DNA of 64,000 bases from Candidatus Uhrbacteria bacterium (lineage in GTDB: Bacteria; Patescibacteriota; Patescibacteriia; 2-12-FULL-60-25), in NCBI GenBank assembly GCA_030649995.1, contig JAUSEV010000042.1:29665-93664 (forward strand), written 5' to 3'. Position numbers and translations under genes: made by a program. Each line of letters opens with the position of its first letter. Position 1 is the first letter of the stretch. The notes beneath the pieces are model-generated. The model was given only the letters and a program-made list of their open reading frames with translations. It ran no database searches and was not told the origin of the DNA. This document shows, in pieces, positions 1-64,000 of this stretch.

Positions 1-57
1 TACGGCCAACGTTGCAAAAAAGATGAGTATCATCGATCGCAAAAATTTGTTTGGCAT
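1..57 (-). CDS. N-terminus of a membrane or secreted protein (cut by window edge)
   Basis: An ATG on the minus strand at 57-55 opens 19 sense codons that run off the window, beginning MPNKFLRSMILIFFATLAV. Two early basic residues followed by a hydrophobic stretch look like a signal peptide or first membrane helix. It starts 5 bases after the stop of the DegT-type gene, so it is probably the next gene of the same operon. Nothing can be said about function. The call rests on position, start codon and hydrophobicity only. Confidence 0.45.
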   Translation of the reverse strand, partial: MPNKFLRSMILIFFATLAV

Positions 58-61
58 ATCG

Positions 62-1324
62 TTAACGCACCTTAAAAAACCGCTTGAACTGATTAATGAT
101 ATAGTTGAGATCTTTTGTTCTCATTTCCTGATGGCAGCCAATATAAAATCCGTTTTGATTTATCCACTTTGCCACAGGATAATCGGATTCCTTCACTCCA
201 AAATCCTTGCGGTAGAACGGCTGATTCACGAGAGGCAACATATCGCGAGTCTCAATGCCTCGATCTTCCAAAAAATTAATCAAGGTGCGCTTAGCAATGC
301 GAATGCCCGGTCGAATCACAATCGGAAACATCATAAAGGCGTGTCCGCTATGCGCGGGATGCCATGGCAGTTGCAAACGATCTGCCAAGGGAGCCAACCC
401 CAAAAGCAATTTTTTTGCGTTTTCCTTGCGCCGCTTAAACATCCACTTACGCAATTCCAGTTGAGCGCAACCAAGAGCGCCCTCAAATTCGGTCACCCGA
501 TAACTATACCCGTTACGCACAAACTTAAAACGCCGTTCAACCACATCATGCAGGGCTTTTCCGCGCTTCCCCTGCACATCGTCGAGACCCGTATAAATAC
601 TGTCACGACCGTGATTTGCGAGACTGCGCAAAATAATCGCGTACTTCGAACGGTTCGTCACCACGACTCCCCCAACCCCTGTGACGAGCAAATGCGCGAT
701 GTAGGTGGAAAAACAACCGATGTCCCCCATGCTCCCAACGCTCTTCCCTTTGTAACGAGTAAAAAGCGTTTCACAAGAATCTTCGATCACCCGCAAATGA
801 TATTTTTTGGCGATCTTTAAAATCGGATCCATTTCCGCGGGCTGACCAAATAGATGAACGACCATGATAGCGCGCGTGCGCTTAGTGATCTTTTCTTCGA
901 TCTTGGACGGATCGATATTATAAGTACGGGGATCAACATCCACAAAAATGGGGCGTAATCCTTGCTGCACGATCACGTTGGAGCTGGCAACAAATGTCAC
1001 GGCAGGCACGATCACCTCATCACCCGGTTTCCAACCATGCGCTTGGTACAAACAGGTCACGGCAAGTTGAAGAGCAGACGTTCCGCTGTTCACCATGACG
1101 CCATAACGAACATCATGTCCGCGGCTAAACTCTCTTTCAAAACGTTGAATAAACGGGCCATAGGACAAGCGCCTGGTGTCCAGAACCCGCTTAACATATT
1201 TATAGGCATTCGCATTCAGGCTGACCGTACCCACCCCAAGACTGCTGTTCTCCCAATTCATGACACCTTTCTTGGTTTGCTTCATAATTGATGACCGATA
1301 GAATAACACTTCCTTGACCTTCAA
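62..1324 (-). CDS. DegT/DnrJ/EryC1/StrS-fold sugar enzyme with His at the PLP-lysine position
   Basis: The 420-residue frame has the fold-type I sugar aminotransferase layout: NSGTSALQLA near residue 79, GDEVIVPAVTF at 101-111, EDSCET at 181-186 and the active-site stretch CFSTYIAHLLVTGVGG at 204-219. Aligned to the family pattern SFxxxKxxxxxEGG, the Schiff-base lysine is His211 and the Glu is Val. Among known members, His at this place marks sugar 3-dehydratases (ColD, RfbH) rather than aminotransferases, so a deoxysugar dehydratase is a better guess than transamination. The longest frame opens with TTG and overlaps the upstream stop by 4 bases; the ATG at 1261 (MNWENSS...) follows an AAAGGTG and may be the true start. 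Last full gene of the 8.1-0.06 kb operon. Confidence 0.85.
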   Translation of the reverse strand: MKVKEVLFYRSSIMKQTKKGVMNWENSSLGVGTVSLNANAYKYVKRVLDTRRLSYGPFIQRFEREFSRGHDVRYGVMVNSGTSALQLAVTCLYQAHGWKPGDEVIVPAVTFVASSNVIVQQGLRPIFVDVDPRTYNIDPSKIEEKITKRTRAIMVVHLFGQPAEMDPILKIAKKYHLRVIEDSCETLFTRYKGKSVGSMGDIGCFSTYIAHLLVTGVGGVVVTNRSKYAIILRSLANHGRDSIYTGLDDVQGKRGKALHDVVERRFKFVRNGYSYRVTEFEGALGCAQLELRKWMFKRRKENAKKLLLGLAPLADRLQLPWHPAHSGHAFMMFPIVIRPGIRIAKRTLINFLEDRGIETRDMLPLVNQPFYRKDFGVKESDYPVAKWINQNGFYIGCHQEMRTKDLNYIINQFKRFFKVR

Positions 1325-2103
1325 CGCAATTGAGGCACCCCGCGATCCATCAATTTTTCATGGGAGAACGTATCGCCAAGCTCGGCTAAAATTTGCGTAT
1401 ACTGTTCCAAACGTTTGAGTTTCATCGCGCGATCATGCTCTTCGCTCCGGCTTTGCGACGGATCGTATGTGTAATCAATGGGGACGGATGCCACACGCTT
1501 TCCGTCTCGATACGCATCGAGTACCGGTTTGATAATGGCATCCCATTTATCCAGCTTGCCCTTATAGTCCGTAAAATATTTTGCCCCTTCTCGATTCATG
1601 GCTTTAGGGCCAAACCACAAATCCAAAATTTTATCGGTGTTCAGTAAACGCGCCGCTCGTTGATTCGCGCGACTTTCCATCTGTCGTTGAAATTTTGGAA
1701 GAGACTCCATGCTTTCCCTTTTTGGAACGATCACATCCACTTTTTTATCTTGAAACTCCTTGAGCAGACGAGAAAGGTTTTCCTGCGTAATCAATCCATC
1801 TTTCTCCGGTTCAGACCACAAAAAGTATGGCACGGGAAATTCCAGCGCTTTATTCAGAGCCGCGCGCCGCCCTTCCCCCATCCCAAGGGTTGGATCCTCG
1901 AGAAGAGTGACATGCGGCAGAGATTTGAGAAAAATCAAAAAATCCGGATTCGACCCTCCGTCAACCACGACACAGCGAATGCCGAGCTTGCCGGCATTTT
2001 CTAAAAAACGTTTTGCCAAAACCGATCGAACGGCGGAGACCGCATCTTCTCGATATAGGGTTGTGGTAAAAATGACAAATTGATCCCCAAGGGCTTTGGT
2101 CAT
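1321..2103 (-). CDS. GT-A-like glycosyltransferase family 2-type protein
   Basis: The 260-residue protein begins FVIFTTTLYRED and contains VVVDGGSNPDFL and FLWSEPEKDGL, the order expected of a GT-A Rossmann-like half with an acidic SEPEKD in place of a clear DXD. The second half (WFGPKAMNREGAKYF, near residue 165) resembles the acceptor side of GT2 proteins. No membrane segments are evident, so it is probably cytoplasmic. Its stop overlaps the possible TTG start of the downstream DegT-fold gene by 4 bases, and an 84-base gap separates it from the upstream GT2 gene. The sugar transferred is unknown; it is a divergent member and might have lost activity. Confidence 0.6.
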   Translation of the reverse strand: MTKALGDQFVIFTTTLYREDAVSAVRSVLAKRFLENAGKLGIRCVVVDGGSNPDFLIFLKSLPHVTLLEDPTLGMGEGRRAALNKALEFPVPYFLWSEPEKDGLITQENLSRLLKEFQDKKVDVIVPKRESMESLPKFQRQMESRANQRAARLLNTDKILDLWFGPKAMNREGAKYFTDYKGKLDKWDAIIKPVLDAYRDGKRVASVPIDYTYDPSQSRSEEHDRAMKLKRLEQYTQILAELGDTFSHEKLMDRGVPQLR

Positions 2104-2187
2104 ACGAACCCATGATAGCTATGAAAAATATCTATTGCCAAGCAAGGTAATACCTTCTTCCGTCTTTCGTCAACCACAAGACCAAGG

Positions 2188-2928
2188 TCACTCGAAGGCT
2201 CTCTTGTGTTGAGGGGGTGGTAGGGATTTGCCGCGCAGTAAAGCTATTCCACGAAAAAACCATTTAACATATTCTCCGAACCAGGAACCTAAAGAAAATG
2301 TGGATTCGCCGCCATAAAATCTGTTGATGGAAGTCATGGGCACCTCACCAACCTGCAATCCCAACGCCTGAGCTTTTATGGACAGTTCAAAGGCGATCGC
2401 CCAACCTTTTTTGGATTCTATCTTCATGTTTTGAAACAACTCCTTCCGAAACATTTTAGGTCCAAAGGTTGCATCTGTGAGTTTGGAAGAACTGAACACG
2501 CGAAACAACGTGTTGGCGGTTTTTGAAAGAAACTGCTGCAACCGCGATCCTCCAAAAACTCTGCCTCCAAACCCATATCTGGTACAACCCACCAATCCGC
2601 ATCCCTTATCCATTAAATCCGCCATCGCATCCAGCGCAAAAACCGGTCCGATGTCATCCGCCATCAGAGTCACAACATACTCTCCCCGGGCTTCACCGAC
2701 CCCTTGTATGATGGCGGCGATCGCGCCTCTCGCGAGATCGTTATGAACCAACCTGATGTTTGGATCGGTTTTTTGGACTTCCCGCGCTATGGGTACGCTG
2801 TCATCTTCCGGAAAATCATACACCACAAGCACCTCATAGGAGCTCTTCAGTATTGCTCGGAGAATACGAAGCATGATATTGAGGTTTACTCCTTCATGAA
2901 AAACCGGCAAAACGATTGAAATTCTCAT
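2188..2928 (-). CDS. Family 2 glycosyltransferase (polyprenyl-phosphate sugar transferase-like)
   Basis: Starting at the ATG at 2928 (MRISIVLPVFHEG), which forms an ATGA overlap with the upstream stop, the protein has about 246 residues. It shows the GT2 order: VLPVFHEGVNL, VVYDFPEDDS for the nucleotide site, LARGAIAAIIQG, then VVTLMADDIGP as the DXD-like metal site. RFYGGESTFSLGSWFGEYVKWF near the C-terminus resembles the end of dolichol-phosphate-mannose-synthase-like enzymes. It likely moves a sugar from a nucleotide donor onto a polyprenyl phosphate or the growing glycan. A longer frame begins upstream at 2955 but would overlap the previous gene more deeply. No carboxy-terminal membrane anchor is obvious. 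Confidence 0.8.
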   Translation of the reverse strand: MRISIVLPVFHEGVNLNIMLRILRAILKSSYEVLVVYDFPEDDSVPIAREVQKTDPNIRLVHNDLARGAIAAIIQGVGEARGEYVVTLMADDIGPVFALDAMADLMDKGCGLVGCTRYGFGGRVFGGSRLQQFLSKTANTLFRVFSSSKLTDATFGPKMFRKELFQNMKIESKKGWAIAFELSIKAQALGLQVGEVPMTSINRFYGGESTFSLGSWFGEYVKWFFRGIALLRGKSLPPPQHKRAFE

Positions 2929-3662
2929 AGGTGTTCTGCAAGCCAGCGATTCCATTTTGAAGAGTCCAACGATGTATCAACTCCGATGGGCACATCATCC
3001 AATTGATTTTTTACGTCTCTAAATGAAATCTTTTTGAGACTTGGTTTGTATTTGCTGAATCGTTCGTAGCTGGACATTCGCGGACTCCCGATATTGATCG
3101 GTCCCGTGATATCTGATGAATAAAGGAAAAAAATATTTTTTGCCACTTCAGCGACGGGAAGCTTGGAAGAATACATATCATCCGGTGACTCATCAAACGG
3201 GATGTAGTCCGGAACAAAAAAAGCCGTGCGCACCAGGCAAGCGTTCGGAAGAAGATTGACGGAACATTCTGCGCCAAGCTTCGTCCAGCCATATTTCTGA
3301 TACGGAATGAGCGGATCTGTTTCTTTGTGATTTCCCCCTTTCCCGCCATAGAGCTGATCCGTCGAGATATGAATGAATCTCAAATTCGGATTTTTCCGAA
3401 GCACCGCGCGTACAAGATTCGAGGTCCCACCCAGATTCACCGTAATGCCTTCGATCGGATTTTTTTCGCACTTTTCAATACTCACCAAAGCGGCGGTATG
3501 TATGACTCCTTCGAATTCGTTGGTTTCCATATACCGCATCACCGCATCTTCATTCGTGATATCCAACTCTTGATGACTGGGAGCCGACAGATTTGGAAAA
3601 AGACCGGACTGCCGTATCGCAGTACCTAATTTTCCAGAACCTCCCGTCAATAAAATATTCAT
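2925..3662 (-). CDS. SDR sugar reductase/epimerase, RmlD-like
   Basis: MNILLTGGSGKLGTAI carries the GxxGxxG NAD(P)-binding loop. VIHTAALVSIEKCE and the catalytic YGWTK (YxxxK) follow at the spacing of extended short-chain dehydrogenases, and FIHISTDQLYGG is the usual Ser-containing strand of RmlD-type enzymes. At about 245 residues it is shorter than typical RmlD (about 290). The chosen ATG at 3662 overlaps the preceding stop in an ATGA; an in-frame ATG lies two codons upstream at 3668. It follows directly on a second SDR gene, so the pair may carry out successive steps on one nucleotide-linked sugar. The substrate is not visible from sequence. Confidence 0.8.
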   Translation of the reverse strand: MNILLTGGSGKLGTAIRQSGLFPNLSAPSHQELDITNEDAVMRYMETNEFEGVIHTAALVSIEKCEKNPIEGITVNLGGTSNLVRAVLRKNPNLRFIHISTDQLYGGKGGNHKETDPLIPYQKYGWTKLGAECSVNLLPNACLVRTAFFVPDYIPFDESPDDMYSSKLPVAEVAKNIFFLYSSDITGPINIGSPRMSSYERFSKYKPSLKKISFRDVKNQLDDVPIGVDTSLDSSKWNRWLAEHL

Positions 3663-4537
3663 TCCCATTGTTTCATGCGTTCGTACGTCAATTGCAAACC
3701 TTCTTCAAGAGTATGTTTTGGCTCCCACCCGGTCAGACGTTTAATCAGAGAAATATCACATTGAAAATTCATGGGTCCGGAAACATTCTTATTGAGGTCA
3801 ATAATCTTCTTTCCGGAAATCCGTTCCAGAATTTCCACGACTCTCGCAACAGATACTGACGTTCCGGTTCCGAGATTGACAGGTCCAGTGTGCTCCGTTT
3901 CCAATAATTTCACAATAGCTTCGGCCGCATCATCCAAATACAGAAAATCACGAACGGGTTTCGTGTTCCATACGGTGACCTCGTCTTTCCGCAGGAGATC
4001 CTGAATCAACGTAGGGACTAAATCGGGTCTCACTAATTTTGACGGTCCGTAGATGTTGCTAAAACGCACGATGATGGAGGGAACGGTATCCGCATAAAAC
4101 CTGATCACTTCTTCTGACTGATACTTACTGAAAATATAGTCATTGACATAGGGTTGTATCGGCTGGGTTTCGTCAACGGGTAACTTCATTTTGTCGACAT
4201 CATAAAGAAGGATGGTGGTAAAGCAAATGAATTTTTTGAGTTTCCGCTTTTGGAGATAAAAAAGAGCCTTTTTCAAAGGGGTAACATTATAATCAATCCC
4301 CATGCAGGCCAGAGTATTAATCTGGTGATGATTGGAGCTACCGATTAAAAAAATCACCTTATCAAAATCCAAAGAATCCAAAACACTCAAATCATTCAAA
4401 TCCGGTATCGAAATATGTTTATTTTTTATGTAGTCGGGCAGTGGACTTCTGCCTACCGAAATAATATCCGGATATTTCTCTAAAATGATCGGCCCCAAAA
4501 GGCCGCTGCCGCCAAAGAGGATTGTTTTTGAATTCAT
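3659..4537 (-). CDS. NAD-dependent epimerase/dehydratase (SDR)
   Basis: This 292-residue extended SDR begins KTILFGGSGLLGPIIL (GxxGxxG) and has YIFSK (YxxxK) with IVRFSNIYGPSK after it, then RDFLYLDDAAEAIVKLL and PVNLGTGTSVSVARVVE, the typical nucleotide-sugar epimerase C-terminal half. It most resembles dTDP/UDP-sugar epimerases or 4-ketoreductases. It lies 10 bases after the APH-like gene and overlaps the following RmlD-like gene by 4 bases, so the two SDRs are translationally coupled. Cytoplasmic. Which sugar it acts on cannot be told. Confidence 0.85.
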   Translation of the reverse strand: MNSKTILFGGSGLLGPIILEKYPDIISVGRSPLPDYIKNKHISIPDLNDLSVLDSLDFDKVIFLIGSSNHHQINTLACMGIDYNVTPLKKALFYLQKRKLKKFICFTTILLYDVDKMKLPVDETQPIQPYVNDYIFSKYQSEEVIRFYADTVPSIIVRFSNIYGPSKLVRPDLVPTLIQDLLRKDEVTVWNTKPVRDFLYLDDAAEAIVKLLETEHTGPVNLGTGTSVSVARVVEILERISGKKIIDLNKNVSGPMNFQCDISLIKRLTGWEPKHTLEEGLQLTYERMKQWE

Positions 4538-4547
4538 AGGACATCAA

Positions 4548-5702
4548 TCAAAAGTCTTTAACAGGATTCAAAACGTTCTCTCGAATCCAGTTTTCCGTTA
4601 AAAATGAAAAGAGGATGGGCATGCGCTCCAGACGCGGCAATAACCGTTCCTTGATTTTCGACAAAAGTCCCGGCAAACGATTATCTTCATAATGATGGCG
4701 GCGCAGGCTTCGTAAAATGCGCATCACATCCCAACGCTGTGTCGCCGCCAAGATCAATACATATTCTTCGACCGGCAAAACATTGGCCGTGTGATAGGCC
4801 TGCAAAAATAACCGAACTTTTGACTGTCTATCCCCTTCCGGATTTTTTTTCAAAAATTCCGTCATAAATGAGGTCAGCGTATTTCCCAAATCCCACACAA
4901 AGGGACCAAAACTTGCCTGATCAAAATCCAAAAAAGCCGAGACCGATCCATCCGGAGCAAATAATATATTCCCACCATTTACATCATTATGCAAAATACC
5001 ATGAGCGCGCTCCTTTGCATTGATCCCGGACGCATCAATAAAAGAAATCGTCTGATCCAAAAACTCCATCTGTTCACGAACGGCGGCGCAAACTTCCGGC
5101 GCCTGACAACCGATGTGAGGCTGCCGTAAATCCGTTCGCATGGATTCACCATAGAGAGTTCGTGATTCTTCATAAGGCATTTCCACCAAAATCATTTTTT
5201 GCAACGCTTCTTCCTGTCCCGAATGTTCATCGAGCCACCCTCGCCCCATGGCATGAAATTGACCTAATGCCGCGCCGCTCGCGATAAAATGTTCATCGCT
5301 TAAATTGAATGGCACTCCCTCCACACAGCTCATGACTACGGCGGGGCGACGATCGCAGCTCACGACCCAAGCGCCGCTTTTTGAAGCAAGTGTAGGCGCG
5401 AGCGGGACTCCTTTGCCGCGTAACCGCTCGGATAATTCATACACCGCATTCAAAGAACGGATCACTCGCTCCTCTCCCCCGAATTTCGGGGGATGAAACC
5501 ATGAGGAAATTTTCAGAATAATCGCCCCCACCGGCTCAACCACGGTCCGAAAGACATCGCTGGAAGAGGTATTGATCGCTCGCGCCAATGCGTGCGACGT
5601 TAATCGCCAACCATATTCTCGAAACAACACTTCAGCCACGGCCGTCCGTTCTTCGGAAGTCGCCGGAATAAACTTTGCCAATGTTGGAAGCGAATCTCTC
5701 AT
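4548..5702 (-). CDS. Aminoglycoside phosphotransferase-like (APH/choline-kinase fold) kinase
   Basis: The protein (384 residues from the ATG at 5702, in ATGA overlap with the upstream gene) has the APH-fold catalytic loop HGILHNDVNGGNILF followed by SAFLDFDQASFGPFVWDLGNTL, that is the Brenner HxDxxxxN motif and the DFD metal site. The N-terminal half carries VEPVGAIILKISS as the ATP-lysine strand. In a glycan locus such kinases usually phosphorylate a small alcohol or sugar rather than an antibiotic. Its coupling to a histidine phosphatase and a cytidylyltransferase suggests it belongs to the activated-sugar module. A longer frame starts at 5738 but lacks family similarity upstream of MRDSLPT. 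Confidence 0.75.
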   Translation of the reverse strand: MRDSLPTLAKFIPATSEERTAVAEVLFREYGWRLTSHALARAINTSSSDVFRTVVEPVGAIILKISSWFHPPKFGGEERVIRSLNAVYELSERLRGKGVPLAPTLASKSGAWVVSCDRRPAVVMSCVEGVPFNLSDEHFIASGAALGQFHAMGRGWLDEHSGQEEALQKMILVEMPYEESRTLYGESMRTDLRQPHIGCQAPEVCAAVREQMEFLDQTISFIDASGINAKERAHGILHNDVNGGNILFAPDGSVSAFLDFDQASFGPFVWDLGNTLTSFMTEFLKKNPEGDRQSKVRLFLQAYHTANVLPVEEYVLILAATQRWDVMRILRSLRRHHYEDNRLPGLLSKIKERLLPRLERMPILFSFLTENWIRENVLNPVKDF

Positions 5703-6328
5703 AGGGCGGCTTTTGCGTCCGGGGGACGATTGATACATACTATGCGCCAGCGTTTTTTTTCATGGTCATATTCAACGACGTTGATCGCGCAATAATCCTG
5801 AACGATACGCGAACGATAGCGGAACGGAATATCCAACATGTGGCCCAAGATCACACGAAAAACATTTCCATGACCCACATACAGTAATGTGCTGCCAGGA
5901 TCATATTCCTGAACATGCTGTTCAATCATTGGGACAACACGATCGTGAACATCTTCATAATTTTCTCCGCCCACCGGTCGAGCATCTATCTCCTTGGCCC
6001 AAGCAGCCATCATGTCCGGATAACGCGCGCGAAATTCTTCTTGCGTAATGCCCTCCGCCTCACCCTTGGAGCGTTCGTTGAACTCCGCCAATTCTTGATA
6101 GGGGATTTCGTGATGGTACTGACGAATGGCCTCGGCGGTTTCCATCACTCGTTTGGCTTGACTGGAAAAAATTGCCGTAAAATTGAGAGGCTTAAGGGTC
6201 TCGGCCAAAATTGCGGCTTGTTTGTGTCCCTCCGGCGTCATGGGAATCAACAGCCCTTGTCCTTGAACAATTCCTTTGTCCTTTGCTTCACTGATTCCAT
6301 GACGAACAAAAATCAATTTTGTCTTCAT
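5699..6328 (-). CDS. Histidine phosphatase (phosphoglycerate-mutase-like)
   Basis: KLIFVRHGISEAK at the N-terminus is the RHG phosphohistidine motif. FSSQAKRVMETAE supplies the second Arg, GGENYEDVHDRV the Glu region and TLLYVGHGNVFR the second catalytic His, all in branch-1 histidine phosphatase order over 209 residues. No signal peptide, so cytoplasmic. It overlaps both neighbours by 4 bases (the NeuA-like gene upstream, the APH-like gene downstream). A plausible role is to remove a phosphate from a sugar phosphate intermediate, as nonulosonate-9-phosphate needs in some pathways, but this is inference from context. Confidence 0.85.
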   Translation of the reverse strand: MKTKLIFVRHGISEAKDKGIVQGQGLLIPMTPEGHKQAAILAETLKPLNFTAIFSSQAKRVMETAEAIRQYHHEIPYQELAEFNERSKGEAEGITQEEFRARYPDMMAAWAKEIDARPVGGENYEDVHDRVVPMIEQHVQEYDPGSTLLYVGHGNVFRVILGHMLDIPFRYRSRIVQDYCAINVVEYDHEKKRWRIVCINRPPDAKAAL

Positions 6329-7044
6329 ACGTTTTGCGCTCGTTTACGCATCAACAATTCCGCCACCTCAAAATCAAAGGCCGTGTCAATGTTGATCGCA
6401 TCCTCTCGGGTCATAATCACCCCTCGAATTTTGGTCCCGATCGATGAATGTTTCTCTAAAATCGTGGCCGGCGCGATCACATGCACGCAAGAATTTTGCA
6501 CGTACGCCGGCGGCAAACTTTGTCGCGGTTGTTTGGCCGCTTCTTTCAGACCAAACACTTCTTCGGGAATAAACGGTGAGAGATCCTCCCCTTCAAATTT
6601 CCATGTCTTGAGCGGATGGGCTGGCGATAACGTGACAGTGATGAGCGCATCATGTCCGGGTGCAGACAAAAAACGACGGACGCAATCATCAATATGTTCC
6701 GCGCGCCGCAACGGATTCGTGGGTTTGAGTTGGACGACGATGTCCGGATGATAATTTTCGTGTTCCATCAACCAGTTGAGCGCGTGCTCGAGCAGACCAA
6801 TGCTCTTTGCTTGATCGGTCGCAAATTCCGCGGGCCGCAAAAACGGCACCTCCGCTCCCCACTCTTTCGCGACCTCGGCAATTTCTTGATCATCGGTGCT
6901 GACGATCACACGCGTCACGGTTTTGGCCTGCTTTGCAGCCTCGATCGTCCAAGCGATCAAAGGTTTTCCGGCCAACGGTTTTATATTTTTCCGCGGCACG
7001 GATTTGGATCCTCCGCGGGCCTGAATGATAGCCAAAACTTCCAT
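6325..7044 (-). CDS. neuA: Acylneuraminate cytidylyltransferase-like CMP-sugar synthetase
   Basis: IIQARGGSKSVPRKNIKPL is the signature nucleotide-binding loop of the NeuA/PseF/LegF family. It is followed by VIVSTDDQEIAEVA, the RPAEFATD stretch, VVQLKPTNPLRR and DAINIDTAFDFEVAE near the C-terminus (metal-binding Asp). At 239 residues it has the usual length. It should transfer CMP from CTP to a nonulosonic acid, giving the donor for the glycan. It sits one gene away from the NeuB-like synthase, 5 bases after the oxidoreductase gene. Whether the sugar is sialic, legionaminic or another acid cannot be told, since none of the epimerase genes that define these pathways is certain in the window. 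Confidence 0.85.
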   Translation of the reverse strand: MEVLAIIQARGGSKSVPRKNIKPLAGKPLIAWTIEAAKQAKTVTRVIVSTDDQEIAEVAKEWGAEVPFLRPAEFATDQAKSIGLLEHALNWLMEHENYHPDIVVQLKPTNPLRRAEHIDDCVRRFLSAPGHDALITVTLSPAHPLKTWKFEGEDLSPFIPEEVFGLKEAAKQPRQSLPPAYVQNSCVHVIAPATILEKHSSIGTKIRGVIMTREDAINIDTAFDFEVAELLMRKRAQNV

Positions 7045-7049
7045 ATCAT

Positions 7050-8135
7050 TTAGATCGTCACCGGAGCGTAATCGACGGTGATCACGCGCTTTTCACGTTC
7101 GGATTGATGGGCCGCCGCGAGCACGGCCATGGTATCCAAAGCACGCTGCAAACGGATGGGAGAATCTTCGATGCGCGTCGCACCGTTCAAGAGTTGATCG
7201 ATGTGCTGAATCTCGCGAAAAAATTCATCGGTACGAGATTTGGCGATGTCAAACATTTCTCGATCTTTACCGTGGAGCTGAATGGAAACTTGATCAAGAG
7301 TTTTACTGACATCGTTATCCCACAGAAGCGATCCTTTGGTGCCTTGAATTTGCAAAAACTTTTTCTTAGGCAACGTAATCACATCCTGTATCAGGCGACC
7401 GACTAAACCATTTTCTGTTTTTAAATTCATAAAACAGGCACGATCATACTCGGCACCATTCTCCGTGATGTACTCAACCAGCGCACCAACCTCCGTGACG
7501 CGACCGGCACCAACGAGATGCGCGGCATGTTGCCACATACTGATCCCATGCGCATGCTCCCCTCCGGCCCCTCCTCCGCGTTTCCAATATCCCAAATACG
7601 TATCCTGCGGACCCTTGAGCCAAGGATGCGCGTCAAAAATATTTTTCCAATGACTGCGAAACTCGCAGTCCATCAACAACGGTTGACCGATGAGACCCTG
7701 CTTTATAATCTCCTCCATCTTTACCGTCTGTTCAGAGAGAAGATGGTTAAAACCGACAATAATTTTTGTATCCGGATGTTTGCGCACCTGCTCCAAAAAT
7801 TCCGACATCCCTTCGAGCGTCGGTGAACACAAGGGTTTCTCAATCTGCAACACGCGCGGCGCTTCGTCACGCAACACCGCCGTCGCAACCGATAAATGAA
7901 AATCCGGCGGCGTTCCGATCAGCATCACATCAAATCCACCTTTTGGAGCTTTGTCCGGCGTAAACTGTTGAATCGCCTCGTCCCACGCTCCATAACGCTT
8001 GGGATAAATTTCCTCCTTCATGCGCTTCAACGCCTGCTCATCCCGATCGACCACCATCACTTCCCAGCCCATGCGACGACAGGCTTGCGACAGGTGATTG
8101 CCGATGGATCCGGCTCCGATAACTTTTATCTTCAT
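7050..8135 (-). CDS. Gfo/Idh/MocA family oxidoreductase
   Basis: KIKVIGAGSIGNHL is the NAD(P) loop, VLQIEKPLCSP holds the EKP motif characteristic of Gfo/Idh/MocA enzymes, and HAHGISMWQHAAHLVGAG gives the His-rich part of the C-terminal substrate domain. Length (361 residues) is normal. These enzymes oxidise or reduce sugar hydroxyls; next to neuA- and neuB-like genes it may modify the nonulosonic acid or its precursor. It heads the tight operon running to position 62. A 77-base gap with a small hairpin separates it from the NeuB-like gene upstream. Confidence 0.85.
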   Translation of the reverse strand: MKIKVIGAGSIGNHLSQACRRMGWEVMVVDRDEQALKRMKEEIYPKRYGAWDEAIQQFTPDKAPKGGFDVMLIGTPPDFHLSVATAVLRDEAPRVLQIEKPLCSPTLEGMSEFLEQVRKHPDTKIIVGFNHLLSEQTVKMEEIIKQGLIGQPLLMDCEFRSHWKNIFDAHPWLKGPQDTYLGYWKRGGGAGGEHAHGISMWQHAAHLVGAGRVTEVGALVEYITENGAEYDRACFMNLKTENGLVGRLIQDVITLPKKKFLQIQGTKGSLLWDNDVSKTLDQVSIQLHGKDREMFDIAKSRTDEFFREIQHIDQLLNGATRIEDSPIRLQRALDTMAVLAAAHQSEREKRVITVDYAPVTI

Positions 8136-8188
8136 ATGCGGGATATTCTACTCTAAAAAAGCCGTTTGTCAACAGATCTGAAATTTTA

Positions 8189-8210
8189 TCGCTTCAAAAA
8201 ATGAAGCGAA
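8189..8210 (-). terminator. Small hairpin just after the NeuB-cupin stop (weak terminator candidate)
   Basis: CGCTTC (8190-8195) and GAAGCG (8203-8208) form a 6-bp stem with a 7-base A/T loop, 5 bases past the stop codon on the minus strand. The run that follows is A/T-rich (ATAAAATTT) and not a clean U-tract, so termination would be partial at most. Confidence 0.3.
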
Positions 8211-8212
8211 TT

Positions 8213-9751
8213 TTAATCAAACTGATGTCGTCCCCAATTGATGAGTTTTGTTTTGCGGGCTTCGCGCGGCAAGGCGTTGATCGCCGGATCGTCGTAAATC
8301 GAATCATCGTTAAAATGAGTGGAAGAAATTTCTTCAAAGATCGCCCCGGTCTCTGACCAAAAACGATGTTTGACGCCGCGCTGCACCACCAAAATATCCC
8401 CGGAATACAACACTCGACGACGGCCTTCGAGTTCCACGTACAATTCACCCGACAACACCTGAAAAGATTCTTCCTTTTTCCGGTGATGGTGGTAGGGGTG
8501 CTGTTGGCCGGGCAACTGAATCAAAATCTTTTTACAGTATTCGCGGTTGATGCAGTCGATGATGGTCGTTCCCACTTCTTGAAAACGCTCTATGCCGTAA
8601 TGATGCGACAGCTCCATGGAAAATTCCGTGCTCAAAGCGATTTTGGCATCGTTCAGCATGCCCTTCATCTCATGAATGGCCTGATAAATGATTTCTCGTT
8701 TGGAAGGCACCGGAGACAAGATGGCATCGGCAATGGCGGCATTGGCCGGATAATCTCGATCCGCAATCAGACCGGAACGCCAACGACCGCTCGAAAGCTG
8801 ACCAGACTGAATGGGAAAAGCGAAGAACACGTCATCGCGCGCTATCTCTTCCCCTGCCTTGATCGATCGCTTCGCAAAAATCCCTCGTTGGAGAGTCAAC
8901 AAATCTCGCGATTCCTCCGATTCGATCACGCGCGCATCATCAGGTCCCATGGCCGCCACCGCCTCACGATAGGCGGCCAACCAATAAGCGATCTGCTGCG
9001 GAGTCGAAGAATAGGCGTTCAAGGTAATGGTGTCGGTTGGAACGCCCACGTGTCGCTCAAACACGCGAGCTCCTTTGGCATACGCCATTTTGATCGCATC
9101 AAAATTATTCGGATCTTCATGCGTGGAAAAACCGATGGTCGCTTGCGGATATCTCTGACGCAAACGCTCAATATGATTCAACTGTAATTTTTCCATCGGA
9201 GTTGGATAAATAGCCACGCAATGCATGATGGCGTAGTGCGCGTATCGATGATCCAAAAAACTCACCAAGTTATCCACGTCTTTCATGGAAAGACCGCCTG
9301 TCGAAACAATGATCGGTTTTCGACTCTTGGCCGCTCGCTCCAAAAGTGGCCAATCCTTGGCCGAACAACTGCCTATTTTTAAAATATCAATTTCCAAACG
9401 CTCCAACAGATCAACGGATGGTTCATCAAAAGGCGTACACATGGTGAGCATTCCTTGCGCGCGGATTTCCGACACGAGTTCGGCAAACTGCTCTGAAGAA
9501 AGACGCGTAGAAAGAAAACGCTGGATGTGTTTGTTATCCGTATTCTGTCGATAGTCCGGGTGGACAAACGTGTCCAAATCACGAAATTGCAGCTTGATGG
9601 CTCCTCGAACCCCCGCCTGGCGAACTCCGGCCGCAATCTCACGAATAATGCGTTTGCCGTGTTCAACATCCCCCTGATGGTTATTCGCCATTTCAAAGGT
9701 AAATAAACCGTCAAAATTCAATTTATGATCATCCAACAATTTAATAGGCAT
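8213..9751 (-). CDS. neuB: N-acetylneuraminate synthase-like protein with SAF domain and fused C-terminal cupin
   Basis: Residues 1-270 are the NeuB TIM barrel: FTFEMANNHQGD, AIKLQFRDLDTF, TPFDEPSVDLLE, LKIGSCSAKDWPLL, IVSTGG, HCVAIYPTP and GFSTHEDP with ERHVGV. About 283-345 is the SAF (antifreeze-like) domain beginning RGIFAKRSIKAGEE. Ordinary NeuB ends near 350, but here a further 160 residues include a cupin with PYHHHRKKEESFQVLSGE and HRFWSETGAIFEEISS as the metal-binding boxes. The barrel condenses phosphoenolpyruvate with an N-acyl hexosamine; the cupin may isomerise or epimerise the sugar, or only bind it. Divergent to the GC-rich plus-strand gene at 9892. No strong ribosome site is seen. 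Confidence 0.85.
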   Translation of the reverse strand: MPIKLLDDHKLNFDGLFTFEMANNHQGDVEHGKRIIREIAAGVRQAGVRGAIKLQFRDLDTFVHPDYRQNTDNKHIQRFLSTRLSSEQFAELVSEIRAQGMLTMCTPFDEPSVDLLERLEIDILKIGSCSAKDWPLLERAAKSRKPIIVSTGGLSMKDVDNLVSFLDHRYAHYAIMHCVAIYPTPMEKLQLNHIERLRQRYPQATIGFSTHEDPNNFDAIKMAYAKGARVFERHVGVPTDTITLNAYSSTPQQIAYWLAAYREAVAAMGPDDARVIESEESRDLLTLQRGIFAKRSIKAGEEIARDDVFFAFPIQSGQLSSGRWRSGLIADRDYPANAAIADAILSPVPSKREIIYQAIHEMKGMLNDAKIALSTEFSMELSHHYGIERFQEVGTTIIDCINREYCKKILIQLPGQQHPYHHHRKKEESFQVLSGELYVELEGRRRVLYSGDILVVQRGVKHRFWSETGAIFEEISSTHFNDDSIYDDPAINALPREARKTKLINWGRHQFD

Positions 9752-9775
9752 AGGATAATTCTCTTTTTAACAAAC

Positions 9776-9795
9776 CTTGATAAAAAAATCAAGGG
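9776..9795. other. Small palindrome between divergent genes
   Basis: CCTTGAT and ATCAAGG form a 7-bp stem around a T/A loop in the 140-base gap between the NeuB-like gene and the plus-strand gene at 9892. It could be an operator or a leader hairpin of the minus-strand gene; there is no U-tract on a side that would make it a clear terminator. Confidence 0.3.
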
Positions 9796-9859
9796 GTGGG
9801 GGTGTGGCCGCGGGATAGAGCCTGCCATAACTTGACGGAAAAGCAAAAATCCGCTTAAC

Positions 9860-9888
9860 TGTGGGCGGTGTTCCCACACAGGAGGTGA
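9860..9888 (+). promoter_or_regulatory. Leader hairpin and strong ribosome binding site deciding a TTG start
   Basis: TGTGGG (9860-9865) pairs with CCCACA (9873-9878) across a 7-base loop, and the near-perfect Shine-Dalgarno AGGAGGTGA follows at 9880-9888, three bases before TTG at 9892. This site is why the TTG is taken as the start. Most minus-strand neighbours have no such site. TTGACG at 9832-9837 could be a -35 box, but the matching -10 is poor. Confidence 0.6.
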
Positions 9889-9891
9889 ACC

Positions 9892-10974
9892 TTGAAAAGC
9901 GTAGCGGTAGTGGTCGGTGACATCGGATCCGCGGCAGAACTGGTACCGGCCGTGGCCGAGCTCGTACGACGTGGCGTGGCAGAAGTGAGGTGGTTCGCGG
10001 ATCCAACGGGAAAGGCGGGCACGAACGTGCTCGAAAAGCACGGGATCCCCTACGAGTCGCGTCTGCCGAATGGGGATGATGTGTTTTCGCTCGTCCTCGT
10101 CGGCGCGAGCGTCACGGCGTGCCGGTATCAGAAGGAATGGATTTACTGGGGACGGAGTCACGGCGCGCGCACCATGATGTACGAAGATCTGCACACGACC
10201 GGGGCGCGACCGCATGTGCTGGGGATCGACCCCCACGTCATGCTGGTGATCGACGAGGAAGCAAGCCGAATCACCAACCGCACGCGTCCCGCTCGTACAC
10301 TCGAACATGTGTACGTAGTGGGAAAACCGACGTTCGAGGATCTGCCCGACATGATCGCGCAGAGAGACACGATCCGTTTCCGCGTCCGAGCCGAGCTCGA
10401 AGTCTCCCCCTATGACTTCCTCGTGGTGTACTGGTCGGCCGGCGAAGCACCGGAGCAGCCCCGCGTCCATCTGGACGCGTTGCGCGACCTCGGCATCATC
10501 GACGGACGACGGGTCGTGTTTGCCCCGCGTCTCCACCCCAAGCTCCCGGACTTCCATGAGCTGTGGGCGCATGCCACCACCGGTTCGTGCGCGACCGTGG
10601 ATGCGCGTCACATCAACAATCCGCCCGAGCACTTGAGCATCGCGGCGGATCTGGTCGTCGCGGCATGGCAAGGAACCGGAGGACTGCGAGCGGCGCTTCT
10701 GGGCCAGCACGTGGCCATTCCGCTTTTCCCGGACGATACGGAAAAACGGATCGCCGCCGGTCACGAGCAGGGTCTCACCCCGCTTCTGCGTGCCAAGGCA
10801 GCACTCCCCATCGTAAGCGCGGAACAACTTCCGTCGGTCATCAGTCGGGTCATCACGGAAGGCGACGCTCTGCGCGCCGAACTCTGCCAAAAAGCCATAG
10901 CTTCCTTCACCTGCCTGCTCCAGCCCGGCGCCGTGAAACGCATCGCCGATGCCGTGGCGCGCGAACTCGGATAA
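9892..10974 (+). CDS. Uncharacterised GT-B-like protein, GC-rich and on the opposite strand to its neighbours
   Basis: The 360-residue protein reads like a GT-B fold: an N-terminal VVVGDIGSAAELVPAVAEL with HGIPYESRLPNGDD, a middle VVFAPRLHPKLPDFHELW, and ADLVVAAWQGTGGLRAALLG, the usual place where such enzymes hold the nucleotide-sugar. It recalls CDP-glycerol transferase or UDP-GlcNAc epimerase-like folds, but I cannot name it. The base composition stands out: the line 10201-10260 has 40 G or C of 60, with C/G-ending codons, against A/T-rich minus-strand genes either side. It has its own Shine-Dalgarno, TTG start and terminator, so it is an independent unit, possibly acquired, or under different codon selection. 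Confidence 0.65.
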   Translation: MKSVAVVVGDIGSAAELVPAVAELVRRGVAEVRWFADPTGKAGTNVLEKHGIPYESRLPNGDDVFSLVLVGASVTACRYQKEWIYWGRSHGARTMMYEDLHTTGARPHVLGIDPHVMLVIDEEASRITNRTRPARTLEHVYVVGKPTFEDLPDMIAQRDTIRFRVRAELEVSPYDFLVVYWSAGEAPEQPRVHLDALRDLGIIDGRRVVFAPRLHPKLPDFHELWAHATTGSCATVDARHINNPPEHLSIAADLVVAAWQGTGGLRAALLGQHVAIPLFPDDTEKRIAAGHEQGLTPLLRAKAALPIVSAEQLPSVISRVITEGDALRAELCQKAIASFTCLLQPGAVKRIADAVARELG

Positions 10975-11011
10975 GCGCGAGTCATTCCTCGATCTTTCTC
11001 TCTCCTCAACC

Positions 11012-11047
11012 GAGACGCTGTTAAAACCACGCGTCTCTTTTTTTATT
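11012..11047 (+). terminator. Rho-independent terminator of the 9892 gene
   Basis: GAGACGC (11012-11018) pairs with GCGTCTC (11031-11037) across a 12-base loop and is followed directly by TTTTTTTATTTT. A 7-bp GC-rich stem plus a U-run is a textbook terminator, 38 bases after the stop. Confidence 0.85.
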
Positions 11048-11070
11048 TTCTTGCTGTAAAAAATACTCAT

Positions 11071-11101
11071 GGAATATCAAAAGACAGGAATATCAAAAGA
11101 C
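11071..11101. repeat. Short direct repeat, two copies
   Basis: GGAATATCAAAAGAC occurs at 11071-11085 and again at 11087-11101, separated by one base, immediately upstream of the -35 box of the transporter gene. It could be a tandem regulator site or a slippage duplication. Confidence 0.6.
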
Positions 11102-11130
11102 TGGACAAGATCACCATCGTCGTGTATAAA
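11102..11130 (+). promoter_or_regulatory. Sigma70-type promoter of the DMT transporter gene
   Basis: TGGACA (11102-11107) and TATAAA (11125-11130) are separated by 17 bases. Each matches consensus at five of six positions. Predicted start is near 11137, giving a leader of about 34 bases that contains AGAGGTGA just before the ATG at 11171. Confidence 0.7.
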
Positions 11131-11170
11131 ATTCTGTCCGTTCCTTCACACCACATCAGAGAGGTGAAAT

Positions 11171-12187
11171 ATGCAAGGACAGGCTATTGGGCTGCTCCTT
11201 CTGGGCTGTCTGTTTCTCTCGTCCATGCAGATCGTCAAGCGCTGCATCCTCAAGAGCGGAAGCATAAAACCAACGCGTTTTCTGGCATGGCAGATGTTCC
11301 TCGCCGCCGCCATGTACGCCGGCTTGTATCTTGTAGTTTGGGGATGGCGACTGCCCTCGCTCGCACCGAAATTCTGGTTGGCCGTCGCGCTCGCGAGCGC
11401 GGCAAATGTCATCATCCAGTACTTGAATGCGAAGGCTGCCACTCTGGAACAAGGCGAGGTCTCGTTGATGGCACCGCTTCAGGCCATGACCCCCGGCATG
11501 ATCACTCTGCTTGCCATCACCATCGGCGAGCTGCCGGGTCTTCTCGGATGGCTCGGGATTCTCTGCATGGCCGCCGGCTCCTACTACATCATGTGGCCCC
11601 GGCAAAAAGAGTTCTGGTACGACCGGATCGGCCCCGTGTATCGACTGCGTCTCCTGTTCCGACTGCACACCCTCGATCCTGTCGAACGCGGTCGAACGAT
11701 CGCCGTATGCCTGGGACTTGCCTCGGCCACCTGTGGAACCTTTGGTCTGCTCTTCGAGAGCCTGTACGCGCGACGCGCAGGCAGTCTGCAGGGTATCGTT
11801 CTGGGCTCGCTCACGTTCTCTTTAATCCTTGGCGTCGTCTTCACCATCCCTCGCTTCTTCACGTCAAAACCCGTCGAACCCACGAACACATCCAAAATCT
11901 CTCGACGGTTTTTGCTCGGCATGACGGTCATGGGCTTTCTCTGGGTTGGACACCAGGTGTGCATTCAACCGGCGTTTCTCCATCTGCTCACGTCCTACGT
12001 GGGAACCCTCAAGCGCTTGAGCATCATCCTATCCGTTGTCCTTGGGATCGTCCTGTTCCGCGAGGGAAAAGATCAGCTCAAAAACCGTCTGTGGGCGGCA
12101 ATCCTCATCACTCTTGGATCCATCCTGATTTCGTGGGATGGAATCACCAACACGCTTACCAATACCTTCGAACGATTCGGCCTCTAA
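11171..12187 (+). CDS. EamA/DMT-superfamily membrane transporter
   Basis: The 338-residue protein has about ten hydrophobic segments, beginning AIGLLLLGCLFLSSMQIVKR. The pairs of helices and lengths fit EamA-type drug/metabolite transporters: first half to about residue 146, a hydrophilic loop (RQKEFWYDRIGPVY... to about 180), then a second half ending AAILITLGSILISWDG. AGAGGTGA lies 5 bases before the ATG. It shares GC-rich codon use, strand and self-contained signals with the gene at 9892, so the two look like one insert between the NeuB and carbamoyltransferase genes. Nucleotide-sugar or lipid-linked precursor export is conceivable here, but the substrate is unknown. A short T-run follows the stop without a good stem. 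Confidence 0.8.
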   Translation: MQGQAIGLLLLGCLFLSSMQIVKRCILKSGSIKPTRFLAWQMFLAAAMYAGLYLVVWGWRLPSLAPKFWLAVALASAANVIIQYLNAKAATLEQGEVSLMAPLQAMTPGMITLLAITIGELPGLLGWLGILCMAAGSYYIMWPRQKEFWYDRIGPVYRLRLLFRLHTLDPVERGRTIAVCLGLASATCGTFGLLFESLYARRAGSLQGIVLGSLTFSLILGVVFTIPRFFTSKPVEPTNTSKISRRFLLGMTVMGFLWVGHQVCIQPAFLHLLTSYVGTLKRLSIILSVVLGIVLFREGKDQLKNRLWAAILITLGSILISWDGITNTLTNTFERFGL

Positions 12188-12232
12188 GCCGACGACTCCC
12201 GAGGGTATTTTTTTATTCTCAAGTCCTCCCAT

Positions 12233-14008
12233 TCACTTTTTCGTGATCAAAAAATTCTCGATCACCAAATAATCCAAATCCGTGGAGACAAAATCTTTTA
12301 AAGCATCTTCCGGTGTTTCGATGATCGGTTCGCCAGCCAAATTAAAAGAGGTATTCAAAATGAGCGGGATGCCGGTCAACTCATGGAAACGTTTAATGAG
12401 ATCGTAATAAATCCCGTTATCTTTTTGATTCACGGTTTGAATGCGACACGTGCCATCCACATGCACGATCGACGGAATTTGCGCTTGCTTGTCTTTGTGT
12501 ACAGGGGCAACCATCAGCATAAATGGGCTTGGGCGATCGATCTCAAAATATTCCGTCACCTGTTCTTCAAGCACGGATGTTGCGAATGGACGCCACCATT
12601 CACGATGTTTGACGCGACGATTCATCACGTCTTTCATGTCCGGAACGCAAGCATTGCCGATCATGGAACGATGGCCGAGCGCACGGGGACCATACTCGCT
12701 CCCCCCTTGAAACCATCCGATGATTTTTCCTTCTTTCAACAAACGAGCGGTCGCATCCACAATATCGGCCGGTTGTTCCACATGAATCCGACTTTGAAAT
12801 TTTTCCATCGCTTGTTGACACTCGTCATGGGCATACGATCGCCCCATGTAGGCATGGTTCATGGTCCAAAAACGCGGTTGATCCAAAATCACATGATACC
12901 CGTACAGGGCGAGACCGAGGGCGAGACCCGTGTCTGAACAGGCTGGCTGAATCCACACATCTTCAAAACCCGCTTCATCAAGAATTTTTTTATTGGACAC
13001 GCTATTGAGTCCCAAACCGCCGGAGATGCATAGATTTTTGACTCGGGTGATTTGCCTGGCTCGCTTGGCCCAGCCAACCAAAATCTTTTCCAAAATCACC
13101 TGCACAAGATAGGCAAAATTCGTGTAATATTCATCCGGAAGATCTGTCTTCTTATCACGCATGGGACGCGACAAAGAAACGCGAGGAAACCATCGGGGAT
13201 CCGCTAAAACCCATTTTTTAACCGAAGCGAAATTTAATAAAAATGATCGGCCCTTTGGCAATGAATTATTTATAAACTGTCCTCCTTGGTAGATCTTTGC
13301 TTTCACCCATCTTACCCATGCAGACAAAGTCGATGGATAACGGATGTTGGTATTGCAATAAAAACTTCCACGTCGCTCTTGATACCAAACAGATTCCGGA
13401 AAGGTATTAAAGTGCGTGGGTTTTCCATAGGGAGCGAGGCCCATGGTCTTCCCCTCTTCATACGCTCCAAATCCCAAATACTGAGTGATAAAACTGTACA
13501 GATGGCCGATGCCGGACGTAAAAATGAAATGTTTTCCAAAACGAACATGGAGACTTTTGGAAATTTCCGTTATGGCATGTTCATGCCCGTAAAACAATGT
13601 TTCCGTTTCTGTGGCGGGTACGCCAAAGTGTGTCGAGAATTTTTCTCCGGAACCATCATAAATCATGATGGCCGCCTCTTGAAATGGACTGCAAAAAAAG
13701 GCATTTGCCGCATGAGCCGCATGATGATTGATCACTTCAATCCTGACAGAAGAAAATCGATCTTCTGTCTCTTCATGAAAGATCTTTAACGTAGGCACTT
13801 GATCGATTTGATCAATCACAATCAGATCAAGTTCGCGCGGTTCGATTTCCAGAGATTTTAAGCAATACTCAATCGCCAAATGCGGAAACATGTTTGGCGA
13901 GTGTTTTATTCGATTCAATCGCTCTTCCGCAATGGCCGCCACGCGATCGTGAGCCAGCAAAGCCGCGCCTGTATCATGTCCGCGAATTTTTAGACCTAAA
14001 ACATTCAT
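12233..14008 (-). CDS. Carbamoyltransferase (NodU/TobZ/CmcH family)
   Basis: From the ATG at 14008 the protein has 591 residues, normal for the family. The N-terminal Kae1-like half starts VLGLKIRGHDTGAALL and carries INHHAAHAANAFF (metal-binding histidines) and MIYDGSGEK. The C-terminal half has IGWFQGGSEYGPRALGHRS and GIPLILNTSFNLAGEPI, typical of NodU/TobZ. It should transfer a carbamoyl group from carbamoyl phosphate, through carbamoyl-AMP, to a sugar hydroxyl, decorating the surface glycan or its nucleotide-sugar precursor. A TTG four codons upstream (14020) is possible but less likely. It lies 17 bases downstream of a methyltransferase gene in the same direction. Confidence 0.9.
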   Translation of the reverse strand: MNVLGLKIRGHDTGAALLAHDRVAAIAEERLNRIKHSPNMFPHLAIEYCLKSLEIEPRELDLIVIDQIDQVPTLKIFHEETEDRFSSVRIEVINHHAAHAANAFFCSPFQEAAIMIYDGSGEKFSTHFGVPATETETLFYGHEHAITEISKSLHVRFGKHFIFTSGIGHLYSFITQYLGFGAYEEGKTMGLAPYGKPTHFNTFPESVWYQERRGSFYCNTNIRYPSTLSAWVRWVKAKIYQGGQFINNSLPKGRSFLLNFASVKKWVLADPRWFPRVSLSRPMRDKKTDLPDEYYTNFAYLVQVILEKILVGWAKRARQITRVKNLCISGGLGLNSVSNKKILDEAGFEDVWIQPACSDTGLALGLALYGYHVILDQPRFWTMNHAYMGRSYAHDECQQAMEKFQSRIHVEQPADIVDATARLLKEGKIIGWFQGGSEYGPRALGHRSMIGNACVPDMKDVMNRRVKHREWWRPFATSVLEEQVTEYFEIDRPSPFMLMVAPVHKDKQAQIPSIVHVDGTCRIQTVNQKDNGIYYDLIKRFHELTGIPLILNTSFNLAGEPIIETPEDALKDFVSTDLDYLVIENFLITKK

Positions 14009-14025
14009 AGAATGGAACAAAAAAA

Positions 14026-14811
14026 TTAAGAAATCGATCCCTCCGCTCGTCTTTTTTTCAACAGGACAAAAACCGTGCCGGTGACAAGATTTTTGACCTG
14101 ATGTTCGGGAAGCATCAGACGCATCAACCCATACTGAATCCTATGTCGTGGGATGGTGATGGGAAGATGATAGACAAATCGCACAATGTCAAATGGATAG
14201 GTGGAAACGGCACTCTGATAAAAAAGAAAATGCTCAATTTCCTCCACATTAAAAAACCATCGATGTCTATCCATGGGAGACTCAAGAGGCAATCCATAAC
14301 TCGAGCTCGTCCCTCGCCCCAAGAGCATCGCCTTAAACATTTTCCTCCAACAATTCGGCAAGGAGATCACCACGTATTCTTTTGCCACGCGCAAGACATC
14401 TTCAAACGCATAATGAAAACGGTCGATATGTTCCAGCGTATCCAAACACACAACGGAATCAAAACTTTGATCGGGATAGGGGAGCGCTTCTTCTTCCCAA
14501 TTCCAAACGGGAAGATTGGGGTTATTTTTATCAACAAGTTGGCATCGGTCTCCAAGAACCTGCCGCGTGGATTCATCCCGATTCCCCACATCCAAAATGG
14601 AACCGTTCTGAATCTCTTGTTTAAATTCATCCGCCACCAACAAATATCGCCAGAGAGACTTGGGAAGATAGGATTGATTCGAAATGGATTGAAAGAAAGA
14701 AAATTTTTTTGAAAGCTGTTCCACGGAGCGGATTCCTTCCGGACGATACTGTCCTTGAAAATACCGGCCATGATCACGGTAACGCTCTTCTAAGTTCGGG
14801 ATGTTTTGCAT
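14026..14811 (-). CDS. Class I SAM-dependent methyltransferase
   Basis: GSILDVGNRDEST is the SAM-binding motif I in a slightly altered form, and FDSVVCLDTLEHIDRFHYAFEDVLRVAKEYVVISLP gives motifs II and III of a methyltransferase-11-like domain. The C-terminal part (HRWFFNVEEIEHFLF) is shared with glycan-locus methyltransferases. At 261 residues it is a free-standing enzyme without membrane segments. It probably methylates a sugar or an amino group during assembly. It lies between the carbamoyltransferase and PhyH-type genes with gaps of about 20 bases, hence the same transcript. Confidence 0.75.
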   Translation of the reverse strand: MQNIPNLEERYRDHGRYFQGQYRPEGIRSVEQLSKKFSFFQSISNQSYLPKSLWRYLLVADEFKQEIQNGSILDVGNRDESTRQVLGDRCQLVDKNNPNLPVWNWEEEALPYPDQSFDSVVCLDTLEHIDRFHYAFEDVLRVAKEYVVISLPNCWRKMFKAMLLGRGTSSSYGLPLESPMDRHRWFFNVEEIEHFLFYQSAVSTYPFDIVRFVYHLPITIPRHRIQYGLMRLMLPEHQVKNLVTGTVFVLLKKRRAEGSIS

Positions 14812-14830
14812 AAAATTTTGTCCCTAAAAA

Positions 14831-15856
14831 TCAATAAGCTTGAACCTCCTTCAGCTGCCTTGGAATGCGCGTAGGCGCTAAAAGATACTGCTGAACCGGA
14901 TCGAGCTTGAATGCTTTGAATGCGTCGGGGGAAAGAGGGGTATAACGAATTTGCCAAGGTGAAGCGGAAGAAATATACACGGCGGTGAAAAGCAAACGTT
15001 CTTTTTCCGTAGCATATCCTCCCCGATGCAGTCCGCTCGTATCACAAAATATCACACTCCCGCTTTTAGCGGTACATGTCCTGACAGCCTCGGAAGGGAT
15101 GAGCCGCTCCACGGCTCCATCGGGCGGATAAGACCCTTGAGGGGGTCGCTGAGGAAATGTCTGACGCCATTGGCCCCTATCGTGAGATCCCGCAATGTAT
15201 TGAAACGGTCCAGATGTTTCATCAACATCCGTTAAGTATATGAACACCTTACAAAGTCTGCGATCTTCCGGGTCACGATGCCAACGTTGTGATTGAATCC
15301 GATCGCTCCCTGAAGGCGTTACGCGCGTCAGAGTGCAGCTAAAATAGTTTAATTTTGCACAAACAGACAAATACGAATTAACGATGTCCAAAATCGTACG
15401 ATGCAGGAGAACCCCCACAAAGGGATTATGCATGTCAATCAAAGGAAATTTTTCAAATAATTCAACAAAAAATTCTTTCCTTGAATGTTCCTTTGCCGTC
15501 GAAAAAAACTGTGCGGTATGGAGACTGAGTCGTCCCTCTAGGGATTTATCACAAAATAATTCCTCCAACGAGGTGATCGCCAAACCTGTTTGTTCCAGTG
15601 ATGTCACGATTTTCTGCTGGGTGATTGAAAGGCGGGGGTTGGACTCCTTATACAAAATTCGAGCGCGTCTATTTAAAATAAAAAACCACACAGGCCAAAT
15701 AGTCCGTAAACGATAATACGGCGCCAAGAGCCGCTCTCGCCATGAGAGGATTGTTTTGCTTCGCTTCAGTAGGCTGCGCAACATAGGATCATCAAAAAGA
15801 TTTTTTCCTTGCCGTAAAAGCATATCCTTCCGTAAAATCAGGATCGGATGGAGCAA
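14831..15856 (-). CDS. Phytanoyl-CoA dioxygenase (PhyH)-like Fe/2-oxoglutarate oxygenase
   Basis: Counting from 15856, RWHRDPED places the iron ligands at His193 and Asp195, CDTSGLHRGG gives the distal His277, and Arg287 in TEKERLLFT may bind 2-oxoglutarate; GPFQYIAGSHDRG lies between as expected for PhyH. It would hydroxylate a sugar or lipid part of the glycan. The frame overlaps the upstream methyltransferase gene by 65 bases; later ATGs at 15823 and 15784 exist, and the last would remove the overlap, so the start is uncertain. The first 80 residues (basic, hydrophobic) have no clear counterpart in the family. Confidence 0.75.
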   Translation of the reverse strand: MLHPILILRKDMLLRQGKNLFDDPMLRSLLKRSKTILSWRERLLAPYYRLRTIWPVWFFILNRRARILYKESNPRLSITQQKIVTSLEQTGLAITSLEELFCDKSLEGRLSLHTAQFFSTAKEHSRKEFFVELFEKFPLIDMHNPFVGVLLHRTILDIVNSYLSVCAKLNYFSCTLTRVTPSGSDRIQSQRWHRDPEDRRLCKVFIYLTDVDETSGPFQYIAGSHDRGQWRQTFPQRPPQGSYPPDGAVERLIPSEAVRTCTAKSGSVIFCDTSGLHRGGYATEKERLLFTAVYISSASPWQIRYTPLSPDAFKAFKLDPVQQYLLAPTRIPRQLKEVQAY

Positions 15857-16652
15857 AACGGAAAAAAACAGGAAACATCGTCGCCTCTATGGCTTTGATA
15901 ACACGATGCAAGAGTTTAGCGCAACTTTGCCAAAGTTTATTCTGCCAAGATCGCTTAAACGGTTCAACGGTGTAGAGGTATTGAAACATTTTATTTCGAG
16001 TTGTTTGATGAACCGAGTAAACACTCCCCAGAGGGGAAATCTCGGTAGCATCAAATCCCATCTCAGATAATAAACGCTCCCACAAAAGAAAGGTGTGGCG
16101 GACATAATCATGGGGTTTTTGATGAACGGCGAGGAGAAAAGGAATAACGACCATCAACCGACCTCCGGGCTTCAAAACACGAAAACATTCCTCCAATACA
16201 TGCACGGTATTCGGAAGGTGCTCAAATGAATTAGAGGCGATCAGGACATCAATGGACTGGTCGCGAATAGGCCAACGCTTCGTTAAATCCGCTACCAAAT
16301 CAATGCCGGGGAAGGGAAGGAAATCAACGGTCACATAATTTTCAAAATCTTTAAACAAGGAACGGAAGACTCCGTCACCCGCCCCCACGTCCAACACAAT
16401 GCTCCGGCGATCAATATTTTGGAGACGCGATTGATAGTAGATCCACTCCGCCTGACGCAACGAAGACCATAAATGGGGATCAAAAATATCCGGTCGTATC
16501 ACGGGGATACCCATCGTAGCCGATTCCTCTGTAAAAAAAATGGTGTCGTTCCGTTCCAGAGCGCCATGTTCGCAGATCATCCCCTTTTCCTGTTGCCAGC
16601 CGGCAGGACATTTGGGACATTGGACCGTTAATGCCGCAAGATTTTTTTTCAT
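15792..16652 (-). CDS. Class I SAM-dependent methyltransferase with N-terminal zinc-like cysteines
   Basis: VQCPKCPAG (Cys12, Cys15) and MICEHG form an N-terminal cysteine cluster of the kind seen before UbiE/Methyltransf_11 domains. IVLDVGAGDGVFRSL is SAM motif I, VDVLIASNSFEHLPN and VLKPGGRLMVVIPF are the later motifs, and HDYVRHTFLLWERLL is a usual C-terminal part. 286 residues. The start forms an ATGA overlap with the flippase gene upstream. A methylation of a lipid-linked or nucleotide-linked sugar is the likely role. Confidence 0.75.
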   Translation of the reverse strand: MKKNLAALTVQCPKCPAGWQQEKGMICEHGALERNDTIFFTEESATMGIPVIRPDIFDPHLWSSLRQAEWIYYQSRLQNIDRRSIVLDVGAGDGVFRSLFKDFENYVTVDFLPFPGIDLVADLTKRWPIRDQSIDVLIASNSFEHLPNTVHVLEECFRVLKPGGRLMVVIPFLLAVHQKPHDYVRHTFLLWERLLSEMGFDATEISPLGSVYSVHQTTRNKMFQYLYTVEPFKRSWQNKLWQSCAKLLHRVIKAIEATMFPVFFRFAPSDPDFTEGYAFTARKKSF

Positions 16653-18016
16653 ACGGATGAGGAAAGAAAAAAATGTTTCATTTTTCTTTGTAAGAAATTT
16701 TTGATTTCAAGAACATCCGACCTTTGAGGAACAAAATCTCTCAAGCCGAGAGAGAGATGAAGATGGGAACGGATCCAAAGCCATCGTATCAACAAAAAAA
16801 ACAGCGTCCCTGTAAGGGATTCCAGCGCAACGGCCCACACACCGAGAGAAGGAAGGAGAATCCATAGGAAGACTGCGGAAAAAATGATCCGTACACTCGA
16901 CAAACCGCATAAAACTTTCTGTAAACGTAAAGCGGGATAGAGGGCGTTCAAGACGGCTCCGAAAGCGATAAACAGGATAACGGCTGAAAGGACAAGATAC
17001 AGGGCAACGGCTGGGACAAATTTAGGAAAAAGAAATGGAAGAATAAACCAAATTCCGAGAGAGCTCAAAACAAAAATTCCTATCGATAATAGCGTTCCCA
17101 CCCGTACGGCTCGAGCTATCGCCCGCGAGAGTCGTTCCGTATCCTGTACGAGACGTGGTAATAATCCTGTTAATGCTGGTCCAAAACTGAGAAGTCCCGC
17201 GACATGACCCAGCAAGGATTCTGCCAATCCAAACAAACCGACGGCTGTTGGTCCAACAAATACCGCTAAAAGCCAAATCCGTCCAGCATCCAGATAATCT
17301 TTCAGAACATCCGTTGCCAAAGCCCATTTTCCATGTTGACCAAAAAGTCTGAATAGAGCCCGTATTTCCTGTCGGAATGAAGTGTTTGGGCACTGCCGCA
17401 TCTTCACAAAAAGAATAGGCGCCATGGCTCCGGCAATACCGCCCGCCGTGACAACATTGGCCAAACCCAATCCCCAAGCTCCATCATGTCTCATGACTAA
17501 AAAAAAGATTAATAAGGCGAGGTATAAGAGACTTTCCACGATTTGAATATACAACTGATTCTGAAACTGATACATAATGGAAAACCAACTAAAGGCATGG
17601 ACTTTAATCAACCAAAAAACCATGAGAAAAAAGGCAAGAATGATGAGTCGAGCATCTTGAATTTTCAGGAGGTGAGCCAAACGATCGGCAAAAATAATTC
17701 CGATCGTCAAGAGAATACCCGCAATAAGCAACGTCACACGGACAAATCCGCGCCAAAGGATTAGTCCCGTTTTCTCCGTATCATTCATCGATCGAATGGC
17801 TTCGATCGCAATCACGCTTCCCAGAGCGGTAAGCCCTCCCAACAGCAGAGCCGTGAGGGACAAAGCGATACGCCAAATGCCGTACGTCGCCGGATCGAGC
17901 AAACGAAAAATAATCAGCGAACTGAACAAGGCGCTTATTTTGGTAATCCATGAACCGATGGATGTTTGTAACACGGCATTTCCCACCGCTTCCGCTCCAA
18001 TAGAATTTTGGTTCAT
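16649..18016 (-). CDS. Wzx-type oligosaccharide flippase (MOP superfamily)
   Basis: The 455-residue protein is hydrophobic throughout, with about 12-14 predicted membrane helices and the flippase N-terminus GNAVLQTSIGSWITKISALFSSLIIFRLLDPATYGIWRI cut into helix 1, a short loop and helix 2. The Asp-Pro-x-x-Tyr-Gly element after helix 2 is typical of polysaccharide_synt proteins. It would flip lipid-linked repeat units across the cytoplasmic membrane before polymerisation. It overlaps its upstream (GT-B) and downstream (methyltransferase) genes by 4 bases each. No wzx symbol is assigned because family members are hard to tell apart. Confidence 0.85.
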   Translation of the reverse strand: MNQNSIGAEAVGNAVLQTSIGSWITKISALFSSLIIFRLLDPATYGIWRIALSLTALLLGGLTALGSVIAIEAIRSMNDTEKTGLILWRGFVRVTLLIAGILLTIGIIFADRLAHLLKIQDARLIILAFFLMVFWLIKVHAFSWFSIMYQFQNQLYIQIVESLLYLALLIFFLVMRHDGAWGLGLANVVTAGGIAGAMAPILFVKMRQCPNTSFRQEIRALFRLFGQHGKWALATDVLKDYLDAGRIWLLAVFVGPTAVGLFGLAESLLGHVAGLLSFGPALTGLLPRLVQDTERLSRAIARAVRVGTLLSIGIFVLSSLGIWFILPFLFPKFVPAVALYLVLSAVILFIAFGAVLNALYPALRLQKVLCGLSSVRIIFSAVFLWILLPSLGVWAVALESLTGTLFFLLIRWLWIRSHLHLSLGLRDFVPQRSDVLEIKNFLQRKMKHFFLSSSV

Positions 18017-19386
18017 ACGCGAGTAGCCGGCGAACGATCCCCTCGAAGATATCCGAGAAGAACGTCACCAAGAGACTTGGCGGCGATAGGTTTACGATCA
18101 ATACATTGTTCACGAATAATTCTTTCTCGTCCTTCATGATCCATTTCAGGATGCGCAAGGTACTTTTTAAGATCATTCACAAATTCTTCATAGGAATGCG
18201 CCACCCGAACTCCGCCCGAACTCACTATGGGACGATAATGTTCACGTTCATAATACCGCGCATTCGACATAATCCAGGAAGTCGGTTTTGGATCAAAACC
18301 GACATTGATGATGGGCTTATCAAAGTAAGCGGCTTCAACGCTCATGGTGGAAGCCGTGTTGGAAGTCACGGTTGCGTGTCGCAAAGAAGACATGAGATGC
18401 ATCAAGTCACGGTCTTCATATTCCCAGCTTGCGAGATCCCCTACCACATACGTTCCCGGTCGATCTAAGATCAAATGTTTTTGATGTTTCAAATGCTCGG
18501 CCCCGCAGTCATATTTTGGATGCATGCGTACCAGCACTTGCAATGGACCAAACACTCCGCGTTCAATGTCCTCATTCAAATGCGTTAAAATTTCCGGTTC
18601 ATCCGGCGACATCCATAACCCGGCCGCACAATAAAGCAATAAAGGGACGTTGGGCTGGAGCTTCATGCGCTGAAAAAATGCCTCTCGCGATTCCAAAAGA
18701 GCCGGATCTCTATAGCGATCAAATTGCGGCAAACCCACTACAGAAATCTTCGAGCGCGGATAATGAAAATAACGAACCGCTTCATCACGCACCAGATTGG
18801 TATGAACGATCAGGTGGTCCGGCGAGACGGACCAACTTAATTTTGTGGTGACATTATCCCATGTTTTGACCATGCCAATAACCGGAATCCCTTTTTTCTT
18901 CCCATAACGCACGAGGTCGATTTCTTCTATGGTGAGCAGCGTGGGACAAAAAATAAGGGCCTGCGGATCCGCATCGACCAAATCACGCACGCTTTGTGGA
19001 ATGGGGTGAAGGATGACCAGATGTTGAAGGACCCAACGTATCGGAAAAAAATGACCGAGCGCCCACACGCATAAACGTAAAAAACCCAAGACATATTTCT
19101 TCCGTTCCATCATCCGGCGCAAATGGCGCAACAACATCATGTGTGTCGGAATCGCCCCGATGCCGATGATCTGCAAACGGACGAGCCAGTCCGGTCGCGG
19201 GATCACGGGATGTGGAATGACCCGATATCCTTGGCTTCCAAAACGATCTTGATAATATTTAATTTTTCGTTCCTCCACAATCAAAACAACGGGATATCCC
19301 GCTTCAATCAGAGGCTTGAGCGCGCCGGAATCAACCAAAGCCTTGGAAATCGACCCATCATAAATTGGGACAAGAACAGGGCGCAT
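18013..19386 (-). CDS. GT-B-like protein, CDP-glycerol transferase-type C-terminal half
   Basis: The 457-residue protein begins RPVLVPIYDGSISKALVDSG, has a hydrophobic, basic middle (about 75-130) and a C-terminal GT-B-like half: PLLLYCAAGLWMSPDEPE, LQVLVRMHPKYD, and HATVTSNTASTMSVEAAYFDKPIINVGFD. The HP...E..S layout resembles CDP-glycerol glycerophosphotransferase and capsule-synthase-like enzymes, which use Glu or His in these places. It overlaps the flippase gene by 4 bases. Donor and acceptor are not predictable; it may add a glycerol phosphate or a sugar. Confidence 0.6.
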   Translation of the reverse strand: MRPVLVPIYDGSISKALVDSGALKPLIEAGYPVVLIVEERKIKYYQDRFGSQGYRVIPHPVIPRPDWLVRLQIIGIGAIPTHMMLLRHLRRMMERKKYVLGFLRLCVWALGHFFPIRWVLQHLVILHPIPQSVRDLVDADPQALIFCPTLLTIEEIDLVRYGKKKGIPVIGMVKTWDNVTTKLSWSVSPDHLIVHTNLVRDEAVRYFHYPRSKISVVGLPQFDRYRDPALLESREAFFQRMKLQPNVPLLLYCAAGLWMSPDEPEILTHLNEDIERGVFGPLQVLVRMHPKYDCGAEHLKHQKHLILDRPGTYVVGDLASWEYEDRDLMHLMSSLRHATVTSNTASTMSVEAAYFDKPIINVGFDPKPTSWIMSNARYYEREHYRPIVSSGGVRVAHSYEEFVNDLKKYLAHPEMDHEGRERIIREQCIDRKPIAAKSLGDVLLGYLRGDRSPATRV

Positions 19387-19411
19387 ATTCAGACAGGGAC
19401 TCTACCAGAAA

Positions 19412-20539
19412 TCAACATGAGGGACAAGGTGGAAGATCGTGAAAAAATTTCACGATCATCTTTGCTCGATCCTGCGCCGTAAGGAGCTGTGTCGGTTCTT
19501 GTGGGATGGCGGACGCTTGCATGGCGATCTTCAGCGCTTCGGCCAGCGCACGGGGATCGTCGGGAAAAAAATAATTGATACCGATGGCACCAACCATGGC
19601 AGCGGCTTCCCGAATCGACGGCAGATCACTCGCCACGATCGCCGCTTCGGCAGCCAAGGCTTCAAACAGTTTTAACGGGCTCGTGTCTCTCACGGAAACC
19701 TCAAACCGTCCGGAATTCGGAATCACGACAAGCGTTGCGGCGCGCAACCAAAATGGAATCTCTTCTTTGGGGCGCTGGCCGTGAAAGATGACGCGCGCGC
19801 TATCTTTTGGTAGTTGTCCGGCGAGCTGTTTGCAACGCTCCAAGTCCGACCCGCTTCCTCCGACGAGGTGTATAACGATATTCGCGGAAAGATACTCGGC
19901 TGATTTTATCAACGTGTCCACGCCCTTCCAATCAAACATCTGACCCGCATACACAATCGACATTTCATCGGCAGGAATACCCAACCTCGCTCGTGCCTCT
20001 CCCCTTTCAATGCGATGATACACAACCGGCTCAAACGTCACGGCATTGGGAAGAACGATGGACGGCGGCAAAGGTGATCGAATCCCCTTCAGCATCTCAA
20101 GTTTCAACTCATTCGTGCTCACGATGGCTCGCACCTGCGCGAGAATGCGACGGATAAGCCATCTCCGTTCAAAACTCTTCACATCAGGAATGTCATGCAC
20201 CTCCCACACCGTTGGCCATTGTTTTGATACGACCGCCGCTTGCAAAGGATCGTTGGCGATCACCACATCCGGATGAAAAGATTTGATGACGCGTGCCGCC
20301 ATGATCGCGCCAACAAAACGCAACGGATGAAACATCCACGGCCGATGCAATTTGACCTTGTACCCAAACGGCAAAAAAATCACACCGGAAATCGGCTGCG
20401 GCACATCGTCCGTCCGACGAGGGAAAGCGATCGCGACATCGTGACCGGCCGCGACATATCCTTCGGCCATGGTGATGGTCTGAATACCATAAGCCTTTTC
20501 CGTCGGAAAACGCGCGTTTAATAAAAGCAAGATACGCAT
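19412..20539 (-). CDS. Family 4 glycosyltransferase
   Basis: RILLLLNARFPTEKAYGIQ opens a GT-B N-domain and MSIVYAGQMFDWKGVDTLI plus VRDTSPLKLFEALAAEAAIV give the nucleotide-sugar binding part with the E-x7-E spacing of GT4. The length, 375 residues, is standard. It is a cytoplasmic or membrane-associated retaining transferase. The gene lies 25 bases upstream of the GT-B gene. Upstream of it is a 174-base gap filled with palindromes, so the transcript of genes 20.5-12.2 kb may begin close to 20.55 kb. Confidence 0.85.
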   Translation of the reverse strand: MRILLLLNARFPTEKAYGIQTITMAEGYVAAGHDVAIAFPRRTDDVPQPISGVIFLPFGYKVKLHRPWMFHPLRFVGAIMAARVIKSFHPDVVIANDPLQAAVVSKQWPTVWEVHDIPDVKSFERRWLIRRILAQVRAIVSTNELKLEMLKGIRSPLPPSIVLPNAVTFEPVVYHRIERGEARARLGIPADEMSIVYAGQMFDWKGVDTLIKSAEYLSANIVIHLVGGSGSDLERCKQLAGQLPKDSARVIFHGQRPKEEIPFWLRAATLVVIPNSGRFEVSVRDTSPLKLFEALAAEAAIVASDLPSIREAAAMVGAIGINYFFPDDPRALAEALKIAMQASAIPQEPTQLLTAQDRAKMIVKFFHDLPPCPSC

Positions 20540-20611
20540 ACTGTTTCGTCACCATACGTCCAAATGACGATTTTGAAAAGATGTCCCCTCTGTTTGTCCC
20601 CTCTGTTCTGA

Positions 20612-20646
20612 CCCTCCCTCTTAGCATAAGAGGGAGATGGAGGGAG
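20612..20646. repeat. CTCCCTCTTA-type palindromic element (family D, copy 1)
   Basis: CTCCCTCTTA (20614-20623) and TAAGAGGGAG (20627-20636) form a perfect 10-bp stem with a 3-base loop, followed by a partial repeat of the GGAGGG arm. The architecture matches the elements at 20690-20725 and 26810-26850. Just upstream TGTCCCCTCTGTT is repeated twice at 20582-20607. Confidence 0.7.
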
Positions 20647-20660
20647 TTAAAATTAATCAG

Positions 20661-20678
20661 GGGTTACCCTCATAACCC
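20661..20678. repeat. Small inverted repeat between two palindromic elements
   Basis: GGGTTA (20661-20666) and TAACCC (20673-20678) enclose a 6-base loop; on the plus strand it is followed by TTTTATTTTTTAA, so it could act as a terminator in either direction. It sits between two family D elements in the 174-base gap. Confidence 0.4.
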
Positions 20679-20689
20679 TTTTATTTTTT

Positions 20690-20725
20690 AACTCCTCCTC
20701 ACCTCCTCTTAAGTTAAGAGGAGGA
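20690..20725. repeat. Family D palindromic element supplying the stop of the Gmd-like gene (copy 2)
   Basis: CCTCCTCTTAA and TTAAGAGGAGG at 20702-20724 form an 11-bp stem about a single central base, preceded by ACTCCTCCTCA. The TTA inside it is the TAA stop of the Gmd-like gene at 20714-20716, so the element defines the protein's last residues (SDSSS). Confidence 0.75.
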
Positions 20726-21673
20726 ATCTGAAAATTCTTCAAGATCCTCTCTGACCATCATCTCGATTAATGATCGAAAATCCGTCTTCGGTGTCCATCC
20801 AAGAATTTTTTCCGCCTTGGTGATGTCCCCTACTTTCGGATTCGGCTCTGTTGGTCTGTAAAATTCAGGTGAGACTTCGATGATCTTATTAAATTCAAGA
20901 CCAAGCGCCTGCGCGGCGATCGTGATCGCATCTCGAACCGTGTGCAGCTTGCCTGATGCGATGACAAAATCTTGCGGCGCGTCCAACTGCAACATCTTCC
21001 ACATAGCCTCGACATAGTCACCGGCAAATCCCCAATCGCGCGACGCATCGACATTACCGATCGTGAGCCTTGAGGCGAGGCCGAGCTTGATCTTGGCAAG
21101 CGTGCGCGTGATTTTTTTTATGATCGCCGCTTCAGGGCGTCGCGGGGATTCGTGATTGAACAAAAATGCGGAGCATGCATAGGCTCCCTGTTTGTCGCGT
21201 GAGCCGACAATAAAATCACGATCCGCCGACATCTTCGCGATGGCATACGGATTTTTTGTCTCCCAGTCGCGGGGCGAATCTTCATTCAACGGAGATGACG
21301 AGGGCACAAAGATCTCGCTCGATGACGCCTGAAGAAATCGCACATGCGGATTGACGGCAAGCGACGCCTCAAACAAAACGCCAACGCTTTCGTAATTAAT
21401 CTTCCATGTCATTTCCGGTTCTGCGTACGCGGTTTTGAGATCCGTGACCCCCGCAAGATTGTAGACTTCATCCGGTGTCGATTGTTTGACGGCAATTTTT
21501 AGAGAATCAAAGTCAGCCAGATCGCCGGAGAGAGTGTTGACCTCTTTTGGTACGTATCGCACATCCGATCTCGGCTTCACCAAACCAAAAACCTCATATC
21601 CTTTGGCCAAAAGAAATTCCGCCAAATAAGATCCGTCCTGACCGGCAACGCCGGTGATGAGAGCTTTTTTCAT
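20714..21673 (-). CDS. gmd: GDP-mannose 4,6-dehydratase-like SDR
   Basis: KKALITGVAGQDGSYLAEFLL is the Gmd/GFO-type NAD loop, FLQASSSEIFVP with NPYAIAKMSADRD supplies the catalytic Ser and YxxxK, and SRDWGFAGDYVEAMWKML and YRPTEPNPKVGDITKAEKILGW are strongly Gmd-like. About 319 residues from the ATG at 21673; two further in-frame ATGs lie upstream to 21694. It should turn GDP-mannose into GDP-4-keto-6-deoxymannose, the precursor of fucose, rhamnose, perosamine and, through a ColD-type enzyme, colitose. That fits the His-type DegT enzyme at 62-1324. Its last codons come from a palindromic element. Confidence 0.8.
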   Translation of the reverse strand: MKKALITGVAGQDGSYLAEFLLAKGYEVFGLVKPRSDVRYVPKEVNTLSGDLADFDSLKIAVKQSTPDEVYNLAGVTDLKTAYAEPEMTWKINYESVGVLFEASLAVNPHVRFLQASSSEIFVPSSSPLNEDSPRDWETKNPYAIAKMSADRDFIVGSRDKQGAYACSAFLFNHESPRRPEAAIIKKITRTLAKIKLGLASRLTIGNVDASRDWGFAGDYVEAMWKMLQLDAPQDFVIASGKLHTVRDAITIAAQALGLEFNKIIEVSPEFYRPTEPNPKVGDITKAEKILGWTPKTDFRSLIEMMVREDLEEFSDSSS

Positions 21674-21678
21674 AATGG

Positions 21679-21707
21679 TTGACATAAAACCCATTTAATG
21701 CTATTTT
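21679..21707 (+). promoter_or_regulatory. Sigma70-type promoter of the 21752 gene
   Basis: A perfect TTGACA (21679-21684), a 17-base spacer and TATTTT (21702-21707, four of six). The start would be near 21714, giving a 38-base leader ending in AAGGAGA before the ATG. It lies just outside the start of the divergent Gmd-like gene. Confidence 0.75.
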
Positions 21708-21751
21708 TCCAAACGTACTTTTAACAACCTCTCGACACAAGGAGACAACGA

Positions 21752-22339
21752 ATGCTGCTTTCCGTGGAAGAAGAAGCACTACTCAAGGATCTGCTCGAAA
21801 AGGCATACGACGGTCATCCGGAACACTGGGTGCCCAAGAGCTGCCTGCCTGCGTATCACCGCCTCGGAACAGCGGTCTTCAGCGAGATGGCATTTGTCAA
21901 GGAGCTCTTCGCGAAGTACGACCAGGAGCCACGGATCTACCTGAAGCATCGCGACGATGAGCACTGGCCCGACACATGGCACCTCCCCGGAACCAAGCAT
22001 GCCACGCACATCACCCACGGCAACAGACTGGAAGTCGTGCAGGCCCTGGCAGAGCGTGAGTTCCCGGGGATCGTGATCACGAGAGCATGCATGGTCGATG
22101 GGTTCCAATGGAAGATGGGCTCGGACAAGGCCGCGGGAGAGCATCCCTGGTCCAACGCCTTCTCCGCTGTCACGCTCTGCGAGGTCGGATACACTCTGCC
22201 TGAGACGCCAGACGGAAGGTTCTTCACCATAGCCGAGGCCAAGAAGCTCCGGCTCGCCACGCACCATCTGAACTTCTTCAATGCGTGCTGCGATGTCATG
22301 ATGAACAAGCAACCCTTCATCTACCGCCGCGCTCGCTGA
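21752..22339 (+). CDS. Uncharacterised GC-rich protein, possibly a degenerate Nudix fold
   Basis: This 195-residue soluble protein has no family I recognise for certain. DTWHLPGTKHATHITHGNR followed by VQALAEREFPG resembles a Nudix box (LPG...REF) in which the usual EExGU glutamates are missing. Many Trp and His residues stand in the middle. AAGGAGA precedes the ATG, a consensus promoter and a strong terminator bracket it, and its codons end mostly in G or C, as in the genes at 9892 and 11171. It is a single-gene plus-strand unit between minus-strand glycan genes. Start chosen by the ribosome site. Confidence 0.6.
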   Translation: MLLSVEEEALLKDLLEKAYDGHPEHWVPKSCLPAYHRLGTAVFSEMAFVKELFAKYDQEPRIYLKHRDDEHWPDTWHLPGTKHATHITHGNRLEVVQALAEREFPGIVITRACMVDGFQWKMGSDKAAGEHPWSNAFSAVTLCEVGYTLPETPDGRFFTIAEAKKLRLATHHLNFFNACCDVMMNKQPFIYRRAR

Positions 22340-22356
22340 CCGTAGCACCTCGCTAA

Positions 22357-22396
22357 ACGGCGCTCCGCATGACTCATGCGGACGCCGTCTTTTTTA
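22357..22396 (+). terminator. Rho-independent terminator of the 21752 gene
   Basis: ACGGCG and CGCCGT flank inner arms CCGCAT and ATGCGG in one long hairpin, followed by CTTTTTTA. The T-run overlaps the stop codon of the convergent methyltransferase gene at 22394. Confidence 0.85.
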
Positions 22397-23689
22397 TACG
22401 ATCTTAACCTCCGGCAACGGCACAATAAACTTTGTTCCTCCCGCCACAAGATCAGCTTCCCGTTTAATGAAACCATCAATGAAACTGTACGGCAAGGCGA
22501 GCAAGAAGTCAGGCTTGGCTCTGCGCATATCTTCTTCGCTCTTGATGGGAATATCCGAACCGATAACATATTTTCCCACCTTGAACGGATTGGAATCAGC
22601 CGCAGCAGCTATTTCCTCATGACCAAGATTGCAATATTGAAGGATCGTATTGCCTTTAGTCGAAGCGCCATAGATCCAAACCGTTTTTCCATCTTGTTTA
22701 ATTTTTTTTAACAAAGCACAAAGATCGTCTCGTGTTTTTTGGACTCTCTGCATAAACGTGTGATACGTCGTGGGATCAAACAATCCTTCTTTCAGTTCCC
22801 GTTCCAGAATTTTTTGATAACGCTCGGTCGGCACGAATCGCTCACACCCTTTTTTCTTCACAAACACGCGAAAACTTCCGCCATACACATCATTTTCCAT
22901 CACGTCAAACACTTCAAGACCAACCTGTTCCATCAGCCACTTCATGTGATGGGCGGCATAATAACCAGCGTGTTCGTGTACGATATTGTCATACATGTTG
23001 GTACGTATCATCGCGGGGAGATACGCCATTTGAATGATCCACACCCCTTCGTCATCAAGACACGCGGCAACGTCGCGCGCAAAGCCCACCGGATCGTTCA
23101 GATGATAAAACATCGCGATGCTAAAAATCAGTTTCGCTTTTTTTGCGGACACGGTTTTGAAAGCCTGTTCGTTAAAAGACGTTCGGACATCGGTATAGCG
23201 AGGACCGTCCATCAAAGATTTGACGTTCTGCGCAGGATCAATGCTGATAAGTTGATAAGGATCGTCACGAAAAAAAGAAAGGAGCGTCCCGTCATTTCCT
23301 CCGATATCAAGAATCACGTCTTCCGGTTGCAGATGGTTGAGCGTTCGCCCGCTCTCCGCCACATCCTGCAAAATTTTTCCCATGGATGAGTTGGTCGAAC
23401 TCGTATAAGGATACGCGTCATACATCGCGGACAAATCCAGACGATGGCCGAGCTGAATCAACCCGCACGTACCTGCATCCCCCGAAGCTTCAAGCGTAGG
23501 GGGACGTTTTTTACACATCACCATATCTAGAGGATATCTGACCGCGGTCGAACGATAGTTGAGATCCGTCGGAAACACGGATGACAGATATTGCTCACCA
23601 ATGTCGATGCACGGAATGAGCTCGGTATTTCCGCACACGCGGCATCGGTCGATTTTCGTCGCAGACACGGCTGTTGATGGTTGTGACAT
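22394..23689 (-). CDS. C-methyltransferase of the TylC3/NovU type (Methyltransf_13/23/14)
   Basis: The 431-residue protein has the three-part layout of sugar C-methyltransferases: an N-terminal zinc-binding part (DRCRVCGNTELIPCIDIG, residues 15-32, with later cysteines), a SAM domain (VILDIGGNDGTLLSFF, about 147), and a C-terminal domain with VWIYGASTKGNTILQYC and PFKVGKYVIGSDIPI. Such enzymes methylate carbon 3 of 4-keto-6-deoxy nucleotide sugars, but many related proteins of unknown substrate occur in glycan loci. Upstream gap of 150 bases holds a dispersed repeat. Confidence 0.85.
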   Translation of the reverse strand: MSQPSTAVSATKIDRCRVCGNTELIPCIDIGEQYLSSVFPTDLNYRSTAVRYPLDMVMCKKRPPTLEASGDAGTCGLIQLGHRLDLSAMYDAYPYTSSTNSSMGKILQDVAESGRTLNHLQPEDVILDIGGNDGTLLSFFRDDPYQLISIDPAQNVKSLMDGPRYTDVRTSFNEQAFKTVSAKKAKLIFSIAMFYHLNDPVGFARDVAACLDDEGVWIIQMAYLPAMIRTNMYDNIVHEHAGYYAAHHMKWLMEQVGLEVFDVMENDVYGGSFRVFVKKKGCERFVPTERYQKILERELKEGLFDPTTYHTFMQRVQKTRDDLCALLKKIKQDGKTVWIYGASTKGNTILQYCNLGHEEIAAAADSNPFKVGKYVIGSDIPIKSEEDMRRAKPDFLLALPYSFIDGFIKREADLVAGGTKFIVPLPEVKIV

Positions 23690-23735
23690 AGTATTTTAAG
23701 TTCATTGTTAGTTTCAAACATTTTTTAGCTTGGTT

Positions 23736-23823
23736 GTCATCCTGAACGGAGGTCGCCGGAGTGAAGGATCTTCGACGGTCCGAGGGGAGATTCTTCGCTT
23801 TGCTCCGCGACGCTCAGAATGAC
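23736..23823. repeat. Dispersed palindromic repeat, GTCATCCTGA...CAGAATGAC type (family B)
   Basis: The 88-base element begins GTCATCCTGAACG, carries GAAGGATCTTCGAC and ends in GCTCAGAATGAC. This is a repeat type seen between genes of many unrelated bacteria. It fills most of the gap between the methyltransferase and SDR genes. Confidence 0.7.
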
Positions 23824-23839
23824 AAATGAATGAAACTCG

Positions 23840-24562
23840 CTATGGGTTCTTTGTCATTCCAGCCTCCACAGGGATGACATAATTGTCTAAGAATAAAAGA
23901 ACCTCACTCGCCTCGGGAAAATCCGACTCCGGATTTTCGATTTCTTGATGATCCAACGCGCCTTCAAACGCGCCGGTTGATCCTATATGTTTCGCCACAT
24001 CTTTGAGCGCCATCGCGTTCCGTCCACCGACTTCGACGATGCCTGATCGATGCAAATTGGAAGCGATCCAATTTGCGGCAAAATCAACGTCCGCAAAACA
24101 ATACCGACTCTCCCCGTCCACAAACACCGTTTTGTTCTGCATCATATCAACTAAGACGCCTTTTTTCATGTTTTGACTGTAAAGCGCGCCAAAACGGACA
24201 ATCAAATGCTGATCGAAGTCGCACAACTTCTCCGTCGCCGCCTTATGCCGTCCGTACACGGTGTCGAGCTGACAGCGAGCGGACACGGTGCTCACTTGCA
24301 CGAATTTTTTGAAGCTCCATCCGTAAAGAAGTTTTGCCGTTTTTTCCACGGTCTCAACAAAATCTTTTTCCGGATTCTGTTTTGCCCAAAACCGAGCGGA
24401 TGGCATGGCGCAATTGATCAACACGTCATAAGAATCTTTTTTCATCTCCTCACAATTCTCGCGTGTGACGGCAACGGCCGTGTATTCCGAGGACCGAGAA
24501 AACGCACGCATGAGTGCGCTCCCGAGGAATCCCTTTGCTCCGACAACAGCCACTCGCGGCAT
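23840..24562 (-). CDS. NAD(P)-dependent SDR, epimerase-like
   Basis: RVAVVGAKGFLGSALMRAF carries GxxGxxG, VQVSTVSARCQ the Ser region and YGRHK the YxxxK catalytic pair. At 240 residues it is a short extended-SDR. It ends with a C-terminal VEVGGRNAMALKDVAKHIG, the usual substrate half. It lies 3 bases after the cupin gene, hence coupled to it. A reductase or epimerase of a keto-sugar is likely; the substrate is unknown. Confidence 0.75.
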   Translation of the reverse strand: MPRVAVVGAKGFLGSALMRAFSRSSEYTAVAVTRENCEEMKKDSYDVLINCAMPSARFWAKQNPEKDFVETVEKTAKLLYGWSFKKFVQVSTVSARCQLDTVYGRHKAATEKLCDFDQHLIVRFGALYSQNMKKGVLVDMMQNKTVFVDGESRYCFADVDFAANWIASNLHRSGIVEVGGRNAMALKDVAKHIGSTGAFEGALDHQEIENPESDFPEASEVLLFLDNYVIPVEAGMTKNP

Positions 24563-24565
24563 AGC

Positions 24566-24970
24566 TCAATCCTGCACCGGAGGGTTGCCCTTCAAAAATT
24601 CCACTTGCACGATCGGGGGGTTACAGTCATCCCACCTTTTGGAAAGCATCGCCACGGCTGTGACCGGGGTGATCGCGTAAAACGTGTGGGAGACGCCGAT
24701 GGGCGTGCGCGTACACGAACCTCGACTCATGTGAATCAGCTCTTCCGGCTCGGTCTCGGAATCGCGCGTCACCATCACGCCGGACCCTTCCACCACCAAA
24801 AAATATTCGTTGAACTCCGGATGATAGTGATGACCGCGAGTTTTCCCCGGCTGAAAATACAAAATATTAAACTCCACGATCGGATCCTTTGGAAGCCAAG
24901 TAAAAATACCCCCGCGGCCGTCCCGAACGGTCTCAAGATTGCAAGAAGGAACAAGGTGTTCGATTTTCAT
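24566..24970 (-). CDS. Small cupin, FdtA/WxcM-type sugar isomerase-like
   Basis: A 134-residue single-domain cupin: TRGHHYHPEFNEYFLVVEGSG is the first metal-binding box shortened here at its loop, and IGVSHTFYAITPVTAVAML the second. This form is common among dTDP-sugar 3,4-ketoisomerases (FdtA, WxcM) and uronate-binding cupins. Together with the adjacent SDR and C-methyltransferase it may modify one deoxysugar. Catalytic residues cannot be assigned with certainty. Confidence 0.7.
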   Translation of the reverse strand: MKIEHLVPSCNLETVRDGRGGIFTWLPKDPIVEFNILYFQPGKTRGHHYHPEFNEYFLVVEGSGVMVTRDSETEPEELIHMSRGSCTRTPIGVSHTFYAITPVTAVAMLSKRWDDCNPPIVQVEFLKGNPPVQD

Positions 24971-25024
24971 AATGATAATGATATTTATAGCAATTCGAGG
25001 CGACTATGGCAAGTATAGCTTTTT

Positions 25025-25087
25025 GTCATTCCTGCGAAGGCAGGAATCCATCCCCTCTGACTGGATCCCCGCCTTCGCGAGGATGAC
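25025..25087. repeat. Dispersed palindromic repeat, GTCATTCCTGCG...GCGAGGATGAC type (family C)
   Basis: GTCATTCCTGCGAAGGCAGG and the reverse-complementary arm ending CGCCTTCGCGAGGATGAC surround a short unpaired middle. This is the widespread GTCATTCCCGCGAA...GAATGAC element. It sits in the 144-base gap upstream of the cupin gene. Confidence 0.75.
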
Positions 25088-25114
25088 AAATGGAGAGTTT
25101 TTACAATAAATTTA

Positions 25115-25867
25115 CTACCGTCTGTCAAAATACACCATGAGTATGAGCTTAAAAAAGTAACCCCAAGCTTGTTTTAAGAAACTGACTTTGGACTCGCCGA
25201 ATTTTCGCGGAGAAAAAGTGACGGGGATTTCCGTAATCCTGGCGCCTGCCTGTTTGGCTCGAATAATGGTTTCAAACAAAAAAAACTGCCTGTCCTCGAC
25301 CGTACAAAAAGATTTCCAAGTGGAAGACCGGATCACGCGAAAATTGGTGTTGTAATTTTTGAGACCAACTCCGCTCATCATGCCGATGATCCGATTCGAC
25401 AGCGGACTCACCACATGATTTTCACACCACCCTTTGAGCGTATGGGCTTTCTGTTTTACATCATCGGATGACTCATCGGCAACGGAGAGCCCCGGGGCGA
25501 TTTTGAATCCGAGCACGAGATCAAATCCGGTCTGAATTTTTTCATACAAACGGCGCATATCGCTTGAGGAAAAAGAAAGATCGGAATCAGAAGATAAAAT
25601 GTATTCCCCCCGAGCCATGTTATAGCCATCGCGCAGAGCAGAACCTATGCCGAGAAGTCCCGGCCGCTCGAGCAGAATGATATTCGGATCATTCTGATGG
25701 AGGCCTTGGATAAACTCGCGTGTCCCATCCTCGGAATGATCATCAACAATAATCACCTCATGCGGAGTATCTTGAAATTCTTGTTCGATGCGAGGGATCA
25801 GGATCGCCAAATTCTCTTTTTCTTTATACGTGGGAAGGATGATCGAAAGTGTGATTGAAGTATTCAT
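25115..25867 (-). CDS. Family 2 glycosyltransferase (polyprenyl-phosphate mannosyltransferase-like)
   Basis: LSIILPTYKEKENLAILI, VIIVDDHSEDGTREFI and ILSSDSDLSFSSSDM supply the GT2 nucleotide and DXD sites. The C-terminus (ITEIPVTFSPRKFGESKVSF) carries the R...G.SK motif of DPM1-like enzymes. 250 residues, no C-terminal membrane domain, so peripheral to the membrane. It lies 5 bases downstream of a PMT-type transferase gene, the usual partner that uses the polyprenyl-phosphate sugar it would make. Confidence 0.85.
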   Translation of the reverse strand: MNTSITLSIILPTYKEKENLAILIPRIEQEFQDTPHEVIIVDDHSEDGTREFIQGLHQNDPNIILLERPGLLGIGSALRDGYNMARGEYILSSDSDLSFSSSDMRRLYEKIQTGFDLVLGFKIAPGLSVADESSDDVKQKAHTLKGWCENHVVSPLSNRIIGMMSGVGLKNYNTNFRVIRSSTWKSFCTVEDRQFFLFETIIRAKQAGARITEIPVTFSPRKFGESKVSFLKQAWGYFFKLILMVYFDRR

Positions 25868-25872
25868 GGTTA

Positions 25873-27354
25873 TTATTTTCGTTCAAAAATGAGATAATTC
25901 CCGTGATCAAGCGTGGTACGTTTTTGATATCTTGTCAAGAATTTTCGGGCTTTCTCTTCCGACGCTTCGGCCATGACGACGACATCTGGCACGCCATTTT
26001 GCAAACTCATAAGCTGATCTTTCCCGAAGGCATCATTGTAATAGAGCAGTTCAAAATATTGCGAATAGTTATCACTTTTGAAAAAGGTGATGGCTTCCAG
26101 CGTGTGATAAAAAAAGACGTGTTTTGACGGATCAAGCTGACCGAAAAAGGCGGTGAGTTCGCTTGTTCGCAAGTTCTGATAATAAGCCGCGACCCACGAA
26201 CGAAAAGAAACTTGATACAACTGGAACGCGACCATCATCGTGAAGACGATCACAAGGATCATGCGAAACTTAGATGAAACAAGGTAAAAACAAGAAGCGA
26301 CAAAATAGGGAAAGGTGATAATTTGCGCGACGAAGAGATAACGAAAAAAACCGGGCATCTTGAGAAAATAGGCTATGGTCACAATCACAAAACCAATGGC
26401 CACAAGTTCATGAAGCGGAAGCGATATCTTTCGTCTATAACGAACGCATACGGAAACGATCCAGACGACGACGGTCACCAAAAGATACGCGGGGGTTGAT
26501 TGTTGAACGAATAGCAGAGCATTTTTTTGTATCAGACCGGCGAGCGTAAGCCCGGTAAGCTGTTGAAGTCCCGGAAGATTTCCATAGCCCGCGAAGCTCG
26601 TAAAAATGGAAGTCGTAAAACCAAATTGCAATAAAAAATTGACTACGATGGGGATAGCGAGAGCCACAAAACATCCCAAAAGTTCTTTCCAACTCGGCGT
26701 GAGTCGTTTCCATCGCAGAAGAAGCGCGATGCCGAGAACGGGCAAGAGCAACAGAAAATTCGGTTTTGTCGCCATGAACAATCCTGCGGACAATCCGGCC
26801 ACAATCCACAACTTCCCCTCCTTACGAAGGAGGGGTAAGGGGAGGTCTTCGATACGTGAGATGCAATAGAGCAACAAAAAGAAAAAAAAGAGACCCGGAA
26901 CTTCTCCTAACACATTTTTTCCATTGCCATACACGGGCGCATGACTCGCCACAAGAAGCGTTGACCAAAAGGCGCCGCGAAAACCCCATACGCGATAGGC
27001 AAAAAGATACAGCGCCGTCACCATCAAAAGGATATACACGACCATGACGGCACGTGCCTGAAGCAAACCTTCGCCAAACAGATAAAAGCTGATGCTGATC
27101 GGAGCGATCACGGGAAATCCAATCGTCGCCAAAGCGCCCGCAGGCACCACTTGCGTGGGAGAAGCTCGCAAAACATACGAGCGATGCTCGATGGCGTTAC
27201 GCGCGATCTGAACAAACATCCCTTCGTCAAACCAGGTTTTTGGACTTTCCAAGAGTTTGTACGTCGAAAAAAATCCCGTGATGATTAAACAAAAAATCAA
27301 TCCAAGCGCTCGCTGGTGTTGTAAGAAAAAAGCCTTATTGAAGTGAATCTCCAC
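25873..27354 (-). CDS. PMT/ArnT-like membrane glycosyltransferase (GT-C) with an inserted palindromic element
   Basis: The 493-residue protein has 10-12 hydrophobic segments and the extracytoplasmic WFDEGMFVQIARNAIE loop (Asp-Glu after the first helix) typical of PMT_2 enzymes. It likely moves a sugar from a polyprenyl phosphate donor to a surface acceptor on the outer face of the membrane. A family D palindrome (26810-26850) lies within its reading frame and encodes LPLPLLRKEGK in a loop, without frame disturbance. The GT2 gene right downstream may make its donor. The start has no Shine-Dalgarno. Confidence 0.8.
   Translation of the reverse strand: MEIHFNKAFFLQHQRALGLIFCLIITGFFSTYKLLESPKTWFDEGMFVQIARNAIEHRSYVLRASPTQVVPAGALATIGFPVIAPISISFYLFGEGLLQARAVMVVYILLMVTALYLFAYRVWGFRGAFWSTLLVASHAPVYGNGKNVLGEVPGLFFFFLLLYCISRIEDLPLPLLRKEGKLWIVAGLSAGLFMATKPNFLLLLPVLGIALLLRWKRLTPSWKELLGCFVALAIPIVVNFLLQFGFTTSIFTSFAGYGNLPGLQQLTGLTLAGLIQKNALLFVQQSTPAYLLVTVVVWIVSVCVRYRRKISLPLHELVAIGFVIVTIAYFLKMPGFFRYLFVAQIITFPYFVASCFYLVSSKFRMILVIVFTMMVAFQLYQVSFRSWVAAYYQNLRTSELTAFFGQLDPSKHVFFYHTLEAITFFKSDNYSQYFELLYYNDAFGKDQLMSLQNGVPDVVVMAEASEEKARKFLTRYQKRTTLDHGNYLIFERK
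26810..26850. repeat. Family D palindromic element within a coding gene (copy 3)
   Basis: CCCCTCCTT (26815-26823) and AAGGAGGGG (26827-26835) form a 9-bp stem, followed by TAAGGGGAGG. The same CTCC..CTCCTT-loop-AAGGAG layout occurs at 20612 and 20690. In the gene's frame it reads LPLPLLRKEGK, a peptide commonly produced when such elements enter reading frames. Confidence 0.75.
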
Positions 27355-27401
27355 AAGAATATTTAGTATATCATGGAATGATTTTTTTACACATTTTTTA
27401 T

Positions 27402-27439
27402 GTGTGACAAACTTTGACGATAGCTAGAGTTTGTCTCAC
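27402..27439. repeat. TAGCTAGAGTTTGTCTCAC palindrome (family P, copy 1, imperfect)
   Basis: GTGTGACAAACTTTGAC on the left pairs imperfectly with TAGCTAGAGTTTGTCTCAC on the right. The right arm is identical to that of the perfect copy at 32443-32480. It lies in the 136-base gap between two PMT-type genes. Confidence 0.7.
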
Positions 27440-27458
27440 CCTTTGTCGTATCAATTTC

Positions 27459-27486
27459 TTTTTTCCATTCTCTATTTTCCATTTTC
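27459..27486. repeat. Heptamer tandem repeat (TTTTTTC/CATTCTC/TATTTTC/CATTTTC)
   Basis: Four consecutive 7-base units, TTTTTTC, CATTCTC, TATTTTC and CATTTTC, end 5 bases before the stop codon of the upstream-lying minus-strand gene (27491). One of nine period-7 loci in the window. Confidence 0.75.
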
Positions 27487-27490
27487 TCTT

Positions 27491-28840
27491 CTATGATTTA
27501 ATCCTCTGCAGATGTTCCAAAACTTTTTCCTTGTTTCCCCATACATCAGAGATGGTGGCGATGATCAGGATCGCCCATGCTCCCAAAAGCGACTTCCAAC
27601 GATCTTTCCCGCGCACGAACATCAACCATTCGACGGCCAAAAGCGTTGCAAACGGAAGCATGGGAATGCGATAGCGGTTGATGACGACGGTCAAGGTTGG
27701 GGCGATCGCGAGGGCGATGATGCCAAGACAAGAAAACAACACCAACCAATGTCTCACGCGCCTCGTGCGAACGATCTCCCACAGTTGCGCAAACGCCATG
27801 GACCATAAAACGAAGTTGAACAGGATGGATCCGACTACCGTCAACGCATGATCGAGAGTTGAACGATAATGAAACCAAAAACCGGAGGTCTTGCTCAAAG
27901 CGAACAACTTGAACGCTTTGTGCACGGTACGCTTTAGCGCATATCCCGGATGATTCAAAACAATTTTTTTTGTTTCCTCCAAACTCGTGCGCTCGCGCGC
28001 CGCGGCATCAAGGCCTTCCAATTTTTTTGTTACTTCCGCCGGAACGTTAAACTCTCCCCCGCTCTCCGGATGCAAGCCCACCCAAAAATCACGACCACCA
28101 ACCGGCGCGTTCAAAACAAAATGATGATAGACCTGCACATTGCGAACATTCCACGGAACTTGCAAAGCAACGGCGATCAAGATGATGAGAACGGCTTGTT
28201 TTGCAAGTCGTCGCCAGATCAAAAACGCGACGGAAAGCAAAAGAATCAACAAACCTGGCGGACGAACCATAAAGAGCGCGCCGAGAATCAAACCTAATCC
28301 GATCACCGTGATCCAATGAATGGATTTGGCGACGTCTTTTTTTTCTATCAGATAAACGAGTAACCGAACGCTCGCCATCATCAAAAATACAAACAACGCT
28401 TCAGACATGAGCATCGCGGTCTGCTGAACCAAGTCAGGATGAAAGGCGTAGAGCGAGAGCGGGAGGAAAAAATGCCAACGATGACCATCAGAAGGAAGGA
28501 TTTTTTTGAGCAAAGTCCACAGCCACGCGACCACGATCGTGTGCATGAGTGCCTGAATGAGCCAAACGATCCAAAGATGAACTCCAAATGTTCGATAGAT
28601 GGCAGACAGAAAAAATTGATATCCGGGCCCCACATTGTCCATGGCCGGATCTCGATCCGGCGGCACCGTGTCGCACGAAACGCAGTAACGGCTATGCGTG
28701 GCGATTTGCATCGCGGTTTCATGAAACAACCGAGCGTCCACCGATGGCGGAATGCGATAAAGAAGTGCGTAGCCAAACGAGACACAAAACGTCAAAAGGA
28801 GAAATCCGATTTTCCAACGATCAGAAAAAAAATTTTGCAT
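27491..28840 (-). CDS. PMT-type (GT39-like) membrane glycosyltransferase
   Basis: The 449-residue protein is hydrophobic with about ten membrane segments. SVDARLFHETAMQIATHSRY after the first helix corresponds to the acidic loop of PMT enzymes, with a single Asp in place of the usual Asp-Glu. DNVGPGYQFFLSAIYRTFGVH is a usual second element. A hydrophilic stretch near 235-300 (LHPESGGEFNVPAEVTKK) would be outside. Role likely as the gene at 25873; donor and acceptor unknown. It is 18 bases downstream of a GT4 gene. Confidence 0.75.
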   Translation of the reverse strand: MQNFFSDRWKIGFLLLTFCVSFGYALLYRIPPSVDARLFHETAMQIATHSRYCVSCDTVPPDRDPAMDNVGPGYQFFLSAIYRTFGVHLWIVWLIQALMHTIVVAWLWTLLKKILPSDGHRWHFFLPLSLYAFHPDLVQQTAMLMSEALFVFLMMASVRLLVYLIEKKDVAKSIHWITVIGLGLILGALFMVRPPGLLILLLSVAFLIWRRLAKQAVLIILIAVALQVPWNVRNVQVYHHFVLNAPVGGRDFWVGLHPESGGEFNVPAEVTKKLEGLDAAARERTSLEETKKIVLNHPGYALKRTVHKAFKLFALSKTSGFWFHYRSTLDHALTVVGSILFNFVLWSMAFAQLWEIVRTRRVRHWLVLFSCLGIIALAIAPTLTVVINRYRIPMLPFATLLAVEWLMFVRGKDRWKSLLGAWAILIIATISDVWGNKEKVLEHLQRIKS

Positions 28841-28858
28841 AGTTCGAAAGATTTATCT

Positions 28859-29881
28859 TCATTGCATCTCATGGATCATGCTTTGGAGAGTATGACGCAG
28901 TTCGTGATGCGCGACAACTTCCGCACGAAGCGCCTGTCCGTCCATCGGATTTTGAAGTTGAGCATCAATGGTCGAGGCGAGCGCTTCGATATCAAAGCTT
29001 GGCACAAAGGCTTCGGCTGGAAGAATGGGTTTGAAAGCTTCGTTTGCCACAACCACGGGGCAACCGCAGGCCATAGCTTCGAGCACCGCCTTATCTAAAC
29101 TGCCGGTGGAACTGACGTTCAAAAAAACAGAAGCTTCTTGATACAAACGACGTACTTCGGAAGGATTTTTTCCGCCACGAAAGAGCACTTGATTGCGCAA
29201 ACCCAATTCCAGCACCTGCGTTCGCAACACTTTTTCATACGCCACGTCGCTCTTGAGTACGGGCGTGCCGACGATCTCGAGCTGAACCACGCTTCCTCGT
29301 TCCTTCAAAGCGGCCACCACCTCGATCATCAAATGAATATTTTTTGCGGGCGTAATACGACCGACGGTGATAACTTTCCCCGGCAGACGTTGGATGGCTG
29401 GATCGAGAATAAAAAAATCCGTCTCAATAGCTTGACCGACAAACCGAGCCTTTTTTGATGGGAATCGAAAACTTGCGCGTGAAGAACTAAAAAATTTGGT
29501 CACACATTTTTCCGAGAGCTTCAACGTCCACGAAACCCTCTTGTGCGCAAACCATAAATACATTTTTTTGTGGAACACTCGAGCAAACGGCACAGTCAAC
29601 AAAACATACAACGGAACCATGAGTACCAAAATCGCGTCCACGCGAGGAACATTCCGGCTCAAGAATCGAAACAGTTGAATCAATTGCCGTGGACGTGAAA
29701 AACCCCGCTCTTTTCCCAGAGAATAAATTTTTACATTTGACGGCAGGTGATGCTCTCCAACGGACTGCGCGATCACCGTGACCTCTTCGACCATGCCGGA
29801 AAGAACCGTCAACCAACGAACATGATTCGCAAGATTCGTATCTTTCTCATCAACACGTTGAGTGATAATCAGTAACTTCAT
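28859..29881 (-). CDS. Family 4 glycosyltransferase
   Basis: KLLIITQRVDEKDTNLANHVRWL begins the GT-B N-domain, VITVGRITPAKNIHLMIEVV and TGSLDKAVLEAMACGCPVVV give the donor-binding C-domain with the EA-x-A-C-G-x-P motif. 340 residues. It overlaps the large GT4-PMT fusion gene upstream by 4 bases, so both are made from one message. Confidence 0.85.
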   Translation of the reverse strand: MKLLIITQRVDEKDTNLANHVRWLTVLSGMVEEVTVIAQSVGEHHLPSNVKIYSLGKERGFSRPRQLIQLFRFLSRNVPRVDAILVLMVPLYVLLTVPFARVFHKKMYLWFAHKRVSWTLKLSEKCVTKFFSSSRASFRFPSKKARFVGQAIETDFFILDPAIQRLPGKVITVGRITPAKNIHLMIEVVAALKERGSVVQLEIVGTPVLKSDVAYEKVLRTQVLELGLRNQVLFRGGKNPSEVRRLYQEASVFLNVSSTGSLDKAVLEAMACGCPVVVANEAFKPILPAEAFVPSFDIEALASTIDAQLQNPMDGQALRAEVVAHHELRHTLQSMIHEMQ

Positions 29882-32328
29882 ACAAGTTTTTTATGACGAA
29901 ACCGCTCGAAAAAAATCAATCCGCCATACGCCGCGTACAAAAATTCGATCGGCATGAGTGGATAGCGCAATCGAGATTCAATGCCCAAACCATCAACCCA
30001 CACAACCGCGGTCATGTACGCGCAAAGCGCCAAAAGAAACACAAGTTGCAGACGCCGATCCGGAATCCTTCGATAGGCGGCAATGAGACCTGTGATGAAA
30101 AAGAATGTGATCGCGAGCCAGATCAGCCGGCCGAAAACGCCAATGGCGTAAAATGGCTGTGAAAAAATTTTCCAAAACGAACCAAACAAATCTCCGATTC
30201 TTCCCTGTGCAAGATAATGCGTCGGTGGCAGCACGGAATGATCAATACGCGGAATCAAACGGTAATAGTTGAGAAATCCGTTATAATTGCTAGAGGTCCA
30301 AAAGGTGAACGTATTAATCGCAATGAGACGCGCGAGAATCCCCGGATTTTCCTTCATATAACCAATGGCCGCCTGCATAGACGCCGCGCTCCGTTCGGTC
30401 GGTGTCATCGAATTTCCATAAGCTTGAACAAAATCTTGTTTGACCTTCGCTTCCGCGTCCTGATAGGTCAACTGATCACGCACGGACACAATCGAAGTCC
30501 CAAGATAAAACAGCGCGGCATTCGGTCCTTGAGAACTCAACGACCATGAATGGAAAACTTGATCATTGCGATACATCCACGGAACCAGAATGATAAAAAT
30601 AGTCGCAAGAATAATCACCGTGTGCTTGATAGTCATTTTCCAATGGATACGTCGCGACCATGGAAGCATGAAAAAAAACAGGATAAACGGAAAAAACTGC
30701 AGGAGTGGTTTGATGAGCATGCCAACGCCGAACGCGATGCCTGCGCGCAAACTGTCCGTGACTCGCATCGTCTCCATGGTACGAAAAATATAAATGAGAC
30801 CAATCAAAAAAATCAGCGTGTACATAGATTCCGTCAAAATGGTCACGCTGTAATACACGAGATGCGGTTCAAGCGCCACAATCCAAGCCGCGATCCATGC
30901 CGCTTTTTTTCCAAGATGCAATTGTTTGCCCAGACGCAAAACAACAAGCGGTGTAAAAGAAGCGAGAAAAATTTGAAACAAAATAAAGCCGATCGTCGAA
31001 CGAAAAACAGCCAATCCACCGGCGAGGAATAGCGGATAACCGATGGTACGGAAAAAAAACGGAACGCCGTCCAAAGAAAAACCGTGACCGGCAAGCAATG
31101 ATTTTGCCAACCCCAAATACTGAATGCTATCCCCAAGCTCAAATCCTTTGGAGCCGACAAAAATAAGGATGACGGCAAAGAGAAGAAACCGAACGCCGAA
31201 CGCTGCTAGGAATAGAGGCCAACGACTCGCTCCCGTCTCGGCCCGTGTTGTCCGCTCCAACGATTGCCTGACGCTTGAGACGGTTTGCTCAACCGTTGGC
31301 AGATGTTGAATGGACTCACGCGCGACGCGAGCCAATCGTTTGGCACGCGTCGGATCATCAATCAAATCAACCATCGCGTCCGCCAGCACCCCCTCGTTTT
31401 CCGGCGGCACAATGATTCCCGATTCTCCGTTCACGATGACTTCCCCGGCGCAACCGACATCCGTCATCACGATCGGCAATCCGGCAGCTGCAGCCTCGAT
31501 GACGGTTCTCCCCCATCCTTCAAAACGGGAGGGTTGAACGTACAGCGTGGCCGCTTGATAAAACGGACGAAGATCGTTTTGTTGACCGACAAATGTCACG
31601 GCTTCTCCGATTCCAAGCTCTCGCGTTTGACGTTCAAGTGTCGCGCGCTCCGGCCCTTCGCCGACGATCGTCAGCCGTACGTTTGATCGTTTTTTTATGA
31701 CCAACGCAAAGGCGCGTAACAAAAGATCCACGCCTTTTTCGCGAGACAGACGAGCGACACATAAAATGCGAGGTTGATCCGTCGCAGGATGAACAAGGTC
31801 AAGCAAATGCTCTGTCGGCGTGGCTACGGAAATCACATCAACGCGTTCATCTGATACGCCAACCTTCAACAGACCTTTACGCCCACGCTCACTCACGGTG
31901 CGTACGCGATCTGCTCGACGTACGATGAAACGAGCCAAACCTTTAAATAATTTTTCTTTGAGTCCGAACGCCGGACGCGCAAACGCGGCGCTGTGATCTT
32001 GAATGTGAAGGGACACGGATCGACCACCCCGCGCGAGATACCCGATCGCGCCGCACAAAAAAGGATCTTGCACCGTCATCACGTCATACGAGTTTTGATG
32101 AAGGGTACGCCACGCAAAATAAAACGTCTGCCAAACCGCGGACAAAAAATTTCCTCCGCCCGGACGGAAAACGCGTACCATCGAAGACAGTTGAACTTCT
32201 TTTTGATCGCCAGCCGCCAACACCAAAATATCCGCCTCAAAACCCTCAAAATATCTTAATTGCCGCTGTGCCGATCCGGAACTCGGATTCAACACGTCTT
32301 GATCCAAACCAATCACCAGCAATCGCAT
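29878..32328 (-). CDS. Fusion of a GT4 glycosyltransferase and a PMT-type membrane glycosyltransferase
   Basis: Residues 1-370 are a complete GT4 enzyme: LLVIGLDQDVLNPSSGSAQR, PRILCVARLSREKGVDLLL, EGWGRTVIEAAAAGLPIVMT. From about 380 the protein becomes a membrane enzyme with 9-11 helices and the PMT-like DSIQYLGLAKSLLAGHGFS and YPLFLAGGLAVF. The 816 residues equal the sum of both families. One chain could thus join a cytoplasmic transfer with the outer-face transfer of a polyprenyl-linked sugar. The whole frame is intact, so the fusion is real unless the sequence is in error. No Shine-Dalgarno; the divergent deacetylase gene begins 212 bases away. Confidence 0.85.
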   Translation of the reverse strand: MRLLVIGLDQDVLNPSSGSAQRQLRYFEGFEADILVLAAGDQKEVQLSSMVRVFRPGGGNFLSAVWQTFYFAWRTLHQNSYDVMTVQDPFLCGAIGYLARGGRSVSLHIQDHSAAFARPAFGLKEKLFKGLARFIVRRADRVRTVSERGRKGLLKVGVSDERVDVISVATPTEHLLDLVHPATDQPRILCVARLSREKGVDLLLRAFALVIKKRSNVRLTIVGEGPERATLERQTRELGIGEAVTFVGQQNDLRPFYQAATLYVQPSRFEGWGRTVIEAAAAGLPIVMTDVGCAGEVIVNGESGIIVPPENEGVLADAMVDLIDDPTRAKRLARVARESIQHLPTVEQTVSSVRQSLERTTRAETGASRWPLFLAAFGVRFLLFAVILIFVGSKGFELGDSIQYLGLAKSLLAGHGFSLDGVPFFFRTIGYPLFLAGGLAVFRSTIGFILFQIFLASFTPLVVLRLGKQLHLGKKAAWIAAWIVALEPHLVYYSVTILTESMYTLIFLIGLIYIFRTMETMRVTDSLRAGIAFGVGMLIKPLLQFFPFILFFFMLPWSRRIHWKMTIKHTVIILATIFIILVPWMYRNDQVFHSWSLSSQGPNAALFYLGTSIVSVRDQLTYQDAEAKVKQDFVQAYGNSMTPTERSAASMQAAIGYMKENPGILARLIAINTFTFWTSSNYNGFLNYYRLIPRIDHSVLPPTHYLAQGRIGDLFGSFWKIFSQPFYAIGVFGRLIWLAITFFFITGLIAAYRRIPDRRLQLVFLLALCAYMTAVVWVDGLGIESRLRYPLMPIEFLYAAYGGLIFFERFRHKKLV

Positions 32329-32442
32329 AGTGCCAAAAGAATATCAGCTCCATTGACAAAAGGGAAATTCTCCAAGTTCTCATTTCATTACCTACATTTT
32401 TAATCACTTTTTTTTATTTCATCACTATTACGAGTTTCGACA

Positions 32443-32480
32443 GTGAGACAAACTCTAGCTATAGCTAGAGTTTGTCTCAC
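32443..32480. repeat. Perfect 38-base palindrome (family P, copy 2)
   Basis: GTGAGACAAACTCTAGCTA and TAGCTAGAGTTTGTCTCAC form a perfect 19+19 palindrome between divergent genes. Its right arm recurs at 27421-27439, and CAAACTCTAGCTATA recurs at 58387. No U-tract follows. Confidence 0.85.
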
Positions 32481-32503
32481 TTGAATTCGAATTTTTGAAT
32501 CAG

Positions 32504-32533
32504 TGGATTTTTGGGGTAAGCCCATGCTACACT
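32504..32533 (+). promoter_or_regulatory. Extended -10 promoter giving a near-leaderless deacetylase message
   Basis: TGC-TACACT (32525-32533) is an extended -10 with four of six consensus bases; TGGATT at 32504-32509 is a weak -35 at 18 bases. The predicted start lies within one or two bases of the ATG at 32541, so the message would have almost no leader. Confidence 0.45.
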
Positions 32534-32540
32534 CTCTCGA

Positions 32541-33560
32541 ATGGCAAAGCTGATCTTGATCCTCGCATATTGGTTGGGAATTCCGACCCTGTTTCGTTAT
32601 TGGCACCGAAACCGTTTGACGATCTTGCTCTATCATGGCGTACGATCAAAACAAGATACGCATTCGACCGATCTGCGCGGCAAACATATTCCGGCGTCTA
32701 TTTTTGAAAAACATATTCACTATCTCAAAAAACATTATCACCTGTTATCGTGGTCGGAAGCCTTCTCCTATTTGCAAAACAAACAACCCTTCCCGCCTCA
32801 CTCTCTATGTATCACGTTTGATGACGGGTATGCCAACCAAGCTCATGTCGCGGCGCCAATCTTAAATCGCTACAACATCAAAACGATTTTTTATGTGACC
32901 ACCGGTTTTCTTGATGGCGAACCATTGTGGACCGATCGCTTTGAGCGAGCGCTCACCGCCATTCGTGAACCCATATTTGAGGTGATCATCCGCGGACAGA
33001 AAAAATCCTACGCGTTTGGCGCGCAAAAAAATCTTGAAGAAACCGATGACAAACTCAAACGCGTGTTAAAAACCTTGACCGCGGAAGAACGCAAACCGAT
33101 CCTGATGGAACTCGAACGCTTGGCCGGACCGTTATCACCGGCTCCCCTGCTCGAACCTATGAGCTGGGACGATGCTCGTCAACTCACTCACGATGGACAT
33201 GAAATCGGCGCGCATACCGTCACGCATCCCATTCTATCGCGCGAGTCGGACGAAACCTGCCGAGAAGAACTGCAAAAAAGCAAAGAGGTGATTGAAAAGC
33301 GACTGAAAGTTCCCTGTTTGCACTTCGCTTATCCAAATGGCAACGCCGCGGATTTCCATCAAACAACGATCGCGCTCGTGCGCGAGGCTGGCTACACTTC
33401 CGCTGTCACAACAATCCCCGGCACCGTCGGAATGATGGACGATCCTTTGCGTCTCCGTCGCTTGGCGATTGATTATTGCTTTGATCAGGCCATGTTTGTC
33501 TGCACCATAACCGGTGTGAGATACTGGCTATCTAATGTAAAACAAAGTTTCTTTCTATGA
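32541..33560 (+). CDS. Polysaccharide deacetylase (NodB/CE4)
   Basis: LTILLYHGV, then SLCITFDDGYANQ (the Asp-Asp of NodB motif 1) and IGAHTVTHPILS (motif 2, His-x3-His) define a CE4 metal-dependent deacetylase of 339 residues. The C-terminal HFAYPNGNAADFHQ is motif 3. The start has a short hydrophobic segment (LILILAYWLGIP) that could anchor it in the membrane. It would remove acetyl groups from GlcNAc-type residues of glycan or precursor. Its stop overlaps the start of the methyltransferase gene by 4 bases. It is the first of a small plus-strand pair. Confidence 0.85.
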   Translation: MAKLILILAYWLGIPTLFRYWHRNRLTILLYHGVRSKQDTHSTDLRGKHIPASIFEKHIHYLKKHYHLLSWSEAFSYLQNKQPFPPHSLCITFDDGYANQAHVAAPILNRYNIKTIFYVTTGFLDGEPLWTDRFERALTAIREPIFEVIIRGQKKSYAFGAQKNLEETDDKLKRVLKTLTAEERKPILMELERLAGPLSPAPLLEPMSWDDARQLTHDGHEIGAHTVTHPILSRESDETCREELQKSKEVIEKRLKVPCLHFAYPNGNAADFHQTTIALVREAGYTSAVTTIPGTVGMMDDPLRLRRLAIDYCFDQAMFVCTITGVRYWLSNVKQSFFL

Positions 33561-34357
33561 ACCTATCCGATACTCAACCTCGCGTGACCCGATTTTTCAA
33601 CGATTTTGCGCCAACCTATTTTTCGCGTTATGAAATGCGAAATCAGGACGGCCATTCTTTCCGCATTCGAAAACAACGAGTGCTGGAAGGGCTGCATGAT
33701 CTTCCGTCCGGCGCGACCGTGCTTGATGTGGGGTGCGGACCCGGAGTCATGATTCGAGAATTGTTGGCGCGCGATTTTCGAGTGATCGCGACGGATATTG
33801 CACCGGCGATGATCGAGGAGTGTCGTCGGCGGTTTGGCGATGAACCGCGACTCACGCTCGCCGTGACTTCGGCGGAACAACTGCCCGTGGCTGACAGTTC
33901 TGTCGATGCGGTCATTGCCATGGGGCTGGTGGAATATCTGCCGGATGATGAAGCCGTGCTGCGTGAATTTGCGCGCGTGTTAAAACCGAATGGCCGACTG
34001 ATCGTCACGCTCCCGCACGAAGCCTGTCCTTCGCGGCTGTGGGATCGATTAACAAAATTTCTCGCGCGACCCATCGTCCTCGCCGTTCGTCGCGCGCGAG
34101 GCAAAACCATCCCACAAGTCATCCATCGAGAGTATCGAGTAAACACCTATCGCCAACTCTGTGAGGCCGCCGGTCTCAACGTGACGAATGTAATTTTTTA
34201 CAACATGAAATTTTTTTTGCGACCCCTTGATCGTCTGTTTCCGTCGCTCGGCGTATGGTGTTCTGAACGCTTGGAACGATTTGGTCGCACCCCGATGATC
34301 CGCCGTCTTGGCACCGGTTTTATTGTGTTTGGACGGAAACATTCACCCAATCAGTAA
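33557..34357 (+). CDS. Class I SAM-dependent methyltransferase
   Basis: TVLDVGCGPGVMIRELL is SAM motif I, DAVIAMGLVEYLPDDEAVL and VLKPNGRLIVTLPHE are the later motifs of the Methyltransf_11 family; 266 residues. The N-terminus FFNDFAPTYFSRY resembles UbiE-like enzymes. Coupled by an ATGA overlap to the deacetylase, so it may methylate the freed amine or a nearby position. The last 38 bases overlap the convergent GT4 fusion gene on the other strand. Confidence 0.85.
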   Translation: MNLSDTQPRVTRFFNDFAPTYFSRYEMRNQDGHSFRIRKQRVLEGLHDLPSGATVLDVGCGPGVMIRELLARDFRVIATDIAPAMIEECRRRFGDEPRLTLAVTSAEQLPVADSSVDAVIAMGLVEYLPDDEAVLREFARVLKPNGRLIVTLPHEACPSRLWDRLTKFLARPIVLAVRRARGKTIPQVIHREYRVNTYRQLCEAAGLNVTNVIFYNMKFFLRPLDRLFPSLGVWCSERLERFGRTPMIRRLGTGFIVFGRKHSPNQ

Positions 34358-36542
34358 AATCAGATTGCGATGCGCGAGGCAAATGGATCGTGGAGCGCAG
34401 CGCCTCGTATCGAATTGGATCCATCAGAGCTGTGATTTCCCGTTTCCAAGCATCTTCGTCCTGTGGGGAAATAAAAAGTACCCCTCCAAGATCGGAAGAC
34501 AAGCCGTGCTCGCTCGTACACAAAACCGGTACGCCACAAGCGAGTGCCTCGATCACCGCGTTTGGATAGAGATCGCTCAACGAGGGAAGAACAAAAAGAT
34601 CGACGTCAACGAGGAGCGAAGCGATTTCCTGATGACTTTTTGTGCCGACAAACGTCATTCCCGATATTCCCGCGAGCTCGCGTTTAACTTCGTTTAGAAG
34701 CGAACCATCACCCACCCAAGTACAGATGATGGATTTGCCACCGGTCACGAGCTCACGCAAGATGCGCGCGAGAAACAAAAGATTTTTTACGCGCACAAAC
34801 CGTCCGATATATATCAAACGTAAAGGCTGATGCGAAGGATATGCACTCCGTTGACGGACATCGATCATGGATACTTGATTTGGAATGACATCAATCTTAT
34901 GAGTCCATTTCTGATCCAATGGAGTCAATATCTCTTTGAGCAAGCGCGAGGTGACAGCCACGCGTTCGGCTCGTTCCACGACCCAACGATAAATCCACAT
35001 CTCAAGCGAGCCGCGCCAACCACGCGCCTGTGTCCGCCAAAACTCCCGCAACGTTCCAAAAAAACGCCGTGATTCAACGGCCCGCTCCCAACGCCACTCT
35101 CCACCCAAGCGCAACAATAGACGATTGTTTTGACCAATAAGAGCCGCACGTACCGGCAAACCGACAGAATAGACATCCGTGGCGATGACGATCGTTCCTG
35201 AAACAAGATGCGACCGAACCGCGCGAGCAAACCGCAAATATCTGATGAGCATCGAACCTTGTCGAGACACGCATTCAACTCCTCGATCCTTATTCGCTTG
35301 TGTACCGTACGTGATCACCTGAACTTGATAGCCTTGCTCACGCAAACGCTCGACGGTTGAGGCGATCACCGTTGATGGGCCGCCGATGTCCGGCGGATAA
35401 ATTCCGGTGCAGATCAAAAAGCGTTTGCTAGAAACTTTGATAAGCATCCCTTCGTATATCTTTTTTATGTCTTGAACGACTCTGTCCCACGCATAACGAT
35501 CAAGCCGCTGAATCGCCGCTTCCGTCAGACGATGACGCTCTTGCGGATCATCCATGAGGTGTTTGATCGCTTGCGCTAATGCTTCCACATCTTGCGACGG
35601 CACAAGGATTCCGGTCACGTCATTCTCAATCACGTCCGGAATGCCGCCGATCTTTGTGCCGATGACTGCCGTGCCGGCGGCTTGCGCTTCTACAAAAACG
35701 ATTCCCATTCCTTCCGCCCGCGATGGCAGAACAAATAATTCGGCCGAGGCGATCAACGTTGGAATGGATTGATAATCCGTTTGACCGAGAAGCGTCACGT
35801 GATCTTCGAGCTTTAGTGTTTTGATCAACGCCTCAAGCGCGGGTCGTTCTTCCCCCTCACCGGCGATGCGCAATTGAAAATCGGATTGATGTTTGAGCGC
35901 TTGAGCAAATGCTTTGATCAACACATCATACCCTTTGTCGTCATGCAAACGACCGACAGCGACGATCAGTCCCTGCTGTTTTGACATTCCGCGAACGCGG
36001 AGAAACGGCTCAAGATCAATGCCGTTTGGAATGACCGTGACGTTTGACGCGCCATAGGCTCCGGCGCGATCGGCTAACGCTCGACTGATGGCGTGAATTT
36101 TGTGCGGCGCTCGATGAATCCATTTCAGTAAAAACTCCGGCGCTTTGGCGTGTACGCGCGGCGTATCGATGGAACCGCTTTGTAGATTGAGAAGCGTGGG
36201 AGTCACAGGACAAAACAGCCGATACAACACGAGTGCAATGCCAGCAAAACTTTCCATGACCGCATGCACAAGATCCGGTCGAAGACGAAAAGCCATCCAA
36301 GCCGCCAAAAACGGAAACAGATATTTGTCCGCATCATACGACAATCCGAATCCGACACGAATGACCCGTACTCCATCTCGTTCTTCGATTCGCGGCCACG
36401 ATCGTTTGAAACGAGCGGTGATAATCGTAAACCGATATTCCGATGAAAGTCGCTTCACCGTTTCCACGACAAATCTCTCTGCCCCGGATACGATCGGTTC
36501 ATAGGCAAGTGATAAAATCACGATATGTTTTTTTTGATTCAT
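34320..36542 (-). CDS. Double GT4 glycosyltransferase (two complete catalytic halves)
   Basis: Two GT4 enzymes lie in one chain. The first (to about residue 366) has HIVILSLAYEPIVSGAERF, LIVAVGRLHDDKGYDVLI and EGMGIVFVEAQAAGTAVIG. The second (about 372-740) has FLICTGIYPPDIGGPSTVI, LRLIYIGRFVRVKNLLFL and SDLYPNAVIEALACGVPVLC. A short lysine-rich link separates them. About 740 residues from the ATG at 36542 (an in-frame ATG also stands at 36560). It may add two sugars in succession. The frame is intact. It follows a heptamer repeat that separates it from the epimerase gene. Confidence 0.85.
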   Translation of the reverse strand: MNQKKHIVILSLAYEPIVSGAERFVVETVKRLSSEYRFTIITARFKRSWPRIEERDGVRVIRVGFGLSYDADKYLFPFLAAWMAFRLRPDLVHAVMESFAGIALVLYRLFCPVTPTLLNLQSGSIDTPRVHAKAPEFLLKWIHRAPHKIHAISRALADRAGAYGASNVTVIPNGIDLEPFLRVRGMSKQQGLIVAVGRLHDDKGYDVLIKAFAQALKHQSDFQLRIAGEGEERPALEALIKTLKLEDHVTLLGQTDYQSIPTLIASAELFVLPSRAEGMGIVFVEAQAAGTAVIGTKIGGIPDVIENDVTGILVPSQDVEALAQAIKHLMDDPQERHRLTEAAIQRLDRYAWDRVVQDIKKIYEGMLIKVSSKRFLICTGIYPPDIGGPSTVIASTVERLREQGYQVQVITYGTQANKDRGVECVSRQGSMLIRYLRFARAVRSHLVSGTIVIATDVYSVGLPVRAALIGQNNRLLLRLGGEWRWERAVESRRFFGTLREFWRTQARGWRGSLEMWIYRWVVERAERVAVTSRLLKEILTPLDQKWTHKIDVIPNQVSMIDVRQRSAYPSHQPLRLIYIGRFVRVKNLLFLARILRELVTGGKSIICTWVGDGSLLNEVKRELAGISGMTFVGTKSHQEIASLLVDVDLFVLPSLSDLYPNAVIEALACGVPVLCTSEHGLSSDLGGVLFISPQDEDAWKREITALMDPIRYEALRSTIHLPRASQSDFTDWVNVSVQTQ

Positions 36543-36557
36543 CTTATATGTCATGCT

Positions 36558-36606
36558 CATTACGCATTACTTTATTCGCATTACTCATTACTCATTACGC
36601 ATTACT
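36558..36606. repeat. Heptamer tandem repeat, seven units of the CATTACG/CATTACT type
   Basis: Seven 7-base units follow without a break: CATTACG, CATTACT, TTATTCG, CATTACT, CATTACT, CATTACG, CATTACT. The last two units overlap the stop end of the epimerase gene (36595). The clearest of the nine period-7 loci. Confidence 0.9.
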
Positions 36607-37599
36607 TTTCTTCTGATACCATTCATACGTTTTACGCAAGCCATCTTCCAACGAAGTCTCCGGCACATAGCCGATCAACTCGCGGCATTTGCTGACATCC
36701 GGACAGCGGTGCCGAATCTCTCCCTGTTGTCTGGCCGGAAAAAATTGCGGGGTGAGTGATGCGCCTGATACGCGAATAACCCGTTCGGCCAATTCTTTGA
36801 TGGTGGTTTGTCGACCGGCACCGACATTGATGACCTGCCCGTCTGCCGATTCTGACAACATGGCTCGCAAGGCGACCTCGATATTATCGTCCACAAAAAT
36901 AAAATCGCGTGTTTGCTCACCGTCACCGAAAATGGTAGGTGCCTCTCCTCGCAAAATCTGGTTGATAAAAATGCCCACCACAAAACCATAATCCGACGCT
37001 TCTTGCCCCGGACCGTACACATTAAAAAAACGTAACGCGGTTGATCGCAGTTTGTGTTCTTGAAACATGGCTGCTCCGAATTGCTCTCCAATCAACTTGA
37101 CCAACGCGTACGGAAATTTTGCGTTCCACACGCCATCCTCGCGCTCCGGAATTTCCACCGGTTCGCCATACGCTTCCGAGGAGGAAGAAAAAATCACTTT
37201 TTTTGTGCCGGACAACGCGGCCAATTCATAAATATTTTTGATCCCCCGCAAATCATCGAGCACAGATAACGGATGCTCGACCGTGCGCTTGACTCCAACC
37301 ACCGCGGCATAATGAAAAACATATTCCGGTCGATGCACGAGAAAAACGGTCGACAAATCTTCGCGACGATTGCAATCACCCATGACAAATTGAAAAGACG
37401 GATGACGTTCCATGTCTGAAACATTTGCCTGTTTTCCTGTCGATAAATTATCAAAACAGATAACACGTGCGCCTTCTTGCAACAAACGCCGACAAAGAGT
37501 GGAACCTAAAAATCCGGCTCCACCGGTCACAAGCACCGAACGATCCTTCAACGCACCAAAATCATATCTCATATCTCTTATCTCGTAACTCAATTTCAT
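36595..37599 (-). CDS. NAD-dependent nucleotide-sugar epimerase/dehydratase
   Basis: SVLVTGGAGFLGSTLCRRLL binds NAD, VIFSSSSEAYGEP and YALVK supply Ser and YxxxK, and LRFFNVYGPGQ with RDFIFVDDNIEVALRAML complete the GalE/dTDP-glucose dehydratase-like fold. About 334 residues from the ATG at 37599, which overlaps the asparagine synthase stop in an ATGA. The first 12 residues (KLSYEIRDMRYD) are written by a heptamer repeat and lie outside the conserved domain; the ATG at 37572 would avoid them. It makes or interconverts a UDP- or GDP-sugar. Confidence 0.85.
   Translation of the reverse strand: MKLSYEIRDMRYDFGALKDRSVLVTGGAGFLGSTLCRRLLQEGARVICFDNLSTGKQANVSDMERHPSFQFVMGDCNRREDLSTVFLVHRPEYVFHYAAVVGVKRTVEHPLSVLDDLRGIKNIYELAALSGTKKVIFSSSSEAYGEPVEIPEREDGVWNAKFPYALVKLIGEQFGAAMFQEHKLRSTALRFFNVYGPGQEASDYGFVVGIFINQILRGEAPTIFGDGEQTRDFIFVDDNIEVALRAMLSESADGQVINVGAGRQTTIKELAERVIRVSGASLTPQFFPARQQGEIRHRCPDVSKCRELIGYVPETSLEDGLRKTYEWYQKKSNA
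37563..37597. repeat. Heptamer tandem repeat coding the epimerase N-terminus
   Basis: Five units, CATATCT, CATATCT, CTTATCT, CGTAACT and CAATTTC, run exactly in period 7 through the first codons of the epimerase gene on the minus strand. Confidence 0.8.
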
Positions 37600-39458
37600 G
37601 AATGACGTCCCAACCAAGTTGCCAGAACCAGCAACATCCACAAACGATTCCCGTGATCCGTCCCACGATCATTTTCTTCCAAATAACGTTTGACCGCGGT
37701 CGGCTGACAGACGCGGCGCAACGGTGATCCGTGAGAGAGACAACGTTCCACAAACATCGGACGCAAATCTTTACGAAACCATTCGGCAAGCGGCACTTGG
37801 AAACCGCGCTTGGGCCGATCAAACACTTCGCGCGGAATCATATCACGAAACGCGCGAGCAAGAAGTGGTTTTTGCTTACCACGTTGCAGAACAAAAGACA
37901 AGGGCAGGCGCGCCACGAACTTAACTAATTCCTGATCCAAAAACGGCACACGCGACTCCAACCCGTGCGCCATCGTCGCGCGATCCATCTTTACATTCAA
38001 ATCATCCGGCAGATACGAGGAACGATCAAACTCGAGCGCGCCTTCAATCCCCAGTGATTCTTGAAAGGTGTTGACGATAAATTTTTTGGCTCCGGCATGC
38101 TCTGTTTCTTTTGTGAATTCGGGTTGAAGAAGAGCGCCTTCATCCATGGATGAAAAATAGGAACCGGAAAATAGTGTCGCATACCCATCGGCAAATGAAT
38201 GCATGTGCCGTAACATGCGACCGAAACGGATGGCGCGCGGATCGTGAAAGTGACGGCCAGCCACTTCCATCCATGGAGCTAAAACGGTATGAAGATGCCA
38301 TCGGCGAAGGCGTGCGGCAAGCAAAAAAAACTGATACCGTCGATAGCCGCCGAACAGTTCATCTCCCCCATCTCCGGTAATGACTGCTTTGACCGAACGT
38401 CGCGTCTCTTTAGCGAGTAGCCACGTGGGCAATCCGGATGAATCCGCGTACGGCGCGTCATACAGATCAACGAGTTGATCTACGAGCTCTGTTACCTGTT
38501 CGGAACGAGCCTCAAATTCGTGATGTTCAGTTCCTAACTGTTTTGCCAGTTGACGCGCCTCGGCTCGTTCATCGAAACCAAATGATGGAAAACCCATGGT
38601 GAAAGTTTGTACGGGTTCACGACTCGCCCGCGCCATGAGCGCAACAAGAATCGAGGAATCCATGCCGCCGGATAAAAACGCTCCCACCGGAACATCGGCG
38701 ATCATGCGTAAATGCACAGACTCGTCGATCAGATGACGGACGTGCGACGCCGCGTCCTCAAACGAACCATCAAATTTCGGCAGACGCGGCGCATCATCAT
38801 ATCTCTCAATTCTCCATTCTCCATTCTCCATTCTTCCGCAATGCGCCGGTGGAAGCGAGGCAATTCCTTCAAATCCCGTTTGCGGCGATGGCACATACTG
38901 CAATCCGATGAAGGTGCGAACCGCTAACCAATCAATCCGCGGTTTCTCGCCGATCGTCAGCGCCTTGATCTCTGAAGCGAACACAAAATGATTTTTATCA
39001 CTCTGATAAAAAAACGGTTTCTTGCCTAAGCGATCGCGCGCGAAAAATAATTTTTGACGTTTAGCATCCCACAAAGCAAACGCAAACATCCCGCGCAAAA
39101 AAGACAACATTTTTTCACCGTGACGGTCATACAACGCCAACATCACTTCCGTGTCCGAAGTGGATCGAAATGTCACGCCTTGCGCGATCAAATCTTTCCG
39201 CAATTCCTGATAATTATAAATTTCTCCATTAAAAACGATCATCACCGTCCCGTCATGATTCGCCATAGGTTGAGCCCCTGTCGGCGACAGATCAACCAAC
39301 GCTAAACGACGATGAACAAGTCCGACGGAATGCGCGTCATTGATCCAAATCCCCTCTCCATCCGGCCCACGATGCGAAATCGTTTTCCCCATGCGACGCA
39401 ACCGGTCCTCCGAGACCGGTTGTCCATCAAAACGAATTTCCCCGGCAATGCCGCACAT
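37596..39458 (-). CDS. asnB: Glutamine-hydrolysing asparagine synthase
   Basis: The ATG at 39458 gives MCGIAGEIRFDG with Cys2 as the glutaminase nucleophile, as family members require, so longer upstream frames are rejected. Residues about 1-200 are the class II amidotransferase domain (VHRRLALVDLSPTGAQPM, FNGEIYNYQELR); then AFLSGGMDSSILVALM is the PP-loop of the synthetase domain. Length 620 residues. In glycan loci these often amidate uronic acids rather than making asparagine. A heptamer repeat inserts MENGEWRIERYDD near residue 218 between the two domains, and another precedes the start. Confidence 0.9.
   Translation of the reverse strand: MCGIAGEIRFDGQPVSEDRLRRMGKTISHRGPDGEGIWINDAHSVGLVHRRLALVDLSPTGAQPMANHDGTVMIVFNGEIYNYQELRKDLIAQGVTFRSTSDTEVMLALYDRHGEKMLSFLRGMFAFALWDAKRQKLFFARDRLGKKPFFYQSDKNHFVFASEIKALTIGEKPRIDWLAVRTFIGLQYVPSPQTGFEGIASLPPAHCGRMENGEWRIERYDDAPRLPKFDGSFEDAASHVRHLIDESVHLRMIADVPVGAFLSGGMDSSILVALMARASREPVQTFTMGFPSFGFDERAEARQLAKQLGTEHHEFEARSEQVTELVDQLVDLYDAPYADSSGLPTWLLAKETRRSVKAVITGDGGDELFGGYRRYQFFLLAARLRRWHLHTVLAPWMEVAGRHFHDPRAIRFGRMLRHMHSFADGYATLFSGSYFSSMDEGALLQPEFTKETEHAGAKKFIVNTFQESLGIEGALEFDRSSYLPDDLNVKMDRATMAHGLESRVPFLDQELVKFVARLPLSFVLQRGKQKPLLARAFRDMIPREVFDRPKRGFQVPLAEWFRKDLRPMFVERCLSHGSPLRRVCQPTAVKRYLEENDRGTDHGNRLWMLLVLATWLGRHS
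38807..38834. repeat. Heptamer tandem repeat inside asnB
   Basis: CAATTCT, CCATTCT, CCATTCT, CCATTCT: four 7-base units within the reading frame, translating on the minus strand as part of GRMENGEWRIERY, between the amidotransferase and synthetase domains. Confidence 0.8.
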
Positions 39459-39463
39459 AAAAA

Positions 39464-39491
39464 GTAATGGGTAATACGTAACAAGTAATGT
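39464..39491. repeat. Heptamer tandem repeat upstream of asnB
   Basis: GTAATGG, GTAATAC, GTAACAA, GTAATGT: four 7-base units starting 5 bases outside the asnB start codon. Confidence 0.8.
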
Positions 39492-39577
39492 GAGCACATT
39501 TAAGCATGAAAACAGGAAAAAAAGAACAGAAGTCGCTTTGTCCCCTGATGGGGATACTCTCAAGAATTTTAAAAATT

Positions 39578-39621
39578 ACATATCCTCAATTTCTCGCGAC
39601 CGCGGAAAATTGAGGATATGT
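39578..39621. repeat. Long hairpin with CG-rich loop
   Basis: ACATATCCTCAATTT (39578-39592) pairs perfectly over 15 bp with AAATTGAGGATATGT (39607-39621). The 14-base loop CTCGCGACCGCGGA can itself pair CGCG with CGCG. The loop core TCGCGACCGCGGAAA occurs a second time about 130 bases further on. Function unknown; possibly the end of an inactive element or a small RNA. Confidence 0.7.
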
Positions 39622-39907
39622 TTAACAAATGAGCTTGAAGGAAAAGTTTTCAAATCAGATAATAATGATAGATTCAAATTCAAAGAAAAATGATCAAAGA
39701 AACCTTGGAGACAAGTTTTCGCGACCGCGGAAAGATGGTATCAAATTTCAAACTGTGCGCTATAGCCTCGAAATTGAAATTTTGTCTTCGTCTTTTCCTA
39801 GGCTTACCTTCAAATCGAAGGTTAAACCTTGGGACGAAAAAATCAGACCTGACACCATTTTTTACACCCGCATCGCGGGATTGAACGATGTTTGAAGGTC
39901 CAGCTCT

Positions 39908-39991
39908 GTCATTGCGAGCGCAGTCTGACGGAGCGCGGCAATCTCCCATGCTGCCAAGAGATTGCTTCGTCGTATGACTTCTCGCAATGAC
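39908..39991. repeat. Dispersed palindromic repeat, GTCATTGCGAG...CTCGCAATGAC type (family A, copy 1)
   Basis: It begins GTCATTGCGAGCGCAG, contains GGCAATCTCCC and AGATTGCTTCGTCG, and ends TCTCGCAATGAC. Related copies are at 55587 and 58182. The outer arms are complementary. Confidence 0.8.
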
Positions 39992-40053
39992 ACAATTAAA
40001 ACTAAAAACTCGCCTTTTGTCAAGGTTTGGTGTTATTCTGTGATTCTCAACCT

Positions 40054-40081
40054 GATTACTAATTACTAATTACTAGTTACG
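40054..40081. repeat. Heptamer tandem repeat upstream of a GT4 gene
   Basis: GATTACT, AATTACT, AATTACT, AGTTACG: four 7-base units ending 22 bases before the ATG at 40104. Confidence 0.8.
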
Positions 40082-40103
40082 CCTTTCTCCTTACATTACA
40101 TTT

Positions 40104-41246
40104 ATGTCTCCCAAAAAAATCCTCCTCGCCGTTACCCTCGCCGAACCGGGCGGGGCGCAATCTTTTGTGCTTGGTTTTGCGAAGTGGTTGAAAGATCGAG
40201 GGCATAATGTGACGGTCGTCGCCGGTGATGGCGCGTGGTTGTTTGATGAATGTGCGCGCTTCTCAATCAACACGATCCGCCTCAAACACATGGGCCGTTC
40301 GATAAATCCGTGGCGCGACGTGCAAGCGTTTTTTGAACTAAAAAAAGTTTTGCTGACCGAGCGTCCCGACGCTATTCATTTGAACAGTACCAAAATGGGC
40401 GTTTTGGGCAGCTTACAGGTGACAGGTGACAGCTTACAGCTTACAAAAATCGTCTATAGAATCGGCGGCTGGGTGTTTCTCGAACCGCTCTCCCCCATCG
40501 TTAAATGGCTTTATGTGACGCTTGAGCGTTGGACCGCTCGCTTCAAAGACGTGATCGTGTGCGTTCATCCGGGTGATGAAAACGTGGCGCGACGCTTGAA
40601 CATCAAACCGAAACAAGCGATTCTGACTATCCCGAATGGCGTTGATATTTCTGCTTTCGATCAGACTCTTCTACCGCGTGAAGAAGCGCGAACAAAACTT
40701 CATTTCGATAAAACTGCTTTTGTGTTTGGAACCGTTGCCCATTTTTATCCGGCAAAAAATCTTGTTCAATATCTCGAGGCTTGCGCCGTCGTACACGCGA
40801 CGAATCCGCACGCACGCTTCATCATCATCGGCGACGGGCCAGAGCGTAAAGCCATCGAATCAAATCGCCGCGAACTCGGACTTGAATCCGTAGTGATATT
40901 GCCGGGCGCGATCGATCACGCTTCGATGCTTCTTCTAGGCTTCGACGCTTTTGTTTTGCCATCGGCCAAAGAGGGCATGTCGTGGTCTTTGCTCGAAGCC
41001 ATGGCCGCGAAACTTCCGTGTATAGCGACAGATGTTGGAGCTAACGCGTGGATGCTGGAAAATGACGCTGGTTGGATCGTCAAAAAACAATCGCCGACGG
41101 AACTCGCGCAAGCCTTGCGATTTGTGATTGAACATCCGATCGAAGCGCAAGCTGCCGGAAAAAAAGCGCGCTCCGAAATCGAAACGCGCTTTCCTCTTTC
41201 CCTGACCTATCAAGAAAATGAACGAACGCTGATGCGTTCAAATTAG
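40104..41246 (+). CDS. Family 4 glycosyltransferase with an inserted heptamer-repeat peptide
   Basis: ILLAVTLAEPGGAQSFVLGFAKWL begins a GT-B enzyme, VFGTVAHFYPAKNLVQYL and EGMSWSLLEAMAAKLPCIATD form the donor site; 380 residues. Between the GVLG element near residue 102 and the next conserved piece (YRIGGWVFLEPLSP) lies SLQVTGDSLQLTK, encoded by five 7-base repeat units. This is a loop in the GT-B N-domain, so it may be tolerated. It is alone on the plus strand, and its stop overlaps that of the convergent ligase gene by 4 bases. Confidence 0.85.
   Translation: MSPKKILLAVTLAEPGGAQSFVLGFAKWLKDRGHNVTVVAGDGAWLFDECARFSINTIRLKHMGRSINPWRDVQAFFELKKVLLTERPDAIHLNSTKMGVLGSLQVTGDSLQLTKIVYRIGGWVFLEPLSPIVKWLYVTLERWTARFKDVIVCVHPGDENVARRLNIKPKQAILTIPNGVDISAFDQTLLPREEARTKLHFDKTAFVFGTVAHFYPAKNLVQYLEACAVVHATNPHARFIIIGDGPERKAIESNRRELGLESVVILPGAIDHASMLLLGFDAFVLPSAKEGMSWSLLEAMAAKLPCIATDVGANAWMLENDAGWIVKKQSPTELAQALRFVIEHPIEAQAAGKKARSEIETRFPLSLTYQENERTLMRSN
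40409..40443. repeat. Heptamer tandem repeat inside the GT4 gene
   Basis: CAGCTTA, CAGGTGA, CAGGTGA, CAGCTTA, CAGCTTA: five units in exact period 7, translated as SLQVTGDSLQLT. Confidence 0.85.
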
Positions 41247-43558
41247 CGTCGCGGTCCTCGAATACCACCTGTCCCTGTCGCGAGTTTTGGAGTCGTTACG
41301 GTTTGAGGAGGGGTCACCGCTCCTTGTGTGCCGTTGCCTCCTTGGAGGATGTTCTGAAAAATCTGCCTGACTGATGGATCAAGTTTTTCGGCAAAGGCTA
41401 AAACTTTTTCCTGTTCTTCCGGTAAACGTGCCAGAGTGAATTTGTAGGCGAGTTGCGCGTAAAAATTCGGTTGCGTCGCCGGGACGTTGGGCAATTGATC
41501 CACTAACTTACGCAAACCTTCCTTATCGCCCAACGCCATATACGCATCGGCGAGCGGAATCAACTCGCGGGCATCAACAAATGGATGAGGATATTTGACC
41601 GTCTGCGACAAAATAATTTCTTTTGATCCCTCTTGCGGATCCGGTTTGTCGTAAAAAAGAACAAGTCCGTACATCCAATGCCCTTCTCCCAAATCCAAAT
41701 CAAAATCTTTTACCTTTTTATACAGTTCGAGCATTTCCGCTTTGCGGCCCATACGGAGATATAAATTCCCCAGCCCATAATACAGTTGCTGACGTTTTGG
41801 ACTGGTTTCGATCCCGGCCAGATATTCGCGCTCGGCAACAGCCGCCTCCGACGGAAGATAGGAAGCTACAACCGCGGCAAGTTGCGCGTAGATCAAATGC
41901 GGATGCGTATTGTGTCCATGACGACGGATTTCTTCTTCATTTATCCGCTTGACGAGACGGTATTGATCCTGCCAATTCGGCAACTTGGTGAGATTTCCTT
42001 GCGAGGCTGTTTGAATCAAATTGCGGGACAAGAGAAACGACTGTTCGTCCACATACGGAGTCCAAATGTTCGCCGCGGCTTGCGCTTGTGAAAATCCATA
42101 CGTGGTTCCAAAAGCATTGTTTGCGGAAATCGCCAAACGAGACGCCTCAAACGGCAAAAGAGATGTGCGCCAAACGAGCAACAGAGCCAAACACTGAAGC
42201 AACCCGTAAGCAAACCAAGAAAATCCTCGTTTCTGTTTTTCTGAATCCACCGGAGCGGTCACTTCTCCCTGACCCACAAACTCCCCTCGCGTCGCGGCAA
42301 TCACGATTCCATAAAGCAAAAAACTCATGGAAAAAAGGGCCGGATGGTCAAACACAAACAAATTTTGGACAAAATAAGCAACAGGAAGAGCAAAGAGAAT
42401 AGCCGCGATGGGCAGATCGATCCATTGACGCCGAAACGCTCGCCAGATCGAGGTGAACATGGCCACAAAAATCATCAGAAACGTGACAAGACCAAAAATC
42501 CCGGTCATGGATAGCACGTCTAAAATCGTATTGTGGGCCCGATCAAACCATGTTTCATAAACACCAAAACGCAAAGATTGAGGATTGTACTTGTAATTAA
42601 ACAGTAAATGAAAATTATCAAAACCCCAACCGGTAAGCGGTCTTTCCTTAAATCCCTTCCAGGCGATATTCCAAGCGATAAAACGGGTCGAAACGGATCC
42701 GGAAAAATTTGTCAGACGCGCAAAACCGGAATTTCGGACAAACGAACTATCGCGAAACGCAAAGAGCATACCGTACGTCACAAAAAGCAGGGCGATAAAT
42801 CCTAAAATGCCGTAACGCGCTCTGTGATTTTTTGTAAAAATTCCATAAAAAGCGGCAAACATGATCAAACCGACGGCTAAACCGATCAAGGCTCCTCTCG
42901 ATTGAGCGGCCATAAACGCGGCCATATCCACTACAGCCAGCGCCGCGTAAAACCATCGCGCCATTTTTGATGGAGTTTTGAAAAATAAAAGAGTCAAAAA
43001 AGCCAAGTTAAAAATTTGATAGGCTCCCATATAAATCGGGTTATCCAGAAGACCGCCGACTCGACCGCTTGCCGGAAACAGCAACAGGCGAGGATAGACT
43101 TTTTGCAAGAGTGCCACGATCGCCATGATAGCCGACAACACCACCTCATAATTTAATAACCGACGCCAGTTGGTCCAACGAGGAAGAACGCTTATGGTCA
43201 TGGTGAGCCACGCGAGAAAATGGAGAAGCGTAAAAAGTCCGTTCATCCGTTCTTGATTCCCCCACCAACTCCGCACAGGATCTTCGGCAAAAACCATGGA
43301 CAAAGCGATGGCGATGAAATACGCCACAATGGCTCCATAGAGAAAATCTAACTTCGGACGATATTTTGGTTCCATCCATGCCAGAATGACGTACGCGGGC
43401 AAGGTCAACCCGATCAACACCTGAAAAAATATGAGCTTGGAAAAAACGAATGGAAAAATCACGATGGGAATAAACACGAGCGGCATGAGCAATCCCCCAT
43501 ACACGCCTACATAGGTCATCCCTTTCAAAAACGAAACGATATTTTGTCGATTCATCAT
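41243..43558 (-). CDS. O-antigen ligase/polymerase-type membrane protein with C-terminal TPR-like tail
   Basis: The first 460 residues hold about 12 membrane helices. SRGALIGLAVGLIMF and FKERPLTGWGFDNFHLLF with FDRAHNTILDVLSMTGIFGL are the Wzy_C/WaaL ligase signatures (outer Arg and His). From about 520 the protein is soluble, with helix-turn-helix pairs (SPKRQQLYYGLGNLYLRMGRK) resembling tetratricopeptide repeats, ending in a Pro/Gly/Thr tail. It should polymerise glycan units or join them to an acceptor on the outer face; the TPR part may hold the acceptor protein. 771 residues. Confidence 0.85.
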   Translation of the reverse strand: MMNRQNIVSFLKGMTYVGVYGGLLMPLVFIPIVIFPFVFSKLIFFQVLIGLTLPAYVILAWMEPKYRPKLDFLYGAIVAYFIAIALSMVFAEDPVRSWWGNQERMNGLFTLLHFLAWLTMTISVLPRWTNWRRLLNYEVVLSAIMAIVALLQKVYPRLLLFPASGRVGGLLDNPIYMGAYQIFNLAFLTLLFFKTPSKMARWFYAALAVVDMAAFMAAQSRGALIGLAVGLIMFAAFYGIFTKNHRARYGILGFIALLFVTYGMLFAFRDSSFVRNSGFARLTNFSGSVSTRFIAWNIAWKGFKERPLTGWGFDNFHLLFNYKYNPQSLRFGVYETWFDRAHNTILDVLSMTGIFGLVTFLMIFVAMFTSIWRAFRRQWIDLPIAAILFALPVAYFVQNLFVFDHPALFSMSFLLYGIVIAATRGEFVGQGEVTAPVDSEKQKRGFSWFAYGLLQCLALLLVWRTSLLPFEASRLAISANNAFGTTYGFSQAQAAANIWTPYVDEQSFLLSRNLIQTASQGNLTKLPNWQDQYRLVKRINEEEIRRHGHNTHPHLIYAQLAAVVASYLPSEAAVAEREYLAGIETSPKRQQLYYGLGNLYLRMGRKAEMLELYKKVKDFDLDLGEGHWMYGLVLFYDKPDPQEGSKEIILSQTVKYPHPFVDARELIPLADAYMALGDKEGLRKLVDQLPNVPATQPNFYAQLAYKFTLARLPEEQEKVLAFAEKLDPSVRQIFQNILQGGNGTQGAVTPPQTVTTPKLATGTGGIRGPRR

Positions 43559-43617
43559 AAGGTCTACGAAATTACGAAATGGTCTACGAAATTACGAATT
43601 ATCACGAATATACGAAT
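43559..43617. repeat. A/T-rich repeat with TACGAAAT units, partly in period 7
   Basis: GGTCTACGAAATTACGAAAT occurs with its main part repeated (TCTACGAAATTACGAA twice, 21 bases apart), followed by TATACGAATATAG. The spacing is three heptamers, but single units alternate between 7 and 8 bases, so this is a less regular relative of the heptamer loci. Confidence 0.5.
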
Positions 43618-43647
43618 ATAGAAAAAAGAATAGCATGGAGCGCAAAT

Positions 43648-43682
43648 AAAAACTACCCCCACCAAATGGTGGGGGTAGTTTT
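43648..43682 (-). terminator. Terminator of the giant surface-protein gene
   Basis: ACTACCCCCACCA and TGGTGGGGGTAGT form a 13-bp GC-rich stem with a tight loop, flanked by A and T runs on both sides. On the minus strand it follows the stop at 43689 and ends in TTTTTATTT. It can work in both directions. Confidence 0.9.
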
Positions 43683-43688
43683 AATGGA

Positions 43689-46600
43689 TTACCGACTCAA
43701 GGATTGACTTGAGGTCAGGTCTTCCACGTACACATCATCCGTCCAATCGCGAGAACCGCTTGACGAGGCAACGCTCGAATTATGCGGAACTTCTGCCTGA
43801 TCGGACCAGAGGAAGGTACCGACGGCATTCGCCGTATTGGCACCACCAGTTGTGGTATCGATGTTCGGACCTACCACGCCGCCGGAAGAAGTGACGGATT
43901 GTCCCGTCAGATAACCGGTGACGATCGTGGATCCACCCGTTCGATTAAACGAGAGACTGATCGAATCGCCTGATACGATCGTGCCACCGATGGTCGCGTG
44001 CAACGTATAGCTGTTGCCCGAACCGGCAATGGTGTCTTCATTGACGAAGGACACGATGATCGATCCCGTGGTGGAAGCGACGTTCCACGTTCCGGCATAC
44101 AGATCACGTTCGTTGTCATTCACAATGCGGATATCGGCCTGAGCGACATCGGTCGCACCGCGGCGCAGACGGAAGTTGGACAAAGCCAAGCTGCTGCCTG
44201 AGGACGTGCTCTTTGAGAAGGTAAAGATAAACTTCTTCAGAGAGACGGAGCCGGCGCTGTCAGCCGAGACGTTGAACTTGTACAGATCAGAGTCTTGACC
44301 GGACACCAGAGTCGTCGAGGACAAAGCCTGACGTACCACTGTTGGCTTGGTTCGGCGGAGCACAAAGGTGTTTCCGACCGTTCCACCTGTCATATTCGAG
44401 CTCGTGGCATACACCCGATCACCGGATGCGGCGCCCGTGGCGCGAATGTTGTACTTATCCGTGTAGCTGCTGTTCCATTCACCGTCGGAGAGGTTTGCTC
44501 CGATACCCAAGGCTACGGTGTTTCCCGAGCGCGCCACACCGGTGGTCGCACCGCTCACGGAAGACGAGGCTTGAGCATTGGCAAGCTTTCCCCAGATCTG
44601 GAAGGTTGCGGATGCACCCTTCGGGATGGTGATTGGATTGGCGGAGATATCAACGTCCTTGTTTCGGAGAGATCCTGAAGGCAAGACATCCCATCCCTTT
44701 ACCGCACCGTCCTTTGCGATGGCAACGGAGGTAAAGTTGGCGGCATCTCCGGAAGACGTGACGTTGATACGATCAATCGACATGTCTTCATACTGGGCAG
44801 TGCCCTTGAATTGAGCCAAGTTCTGCCAGACATCGCCACCCATCACCAAGATGGTCGGCTGACGGAGGTTGTCCGTCGCGATCGTCAAGGTTCCTGCGGC
44901 GGCAATGGTCTGAATAACAGACTGTCCCGTTGTTGCGGCGTTGCCAGTTACTCCGGTGGACAACGTGGCTGTCACGCTGTTGGAGTCCTGATCTTGAGAC
45001 GTCACATCGGTTGAAGCGGTCGCGATGCCGATGGCAAAGCTGTCACCCGTGCTCGTGGCATTCACCACGGAATCAGCCGTACAATTGACCGTCAAAGTCT
45101 TTGACATGCCTTTTGTGAGCTTAAGATTCATGTTGGTGATGTTCATCGTGCCGAGGGTGGTGTCCGGAGCTTGAGCTAATCCTACTTGGCTCGTTCCATC
45201 ATACAACGCGCAGGAGGTCACCACATTGGTCAAATTGGCCGCTGTGTATGCGCCACCAACGATTGTTTTTCCGGAACCCGTGAGCTTCATGGACGTAACC
45301 AAGATATCGCTCTGGGCGCCGGCGGTGAGCACCAAGCCCAACGCAGGAACATTGGTCTGCTTTTTTACATAGGTGTTGGAAGAAGGAGAACCGGCCAAGC
45401 TGATATCCAAGCTGGAATTCTTTACCGTCATGGCATTTCCCGTGATCGGAGAGTTTGGAACGATCTTGGCAACGGCGAGATATTCACCCGTATTGATAAT
45501 ACGGACATCGGTTGAACCGAAGATCGCGCTGCTCGCGTTGTCCAAACGCACCTGATACGACTTGCCGATGTAACCATTGCCCTGTCCGGCATCCGTCGAG
45601 TCTTCGGCGTTGGCCAAATCCGCGGTAATGCCAAGATTAAGGGTGGTACCCATCTTTAAGGTGAACGCGTCCGAGAGCGTAATCTTTCCGCTCGTGTTGG
45701 CTGCGTCATTCAACGTGGAAGGCAATGAGGTCGGCCCCATCACCGTCGCGCCCGTATCGAGGTTTTTGATCTTAATATCACGGAAGTATTCCGTTCCATC
45801 GCTCGCCGTAGCCACAACGCCGTTTCCCTTGACAAGGGACGTGGCCGTGGTACCGGCAATGAAGAATGGAATGTTCTTGATTTCGAGATCGCTATCGGAA
45901 CTGGTGAGGGCAAACTTGTAGAGTTGAACATCTTGTGAACCCTTGGCGATGTTCTGCGTGGCCGGGCCGTTAAAGGCAACGGTCAGCTGACCACCTTGAG
46001 TTGTCACTTCGATGTAGTTTGATCCCGTTCCATCAAACGAACCGGTGGTACACGTGCCGGACGAAGCGATACAAACGTTCGCTCCTGAATTGTACACTTT
46101 GTCTATCGCGTACACGTCCGTTGTGTATTCGACGTAAGTTTTAATGGTTCGAGAAGAACGACCCGCTACTTTGGCGTGTAAGGAGAAAGTCTTGGTCGTG
46201 CCATTTGTCAAGAGGAATGGCGGGTTAAAGCTCAAGACGATCTTGTCATTGACCAAAGCGGCTGCGGTCGCAACCGGTGTCGCACCCTGATAAAGAGTCA
46301 AGGCACTAAGATCCGTATTGGTGATCGAACCGGCTTGCAACAGAGTTAAGCGGCGAATCTCCACATCGTTGGTGTTTGCCACCAGTTTGAAGTTGGAAAT
46401 TTCCACATCCGCTTGACCCACGTTCGGGTTGGTTGGTTGTGTGCCGACTTGGACATCCACACGAGCCGCGCTCGCCGTTCCAACGGTAAACACGTTGCCG
46501 CGTACCGGGAATGAACCGCCAACCGTACCGGAACCGCTGATCACGATAGAAGCTGGGTCCTGAAGTTCAAAGCCGTGCTGACCGCCCGTGGACGAAGGTC

Positions 46601-47648
46601 CGGAGAAGTCACCCTGGAGTACCAATGAAAGTGGTGTCCCTTGCTTGACCGTGATACTGAGCGAGTTAAACTCAACCAAATTCGTGGTGGAGTTCACCGT
46701 GCGACCGGAGGTCAAACGGGTCCCGCTGCCATCATACAGATACACATTTGAGAAATCTGTCGTGGAACCGATACCGACGCGGTGAAAGCGCAAACCTGTG
46801 ACAACCACATCGCCGGCGCTCGCCGCAAAGGTGAACTTGGCTAACTCAACAGAAGCCGCATTCTTCGGTACTGTCACGCCTGCTGGCGTATCGGTAGCCA
46901 AAGTAACGCCAAGTGTTCCGGTAGGAGCCGGTGGCTGACCTGGAGTAACCGAACCGGCAATGACCGTGTCCGCCAAAGCAGATTCACGAGCAGTCACATC
47001 TGCACCGGCAGGGTATACGATGGTCGTCTGAATCACATTCACCGCGTTCCAACCGTTGGCATCAAACGCGCCGCTCATGATTTTACGTTTCTGACCATTC
47101 CACACAACATACCAGTCGCTTGAACCCGCATACGAGATCAAGGTTCCGTCCGGATGAACCGCCGTTGGAACAGATGAGCCAACCGTGTAGTTCACGAAGA
47201 AGCCGTCCGGAACGTCAACCACGCGCTGTGCCCAATTGGCACCGTAGAGAGCGATGGCGACCGCTTCGGATTCGATCCAATGCAAGACACCGCCCTTGGT
47301 GACCGCATAGGTTTTTGGATCCGTCGTAATTTTTACTAATTTTGTTCCAGGACGAGTGGTGACGTTTCCGCCAATCATGATGGCGGCCAATTCTGCATCT
47401 GTAATGGTCTTAACAGAAGAGAAATCCTTATACCAAGAGAAATACGTCTTTTCGTTCGGGAACACGTAACGCTTTTGATCCGCCGCATAGTAATACACGG
47501 CAGGACCTGATGCCTTAATCAGATCACCGGCAGAAAGAGTCGCGGCAGAAGCCACACCCGGAAGGGCGAGCGTACCAAACCCCACTGACCAGAGGATCGT
47601 GGTAAAGGTCACGAAGCTGGAGAATATTTTATGAATACGTTTACTCAT
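43689..47648 (-). CDS. Giant secreted surface (S-layer-like) protein
   Basis: The ATG at 47648 (MSKRIHKIFSSFVTF...) gives 1,319 residues with a signal peptide ending near GVASA/AT. Next come two short modules around LIKASGPAVYYYAADQKRYVF and YAVTKGGVLHWIESEAVAIALYG, a form I associate with surface proteins of Patescibacteria. A chain of beta-sandwich-like repeats rich in Thr, Ser, Gly and Val fills residues 270-1270. The end LWSDQAEVPH...GSRDWTDDVYVEDL is shared with the lipoprotein at 52913-54199. Codons are more C/G-ending than in the glycan genes, suggesting high expression. It lies downstream of the ECF sigma/DUF5667 pair, behind a structured leader. Likely the main cell-surface protein and a glycosylation target; both are inferences. 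Confidence 0.8.
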   Translation of the reverse strand: MSKRIHKIFSSFVTFTTILWSVGFGTLALPGVASAATLSAGDLIKASGPAVYYYAADQKRYVFPNEKTYFSWYKDFSSVKTITDAELAAIMIGGNVTTRPGTKLVKITTDPKTYAVTKGGVLHWIESEAVAIALYGANWAQRVVDVPDGFFVNYTVGSSVPTAVHPDGTLISYAGSSDWYVVWNGQKRKIMSGAFDANGWNAVNVIQTTIVYPAGADVTARESALADTVIAGSVTPGQPPAPTGTLGVTLATDTPAGVTVPKNAASVELAKFTFAASAGDVVVTGLRFHRVGIGSTTDFSNVYLYDGSGTRLTSGRTVNSTTNLVEFNSLSITVKQGTPLSLVLQGDFSGPSSTGGQHGFELQDPASIVISGSGTVGGSFPVRGNVFTVGTASAARVDVQVGTQPTNPNVGQADVEISNFKLVANTNDVEIRRLTLLQAGSITNTDLSALTLYQGATPVATAAALVNDKIVLSFNPPFLLTNGTTKTFSLHAKVAGRSSRTIKTYVEYTTDVYAIDKVYNSGANVCIASSGTCTTGSFDGTGSNYIEVTTQGGQLTVAFNGPATQNIAKGSQDVQLYKFALTSSDSDLEIKNIPFFIAGTTATSLVKGNGVVATASDGTEYFRDIKIKNLDTGATVMGPTSLPSTLNDAANTSGKITLSDAFTLKMGTTLNLGITADLANAEDSTDAGQGNGYIGKSYQVRLDNASSAIFGSTDVRIINTGEYLAVAKIVPNSPITGNAMTVKNSSLDISLAGSPSSNTYVKKQTNVPALGLVLTAGAQSDILVTSMKLTGSGKTIVGGAYTAANLTNVVTSCALYDGTSQVGLAQAPDTTLGTMNITNMNLKLTKGMSKTLTVNCTADSVVNATSTGDSFAIGIATASTDVTSQDQDSNSVTATLSTGVTGNAATTGQSVIQTIAAAGTLTIATDNLRQPTILVMGGDVWQNLAQFKGTAQYEDMSIDRINVTSSGDAANFTSVAIAKDGAVKGWDVLPSGSLRNKDVDISANPITIPKGASATFQIWGKLANAQASSSVSGATTGVARSGNTVALGIGANLSDGEWNSSYTDKYNIRATGAASGDRVYATSSNMTGGTVGNTFVLRRTKPTVVRQALSSTTLVSGQDSDLYKFNVSADSAGSVSLKKFIFTFSKSTSSGSSLALSNFRLRRGATDVAQADIRIVNDNERDLYAGTWNVASTTGSIIVSFVNEDTIAGSGNSYTLHATIGGTIVSGDSISLSFNRTGGSTIVTGYLTGQSVTSSGGVVGPNIDTTTGGANTANAVGTFLWSDQAEVPHNSSVASSSGSRDWTDDVYVEDLTSSQSLSR

Positions 47649-47651
47649 AGA

Positions 47652-47670
47652 TGAAACCCTTTTGAAGGGG
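47652..47670 (-). promoter_or_regulatory. Hairpin at the start codon of the surface-protein gene
   Basis: CCCTT and AAGGG, with a CAA loop, lie about 8 bases upstream of the ATG on the minus strand. The AAGGG is also the only Shine-Dalgarno-like stretch, so the hairpin could hide it and control translation. Confidence 0.4.
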
Positions 47671-47729
47671 TCTCGCAATCAGGTGGATCTTTTTCAGATC
47701 ACCATGATTAAGAGAAAGAAGGATGAAGA

Positions 47730-47780
47730 ATAAAAGTTTGGATTCTCCGCCAAAGACGGAGTCGACCTTAAAATCCAAAC
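47730..47780 (-). terminator. Two-part hairpin with U-tract between the DUF5667 gene and the surface-protein gene
   Basis: On the minus strand GTTTGGATT and AATCCAAAC (47772-47780 and 47736-47744) enclose a second stem CTCCG/CGGAG (57-61 and 45-49 of the 477xx range), then CTTTTATTCTTC. It may be the terminator of the sigma operon or an attenuator in the leader of the surface-protein gene. Confidence 0.6.
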
Positions 47781-47826
47781 GGACGAACGGAATAATCTGC
47801 AGAACAGGCCTGGAATCTTTTCGTTT

Positions 47827-47911
47827 TTAGGCGATGCGGATTCCCCCACCTGTCAGGATAGCCGTCGAGCTCTCGCCCGACAGATGCCCTGTCGCTTGGG
47901 GGAAGCGAACG
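47827..47911 (-). ncRNA. Candidate structured RNA, multi-hairpin with possible pseudoknot
   Basis: Directly after the DUF5667 stop, the minus strand can fold as TCGCTT-CCCCC-AAGCGA, CGACAG-GGCAT-CTGTCG, GCGAG-AG-CTCG(A) and CCTG-A-CAGG in succession, followed by GGGGG, which can pair with the CCCCC loop of the first hairpin. Several perfect stems in 85 bases without a U-tract is unlike a plain terminator. It lies about 180-260 bases before the surface-protein start, so it may be a leader regulatory element or a separate small RNA. It fits no riboswitch class I can recall. Confidence 0.45.
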
Positions 47912-48952
47912 TTATGGAGAAGACGGTATGGTGGTCGAAGCGTTAAACTCAACCACGGTCTTTTCCGCGGTCGTCACCACCTTTACGGTTTCCAATAACG
48001 CGGCGGTGACTTCGGTAAGTTTACCTTCCTCCAACAGCTGTTTCGTTTGAGTTAATGACTCTTTTGCCGTATTAATTTGCGTCAAGACGGTAGAGGAAGA
48101 CGTGTTTGAAGTTGATGTCTCCGACAATTTTTTGCTTGTATTGGAAATATTGTCTGCCATTCCCTGAACCTTGCCTTGGATGGAGCGAACAATTTCCTCA
48201 TTGCTCATGACCTCTTTCATGTTTGGCGTGTCATGCGCCACCACCAAAATCTGCACGGCCTTAACTCCCGTATTTACAGCGGCAACCTCCGCTTCCGCCA
48301 CCTTAACTTGCGTCTCCGCGGAAACGCTCGGCTTTAATTGTTTTAAAGCCTCAAGCGCGTCCACGCTGGTTTGATCGATGAGTTTAGCGGTCTCGGCCAA
48401 TTGTTGACCGACCGATTCTTGATGTGTCACCTCGTTGAGCTGCGTTTTTACGGTATCAAAATCGCGTTTCAAAATCTCCGCTGACGCCTTAATACGAGCC
48501 GGTCGCTTAACGCCTTCAGACGAAGCGATCTCTCGCATCTCCTGTAAACGACCGGTAAGAAATTCCGTTTTTAACTGTAATTTATCTTTTTTTCCGGACG
48601 TAAAAGCCAAGCGCGTCTGTTCCATGGCGAGCTTTACCGGATGAAAAAAATCTCCGGGGAGCGATCGTTCTGCTGCGGAAACGGTTGCGATCGATCCGCC
48701 AAAAGCCACGCTCAAAACCGATAACGCCGCCAATACCGGACCACGCAACGCGGCCAACCATTGACTTGGCAAGAAAGCGCGTGCAACCACGCGCCACCTC
48801 GCCCACAGGGAAACGGAAGCGGCCGGCATGCTGTTACCGACTTGCATTAAAAGGATTCCTCTGGTGCGTAAAACCCACGCCGCATCCGGCGTGATTCCGC
48901 GTTTGATATTCCGAATCGCTTCCAATCTTTTTTTCATCTCTTGCTTATTCAT
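47912..48952 (-). CDS. DUF5667-type membrane protein, probable anti-sigma partner
   Basis: The 346-residue protein has a cytoplasmic N-terminus (about 65 residues), one membrane helix around 68-92 (GPVLAALSVLSVAFGGSIATVSAA) cut at both ends, then ERSLPGDFFHPVKLAMEQTRLAFT, the typical DUF5667 opening just outside the membrane, and a long helical, Ser/Thr-ending outer part. DUF5667 proteins often follow ECF sigma factor genes. Here the sigma gene lies 9 bases upstream. It would hold the sigma factor at the membrane and sense the envelope. The outer half is Thr/Ser-rich. Confidence 0.75.
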   Translation of the reverse strand: MNKQEMKKRLEAIRNIKRGITPDAAWVLRTRGILLMQVGNSMPAASVSLWARWRVVARAFLPSQWLAALRGPVLAALSVLSVAFGGSIATVSAAERSLPGDFFHPVKLAMEQTRLAFTSGKKDKLQLKTEFLTGRLQEMREIASSEGVKRPARIKASAEILKRDFDTVKTQLNEVTHQESVGQQLAETAKLIDQTSVDALEALKQLKPSVSAETQVKVAEAEVAAVNTGVKAVQILVVAHDTPNMKEVMSNEEIVRSIQGKVQGMADNISNTSKKLSETSTSNTSSSTVLTQINTAKESLTQTKQLLEEGKLTEVTAALLETVKVVTTAEKTVVEFNASTTIPSSP

Positions 48953-48961
48953 GGAGTGAAA

Positions 48962-49537
48962 TTATAGAAGAGTGTCTAAAGCCTTCATGGCGCGGTGGTA
49001 AATCACACGAACATTTCCGGAAGTTTTCTCCAAAACGATGGCAATATCTCCAAAGGACAGACCATCAACCAATCGCAGCAACAAAACGTCACGATAATCT
49101 TCCTTCAGTTTGGACAGCCGATCGAGCATGAGAGACAAATCGGCTCTGGCCTCAATAAGCGCCAAGCCTCGTGAACGATCGGACGGATCTGTGATGAGCC
49201 CTACATCAGTAGACGTGTCAGAACCGTGAAACGTTACAGGATCAACTACTTTCTCCGTTATGGCCTGTTTTCTGTAAGCATCAACCACGAGATTCCGAGC
49301 AATGCGATACAGGAAAGCACGAAAATTTTGAATGGTATTCTGTTGATTCTGAACATATTGCCAGCAACGCAGGAACGTTTCTGCCGTAACATCTTCTGCC
49401 ATCTCTTTAGATGGTAATTTCAAAAAAACAAACCGATAAATCGAGGTGACATACCGGTCATAAAGCGAGGCAAAAGCCTGCTCATCATGTTTCGTGCGAA
49501 GACGAAAAAGAAGATAATGGTCAAAAAGACTGGTCAT
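48962..49537 (-). CDS. ECF-type sigma-70 factor
   Basis: A 191-residue group 4 sigma factor: FASLYDRYVTSIYRFVFLKLPSKEMAEDVTAETFLRCW is region 2 (given here in two halves, with FLRCWQYV at its end), and LSKLKEDYRDVLLLRLVDGLSFGDIAIVLEKTSGNVRVIYHRAMKAL is region 4 with the helix-turn-helix. No region 1 or 3, as in ECF factors. With the DUF5667 gene it forms a sigma/anti-sigma pair directly upstream of the giant surface-protein gene, so an envelope-stress or surface-layer control role is likely. Confidence 0.9.
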   Translation of the reverse strand: MTSLFDHYLLFRLRTKHDEQAFASLYDRYVTSIYRFVFLKLPSKEMAEDVTAETFLRCWQYVQNQQNTIQNFRAFLYRIARNLVVDAYRKQAITEKVVDPVTFHGSDTSTDVGLITDPSDRSRGLALIEARADLSLMLDRLSKLKEDYRDVLLLRLVDGLSFGDIAIVLEKTSGNVRVIYHRAMKALDTLL

Positions 49538-49668
49538 GGACTGATTTTCATGACAAATACCGGCTTATTCTCACACGATAGGCTTGACTGTAAAGACCCG
49601 ACCATCATGCTCTTTCCGACGGAAAAAAGCAAATGGTTCAAATAATCAACGCTATAAAACACCTTAAA

Positions 49669-49696
49669 ATAGACTTTATCTCAATCAATAGTCTAT
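49669..49696. promoter_or_regulatory. Candidate operator, ATAGACT-N14-AGTCTAT
   Basis: Two 7-base arms (49669-49675 and 49690-49696) are exact reverse complements with centres 21 bases apart, two helical turns. They lie 8 bases upstream of the -35 box of the HTH gene and could be bound by its product or by another dimeric regulator. Confidence 0.45.
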
Positions 49697-49703
49697 ACTT
49701 GTG

Positions 49704-49730
49704 TTGACAATTAGTGTGTTTTGCTATAAC
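49704..49730 (+). promoter_or_regulatory. Extended -10 promoter, near-leaderless, of the HTH gene
   Basis: TTGACA (49704-49709) and TATAAC (49725-49730) are 15 bases apart, short, but TGC before the -10 makes an extended -10 element. The start would be at about 49737 and the ATG is at 49739, so the message has almost no leader. Confidence 0.65.
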
Positions 49731-49738
49731 CTAACTAC

Positions 49739-50038
49739 ATGACAATAAAGAAAGTTGATGCTCAAGCCGATGAACAGCCTGTCCGAGTTTCGGTAAGCGA
49801 GGCTGCCAGACTGTTTGGGGTAAATCCTCGAACCGTGCGACGGGCCATTCAAAAAAATGTCTTACGTTATATTGTCGTTCATAATCGCTACAAAATTTTA
49901 TTTTCCTCGCTCGTGGCTTGGTCACAGCAACATCCTGCCATTCTTCATAAGCGAGATAAACAAGGCATAGGTCAATGGGTGGACCAATGGAAAATCCGAA
50001 ACACACTCTACTCTCCGCGAGCGCCAAAAATTGAGTGA
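49739..50038 (+). CDS. Small helix-turn-helix DNA-binding protein (excisionase/MerR-like)
   Basis: VRVSVSEAARLFGVNPRTVRRAI (residues 15-37, an HTH_17-like helix-turn-helix) followed by YIVVHNRYKILFSSLVAWSQ, the wing, is typical of excisionase-like DNA-binding proteins; 99 residues. The last third (HKRDKQGIGQWVDQW) is unassigned. It is divergent from the sigma factor gene and could control it or itself through the inverted repeat at 49669. No integrase lies near, so a phage excisionase role is not supported. Stop codon abuts that of the next, convergent gene. Confidence 0.75.
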   Translation: MTIKKVDAQADEQPVRVSVSEAARLFGVNPRTVRRAIQKNVLRYIVVHNRYKILFSSLVAWSQQHPAILHKRDKQGIGQWVDQWKIRNTLYSPRAPKIE

Positions 50039-50371
50039 TTAAATTTTATTCACATCATGCCGGACAACACCTGACGCGGTCATGATACCGATGGCATTTG
50101 ATAAAAGCTTTCGTCGAAGATTTAATTCATTAAACTGTTCTTCCGTTAACTCCCCCTCTTGATGCCAAATGAATGACTGTTCCTCAGGAAGGGTTTTATT
50201 TAATCTTTTGAACTCCGCATAAATTCTATCCAAAAATGGCTTCGCTAATTCCCGACCTTGAGACATCAAAATCTCCTCGACTGCCATAAACACCTCACGC
50301 AATCGTTCAACGGCTTCGTTAGGGATAACTTCGGGTTTCGACACCTCCGGTTGTTTAAATTCTTCACTCAT
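50039..50371 (-). CDS. Hypothetical small helical protein
   Basis: A 110-residue protein with charged, helical composition (AVERLREVFMAVEEILMSQG, then PEEQSFIWHQEGELTEEQFNEL) and no signal or membrane segment. I do not recognise it. Its stop codon touches that of the convergent HTH gene with no base between. A lipoprotein gene follows upstream after 39 bases, in the same direction. Confidence 0.6.
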   Translation of the reverse strand: MSEEFKQPEVSKPEVIPNEAVERLREVFMAVEEILMSQGRELAKPFLDRIYAEFKRLNKTLPEEQSFIWHQEGELTEEQFNELNLRRKLLSNAIGIMTASGVVRHDVNKI

Positions 50372-50410
50372 AGTTTCGATTCAGAAGTTTTATGCTGATT
50401 GAGATGCTTT

Positions 50411-51016
50411 CTACCGATCTGCGCCTGTCCAACTAAAGGTCGAAACGATTATCTCAAGCAACTCGCGATATTCATTCGGTTTGAAAGGAAGACACCCGGG
50501 CGAGATCAGGCTGTGAGAAAATTCGTCGGAAAATTTGCAGTCCAAAGCACTCGCAGAAAAGACGTGTTTGGTAAATGAGATCACGATGTGCGTAGTTCCC
50601 TTTTTGGTTGTGTAATAATTCATTATATACAGACTGCCGGGAACACCGTCGCCAAAAATCGAATGACAAAATTCCGCGACTCTCTCGGAAGGAGGGCCAT
50701 CTTCTATTCCCCAATTCCGAAAGCAACCATCTTTGATGAGGGGGTCGTTCTCTTTATAAAATTTCACCTGCCATTGAGGAGAATAAACCTCTTTCGTCGG
50801 GTAACGAAATTGAAAACTTAACGCCTTATTCGTATAGGTTCCCCATGTCTCGTTCACGATAAAAGTTGATGAAGTTGCCGCAACAGGCGTGGGACTCGTG
50901 GCGTTGGATGAAGCGGGTACGGCAGGTGACGGCGCGGTTTCCGATGTACTCGACGCGCAACCGGCCCCAAACAATACCAAAAGACCGAAAAGAGAAACGC
51001 ATTTTTTGATATTCAT
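50411..51016 (-). CDS. Lipoprotein of unknown function
   Basis: CVSLFGLLVLFGAGCASS has a lipobox with Cys20 as the lipidation site, followed by a 35-residue Ser/Thr/Pro/Ala-rich linker and a domain of about 140 residues beginning ETWGTYTNKALSFQFRYP. That opening (a short 'F.f.YP' strand) is common in small secreted proteins of this type. Several cysteines (KDGCFRNWG, EFCHSIFG, LDCKFSDEF, SPGCLPF) may form two disulfides. The VKOR gene at 58488 could support such bonds. Confidence 0.7.
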   Translation of the reverse strand: MNIKKCVSLFGLLVLFGAGCASSTSETAPSPAVPASSNATSPTPVAATSSTFIVNETWGTYTNKALSFQFRYPTKEVYSPQWQVKFYKENDPLIKDGCFRNWGIEDGPPSERVAEFCHSIFGDGVPGSLYIMNYYTTKKGTTHIVISFTKHVFSASALDCKFSDEFSHSLISPGCLPFKPNEYRELLEIIVSTFSWTGADR

Positions 51017-51060
51017 ACAAAGAATAAGAAAATAAAAGAGTTAATGATTTTGCTCAATGC

Positions 51061-52008
51061 TTACTGTTTGACGTTCACGTTGGTGATTTCATAACCGAAA
51101 ACATCTTTCAATTTTGTCAGTTCGGCCACATCCGTGCCTATCACAAGCGGATTGAGTGTGAGTTTAAGAATGAGCGGGTTGTTCGAATTATTCAAAACCA
51201 CAATCTCTCCAAACCAATTTCTCGCGCGAATCGCTGAAACGTTGATTTCTGCTCCGTTGACTTTGAGCGGCCAAGAAATAAAATCTCCTTCCGCCTCCAA
51301 TAACAGCGGATCGTGCTTCCCTTGTTCTTCTTCCGACTGGCGACGAATCTTCGCGATCACGGCCTTAAGTTGATCAACATTCTTCATAAACTTTGCGGCA
51401 GAGAGATCCAACACCCCAAAACTTAAAACCGTTTTACGCGTTTTGACGAGCTCATCAAAAGCATCACTCGATAGCCAGAGCGCTCCTTGATCTTGATGCA
51501 GATCGACGACACCCGTTCCCCAATAAGCCGGCGGGAACAACGAGTGAATTGTTGCGAGATTGATCTGATTGAGAGTTCCGGACGTCGTCACCTGTTCTTT
51601 TTGAACCGTTGGAGGAGACGGAGTTTTTTCCCCGATCGCTCGCGGATGATCTTGCAGATCTTTCCTGTACGCTTCTCCGGCTTTTTGCGAAGCCGCTGTC
51701 TCGCGCTCCTCCGGCAACAACCAACTCACATCCGCTTGTTTTTTGGATTCAAATTTTTCGATCTTCAAAAAACGAATGCCGCTTGTAGATTTTGTGATGT
51801 CCGGCAAAAACGCCCCCAATCCGAGAACCGTCTGTCGAAGTTCGAACGTATCTCCTGCGGAAAAACTCATCTTGTCTGTCGCTTCTTTTAGCGAAGAAGC
51901 CAATGGTTGAGAACTGGTCGTGGAACGAAAAAATTCCGTCGGCGCGCAACCCGAACCGATAAAAATGAACAAAAAAAATGAAAAAAGAAAAAGAAATTTT
52001 AATTTCAT
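51061..52008 (-). CDS. Lipoprotein of unknown function
   Basis: The ATG at 52008 (MKLKFLFLFSFFLFIFIGSGC) gives a 315-residue lipoprotein with lipobox Gly-Ser-Gly-Cys, in ATGA overlap with the small membrane protein upstream; a longer frame is rejected. The rest is soluble: FSAGDTFELRQTVLGLGAFLPDIT, a Pro/Thr-rich middle, and IVVLNNSNNPLILKLTLNPLVIG near the end. No family recognised; a surface-exposed binding or assembly protein is possible. Confidence 0.7.
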   Translation of the reverse strand: MKLKFLFLFSFFLFIFIGSGCAPTEFFRSTTSSQPLASSLKEATDKMSFSAGDTFELRQTVLGLGAFLPDITKSTSGIRFLKIEKFESKKQADVSWLLPEERETAASQKAGEAYRKDLQDHPRAIGEKTPSPPTVQKEQVTTSGTLNQINLATIHSLFPPAYWGTGVVDLHQDQGALWLSSDAFDELVKTRKTVLSFGVLDLSAAKFMKNVDQLKAVIAKIRRQSEEEQGKHDPLLLEAEGDFISWPLKVNGAEINVSAIRARNWFGEIVVLNNSNNPLILKLTLNPLVIGTDVAELTKLKDVFGYEITNVNVKQ

Positions 52009-52235
52009 AGAGGCCATTTTGTTTTTACAAATTCCCAAGTCCTTTGCGGCATGCGCCAGATGTCCTTTTTCTTTTCCGGCGCAGACACATACCAAGAACT
52101 CAAAAGAGCCGCCGCGATCGCGAGAAGGACCATGACCAAACAACACCCTCCGCAAAAAACCTGCCACCAGGCCCGTCCTGTCCATGCCTCTTTTGGCACC
52201 TGCGTCCGAAACCCCTCTGCGGATGAAAGATCCAT
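52005..52235 (-). CDS. Small single-pass membrane protein
   Basis: About 76 residues from the ATG at 52235, with one hydrophobic helix (VFCGGCCLVMVLLAIAAAL) in the middle, a short N-terminal tail and a basic C-terminal tail (EKKKDIWRMPQRTWEFVKTKW). It overlaps the lipoprotein gene by 4 bases. Three cysteines lie at the start of the helix. Its closeness to the lipoprotein suggests they act together; nothing else is known. Confidence 0.55.
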   Translation of the reverse strand: MDLSSAEGFRTQVPKEAWTGRAWWQVFCGGCCLVMVLLAIAAALLSSWYVSAPEKKKDIWRMPQRTWEFVKTKWPL

Positions 52236-52424
52236 AGTTCGACAGTTAGCACTGCTAAAGTACAAGCTCACTATGACCCTGAGTTAATCGAAGTGGCCAT
52301 AATTCTTTATAGAATACAGGATGATCTCCCCTTTGTCGACGTACAAATTATCCGCCGTTACAAAAACGCCTTTTTTCTTTGTGTGCTATTGTGTAGTAGG
52401 GATTTTGATTTTTATCATGAATCT

Positions 52425-52847
52425 ATGAAAATCTGGTTAAAAATTCTTATCGTGACCTTTCTTTTTGGGGCACCAACCTTACCGTTGGGCGAGATGTTGT
52501 GGCCGGTGATGACGATGCCGGAGATACCGACATCAACTCAACTGGGGTTATTGATAGTCGTTGGCGTGATTGAATCAATCGCGTTTGGGCTTGGGGTCGC
52601 GTTTTTGATTTTTGGTTGGAAGACGGTTAAGCGGGTCATACGTTTTGATCAGACGTTGGCGAAATGGATGTACGCCTCGATCGGCTGGACGCTTGTTTCT
52701 TGGTGGCCGCACGATCGTCTTCATATGCACTACGGTCTTCAGATCAAGCCGTTGATTGGGATTGAGTATGCCTTTCATGTGACGCTTATCGTCGCATCGT
52801 TGATCATCGCCTACGGATTTTTGAGGATTTTGCGCGCATTGAAATAG
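52425..52847 (+). CDS. Small four-helix membrane protein
   Basis: From the ATG at 52425 (MKIWLKILIVTFLFG) it has 140 residues with four hydrophobic segments and no known domain. HDRLHMHYGLQ near residue 100 gives a His-rich loop. TATCAT at 52413-52418 lies 6 bases before the ATG and could be a -10 of a leaderless message. The longer frame from 52293 is not favoured because its extra part is not protein-like. Function unknown. Confidence 0.55.
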   Translation: MKIWLKILIVTFLFGAPTLPLGEMLWPVMTMPEIPTSTQLGLLIVVGVIESIAFGLGVAFLIFGWKTVKRVIRFDQTLAKWMYASIGWTLVSWWPHDRLHMHYGLQIKPLIGIEYAFHVTLIVASLIIAYGFLRILRALK

Positions 52848-52851
52848 TTAT

Positions 52852-52887
52852 AAAAAACCACCCCCTGACTTTAGTTTTCAGGAGGCG
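52852..52887 (-). terminator. Terminator of the GC-rich lipoprotein gene
   Basis: On the minus strand CCGCCTCCTGA pairs with TCAGGGGGTGG (with two mismatches), followed by TTTTTTAT, 25 bases after the stop at 52913. Confidence 0.8.
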
Positions 52888-52912
52888 GCGTGAGGTCATG
52901 AGGGCGGCGAGT

Positions 52913-54199
52913 TTAGAAGTGTAAGGTGACCCGTTCCGGATCCGGGGCGACGAGGTAGTCAGTCATCCAATCATTCGACCCACGGGGGAAGAACTGATCG
53001 GAGTGTGGGTCTTCCGACAGGTCGCTCCAGAGGATATGGCCGGCGTAGGCTGGCGTTGTTCCGTTATCGACCAGTCGTAGCGGGTAGGCTCCGTACTGCA
53101 TGGGCTGGATCTGTCCCATCTGTGCCGATCGGTTCTGGGACCTCCATGAGTAGATCATGAGCCGGTCGTTCTTTTCGGCGCCATTCACCGTGCCACGGAG
53201 TTCGTAGACGTTGTAGCGTCGCACGACCTCCTCTTGATGGAATTCGATGTAGACAGCGGAGGCGAGAACGTCGGATGGCAGCGTGGTGAGTGCATACCGG
53301 ACCGGGCTCACATAGAAGCTGATGGTATACGTCTCCCGATCGATCGGGATGCCGTTACGCAGCAGCGTCAGGTTCGTGACCGTGAAGCTCGAGCCGGGTG
53401 ACCGCTCGAACGTCAGTTCGCGGTGCTTGATGGCTACGGGGCCGCCGCGCGCGACGACCGTTTCCGTGTAGAGCGAACCGCTGCCGTTGCCGGTGAGCGG
53501 TCGATCCGACGGATACGCGTTCACGAGAGGAGCTGACTTGCGCAGGAGCATCGGAGGGCCGGCGAGCATCGGGTGAACGGTTGCGGTGCGCTCGTCGAGA
53601 GCGCTCTTGACCGTCAGCTCGTTCAGACGGAGTTGCGGCGTATGGCCGCTTCTGGCCGCGCTGTACCAGCCGCCGCCAACAGCCGAGAACGGCTGCGGAA
53701 CGGCGATGCGGCAAGCGACTTTCACGAGCCAGCTTTCGCCGGGCAACAGCCAGTCGGTTTCGCCGACGCGATAGGTCTCCCAGACACTTCCGGTGGCCTT
53801 GTGCGCACGCACGAGCACGTTGCCGATGTACGTGAGCATGACCTGCTCACAGTCCAGCGTGTCCGCGTGGTTGTTAATCTGCTCGATCTTCGCGCCCAGG
53901 ACGACGATGGGCACGTCCGAGTCGTTCATGACCGCGACTTCGTTGAAGGTGGGGTCGACCAGCATGCCGAAGGCGTCATCCGTGGGGACGACGATCTGGG
54001 TCGTGATCTTTTCCGGGGAAGGCAGGACCCGGATGTTGATCGGGTTCTGAACCACGGGCGTGTAACGTTCCTGCATCTTCGGGGGCGGGGTCTTCGGCTC
54101 CTCCTGCGGGGTTGAGAGCTCGTCGACGGCGCAGGCCGAGACGAACAAACAGCCGAGAAGGGCGAAGACGAACGACATCCTGCGGACGATGTTCTTCAT
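52913..54199 (-). CDS. GC-rich lipoprotein sharing the C-terminal module of the giant surface protein
   Basis: From the ATG at 54199, nine bases after AAGGAG, the 428-residue protein starts with a lipobox (LLGCLFVSAC, Cys at about 23). A Pro-rich linker (EEPKTPPPKMQERY) leads to beta-rich domains. The last 45 residues (LWSDLSEDPH...GSNDWMTDYLV) match the end of the protein at 43689-47648 at more than ten positions, and the preceding VYELRGTVNGAEKNDRLMIYS recalls its YTLHATIGGTIVSGDSISLS. The gene is markedly GC-rich, with a consensus promoter, a long leader and a terminator, as are the inserts at 9.9-12.2 and 21.7 kb. It may link the surface layer to the membrane. Confidence 0.75.
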   Translation of the reverse strand: MKNIVRRMSFVFALLGCLFVSACAVDELSTPQEEPKTPPPKMQERYTPVVQNPINIRVLPSPEKITTQIVVPTDDAFGMLVDPTFNEVAVMNDSDVPIVVLGAKIEQINNHADTLDCEQVMLTYIGNVLVRAHKATGSVWETYRVGETDWLLPGESWLVKVACRIAVPQPFSAVGGGWYSAARSGHTPQLRLNELTVKSALDERTATVHPMLAGPPMLLRKSAPLVNAYPSDRPLTGNGSGSLYTETVVARGGPVAIKHRELTFERSPGSSFTVTNLTLLRNGIPIDRETYTISFYVSPVRYALTTLPSDVLASAVYIEFHQEEVVRRYNVYELRGTVNGAEKNDRLMIYSWRSQNRSAQMGQIQPMQYGAYPLRLVDNGTTPAYAGHILWSDLSEDPHSDQFFPRGSNDWMTDYLVAPDPERVTLHF

Positions 54200-54331
54200 G
54201 TACTCTCTCTCCTTGTTGTTTCGAACGGGTTGTCGAAGAACTTCTGCTGCTTGTGACTTCCAGAGAGGGTGTCTCGAAAGGCTCAAAACAGCCTCTCAAA
54301 AAGCCACTTTTTCCATGATAGAAGAATTAAA

Positions 54332-54360
54332 AGGATACCACAAAAAAGGGTTTTTGTCAA
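54332..54360 (-). promoter_or_regulatory. Sigma70-type promoter of the GC-rich lipoprotein gene
   Basis: On the minus strand TTGACA (54355-54360) and TATCCT (54332-54337) are 17 bases apart. The start would be at about 54325, so the leader is about 125 bases long and can form hairpins such as AGGCT/AGCCT. Confidence 0.8.
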
Positions 54361-54437
54361 GCCGCCTATTCTGCCGCCGACCCTTGACGTTTGCCACTCG
54401 TTTTTGAGCCTCCGATTCGATATACTCATTAAGTCCT

Positions 54438-54896
54438 ATGCCAATAGCCCCTCTCGAAACAGGAATGAAGGCTCCGAATTTTCGTCTCAAAGATCAAAAC
54501 GGCCGCGAGATCAATCTATCTGACTTTAAGGGTAAGCAATCGCTCGTGCTGATTTTTTATCCCGGTGATTTGACCCCCGGATGCACCATGCAACTGTGCG
54601 CCGTTCGCGATGATTGGAGTAAATTTCGTGCAAACGAGATCATGGTGTTTGGGGTAAATCATGCTGACGGTGAATCCCATAAAAAATTCATAAAAAAATA
54701 CACCTTCCCCTTTCCCCTGCTGATTGATGCCGGAAAAAAAGTGAGTGCCCGCTACGGCGCCACCAAACCGATGTTCAAAGCGACGGTCATCAAGCGCAGT
54801 GTCGTGGGAATCGACAAACAAGGGATCATCCGTTATCTTAAGCTCGGCATGCCAAAAAATTCTGAAATTTTAAAAGCGATGCAGGAAAAAAAGTAG
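54438..54896 (+). CDS. bcp: Peroxiredoxin of the Bcp/PrxQ type
   Basis: FYPGDLTPGCTMQLCAVRDDW carries the peroxidatic Cys49 and a second Cys54 five residues on, the PrxQ arrangement; APNFRLKDQNGREINLSDF opens the thioredoxin fold. 152 residues, cytoplasmic. It reduces hydrogen peroxide and organic peroxides. TATACT at 54421-54426 is a good -10, with the start just before the ATG. First gene of a plus-strand oxidative-defence run (PrxQ, SOD, AhpC). Confidence 0.9.
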   Translation: MPIAPLETGMKAPNFRLKDQNGREINLSDFKGKQSLVLIFYPGDLTPGCTMQLCAVRDDWSKFRANEIMVFGVNHADGESHKKFIKKYTFPFPLLIDAGKKVSARYGATKPMFKATVIKRSVVGIDKQGIIRYLKLGMPKNSEILKAMQEKK

Positions 54897-54963
54897 TAGC
54901 TCGTAGTTTGTAGTTAGTCGTTCGTATACTAGCTACTGACTACGAGCTACTAACTACTAACTT
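54897..54963. repeat. Heptamer tandem repeat folded as a hairpin
   Basis: Left arm GTAGCTC, GTAGTTT, GTAGTTA, GTCGTTC; right arm ACTAGCT, ACTGACT, ACGAGCT, ACTAACT, ACTAACT. Both arms run in period 7 and are nearly complementary, so the repeat forms a long hairpin between the PrxQ and SOD genes, possibly also a terminator or mRNA processing site. Confidence 0.85.
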
Positions 54964-54972
54964 CATTCTCCT

Positions 54973-55569
54973 ATGAAAACCGAAGCCGCTCCTCTACCCT
55001 TCAAATCACTGATCGGGATTTCCGATAAAACGATGGCGATCCATCATGACAAATTGTATGTCGGGTATGTCAACAAGTTGAATGAGGTGTCGGAAAAATT
55101 GATGGCGATGAATGAATCCGGTGTGGGACTTGATGCGGCCAATCAAACCTATTCAGACTTGCGGGCGCTGCGTGATGCCGAGACGTTTGCGGTAAACGGC
55201 GTCTACCTCCATGAATATTATTTCGAAGTGTTGGGTGGCGATGGAAAACCGACTGGCGCGCTCGTGGATGATCTGACAGAAAAATACGGATCTCTCGAAA
55301 AATTCATCACATTTTTTTCCGCGACCGGCATGGCGGTGCGCGGTTGGGTCGTGTTGTGCTGGGACACACAAGCTAAAAAACTCAAAATCTACGGATCTGA
55401 CGCTCACAGCCAAGGCGGCGTGTGGGGATGTCTGCCGATCTTGGTGCTCGACGTCTATGAACACGCCTACTTTATCGATTACGGTTCTGATCGCAAAGCC
55501 TACATCGCGGACTGGTGGAAAAATATTGACTGGAAAAAAGCGAATGAACTTTACGAAAACACGAAATAA
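54973..55569 (+). CDS. Fe/Mn superoxide dismutase
   Basis: The 198-residue protein has the four metal ligands of the family: His24 in MAIHHDKLYVGYV, His80 in VYLHEYYFEVLG, and Asp160 and His164 in LDVYEHAYFIDYG. The conserved His pair that normally follows the first ligand (KHHxxYV) is replaced by KLYVGYV, while the active-site Tyr stays. GMAVRGWVVL and GGVWGCLPILVLDV are in place. It should dismutate superoxide; metal use cannot be told. Between two peroxiredoxin genes, each gap filled with a repeat. Confidence 0.88.
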   Translation: MKTEAAPLPFKSLIGISDKTMAIHHDKLYVGYVNKLNEVSEKLMAMNESGVGLDAANQTYSDLRALRDAETFAVNGVYLHEYYFEVLGGDGKPTGALVDDLTEKYGSLEKFITFFSATGMAVRGWVVLCWDTQAKKLKIYGSDAHSQGGVWGCLPILVLDVYEHAYFIDYGSDRKAYIADWWKNIDWKKANELYENTK

Positions 55570-55586
55570 CGCGAAAAAAATAATTT

Positions 55587-55668
55587 GTCATTGCGAGCGT
55601 AGTGAAACGGAGCGCGGCAATCTCCGACCGAGGATAGATTGCTTCGTCGTCAAACTCCTCGCAATGAC
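55587..55668. repeat. Dispersed palindromic repeat, GTCATTGCGAG type (family A, copy 2)
   Basis: Begins GTCATTGCGAGCGTAG, has GCGGCAATCTCCG and AGATTGCTTCGTCG, ends CTCGCAATGAC. It fills the gap between SOD and AhpC together with a heptamer repeat. Confidence 0.8.
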
Positions 55669-55674
55669 CATCAA

Positions 55675-55702
55675 TCTTAATTCTTGATTCATAATTCTTC
55701 CC
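55675..55702. repeat. Heptamer tandem repeat upstream of ahpC
   Basis: TCTTAAT, TCTTGAT, TCATAAT, TCTTCCC: four units ending one base before the ATG at 55704, where a ribosome site would normally be. Confidence 0.75.
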
Positions 55703-55703
55703 T

Positions 55704-56234
55704 ATGATTACCGTCGGAACTAAAGCGCCTGACTTTACAGGCATCAAAGCGTATCAAACCGGTCAACAAGATTTTATCAATATCAGCCTGTCTGATTACA
55801 AAGGCAAGTGGTTGGTGTTTTTCTTTTATCCGCGCGATTTTACTTTTATCTGTCCTACTGAATTGAAAGGGTTCTCGCAAATAGAGGATGCTTTCAAAAA
55901 ATTGAATTGTGAGGTGCTGGCCGCTTCGACTGATTCCGAATGGTCGCACAAAGCCTGGTTCGAGCGTGATCTCACGGAGGTGAAATATCCGATCCTGGCG
56001 GACACCACGCAAAAAATTTCGCGCGACTATCAAGTCTTGAATGAAAACGACGGCTCGGCTGAACGCGGACTTTTTATCATCGACCCGGAAGGTGACATAA
56101 AATATTCGCTAATAAGTTCCGGCTCGGTCGGACGTTCGGTCAAAGAAGTATTGCGTGTACTCGAAGCTCTCCAAACCGGCGAACGCTGTCCCATTGATTG
56201 GACACCTGGTGAGAAAACGTTAGGGAAAGGGTAA
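55704..56234 (+). CDS. ahpC: 2-Cys peroxiredoxin, AhpC type
   Basis: FYPRDFTFICPTELKGF gives the peroxidatic Cys50 and TGERCPIDWTPGE the resolving Cys162, as in typical 2-Cys peroxiredoxins; 176 residues. The tail after Cys162 is short. It reduces peroxides and would need a reductase (AhpF or thioredoxin) not visible here; the convergent glutaredoxin could serve. The start lies right after a heptamer repeat, without Shine-Dalgarno. Confidence 0.9.
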   Translation: MITVGTKAPDFTGIKAYQTGQQDFINISLSDYKGKWLVFFFYPRDFTFICPTELKGFSQIEDAFKKLNCEVLAASTDSEWSHKAWFERDLTEVKYPILADTTQKISRDYQVLNENDGSAERGLFIIDPEGDIKYSLISSGSVGRSVKEVLRVLEALQTGERCPIDWTPGEKTLGKG

Positions 56235-56238
56235 AAGG

Positions 56239-56270
56239 AAAACCCCCTGATAAGGGGGCAGGGGGTTTTC
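56239..56270. terminator. Bidirectional terminator between ahpC and glutaredoxin
   Basis: AAAACCCCCTG (56239-56249) and CAGGGGGTTTT (56259-56269) form an 11-bp stem with A and T runs on either side. It serves both convergent genes. Confidence 0.9.
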
Positions 56271-56279
56271 GATGGCTTG

Positions 56280-56537
56280 TTACGCCACTTGCTTTGTTTT
56301 TTGCGGATGCTTGGCAATCGCTTCTTCGAGGGCACTCTTGTTCCAGCCGACGATGATTTCTCCATCAATATCGATAACGGGCACTCCCATTTGTCCGGAA
56401 CTCTTGACCATTTCATTGGCGGCCGTGGCATCGTTTGCCACATCAATGTCGCTAAAACTCATCCCCTGCTCTTTAAAATAATCTTTTACCAGCTTGCAGT
56501 AGGGACACGTAGGAGTGGAATAAATTTTGATGTTCAT
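56280..56537 (-). CDS. Glutaredoxin-like protein
   Basis: IKIYSTPTCPYCKLVKDYF holds the CPYC redox pair at residues 11-14; GVPVIDIDGEIIVGW contains the cis-Pro and the substrate groove. 85 residues, like NrdH/Grx-type small disulfide reductases. It is convergent with ahpC and could reduce it or act in general thiol repair. Confidence 0.9.
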   Translation of the reverse strand: MNIKIYSTPTCPYCKLVKDYFKEQGMSFSDIDVANDATAANEMVKSSGQMGVPVIDIDGEIIVGWNKSALEEAIAKHPQKTKQVA

Positions 56538-56575
56538 AGTTATCCACAGTTTAACACAATAACCCTATCTCGTCA

Positions 56576-58108
56576 TTAGAACCCCTGTAGATATCTTGCC
56601 AAAAGCCGTACTCCTGACCCTGATCCCCCATACGGCACATCCGGGCGCGTCTCCTTTTCGATATACGCTGGCCCGGCAATATCCAAGTGCGCCCACGGAA
56701 TTTTATTGACGAAATGCGAGAGGAACAGTCCGGCCGTGATCGCTCCGGCGCTTCTTCCGCCGATATTCTTTATATCCCCCACTTTGGATTTTATCAATTC
56801 TTGATAAGGTTCAAACAACGGCAACTCCCACAAACCCTCGCCACTCTGTTTCGCGGCTAAGAGCAATCGCTCGGCAAGCTTCCGATCGTTCGACATGAGT
56901 CCGGAAATATCTTCTCCCAATGCGACTACACACGCGCCTGTTAAAGTTGCCAGATCAATCATCACATCCGGTTTCAAAGTTGCCGCGTAGGACAAAGCGT
57001 CCGCCAAAGTGACACGACCTTCCGCGTCGGTGTTTAAAACTTCGATCATGGTTCCGTTCATGGCTTTGACAACATCGCCCGGACGATACGCCGTGCCGGA
57101 CGGCATATTTTCAACAGCCAAAAAAATTCCATGCACCTCTACATTCGGCGCCAAATCCGGCAACGCTTGAAACAATCCGATGACCGCGGCTGCCCCTGCC
57201 ATGTCGCACTTCATGGTCATCATGCCATCCGCCGGTTTCAATGACAGACCTCCGGAATCAAAGGTGACCGCTTTACCGATCACCGCAATTTTTTTCTTGA
57301 TCTTCCCCTTTGGACGATAGATCAAATGCATACCAACCGGCGCATGTTGTGATCCTTTGCCTACAGCGAGCGCGGCTCGCATTCCCAATTTTTCCATTTT
57401 CGCCGCGTCTAAAATTTTGATTGAAATGCCCGAACCTCGCTTGGCCAAAGATTGCGCCACCTCTGCCAACTTTTTTGGCGTCATCTCCATCGACGGCGTG
57501 TTAACCAAATCGCGTGCCAAAATCGTTGCGTCCGCCAAAATCCGTGCCTCTACGAGGCCACGTTCCGCAGGAGCTATCTTGCCCCGCTCACGCTCACACA
57601 CAATCACCTGCTTGACATCGAGTTTTTCTTTTTCTTGAAAACTTTTTCCTTTATACGCGTGAAAACGGTACGCGCCCAACCGCAACCCCTCTGCCAACGC
57701 CTCGGCAACCTCGCGAGTCGAAAAATCCACGACTCCCATTCCGGGCAAAACCGTCATGACGGATTTCGCCTTTGCATCTCGACCGTGGCGAATAATGTGC
57801 GCGCCGATTTTACGCACCGCGTCAAGATCAAATTTAGTACGATCGCCAAGACCAATCACGGCGATCTTTTGAGCCTTGGCCTTTCCCAATGTGGAAAAGA
57901 TAAACCATTCCCCCAATTTTCCTTCAAATTGATCCTGTTTGAGCAGTTGACTTATGAGCCCGCCCAATTCCTTATCCATGGCTCCGCCCGCCCCCTCCAA
58001 TGGTTTTTCACCCTGAAAAAGATGTAAAACCAAAAGATCACAGGATTGATCTACCACGCTCGCTTGTTTAATAGAAATATCAATCATAGTAAAGATATCT
58101 TGCGACAT
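56576..58108 (-). CDS. pepA: Leucyl aminopeptidase (M17)
   Basis: VGKGSQHAP, IGKAVTFDSGGLSLKP and LNTDAEGRVTLADAL are the metal-binding and catalytic motifs of M17 aminopeptidases. 510 residues with the usual N-terminal domain of about 165 residues. An alternative ATG lies at 58087 (MIDISIKQ). It removes N-terminal residues from peptides in the cytoplasm. The downstream glutaredoxin is 38 bases away, in the same direction. Confidence 0.92.
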   Translation of the reverse strand: MSQDIFTMIDISIKQASVVDQSCDLLVLHLFQGEKPLEGAGGAMDKELGGLISQLLKQDQFEGKLGEWFIFSTLGKAKAQKIAVIGLGDRTKFDLDAVRKIGAHIIRHGRDAKAKSVMTVLPGMGVVDFSTREVAEALAEGLRLGAYRFHAYKGKSFQEKEKLDVKQVIVCERERGKIAPAERGLVEARILADATILARDLVNTPSMEMTPKKLAEVAQSLAKRGSGISIKILDAAKMEKLGMRAALAVGKGSQHAPVGMHLIYRPKGKIKKKIAVIGKAVTFDSGGLSLKPADGMMTMKCDMAGAAAVIGLFQALPDLAPNVEVHGIFLAVENMPSGTAYRPGDVVKAMNGTMIEVLNTDAEGRVTLADALSYAATLKPDVMIDLATLTGACVVALGEDISGLMSNDRKLAERLLLAAKQSGEGLWELPLFEPYQELIKSKVGDIKNIGGRSAGAITAGLFLSHFVNKIPWAHLDIAGPAYIEKETRPDVPYGGSGSGVRLLARYLQGF

Positions 58109-58181
58109 AATGCCTAAACCGTCAAACCATGCGCCAACAATGAACTACCCCGCAGCAGAGCTGACGGGGTATCAAGACCCT

Positions 58182-58322
58182 GTCATTGCGAGCGAAGTCA
58201 TACGAAGCCTGCCTACCGGCCAGGCAGGCGTGGCAATCTCCCTCGCCTGAGGTGAGTGCGCCTCTGGAGCAGAGGGCTGCAGGGAGATTGCTTCGTCGTC
58301 GCGGACTCCTCCTCGCAATGAC
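58182..58322. repeat. Dispersed palindromic repeat, GTCATTGCGAG type (family A, copy 3, with inner insert)
   Basis: Ends are GTCATTGCGAGCGAAG and CCTCGCAATGAC, with GGCAATCTCCC and AGATTGCTTCGTCG inside, as in the copies at 39908 and 55587. It is longer by about 60 bases because of an inner CCTGCC...GGCAGG hairpin and a GC-rich middle. Confidence 0.8.
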
Positions 58323-58377
58323 AGGGAGGTGGACGCTAGCCAGAGCTGTGGGGTATTGATCCTCAGAGAGAGTAAAC

Positions 58378-58436
58378 CAGACACATCAAACTCTAGCTAT
58401 AACCAAAGTTTGATGTGTTGGTTTTTGATGTGTGTC
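58378..58436. repeat. Family P-like palindrome (copy 3)
   Basis: ACACATCAAACTCTAGCTAT on the left pairs with AAAGTTTGATGTGT on the right, and a second TTTTTGATGTGTGT follows. The inner CAAACTCTAGCTATA is shared with the palindrome at 32443. Confidence 0.65.
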
Positions 58437-58487
58437 TTTTACGGATTTTTTTAGTAATTTCGTAATTTTTTAGAGGAATCGGATTCC

Positions 58488-59015
58488 TTACTTTAACAGG
58501 AGCGCGACGAATCCCAGAAATGCCAAGGGTAAAAAAATGAGGAGGGCAATAAAATATTTTTTGAGTTCTTGGTTGGTCGAAACGACGTCCGTCTTTTCCG
58601 ATTGATCGAAAGGCGCAAGCAGAGCGATCACCGTCGCCGAGACGGCGGAGATCAAGCACCATAGACAAAACGCTTTGATGTCTAGCCATTGGACGAAAAA
58701 TAAAAAAGCAGATTCGATGAAACCGATCACCGCTGCGAGCATGGTCAAGCGATGTAAGAGCCGCGGCTTCCATGCAATGGCGGCACGGATCACCAAAAGA
58801 CCAAACAGTGCCGCGTAAAAAACAAGACCTAATAGTGGTCGCGGAATTCCAAACGTATAGGCCCAACGCGAGGCGCGCACGAGTTCACAGCCGGAAACGA
58901 TCCCGCATCGAATCGGTGCTCCCGTCACATAGGTATACAAAAGATAAGCTGACGCGAAGAGCCCGATGAGGCAAGCTATGGCCATGACAAAACGAGCGTG
59001 AGGAGGCTTGATCAT
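58488..59015 (-). CDS. Vitamin K epoxide reductase (VKOR)-family membrane oxidoreductase
   Basis: The 175-residue membrane protein has four to five helices, the loop pair Cys37 and Cys43 (RCGIVSGCELV) and the active CLWC at 117-120 in a helix, the VKOR signature. Ser/Trp in the loop also fit. It oxidises a periplasmic or extracellular thioredoxin-like partner and hands electrons to a quinone, driving disulfide formation in secreted proteins. No DsbA-like partner is fused or adjacent. It lies 3 bases after the nuclease gene. Confidence 0.85.
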   Translation of the reverse strand: MIKPPHARFVMAIACLIGLFASAYLLYTYVTGAPIRCGIVSGCELVRASRWAYTFGIPRPLLGLVFYAALFGLLVIRAAIAWKPRLLHRLTMLAAVIGFIESAFLFFVQWLDIKAFCLWCLISAVSATVIALLAPFDQSEKTDVVSTNQELKKYFIALLIFLPLAFLGFVALLLK

Positions 59016-59018
59016 ACC

Positions 59019-59615
59019 TTACTTTTTTCCTGCGCAGGTTTTTGGATTCCATAATCCGATCTCCAAACGTTTTGCCTCTTCTTGAAAATAACGTAATTGT
59101 GACTTGCGTTTTTTATTCATGGGAAAAGAAACATACGCGTAGGCGTACCCTTCTCGAATCAATTGAGCGTTAAAATCCGTTTCATCTTCAAGGATCACAT
59201 TGCGCAACACGCGGCCGTACGGATCCACTTCGTCCGCTTCCGGATCCCCCTCTAATCGTACGCGCTTACCCGTCAAAATTCTTGACGCATATGCGGATGC
59301 TTCTTTTCCAAAACATTGAACCGGTCGCCTTGGATCAACGGTTTCCGGAGTATTAACCCCCAATAAACGAATGGTGATGGAATTTTTTTCTCCATCCATT
59401 TGGACTTTGATCGTGTCACCGTCAACGGTTTCGAGCACAAATGCGTTTGTGGAAGTCGTGATAGATGCGACGGTCTCGATCGCGAGAGGCGAGGAAGTCG
59501 GTTGAGCGGTTTTGATGGAGTTTGTTTTTTTCGGATGAAACCCATTTCCTAAATTCCAAATAATCCACGCGCCAACAACCAATGCCCCCATCCATGACAA
59601 ATGTCGCTTTGACAT
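59019..59615 (-). CDS. Secreted or anchored thermonuclease (SNase fold)
   Basis: An N-terminal hydrophobic segment (WMGALVVGAWIIWNLGNG) is followed by a Thr/Ser-rich linker and an SNase domain: LETVDGDTIKVQ, IRLLGVNTPETVDP, CFGKEASAYASRIL and DPYGRVLRNVIL, with the catalytic Arg, Glu and Asp in order. 198 residues. It would cut DNA and RNA outside the cell, a possible source of nucleotides for a CPR bacterium that depends on others. Next to a Rieske gene and VKOR. Confidence 0.88.
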   Translation of the reverse strand: MSKRHLSWMGALVVGAWIIWNLGNGFHPKKTNSIKTAQPTSSPLAIETVASITTSTNAFVLETVDGDTIKVQMDGEKNSITIRLLGVNTPETVDPRRPVQCFGKEASAYASRILTGKRVRLEGDPEADEVDPYGRVLRNVILEDETDFNAQLIREGYAYAYVSFPMNKKRKSQLRYFQEEAKRLEIGLWNPKTCAGKK

Positions 59616-59616
59616 A

Positions 59617-59955
59617 TCAAATCTTCTTCACCCAACCTATTTTGACTTCTCCATTTTCCACTTTGATCTCATAGCAATCAAGATGATGGCCGTTTGGAGA
59701 ATGTCCCGTTTCCACGTCAAAAGCCCAACCGTGCCATGGACAATGAATTTTGCCATTTTCCATTTTCCCGCATGAGAGCGGCCCGCCCATGTGCGGACAA
59801 ATGCTATTGACGGCAAAAAATTTGTCGCCGATTCTTGCCACGGTCATGGGTTTTTTGTGAACTTTTACTTCCTTTATTTGACCGTCTGCCCACTCGTCCA
59901 CCCGTCCCACGGTCTCAAAATGATCTGGTCTGCCCTCTGCGTAAATGTGTGGCAT
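59617..59955 (-). CDS. Rieske [2Fe-2S] ferredoxin
   Basis: SICPHMGGPLS and HCPWHGWAFDVETG give the iron-sulfur ligands Cys53, His55, Cys72 and His75 of a 112-residue Rieske protein, like the small subunit of nitrite reductase or free Rieske ferredoxins. It carries electrons; its partner is not in the window. It lies one base from the nuclease gene's start, so both are made from one message. Confidence 0.9.
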   Translation of the reverse strand: MPHIYAEGRPDHFETVGRVDEWADGQIKEVKVHKKPMTVARIGDKFFAVNSICPHMGGPLSCGKMENGKIHCPWHGWAFDVETGHSPNGHHLDCYEIKVENGEVKIGWVKKI

Positions 59956-59987
59956 AAGATTTTTAGTATTTTAGCATTTGGTTTGGA

Positions 59988-60016
59988 TTGACGAAAGTCT
60001 AAAAAATCTCTATATT
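59988..60016 (+). promoter_or_regulatory. Promoter upstream of tRNA-Gln
   Basis: TTGACG (59988-59993) and TATATT (60011-60016) are 17 bases apart, five of six and five of six. The start at about 60023 leaves a 90-base leader before the tRNA, unusually long. Confidence 0.7.
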
Positions 60017-60097
60017 AAGTCCGCTGAAACGTGAGAAACTTCTAAAGAGTGGGAAGGGTCGGGAATGATTAGATTGAATTTTACATTAATTAAGGAA

Positions 60098-60195
60098 GTT
60101 CAACGCTGTTCTCCGGGGTCGTCTAACGGTAGGACAGCGGCCTTTGAAGCCGTGAATCTTGGTTCGAGCCCAAGCCCCGGAGAACAGCGTTGAAC
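60098..60195. repeat. 21-bp inverted repeat around tRNA-Gln
   Basis: The left arm GTTCAACGCTGTTC plus the acceptor strand (60098-60118) is the exact reverse complement of the right arm (60175-60195). The tRNA thus sits at the tip of a long perfect stem in the precursor. Confidence 0.85.
60112..60182 (+). tRNA. tRNA-Gln (anticodon TTG)
   Basis: The acceptor stem TCCGGGG (60112-60118) pairs with CCCCGGA (60175-60181). The anticodon arm GCGGC-CTTTGAA-GCCGT gives anticodon TTG, and the T arm has GGTTCGAGCC. The discriminator is G and CCA is not encoded. The pairing goes on past the acceptor stem for 14 more base pairs into both flanks, which is unusual. Confidence 0.93.
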
Positions 60196-60238
60196 AAAGA
60201 CAACCTTTTGCGCCATAGGCGCACTCGCCTTAGGCGAG

Positions 60239-60276
60239 GAAGCCGTGAATCTTGGTTCGAGCCCAAGCCCCGGAGA
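60239..60276 (+). pseudogene. 38-base copy of the 3' half of tRNA-Gln
   Basis: The 38 bases from GAAGCCGTGAATCTTGG to AGCCCCGGAGA are identical to 60146-60183. There is no matching 5' half, as GCGCC-ATA-GGCGC and CTCGCC-TTA-GGCGAG hairpins precede it. It is a tRNA-gene fragment as left by integration or recombination at a tRNA 3' end. Confidence 0.85.
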
Positions 60277-60289
60277 TGAACACATGAAA

Positions 60290-60328
60290 ACAACAAACCC
60301 GCCTTGCTCAAGGGCGGGTTTGTTTTTT
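60290..60328. terminator. Bidirectional terminator between the tRNA region and the adhesin gene
   Basis: AACAAACCCGCC (60292-60303) pairs with GGCGGGTTTGTT (60313-60324), followed by TTTTAT on the plus strand and by TTGTTGTTTT on the minus strand. Confidence 0.9.
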
Positions 60329-60342
60329 ATCTGTATGAGGGG

Positions 60343-63300
60343 CTATGGTTTTTTCACGACGTCAAAGTTGAAGCTGCCCTTGCCTACAACATTGCCTTTT
60401 GCGTCCGTGATCATCACGGTCATCTCATAGACGCCGAGTGGCAAACGAGTGGAAAGACGTTCAGAAGGCTTGCCTTGGAAGGATTTCTGCGCCAACAAGC
60501 CAATGCTACTCCTGACGCGCTTTATCACTTTTCCTTTCGCATCCTTCATCTCTCTCACGATCGTGATCGCTTGCTTCGCCGTTGAAAGGTTCTTGTAACT
60601 GTACCCGAAGGCGAGGAGACCTCCCGGATTAAATGTGGCTCCTGCTTTTAATCCCGTGAAGACAACGGCGGATGTTGGAACAGGCTTTACTGCCGGTGGC
60701 AATGGCGTTGATTTTTTCACGACGCCAAAGTTAAAGCTGTTCTTGTCTATGACCTTGCCTTTTGCGTCCGTGATCATCACGGTCATCTCATAGACGCCGA
60801 GAGGCAAACGCGTGGAGAGACGGTCGGAAGGCTTGCCTTGGAAGGATTTCTTGGCCCTCAAGACGATTCTGCTCTTGACGCGCTTTATCACTTTTCCTTT
60901 TGCGTCCTTCATCTCTCTCACGACCGTGATCGTTTGATTCGCCGTTGTACGGTTCATGTAGCTGTACCCAAAGGCGATGAGACCTCCCGGATTAAATGTT
61001 GCTCCAGCCTTTAATCCCGTGAAGATAACACCTGATGTTGGAGCGGGCTTTACTTCCGGTGGCAATGGCAAAGGTGGAACAGGTGCGACAATCGGTGGTG
61101 GCACAACGATCACAACAGGGGCCGAGGTCGCCGGAACGGGAGTCGGTGTGACCGGTGCGATGGCAAAGCTTCCACCACCACCACCACCACCGCCTCCTCC
61201 TGTACTCCCGCTGTTTCCTCCTCCATTATTTGTAACGAACACCAGACTTGCGGTCGTAGAAGAGGCGTCTGTTGAGTCTTGAGCATCCGTATAAGATCCC
61301 GTACCGGTACCGCTCGCAATAATCTCGAAGTGACCGTTTCCGACAGAAGCTGCATTGGAAGACACTAAGTTGCTCGCAGCCGCTTTGCGGAAGATGCCTG
61401 TTGCGGCTCCGGTTTCCGTAAGAGTCAACGTTTCCGAATCGCTTCCTGCCGCCACATTGATCGTCACCGGAATAGTGAGCGTTTCCACCGTTGCTCCCAA
61501 CAAGTTACGGTTAGAATCTTGAACTTCTACATAGACGGAACCCGGAGTCGTGTAAGAGCTTTGTTGCGTGCCGTTGGTATCCACGAATTTTACGTATTCT
61601 GCGGCGTGCACAATGCTCCCGGTTGTTTCCGTGATCGTGCCTGTGTTGGTGATGAGACCGACGGCTGTCAAGGTATTTGCGCCAACCGCGAGAGTCCCAC
61701 TGTTGTTTAAGAGTGTTGTTCCCATGATTGTGGTCGAAGCCGTGAGTGAGTACGTTCCTCCACCTCTGAATTGAACGATATTGTGCACGGCTGATCCCAC
61801 ATTGACGGCACCTGCAGCGGTGTATTTTGTGGTGCCTGATCCGGCGCTAAACGTTCCGCTGTTGGTGAAACTGTCCACCACATTCAATGTGCCGGTTCTT
61901 TGGTTGATGGTTCCGCTGGCCCCATTGGTCAGAGCTCCGGTTGTTGTAGCGATTCCGGAACCGACATCAAACGTTCCATTATTTCTATACGTCCCGGAAA
62001 AGAGCTTGTTCCCAGTATCAGAACCGATCGAACCCGTAGAAGTGGCGTTTCCAGTAAAGGTGAGTGTTCCGGAAGTGGAAGTAACCGTGGTTCCGGACAG
62101 GAGTGTCATGATCCCTGTGATGGTGAGACTGTTGGCCGCGGCCGTCAAGGTTCCTCCAGTGGTCGTCGCATTATTGCTGACCGTAGCATTTCCTCCGAGC
62201 GTCTGAGTGTAACCGGGGGTCAAAACTTCTAAGTTAAAGTAGGTTGTTCCTGGAACGGTCTGGCTGGATTGACTCACATAACGCACCGTTCCGGCATTCG
62301 CGTTGAACGTTCCCGTGTTGGTCCATGTGGAGCTTGCTGCCAGCATACCGCTGTTGTTATTGATGGTACCGCTGGCTGCGTTAGTAAGAGTGCCAGTTGT
62401 GGTAGCCGTGCCGGTTCCCACATTAAATGTTCCATTATTTTGGAGAGTGCCAACGAAGACCATATTGCCGGAATTTGAACCGATGGAACCTGTGGATGAG
62501 GCATTGCCGGTAAAGGTCAGCACGCCGGAAGTGGAAGTGACCGTGGTTCCGGAGCCAAGCGTCGAAGCGCCTGTTACTCCGAGGTTCAGAGCCGCGGCGC
62601 TAAGCGTTCCTGCTCCGGTCGTCGTGAGAGCTCCGGCAATCGTTGGATTCATGGTCACAAAGGTCGCTGTTCCACTCCCCTTGGTCATCTCAAGATTGTT
62701 GAAAGTAAAGCCGGCGATGCTTTGCGTGGCCGTACCATCAAGCTTAACGGTACCGCTTTGGCCATTGAGGATTGCGGCGTTTGTACTGCTCGTAAAGTTT
62801 GCAAGAACCGTTAAGCGACCGCTGCTGCCGTTGATCGTGCCTCCATTTGTCAGTGCGGCAGTGCTCGTAACCTGACCCCCTCCAACATTCAATGTAGCGG
62901 AAGTCTGGTTATCGAAGGTGGAACTGAAGAGAATGTTTCCTGTGCCCTGACCGATGGTTCCACCGGTTGATGTGGCGCTTAAGGTAAACGTCATTGTTCC
63001 GGAAGTGGAAGTGACTGTGCCATTATTTTGAGTGGTTCCGGAGAATGTCATGTTTCCCGTATTTGTCTGGACAGTACCGGTAGATGTGACGTTGCCTGTA
63101 AAGGTCATTACGCCTGATGTGGAAGTCACGGAGTTTGCCGTAAGAATGGTTGAAGCGCCGATGACGGATAAGGCATTCGTACCGAAGAAGAGAGAGCCTC
63201 CTGTTCCGTTCATGCCGAGAGTGTCGGCGATGGTTATGGCCCCGCCTGAAACCGTTACGATGCCTGCGGTCTTGATGGAGTCAACGGCATCAGGAAAGAG

Positions 63301-64000
63301 AGTAGCGGTGAGTGTTAATGTTTGATTTGCGGCTCCATTAAACCTCAAGGTACTTAAGGTGGTCGTGGTATAGGTGCCGTTGGTGTGGTCAAAGTTGGCG
63401 CCAACAGAAAGGATGCCTGTTCCATTTGCCGTTGAACTCACGTTGGTAAAGTTTCCGGTCGTTGTGGCTGTACCTGATCCAACATCGAAGATGCCGTTGT
63501 TTTGGAAGGTGTTGCTGAAGAGTTGGTTGCCTGAACTGGAACCGATGGCACCGGTTGAGGTGACGGCACCTGTGAAGGTGAGGGTGCCGGAAGTGGAAGT
63601 AACAGTGTTGCCAAGAAGCATGACGGTGGCTCCTGAAACGGTGAGGGCATTGGTGGCCATGGCGAGGCTGCTGCCGCCTGCACCGAACAGGTCAACATTG
63701 TTTGCGACGGTCATGCCTCCTCCGGAAAAAGTCACTGCCCCTGCGGTTTTGGTGGAACTCACGTTTGCAGGGAACAAGGTGGCTTCAAGGGTCACGGTTT
63801 GAGCTGCAGCGCCTCCAAAGCGGAGCATACTGCCGGTTGAGGTGGTGTAGGCTCCTGTGCTACTGGCGCTAAAGTCACCGGCAATAGAGAGGATGCCTGT
63901 GCCGTTGGTGGTGGAGCTCGTGTTTCTGAACGCTCCTGTGGTTGTAGCTGTGCCTGAACCGATATCGAGGACTCCGTTGTTTTGGAGAGTGGATGAGAAG
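60343..64000 (-). CDS. Very long repeat-rich adhesin-like secreted protein (N-terminus beyond the window)
   Basis: The frame is open from 60343 to the window edge without a stop, so at least 1,219 residues are seen and the protein continues. Most is made of imperfect repeats of about 90-110 residues rich in Thr, Ser, Gly and Asn, with recurring TSTSGTLTFTG, STGSIGS and NNGTFDVGSG, as in beta-helical surface adhesins. A 20-residue Gly tract and a Pro/Val-rich linker then lead to two near-identical domains of 121 residues (FTGLKAGATFNPGGL, REMKDAKGKVIKRV, LGVYEMTVMITDAKG). It probably forms a fibre on the cell surface. No cell-wall sorting motif is seen at its end. Confidence 0.85.
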   Translation of the reverse strand, partial: FSSTLQNNGVLDIGSGTATTTGAFRNTSSTTNGTGILSIAGDFSASSTGAYTTSTGSMLRFGGAAAQTVTLEATLFPANVSSTKTAGAVTFSGGGMTVANNVDLFGAGGSSLAMATNALTVSGATVMLLGNTVTSTSGTLTFTGAVTSTGAIGSSSGNQLFSNTFQNNGIFDVGSGTATTTGNFTNVSSTANGTGILSVGANFDHTNGTYTTTTLSTLRFNGAANQTLTLTATLFPDAVDSIKTAGIVTVSGGAITIADTLGMNGTGGSLFFGTNALSVIGASTILTANSVTSTSGVMTFTGNVTSTGTVQTNTGNMTFSGTTQNNGTVTSTSGTMTFTLSATSTGGTIGQGTGNILFSSTFDNQTSATLNVGGGQVTSTAALTNGGTINGSSGRLTVLANFTSSTNAAILNGQSGTVKLDGTATQSIAGFTFNNLEMTKGSGTATFVTMNPTIAGALTTTGAGTLSAAALNLGVTGASTLGSGTTVTSTSGVLTFTGNASSTGSIGSNSGNMVFVGTLQNNGTFNVGTGTATTTGTLTNAASGTINNNSGMLAASSTWTNTGTFNANAGTVRYVSQSSQTVPGTTYFNLEVLTPGYTQTLGGNATVSNNATTTGGTLTAAANSLTITGIMTLLSGTTVTSTSGTLTFTGNATSTGSIGSDTGNKLFSGTYRNNGTFDVGSGIATTTGALTNGASGTINQRTGTLNVVDSFTNSGTFSAGSGTTKYTAAGAVNVGSAVHNIVQFRGGGTYSLTASTTIMGTTLLNNSGTLAVGANTLTAVGLITNTGTITETTGSIVHAAEYVKFVDTNGTQQSSYTTPGSVYVEVQDSNRNLLGATVETLTIPVTINVAAGSDSETLTLTETGAATGIFRKAAASNLVSSNAASVGNGHFEIIASGTGTGSYTDAQDSTDASSTTASLVFVTNNGGGNSGSTGGGGGGGGGGSFAIAPVTPTPVPATSAPVVIVVPPPIVAPVPPLPLPPEVKPAPTSGVIFTGLKAGATFNPGGLIAFGYSYMNRTTANQTITVVREMKDAKGKVIKRVKSRIVLRAKKSFQGKPSDRLSTRLPLGVYEMTVMITDAKGKVIDKNSFNFGVVKKSTPLPPAVKPVPTSAVVFTGLKAGATFNPGGLLAFGYSYKNLSTAKQAITIVREMKDAKGKVIKRVRSSIGLLAQKSFQGKPSERLSTRLPLGVYEMTVMITDAKGNVVGKGSFNFDVVKKP
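60349..61074 (-). repeat. Two 363-base direct repeats at the end of the adhesin gene
   Basis: The stretch beginning TTTTTTCACGAC at 60349 recurs at 60712, an exact shift of 363 bases (121 codons), and remains nearly identical in DNA and protein over most of the unit. It points to a recent duplication. Confidence 0.85.

What the first reader, a model, noticed from the sequence alone, without database searches (positions are those of the whole stretch)
36558..36606. Nine loci of exact-period-7 degenerate tandem repeats, each with its own unit
Seen directly: 4-9 consecutive 7-base units at 27459, 36558, 37563, 38807, 39464, 40054, 40409, 54897 and 55675, with units as different as CATTACT, CATATCT, CCATTCT, GTAATAC, AATTACT, CAGGTGA, GTAGTTA and TCTTAAT. 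Within one locus units vary at one to three positions; between loci only the period is shared. Known: heptanucleotide STRR repeats have been described in cyanobacteria (for example Calothrix). Inference: the period rather than the sequence is conserved, so some copying process (slippage, template-switching or an unknown writer) is at work in this genome.
Basis: partly seen in the sequence, partly recalled or inferred. Interest (0 to 1): 0.7.

Follow-up and report, generated by a model that had tools for sequence, protein, structure and literature searches.

The report
Seven-base DNA-repair scars in tiny bacteria
The genome of this tiny uncultured bacterium is peppered with imperfect 7-base repeats, and here and in the other bacteria and viruses examined facing pairs of such repeats put the G-rich strand first about nine times in ten; they are likely scars left where damaged DNA ends were extended and rejoined, which would give a testable cause for a common bacterial repeat pattern that has no accepted explanation.

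Summary
Confirmed. Period 7 stands far above neighbouring periods in the window (8 strong segments, mean 0.0 in simulations) and in 320 kb more of the genome (110 segments; every period other than 7, 14 and 21 has at most 10). Same-genus genomes are named Candidatus Uhrbacteria. "Only the period is shared" is too strong: units recur as genome-specific families and some arrays are copies of one another. The trait is patchy: 25 of 55 sampled relatives show none, 13 of 55 reach 15 per 100 kb. Net gains inside genes are never a multiple of 7 residues (0 of 29), so plain 7-base slippage alone fits poorly. Adjacent units resemble each other more than distant ones in other phyla and viruses; in this genome that fails a stricter control. 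Facing arrays are G-rich strand first in 78 of 87 pairs overall, but only 15 of 22 in relatives. Best model (inferred): 3' ends at breaks or gaps are extended by self-copied G-strand heptads, then joined. Selection near gene ends is a live rival. Heptamer arrays are known (PMC6344855, PMC4692102); their cause is not. None of eight enzyme families searched explains the trait.

The parts
27455..27486 (-). Degenerate heptad array (GAAAATG / GAGAATG type) in the gap between two co-directional genes; strand given is the G-rich one
36558..36605 (-). Array GTAATGN (CATTACN on +) with a short aperiodic spacer; shares 37 exact bases with an array on contig C28
37562..37591 (-). Array GAGATAT/GAGATAA at the 5' end of the epimerase-type gene 36595-37641
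38804..38834 (-). Array GAATGGA inside the asparagine synthase gene, in frame, no net length change against relatives
39464..39488 (+). Weak array GTAATGN next to the asparagine synthase start (ATG at 39458), G-rich strand running away from the gene
39489..40051 (.). Filler between the two arrays; the whole gap is 645 bases here against about 40-50 in three relatives; holds a REP-like palindrome (about 39905-39995)
40052..40080 (-). Array GTAATTA / GTAACTA before the glycosyltransferase start at 40104, G-rich strand running away from the gene
40409..40445 (+). Array CAGSTKA inside the glycosyltransferase gene 40104-41246, in frame, G and C balanced; same loop holds a different heptad-type insert in a 75-77% identical protein
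54896..54925 (+). Left (G-rich-first) arm of a facing pair, GTAGTTA type
54927..54962 (-). Right arm of the same pair, ending 10 bases before the superoxide dismutase gene at 54973
55675..55697 (-). Weak array (TCTTAAT / TCTTGAT on +) just before the AhpC/TSA-type gene at 55704

Best explanation
This Candidatus Uhrbacteria-type genome carries many degenerate 7-base tandem arrays, and they likely arise when a 3' DNA end at a break or gap is extended by repeatedly copying its own last seven bases into a G-rich tail and is then presumably rejoined, leaving single arrays or head-to-head pairs. Shown: the strict period of 7, genome-specific unit families, patchiness among relatives, concentration in gaps and variable protein loops, length changes that do not follow the unit, and a G-rich-strand-first polarity of facing arrays. 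Inferred: that the starting point is a broken or gapped end, that the G-rich strand is the one written, that purifying selection then confines arrays to gaps and loops, and that later copying between arrays spreads the local vocabulary. The enzyme is not identified; Pol IV and Pol X domains were not found in this genome, so a replicative or Pol I-type polymerase would be the simplest candidate.
For: Period 7 excess. Facing arrays within 60 bases are G-rich strand first in 78 of 87 pairs (own 12 of 13, relatives 15 of 22, other-phyla loci 29 of 30, viral loci 22 of 22; convergent gaps 8 of 9, divergent 11 of 12), also where the two arms have unrelated units (G-first:C-first 1:0, 2:3, 10:1, 8:0 in the same four sets), which foldback copying alone would not give. 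In-gene arrays: net length change nonzero in 84% of 44 against 22% of 885 control windows; 0 of 29 gains are multiples of 7 residues. Neighbouring units more alike than distant ones, including arrays picked without using lag 7: other phyla 102 of 138 untied arrays, p=7.9e-10; viral 65 of 82, p=1.2e-8; relatives 13 of 19, p=0.044. Homology to relatives is better on the G-strand 5' flank of in-gene arrays (0.534 vs 0.422, 39 arrays, p=0.025, post hoc). At the asparagine synthase/glycosyltransferase gap, G-rich strands run outward from both genes with filler between. Published Xanthomonas GGGAATC repeats also form close convergent pairs (PMC4692102 section 10).
Against: In this genome the neighbour-similarity test is not significant under the stricter control (24 arrays for, 16 against, p=0.12). 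Relatives show the polarity only as 15 of 22, and 2:3 for unrelated arms. The test for native seed sequence inside array edges was null (p=0.39), and the flank result weakens to p=0.059 with 12-residue flanks. Single arrays before gene starts tend to be C-rich in the sense strand in this genome and other phyla, so selection could make part of the polarity. Copying between loci and shared vocabularies need a second step. No break, tail or enzyme has been observed. Other-phyla and viral loci were fetched by heptad patterns, so they are not a random sample.
Confidence: 0.35

Rival explanations
1. Plain replication slippage: the polymerase slips back by about 7 bases, perhaps the length of duplex it holds, and the arrays then drift by point mutation. 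This is the published proposal for heptamer repeats.
For: Period 7 with multiples 14 and 21. No MutS in any of the 36 genomes of this family searched. Proposed by Mrazek and colleagues as cited in PMC4692102 section 16 and PMC4679880.
Against: 0 of 29 net in-gene gains are multiples of 7 residues, though frame-keeping whole-unit slippage requires that (homologs are distant and some carry arrays themselves, so the alignments are noisy). It does not predict a polarity of facing arrays, nor shared aperiodic spacers between loci. MutS-bearing G043 also has 5 arrays in 20 kb.
Confidence: 0.25
2. Selected regulatory arrays: heptads act at gene edges (start regions, transcript ends) as binding sites or structures, and selection keeps orientation and place.
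For: About 12% of bases (non-coding by crude ORF calls) hold 55% of array bases in this genome (2,417 of 4,367). Single arrays near starts are C-sense in 17 of 23 cases here and 32 of 38 in other-phyla loci. Facing arms fold into strong hairpins in four of five cases tested. A translational role was suggested for TAACTGA repeats in Beggiatoaceae (PMC4679880, abstract).
Against: Units differ between genomes and loci; no clear preference among gap types; arrays also sit inside unrelated genes; orientation near starts is absent in relatives (C-sense 8 of 18); 25 of 55 relatives show none in the stretches sampled.
Confidence: 0.15
3. A non-autonomous mobile repeat (REP- or MITE-like hairpin with heptad stems) moved by an enzyme acting in trans.
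For: Shared loops and spacers between loci: a 25-base exact match with 15 aperiodic positions (C6, C21), a 37-base match (window, C28) and CGGCCG loops on one contig; a 116-base query finds 66 matches in the genome, most of them heptads only.
Against: No Y1 (REP-type) transposase in this genome. Arrays have no fixed ends, loop or length, and units differ between genomes. Other transposase families were not searched.
Confidence: 0.1
4. A dedicated writer enzyme, for example reverse-transcriptase- or terminal-transferase-like, gained and lost between species.
For: Patchy distribution between close relatives and a strand polarity.
Against: Reverse transcriptase (RVT_1) occurs in 23 of 57 genomes and is not found in array-rich G003, G006, G012, G031, G042, G052 and G054; no other candidate was found among the families searched. 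Multiple units per genome speak against one fixed template.
Confidence: 0.12
5. Chance or assembly artefact.
For: The assembly is in 50 contigs.
Against: No chance segments at score 12 in 20 simulations; arrays also in assemblies of few contigs such as G012 and G015 and in named cyanobacterial genomes; reading frames stay open across in-gene arrays.
Confidence: 0.01

Closest known systems
Heptameric simple sequence repeats of prokaryotes, including cyanobacterial STRR and the Xanthomonas/Nostoc GGGAATC-type repeats (PMC6344855, passages; PMC4692102, sections 10 and 16 and passages)
   Same: 7-base unit, mostly intergenic, imperfect units, patchy between species, close convergent pairs in Xanthomonas
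   Different: Here many unit families per genome, a polarity seen across units, other phyla and viruses, and in-frame arrays inside genes; no G-quadruplex motif is needed
TAACTGA repeats of marine Beggiatoaceae (PMC4679880, abstract and passages)
   Same: 7-base direct repeats, mostly between genes, many just before a start codon
   Different: One fixed unit there, related heptamers rare; one inverted case only
Tandem repeats of archaeal Borg elements (PMC9879509, abstract and passages)
   Same: Arise independently per locus, highly genome-specific, between and inside genes
   Different: Borg repeats are near-perfect, of many unit lengths, and inside genes divisible by three; here the unit is always 7 and imperfect
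Telomere repeats and head-to-head telomere fusion sites of eukaryotes (recalled, no call)
   Same: G-rich strand at the 3' end; facing arrays G-rich first
   Different: No fixed template unit, no telomerase-like gene tracking the trait, not shown at any DNA end
REP/BIME palindromes with Y1 (RAYT) transposases (recalled, tested)
   Same: Dispersed intergenic hairpins
   Different: No Y1 transposase in this genome; stems are heptad arrays of variable length

Membership tests
Bacterial heptameric tandem repeats (STRR type) | 7-base tandem unit in excess of other periods | tested here: met
Bacterial heptameric tandem repeats (STRR type) | Preference for non-coding DNA | tested here: met
   2,417 of 4,367 array bases lie outside crude ORF calls that cover 88% of the sequence
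Bacterial heptameric tandem repeats (STRR type) | Copy number differs between strains | not testable with these tools
   no strain-level DNA held; nearest protein 75-77% identical
REP/RAYT elements | Y1 transposase in the genome | tested here: not met
   0 matches in G000; 25 of 57 genomes have one
REP/RAYT elements | Fixed palindrome with conserved ends | tested here: not met
   contexts vary; few shared loops
Telomere-like healing of DNA ends | G-rich strand points to the junction in head-to-head pairs | tested here: met
   78 of 87 pairs; 15 of 22 in relatives
Telomere-like healing of DNA ends | Fixed unit set by an RNA template | tested here: not met
   49 distinct top units among 116 arrays
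Telomere-like healing of DNA ends | Arrays found at free DNA ends in cells | not testable with these tools
   needs end sequencing
Borg-type tandem repeats | Near-perfect units, in-gene units divisible by three | tested here: not met
   unit of 7, mean neighbour identity about 0.8 in 40 arrays

The most novel reading that the evidence does not exclude
Heptad arrays across bacteria and their viruses are fossils of one end-healing reaction: broken 3' ends receive a self-templated, G-rich, 7-base tail, like a telomere without a fixed template, and facing arrays are the fusion points of two such tailed ends.
Probability: 0.18. Interest if true: 0.88.

Novelty: new variant of a known kind. Interest (0 to 1): 0.64.

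Why it matters
[quoted passage not shown] A polarity rule, lengths inside genes that ignore the unit, and related genomes with and without the trait turn that open question into a testable one: find the step that writes seven bases at a time. If the end-tailing model holds, each array marks an old break and gives a map of repaired damage.

Tried and rejected

Enzyme families over 57 genomes (matches found): Y1 transposase 25, Pol IV type IMS 37 (52), MutS 2 (53), SbcD 8 weak and 0 over cut-off (54), reverse transcriptase 23 (55), Pol I 5'-nuclease 51 (57), Pol X thumb 28 (58), Ku 0 (65). By eye none separates array-rich from array-free genomes. Y1, IMS, MutS, SbcD, Pol X and Ku have no match in this genome, so they are not needed. 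MutS-bearing G043 has arrays, so loss of MutS is not needed either. SbcC, LigD, recombinases and other transposases were not searched.

Gap type: one search hinted at a preference for co-directional gaps; a per-gap count did not bear it out clearly (own 46 of 216 co-directional, 7 of 53 divergent, 9 of 56 convergent). Gene calls in all these scripts are greedy longest ORFs, not curated.

Native sequence inside array edges: null. Origin of the filler 39489-40051: only its palindrome and short fragments recur in the genome.

Literature: searches showed no paper on heptad arrays in Uhrbacteria or Patescibacteria, and none that joins heptads with end joining (listings only; open-access library). 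Mrazek 2007 was not read; it is known here through PMC4692102 and PMC4679880.

Full report
What is there. The window lies in contig C3 of a 1.08 Mb, 50-contig genome. Two proteins found with its glycosyltransferase are named Candidatus Uhrbacteria and come from contigs of the lengths of G001:C14 and G002:C10, both same-genus genomes. The nine loci are real, seven strong and two weak. At segment score 12 or more the window has 8 period-7 segments, mean 0.0 in simulations, and 0 to 2 at the other periods 5 to 13.

Genome scale. In 17 further stretches of the same genome (319,583 bases; an 18th, L062, reads N) period 7 has 110 segments, 14 has 83 and 21 has 32; no other period from 3 to 40 has more than 10. 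Sixteen of the 17 stretches lie on contigs with CATTACT hits, so 34 per 100 kb is an upper guide; the window alone gives 12.5 per 100 kb.

Units. By eye the arrays fall into about ten families (GTAATGN, GTAACTN, GAATCAA, TGAAGCA, TAGGCNT, CAGGTTA, ATTAGAC, GAATGGA, GAGATAC and others). Among 116 arrays there are 49 distinct top units, 27 of them seen once. Two arrays share their top unit in 319 of 7,130 within-genome pairs and 50 of 14,398 between-genome pairs, over the 11 genomes with at least 5 arrays; this genome supplies 298 of the 319, and G003, G027 and G042 have none. Same-genus G002 has four arrays, two of them CATTACT, and G001 three with other units. Some arrays are copies: 25 exact bases with 15 aperiodic positions between C6 and C21, and 37 exact bases with a spacer between the window's 36558 array and C28.

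Order within arrays. Picked by lag-7 matching, adjacent units are more alike than non-adjacent ones in this genome (0.799 vs 0.710, 40 arrays, p=4.8e-6), in 12 relatives (0.746 vs 0.614, 40 arrays, p=6.3e-7), in loci of named genomes of other phyla (0.886 vs 0.807, 158 arrays) and in viral contigs (0.843 vs 0.737, 50; 0.834 vs 0.723, 47). That way of picking favours adjacent similarity. Picked by lag-14 matching instead, lag 7 beats lag 21 in other phyla (102 arrays against 36, p=7.9e-10), viral loci (65 against 17, p=1.2e-8) and relatives (13 against 6, p=0.044), but not significantly in this genome (24 against 16, p=0.12). Arrays holding both arms were dropped before these counts. So local copying is supported in general and only suggested here.

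Distribution. Of 55 relatives sampled with 4 to 76 kb each, 25 show no array and 13 reach 15 or more per 100 kb (one of them on a single array); same-genus G001 and G002 have 4.0 and 5.7. G056 was not sampled. Array-rich genomes have their own units.

Inside genes. Of 76 in-gene arrays, 46 had a spanning homolog, 44 at 38% identity or more. Against the best homolog, net length change is nonzero in 84%, against 22% of 885 control windows in the same alignments; 29 are gains, 7 are zero, 8 are losses, and none of the gains is a multiple of 7 residues (about 1% expected if remainders were even). Some homologs carry arrays themselves, which adds noise. The asparagine synthase array adds nothing. 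The glycosyltransferase array adds 2 residues against G017, G002 and G013 and is 7 shorter than G001; a 75-77% identical protein has TSYILHPTSYIL in the same loop, and G013 has a CTACTCA array in a second loop. A loop after VGDYAWE in another protein carries arrays of unrelated units in G003, G015 and G025.

Facing pairs. Neighbouring arrays of opposite G/C imbalance within 60 bases put the G-rich strand 5' in 12 of 13 pairs in this genome, 15 of 22 in relatives, 29 of 30 in other-phyla loci and 22 of 22 in viral loci: 78 of 87 (p=7.5e-15; identical pairs counted once, near-identical ones not removed). It holds between co-directional genes (43 of 47), divergent genes (11 of 12) and convergent genes (8 of 9, p=0.039); in-gene pairs are few (3 of 4). 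Where the arms have unrelated units the ratio G-first:C-first is 1:0, 2:3, 10:1 and 8:0 in the same four sets. A G-first pair read on the other strand is again G-first. Foldback copying alone would need complementary arms; two independently tailed 3' ends joined head to head would give this picture, as in telomere fusions (recalled). In Xanthomonas, 70 and 75 close convergent pairs of GGGAATC repeats and a shorter distance to the 5' ORF were reported (PMC4692102 section 10); the discussion section I read gives no cause for this.

Orientation to genes, for and against. Single arrays near starts in co-directional gaps are C-sense in 17 of 23 cases here and 32 of 38 in other phyla, but 8 of 18 in relatives; between convergent genes the strand leaving the nearest stop is G-rich in 6 of 10, 14 of 18 and 1 of 4. 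Selection against start codons or Shine-Dalgarno-like stretches in the G-rich strand could produce part of this. Homology to relatives is better on the G-strand 5' flank than on the 3' flank of in-gene arrays (0.534 vs 0.422, 39 arrays, p=0.025; p=0.059 with 12-residue flanks), a post hoc result; the test inside the array edges was null.

The asparagine synthase/glycosyltransferase gap. It is 645 bases here and about 40 to 50 in G001, G017 and G002. A G-rich strand runs outward from each gene edge (39464-39488, 40052-40080), and between lie 563 bases with a palindrome that recurs at 22 other places in the genome. This is what capture of filler between two tailed ends would look like; it is one case.

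Structure. Four facing pairs fold as single strands far better than shuffles (z -4.0 to -10.1); the one-armed 36558 array does not (z -0.65).

Genes. MutS occurs in 2 of 57 genomes, neither in this family, but array-rich G043 is one of them; SbcD has no match over cut-off; Ku has none. Pol IV type, Pol X and Y1 transposase have no match in this genome. Reverse transcriptase does not track the trait. The Pol I 5'-nuclease domain is nearly universal (51 of 57). The factor that separates array-rich from array-free genomes is unknown.

Verdict. A copying process is the best reading; the end-tailing mechanism is my inference, at 0.35.

Noticed in passing
window 39905-39995: REP-like palindrome (TGTCATTGCGAG ... 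CTCGCAATGACA) that recurs at 22 other places in the genome and whose core is in 21 of 390 fetched loci, some overlapping.
   Followed up: partly
window 39594-39608 and 39719-39733: The same CGCGACCGCGGAAA stretch twice, 125 bases apart, in the filler between two arrays; seen in one other unrelated fetched locus, L363.
   Followed up: partly
own-genome arrays such as L069:13485-13518, L075:11170-11205, L070:9121-9154: 8 of 116 arrays carry TTTGACG entering from one end, against about 0.8 expected; most are of the TGAAGC family. Unexplained.
   Followed up: partly
L285 (G012), L288 (G015), L295 (G025), L280 (G003): Array-rich relatives have large in-frame heptad inserts in proteins; the loop after VGDYAWE was hit in three species with unrelated units.
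   Followed up: partly
window 60349-61069: Two tandem copies of a 363-base unit (87% alike) inside the ORF 60343-63828.
   Followed up: no
window 60111-60183: tRNA-Gln (ttg), the only tRNA found in the window.
   Followed up: no
G000:C4:10047-10580: The one reverse-transcriptase-type match of this genome (E 7.9e-14), type not determined.
   Followed up: no
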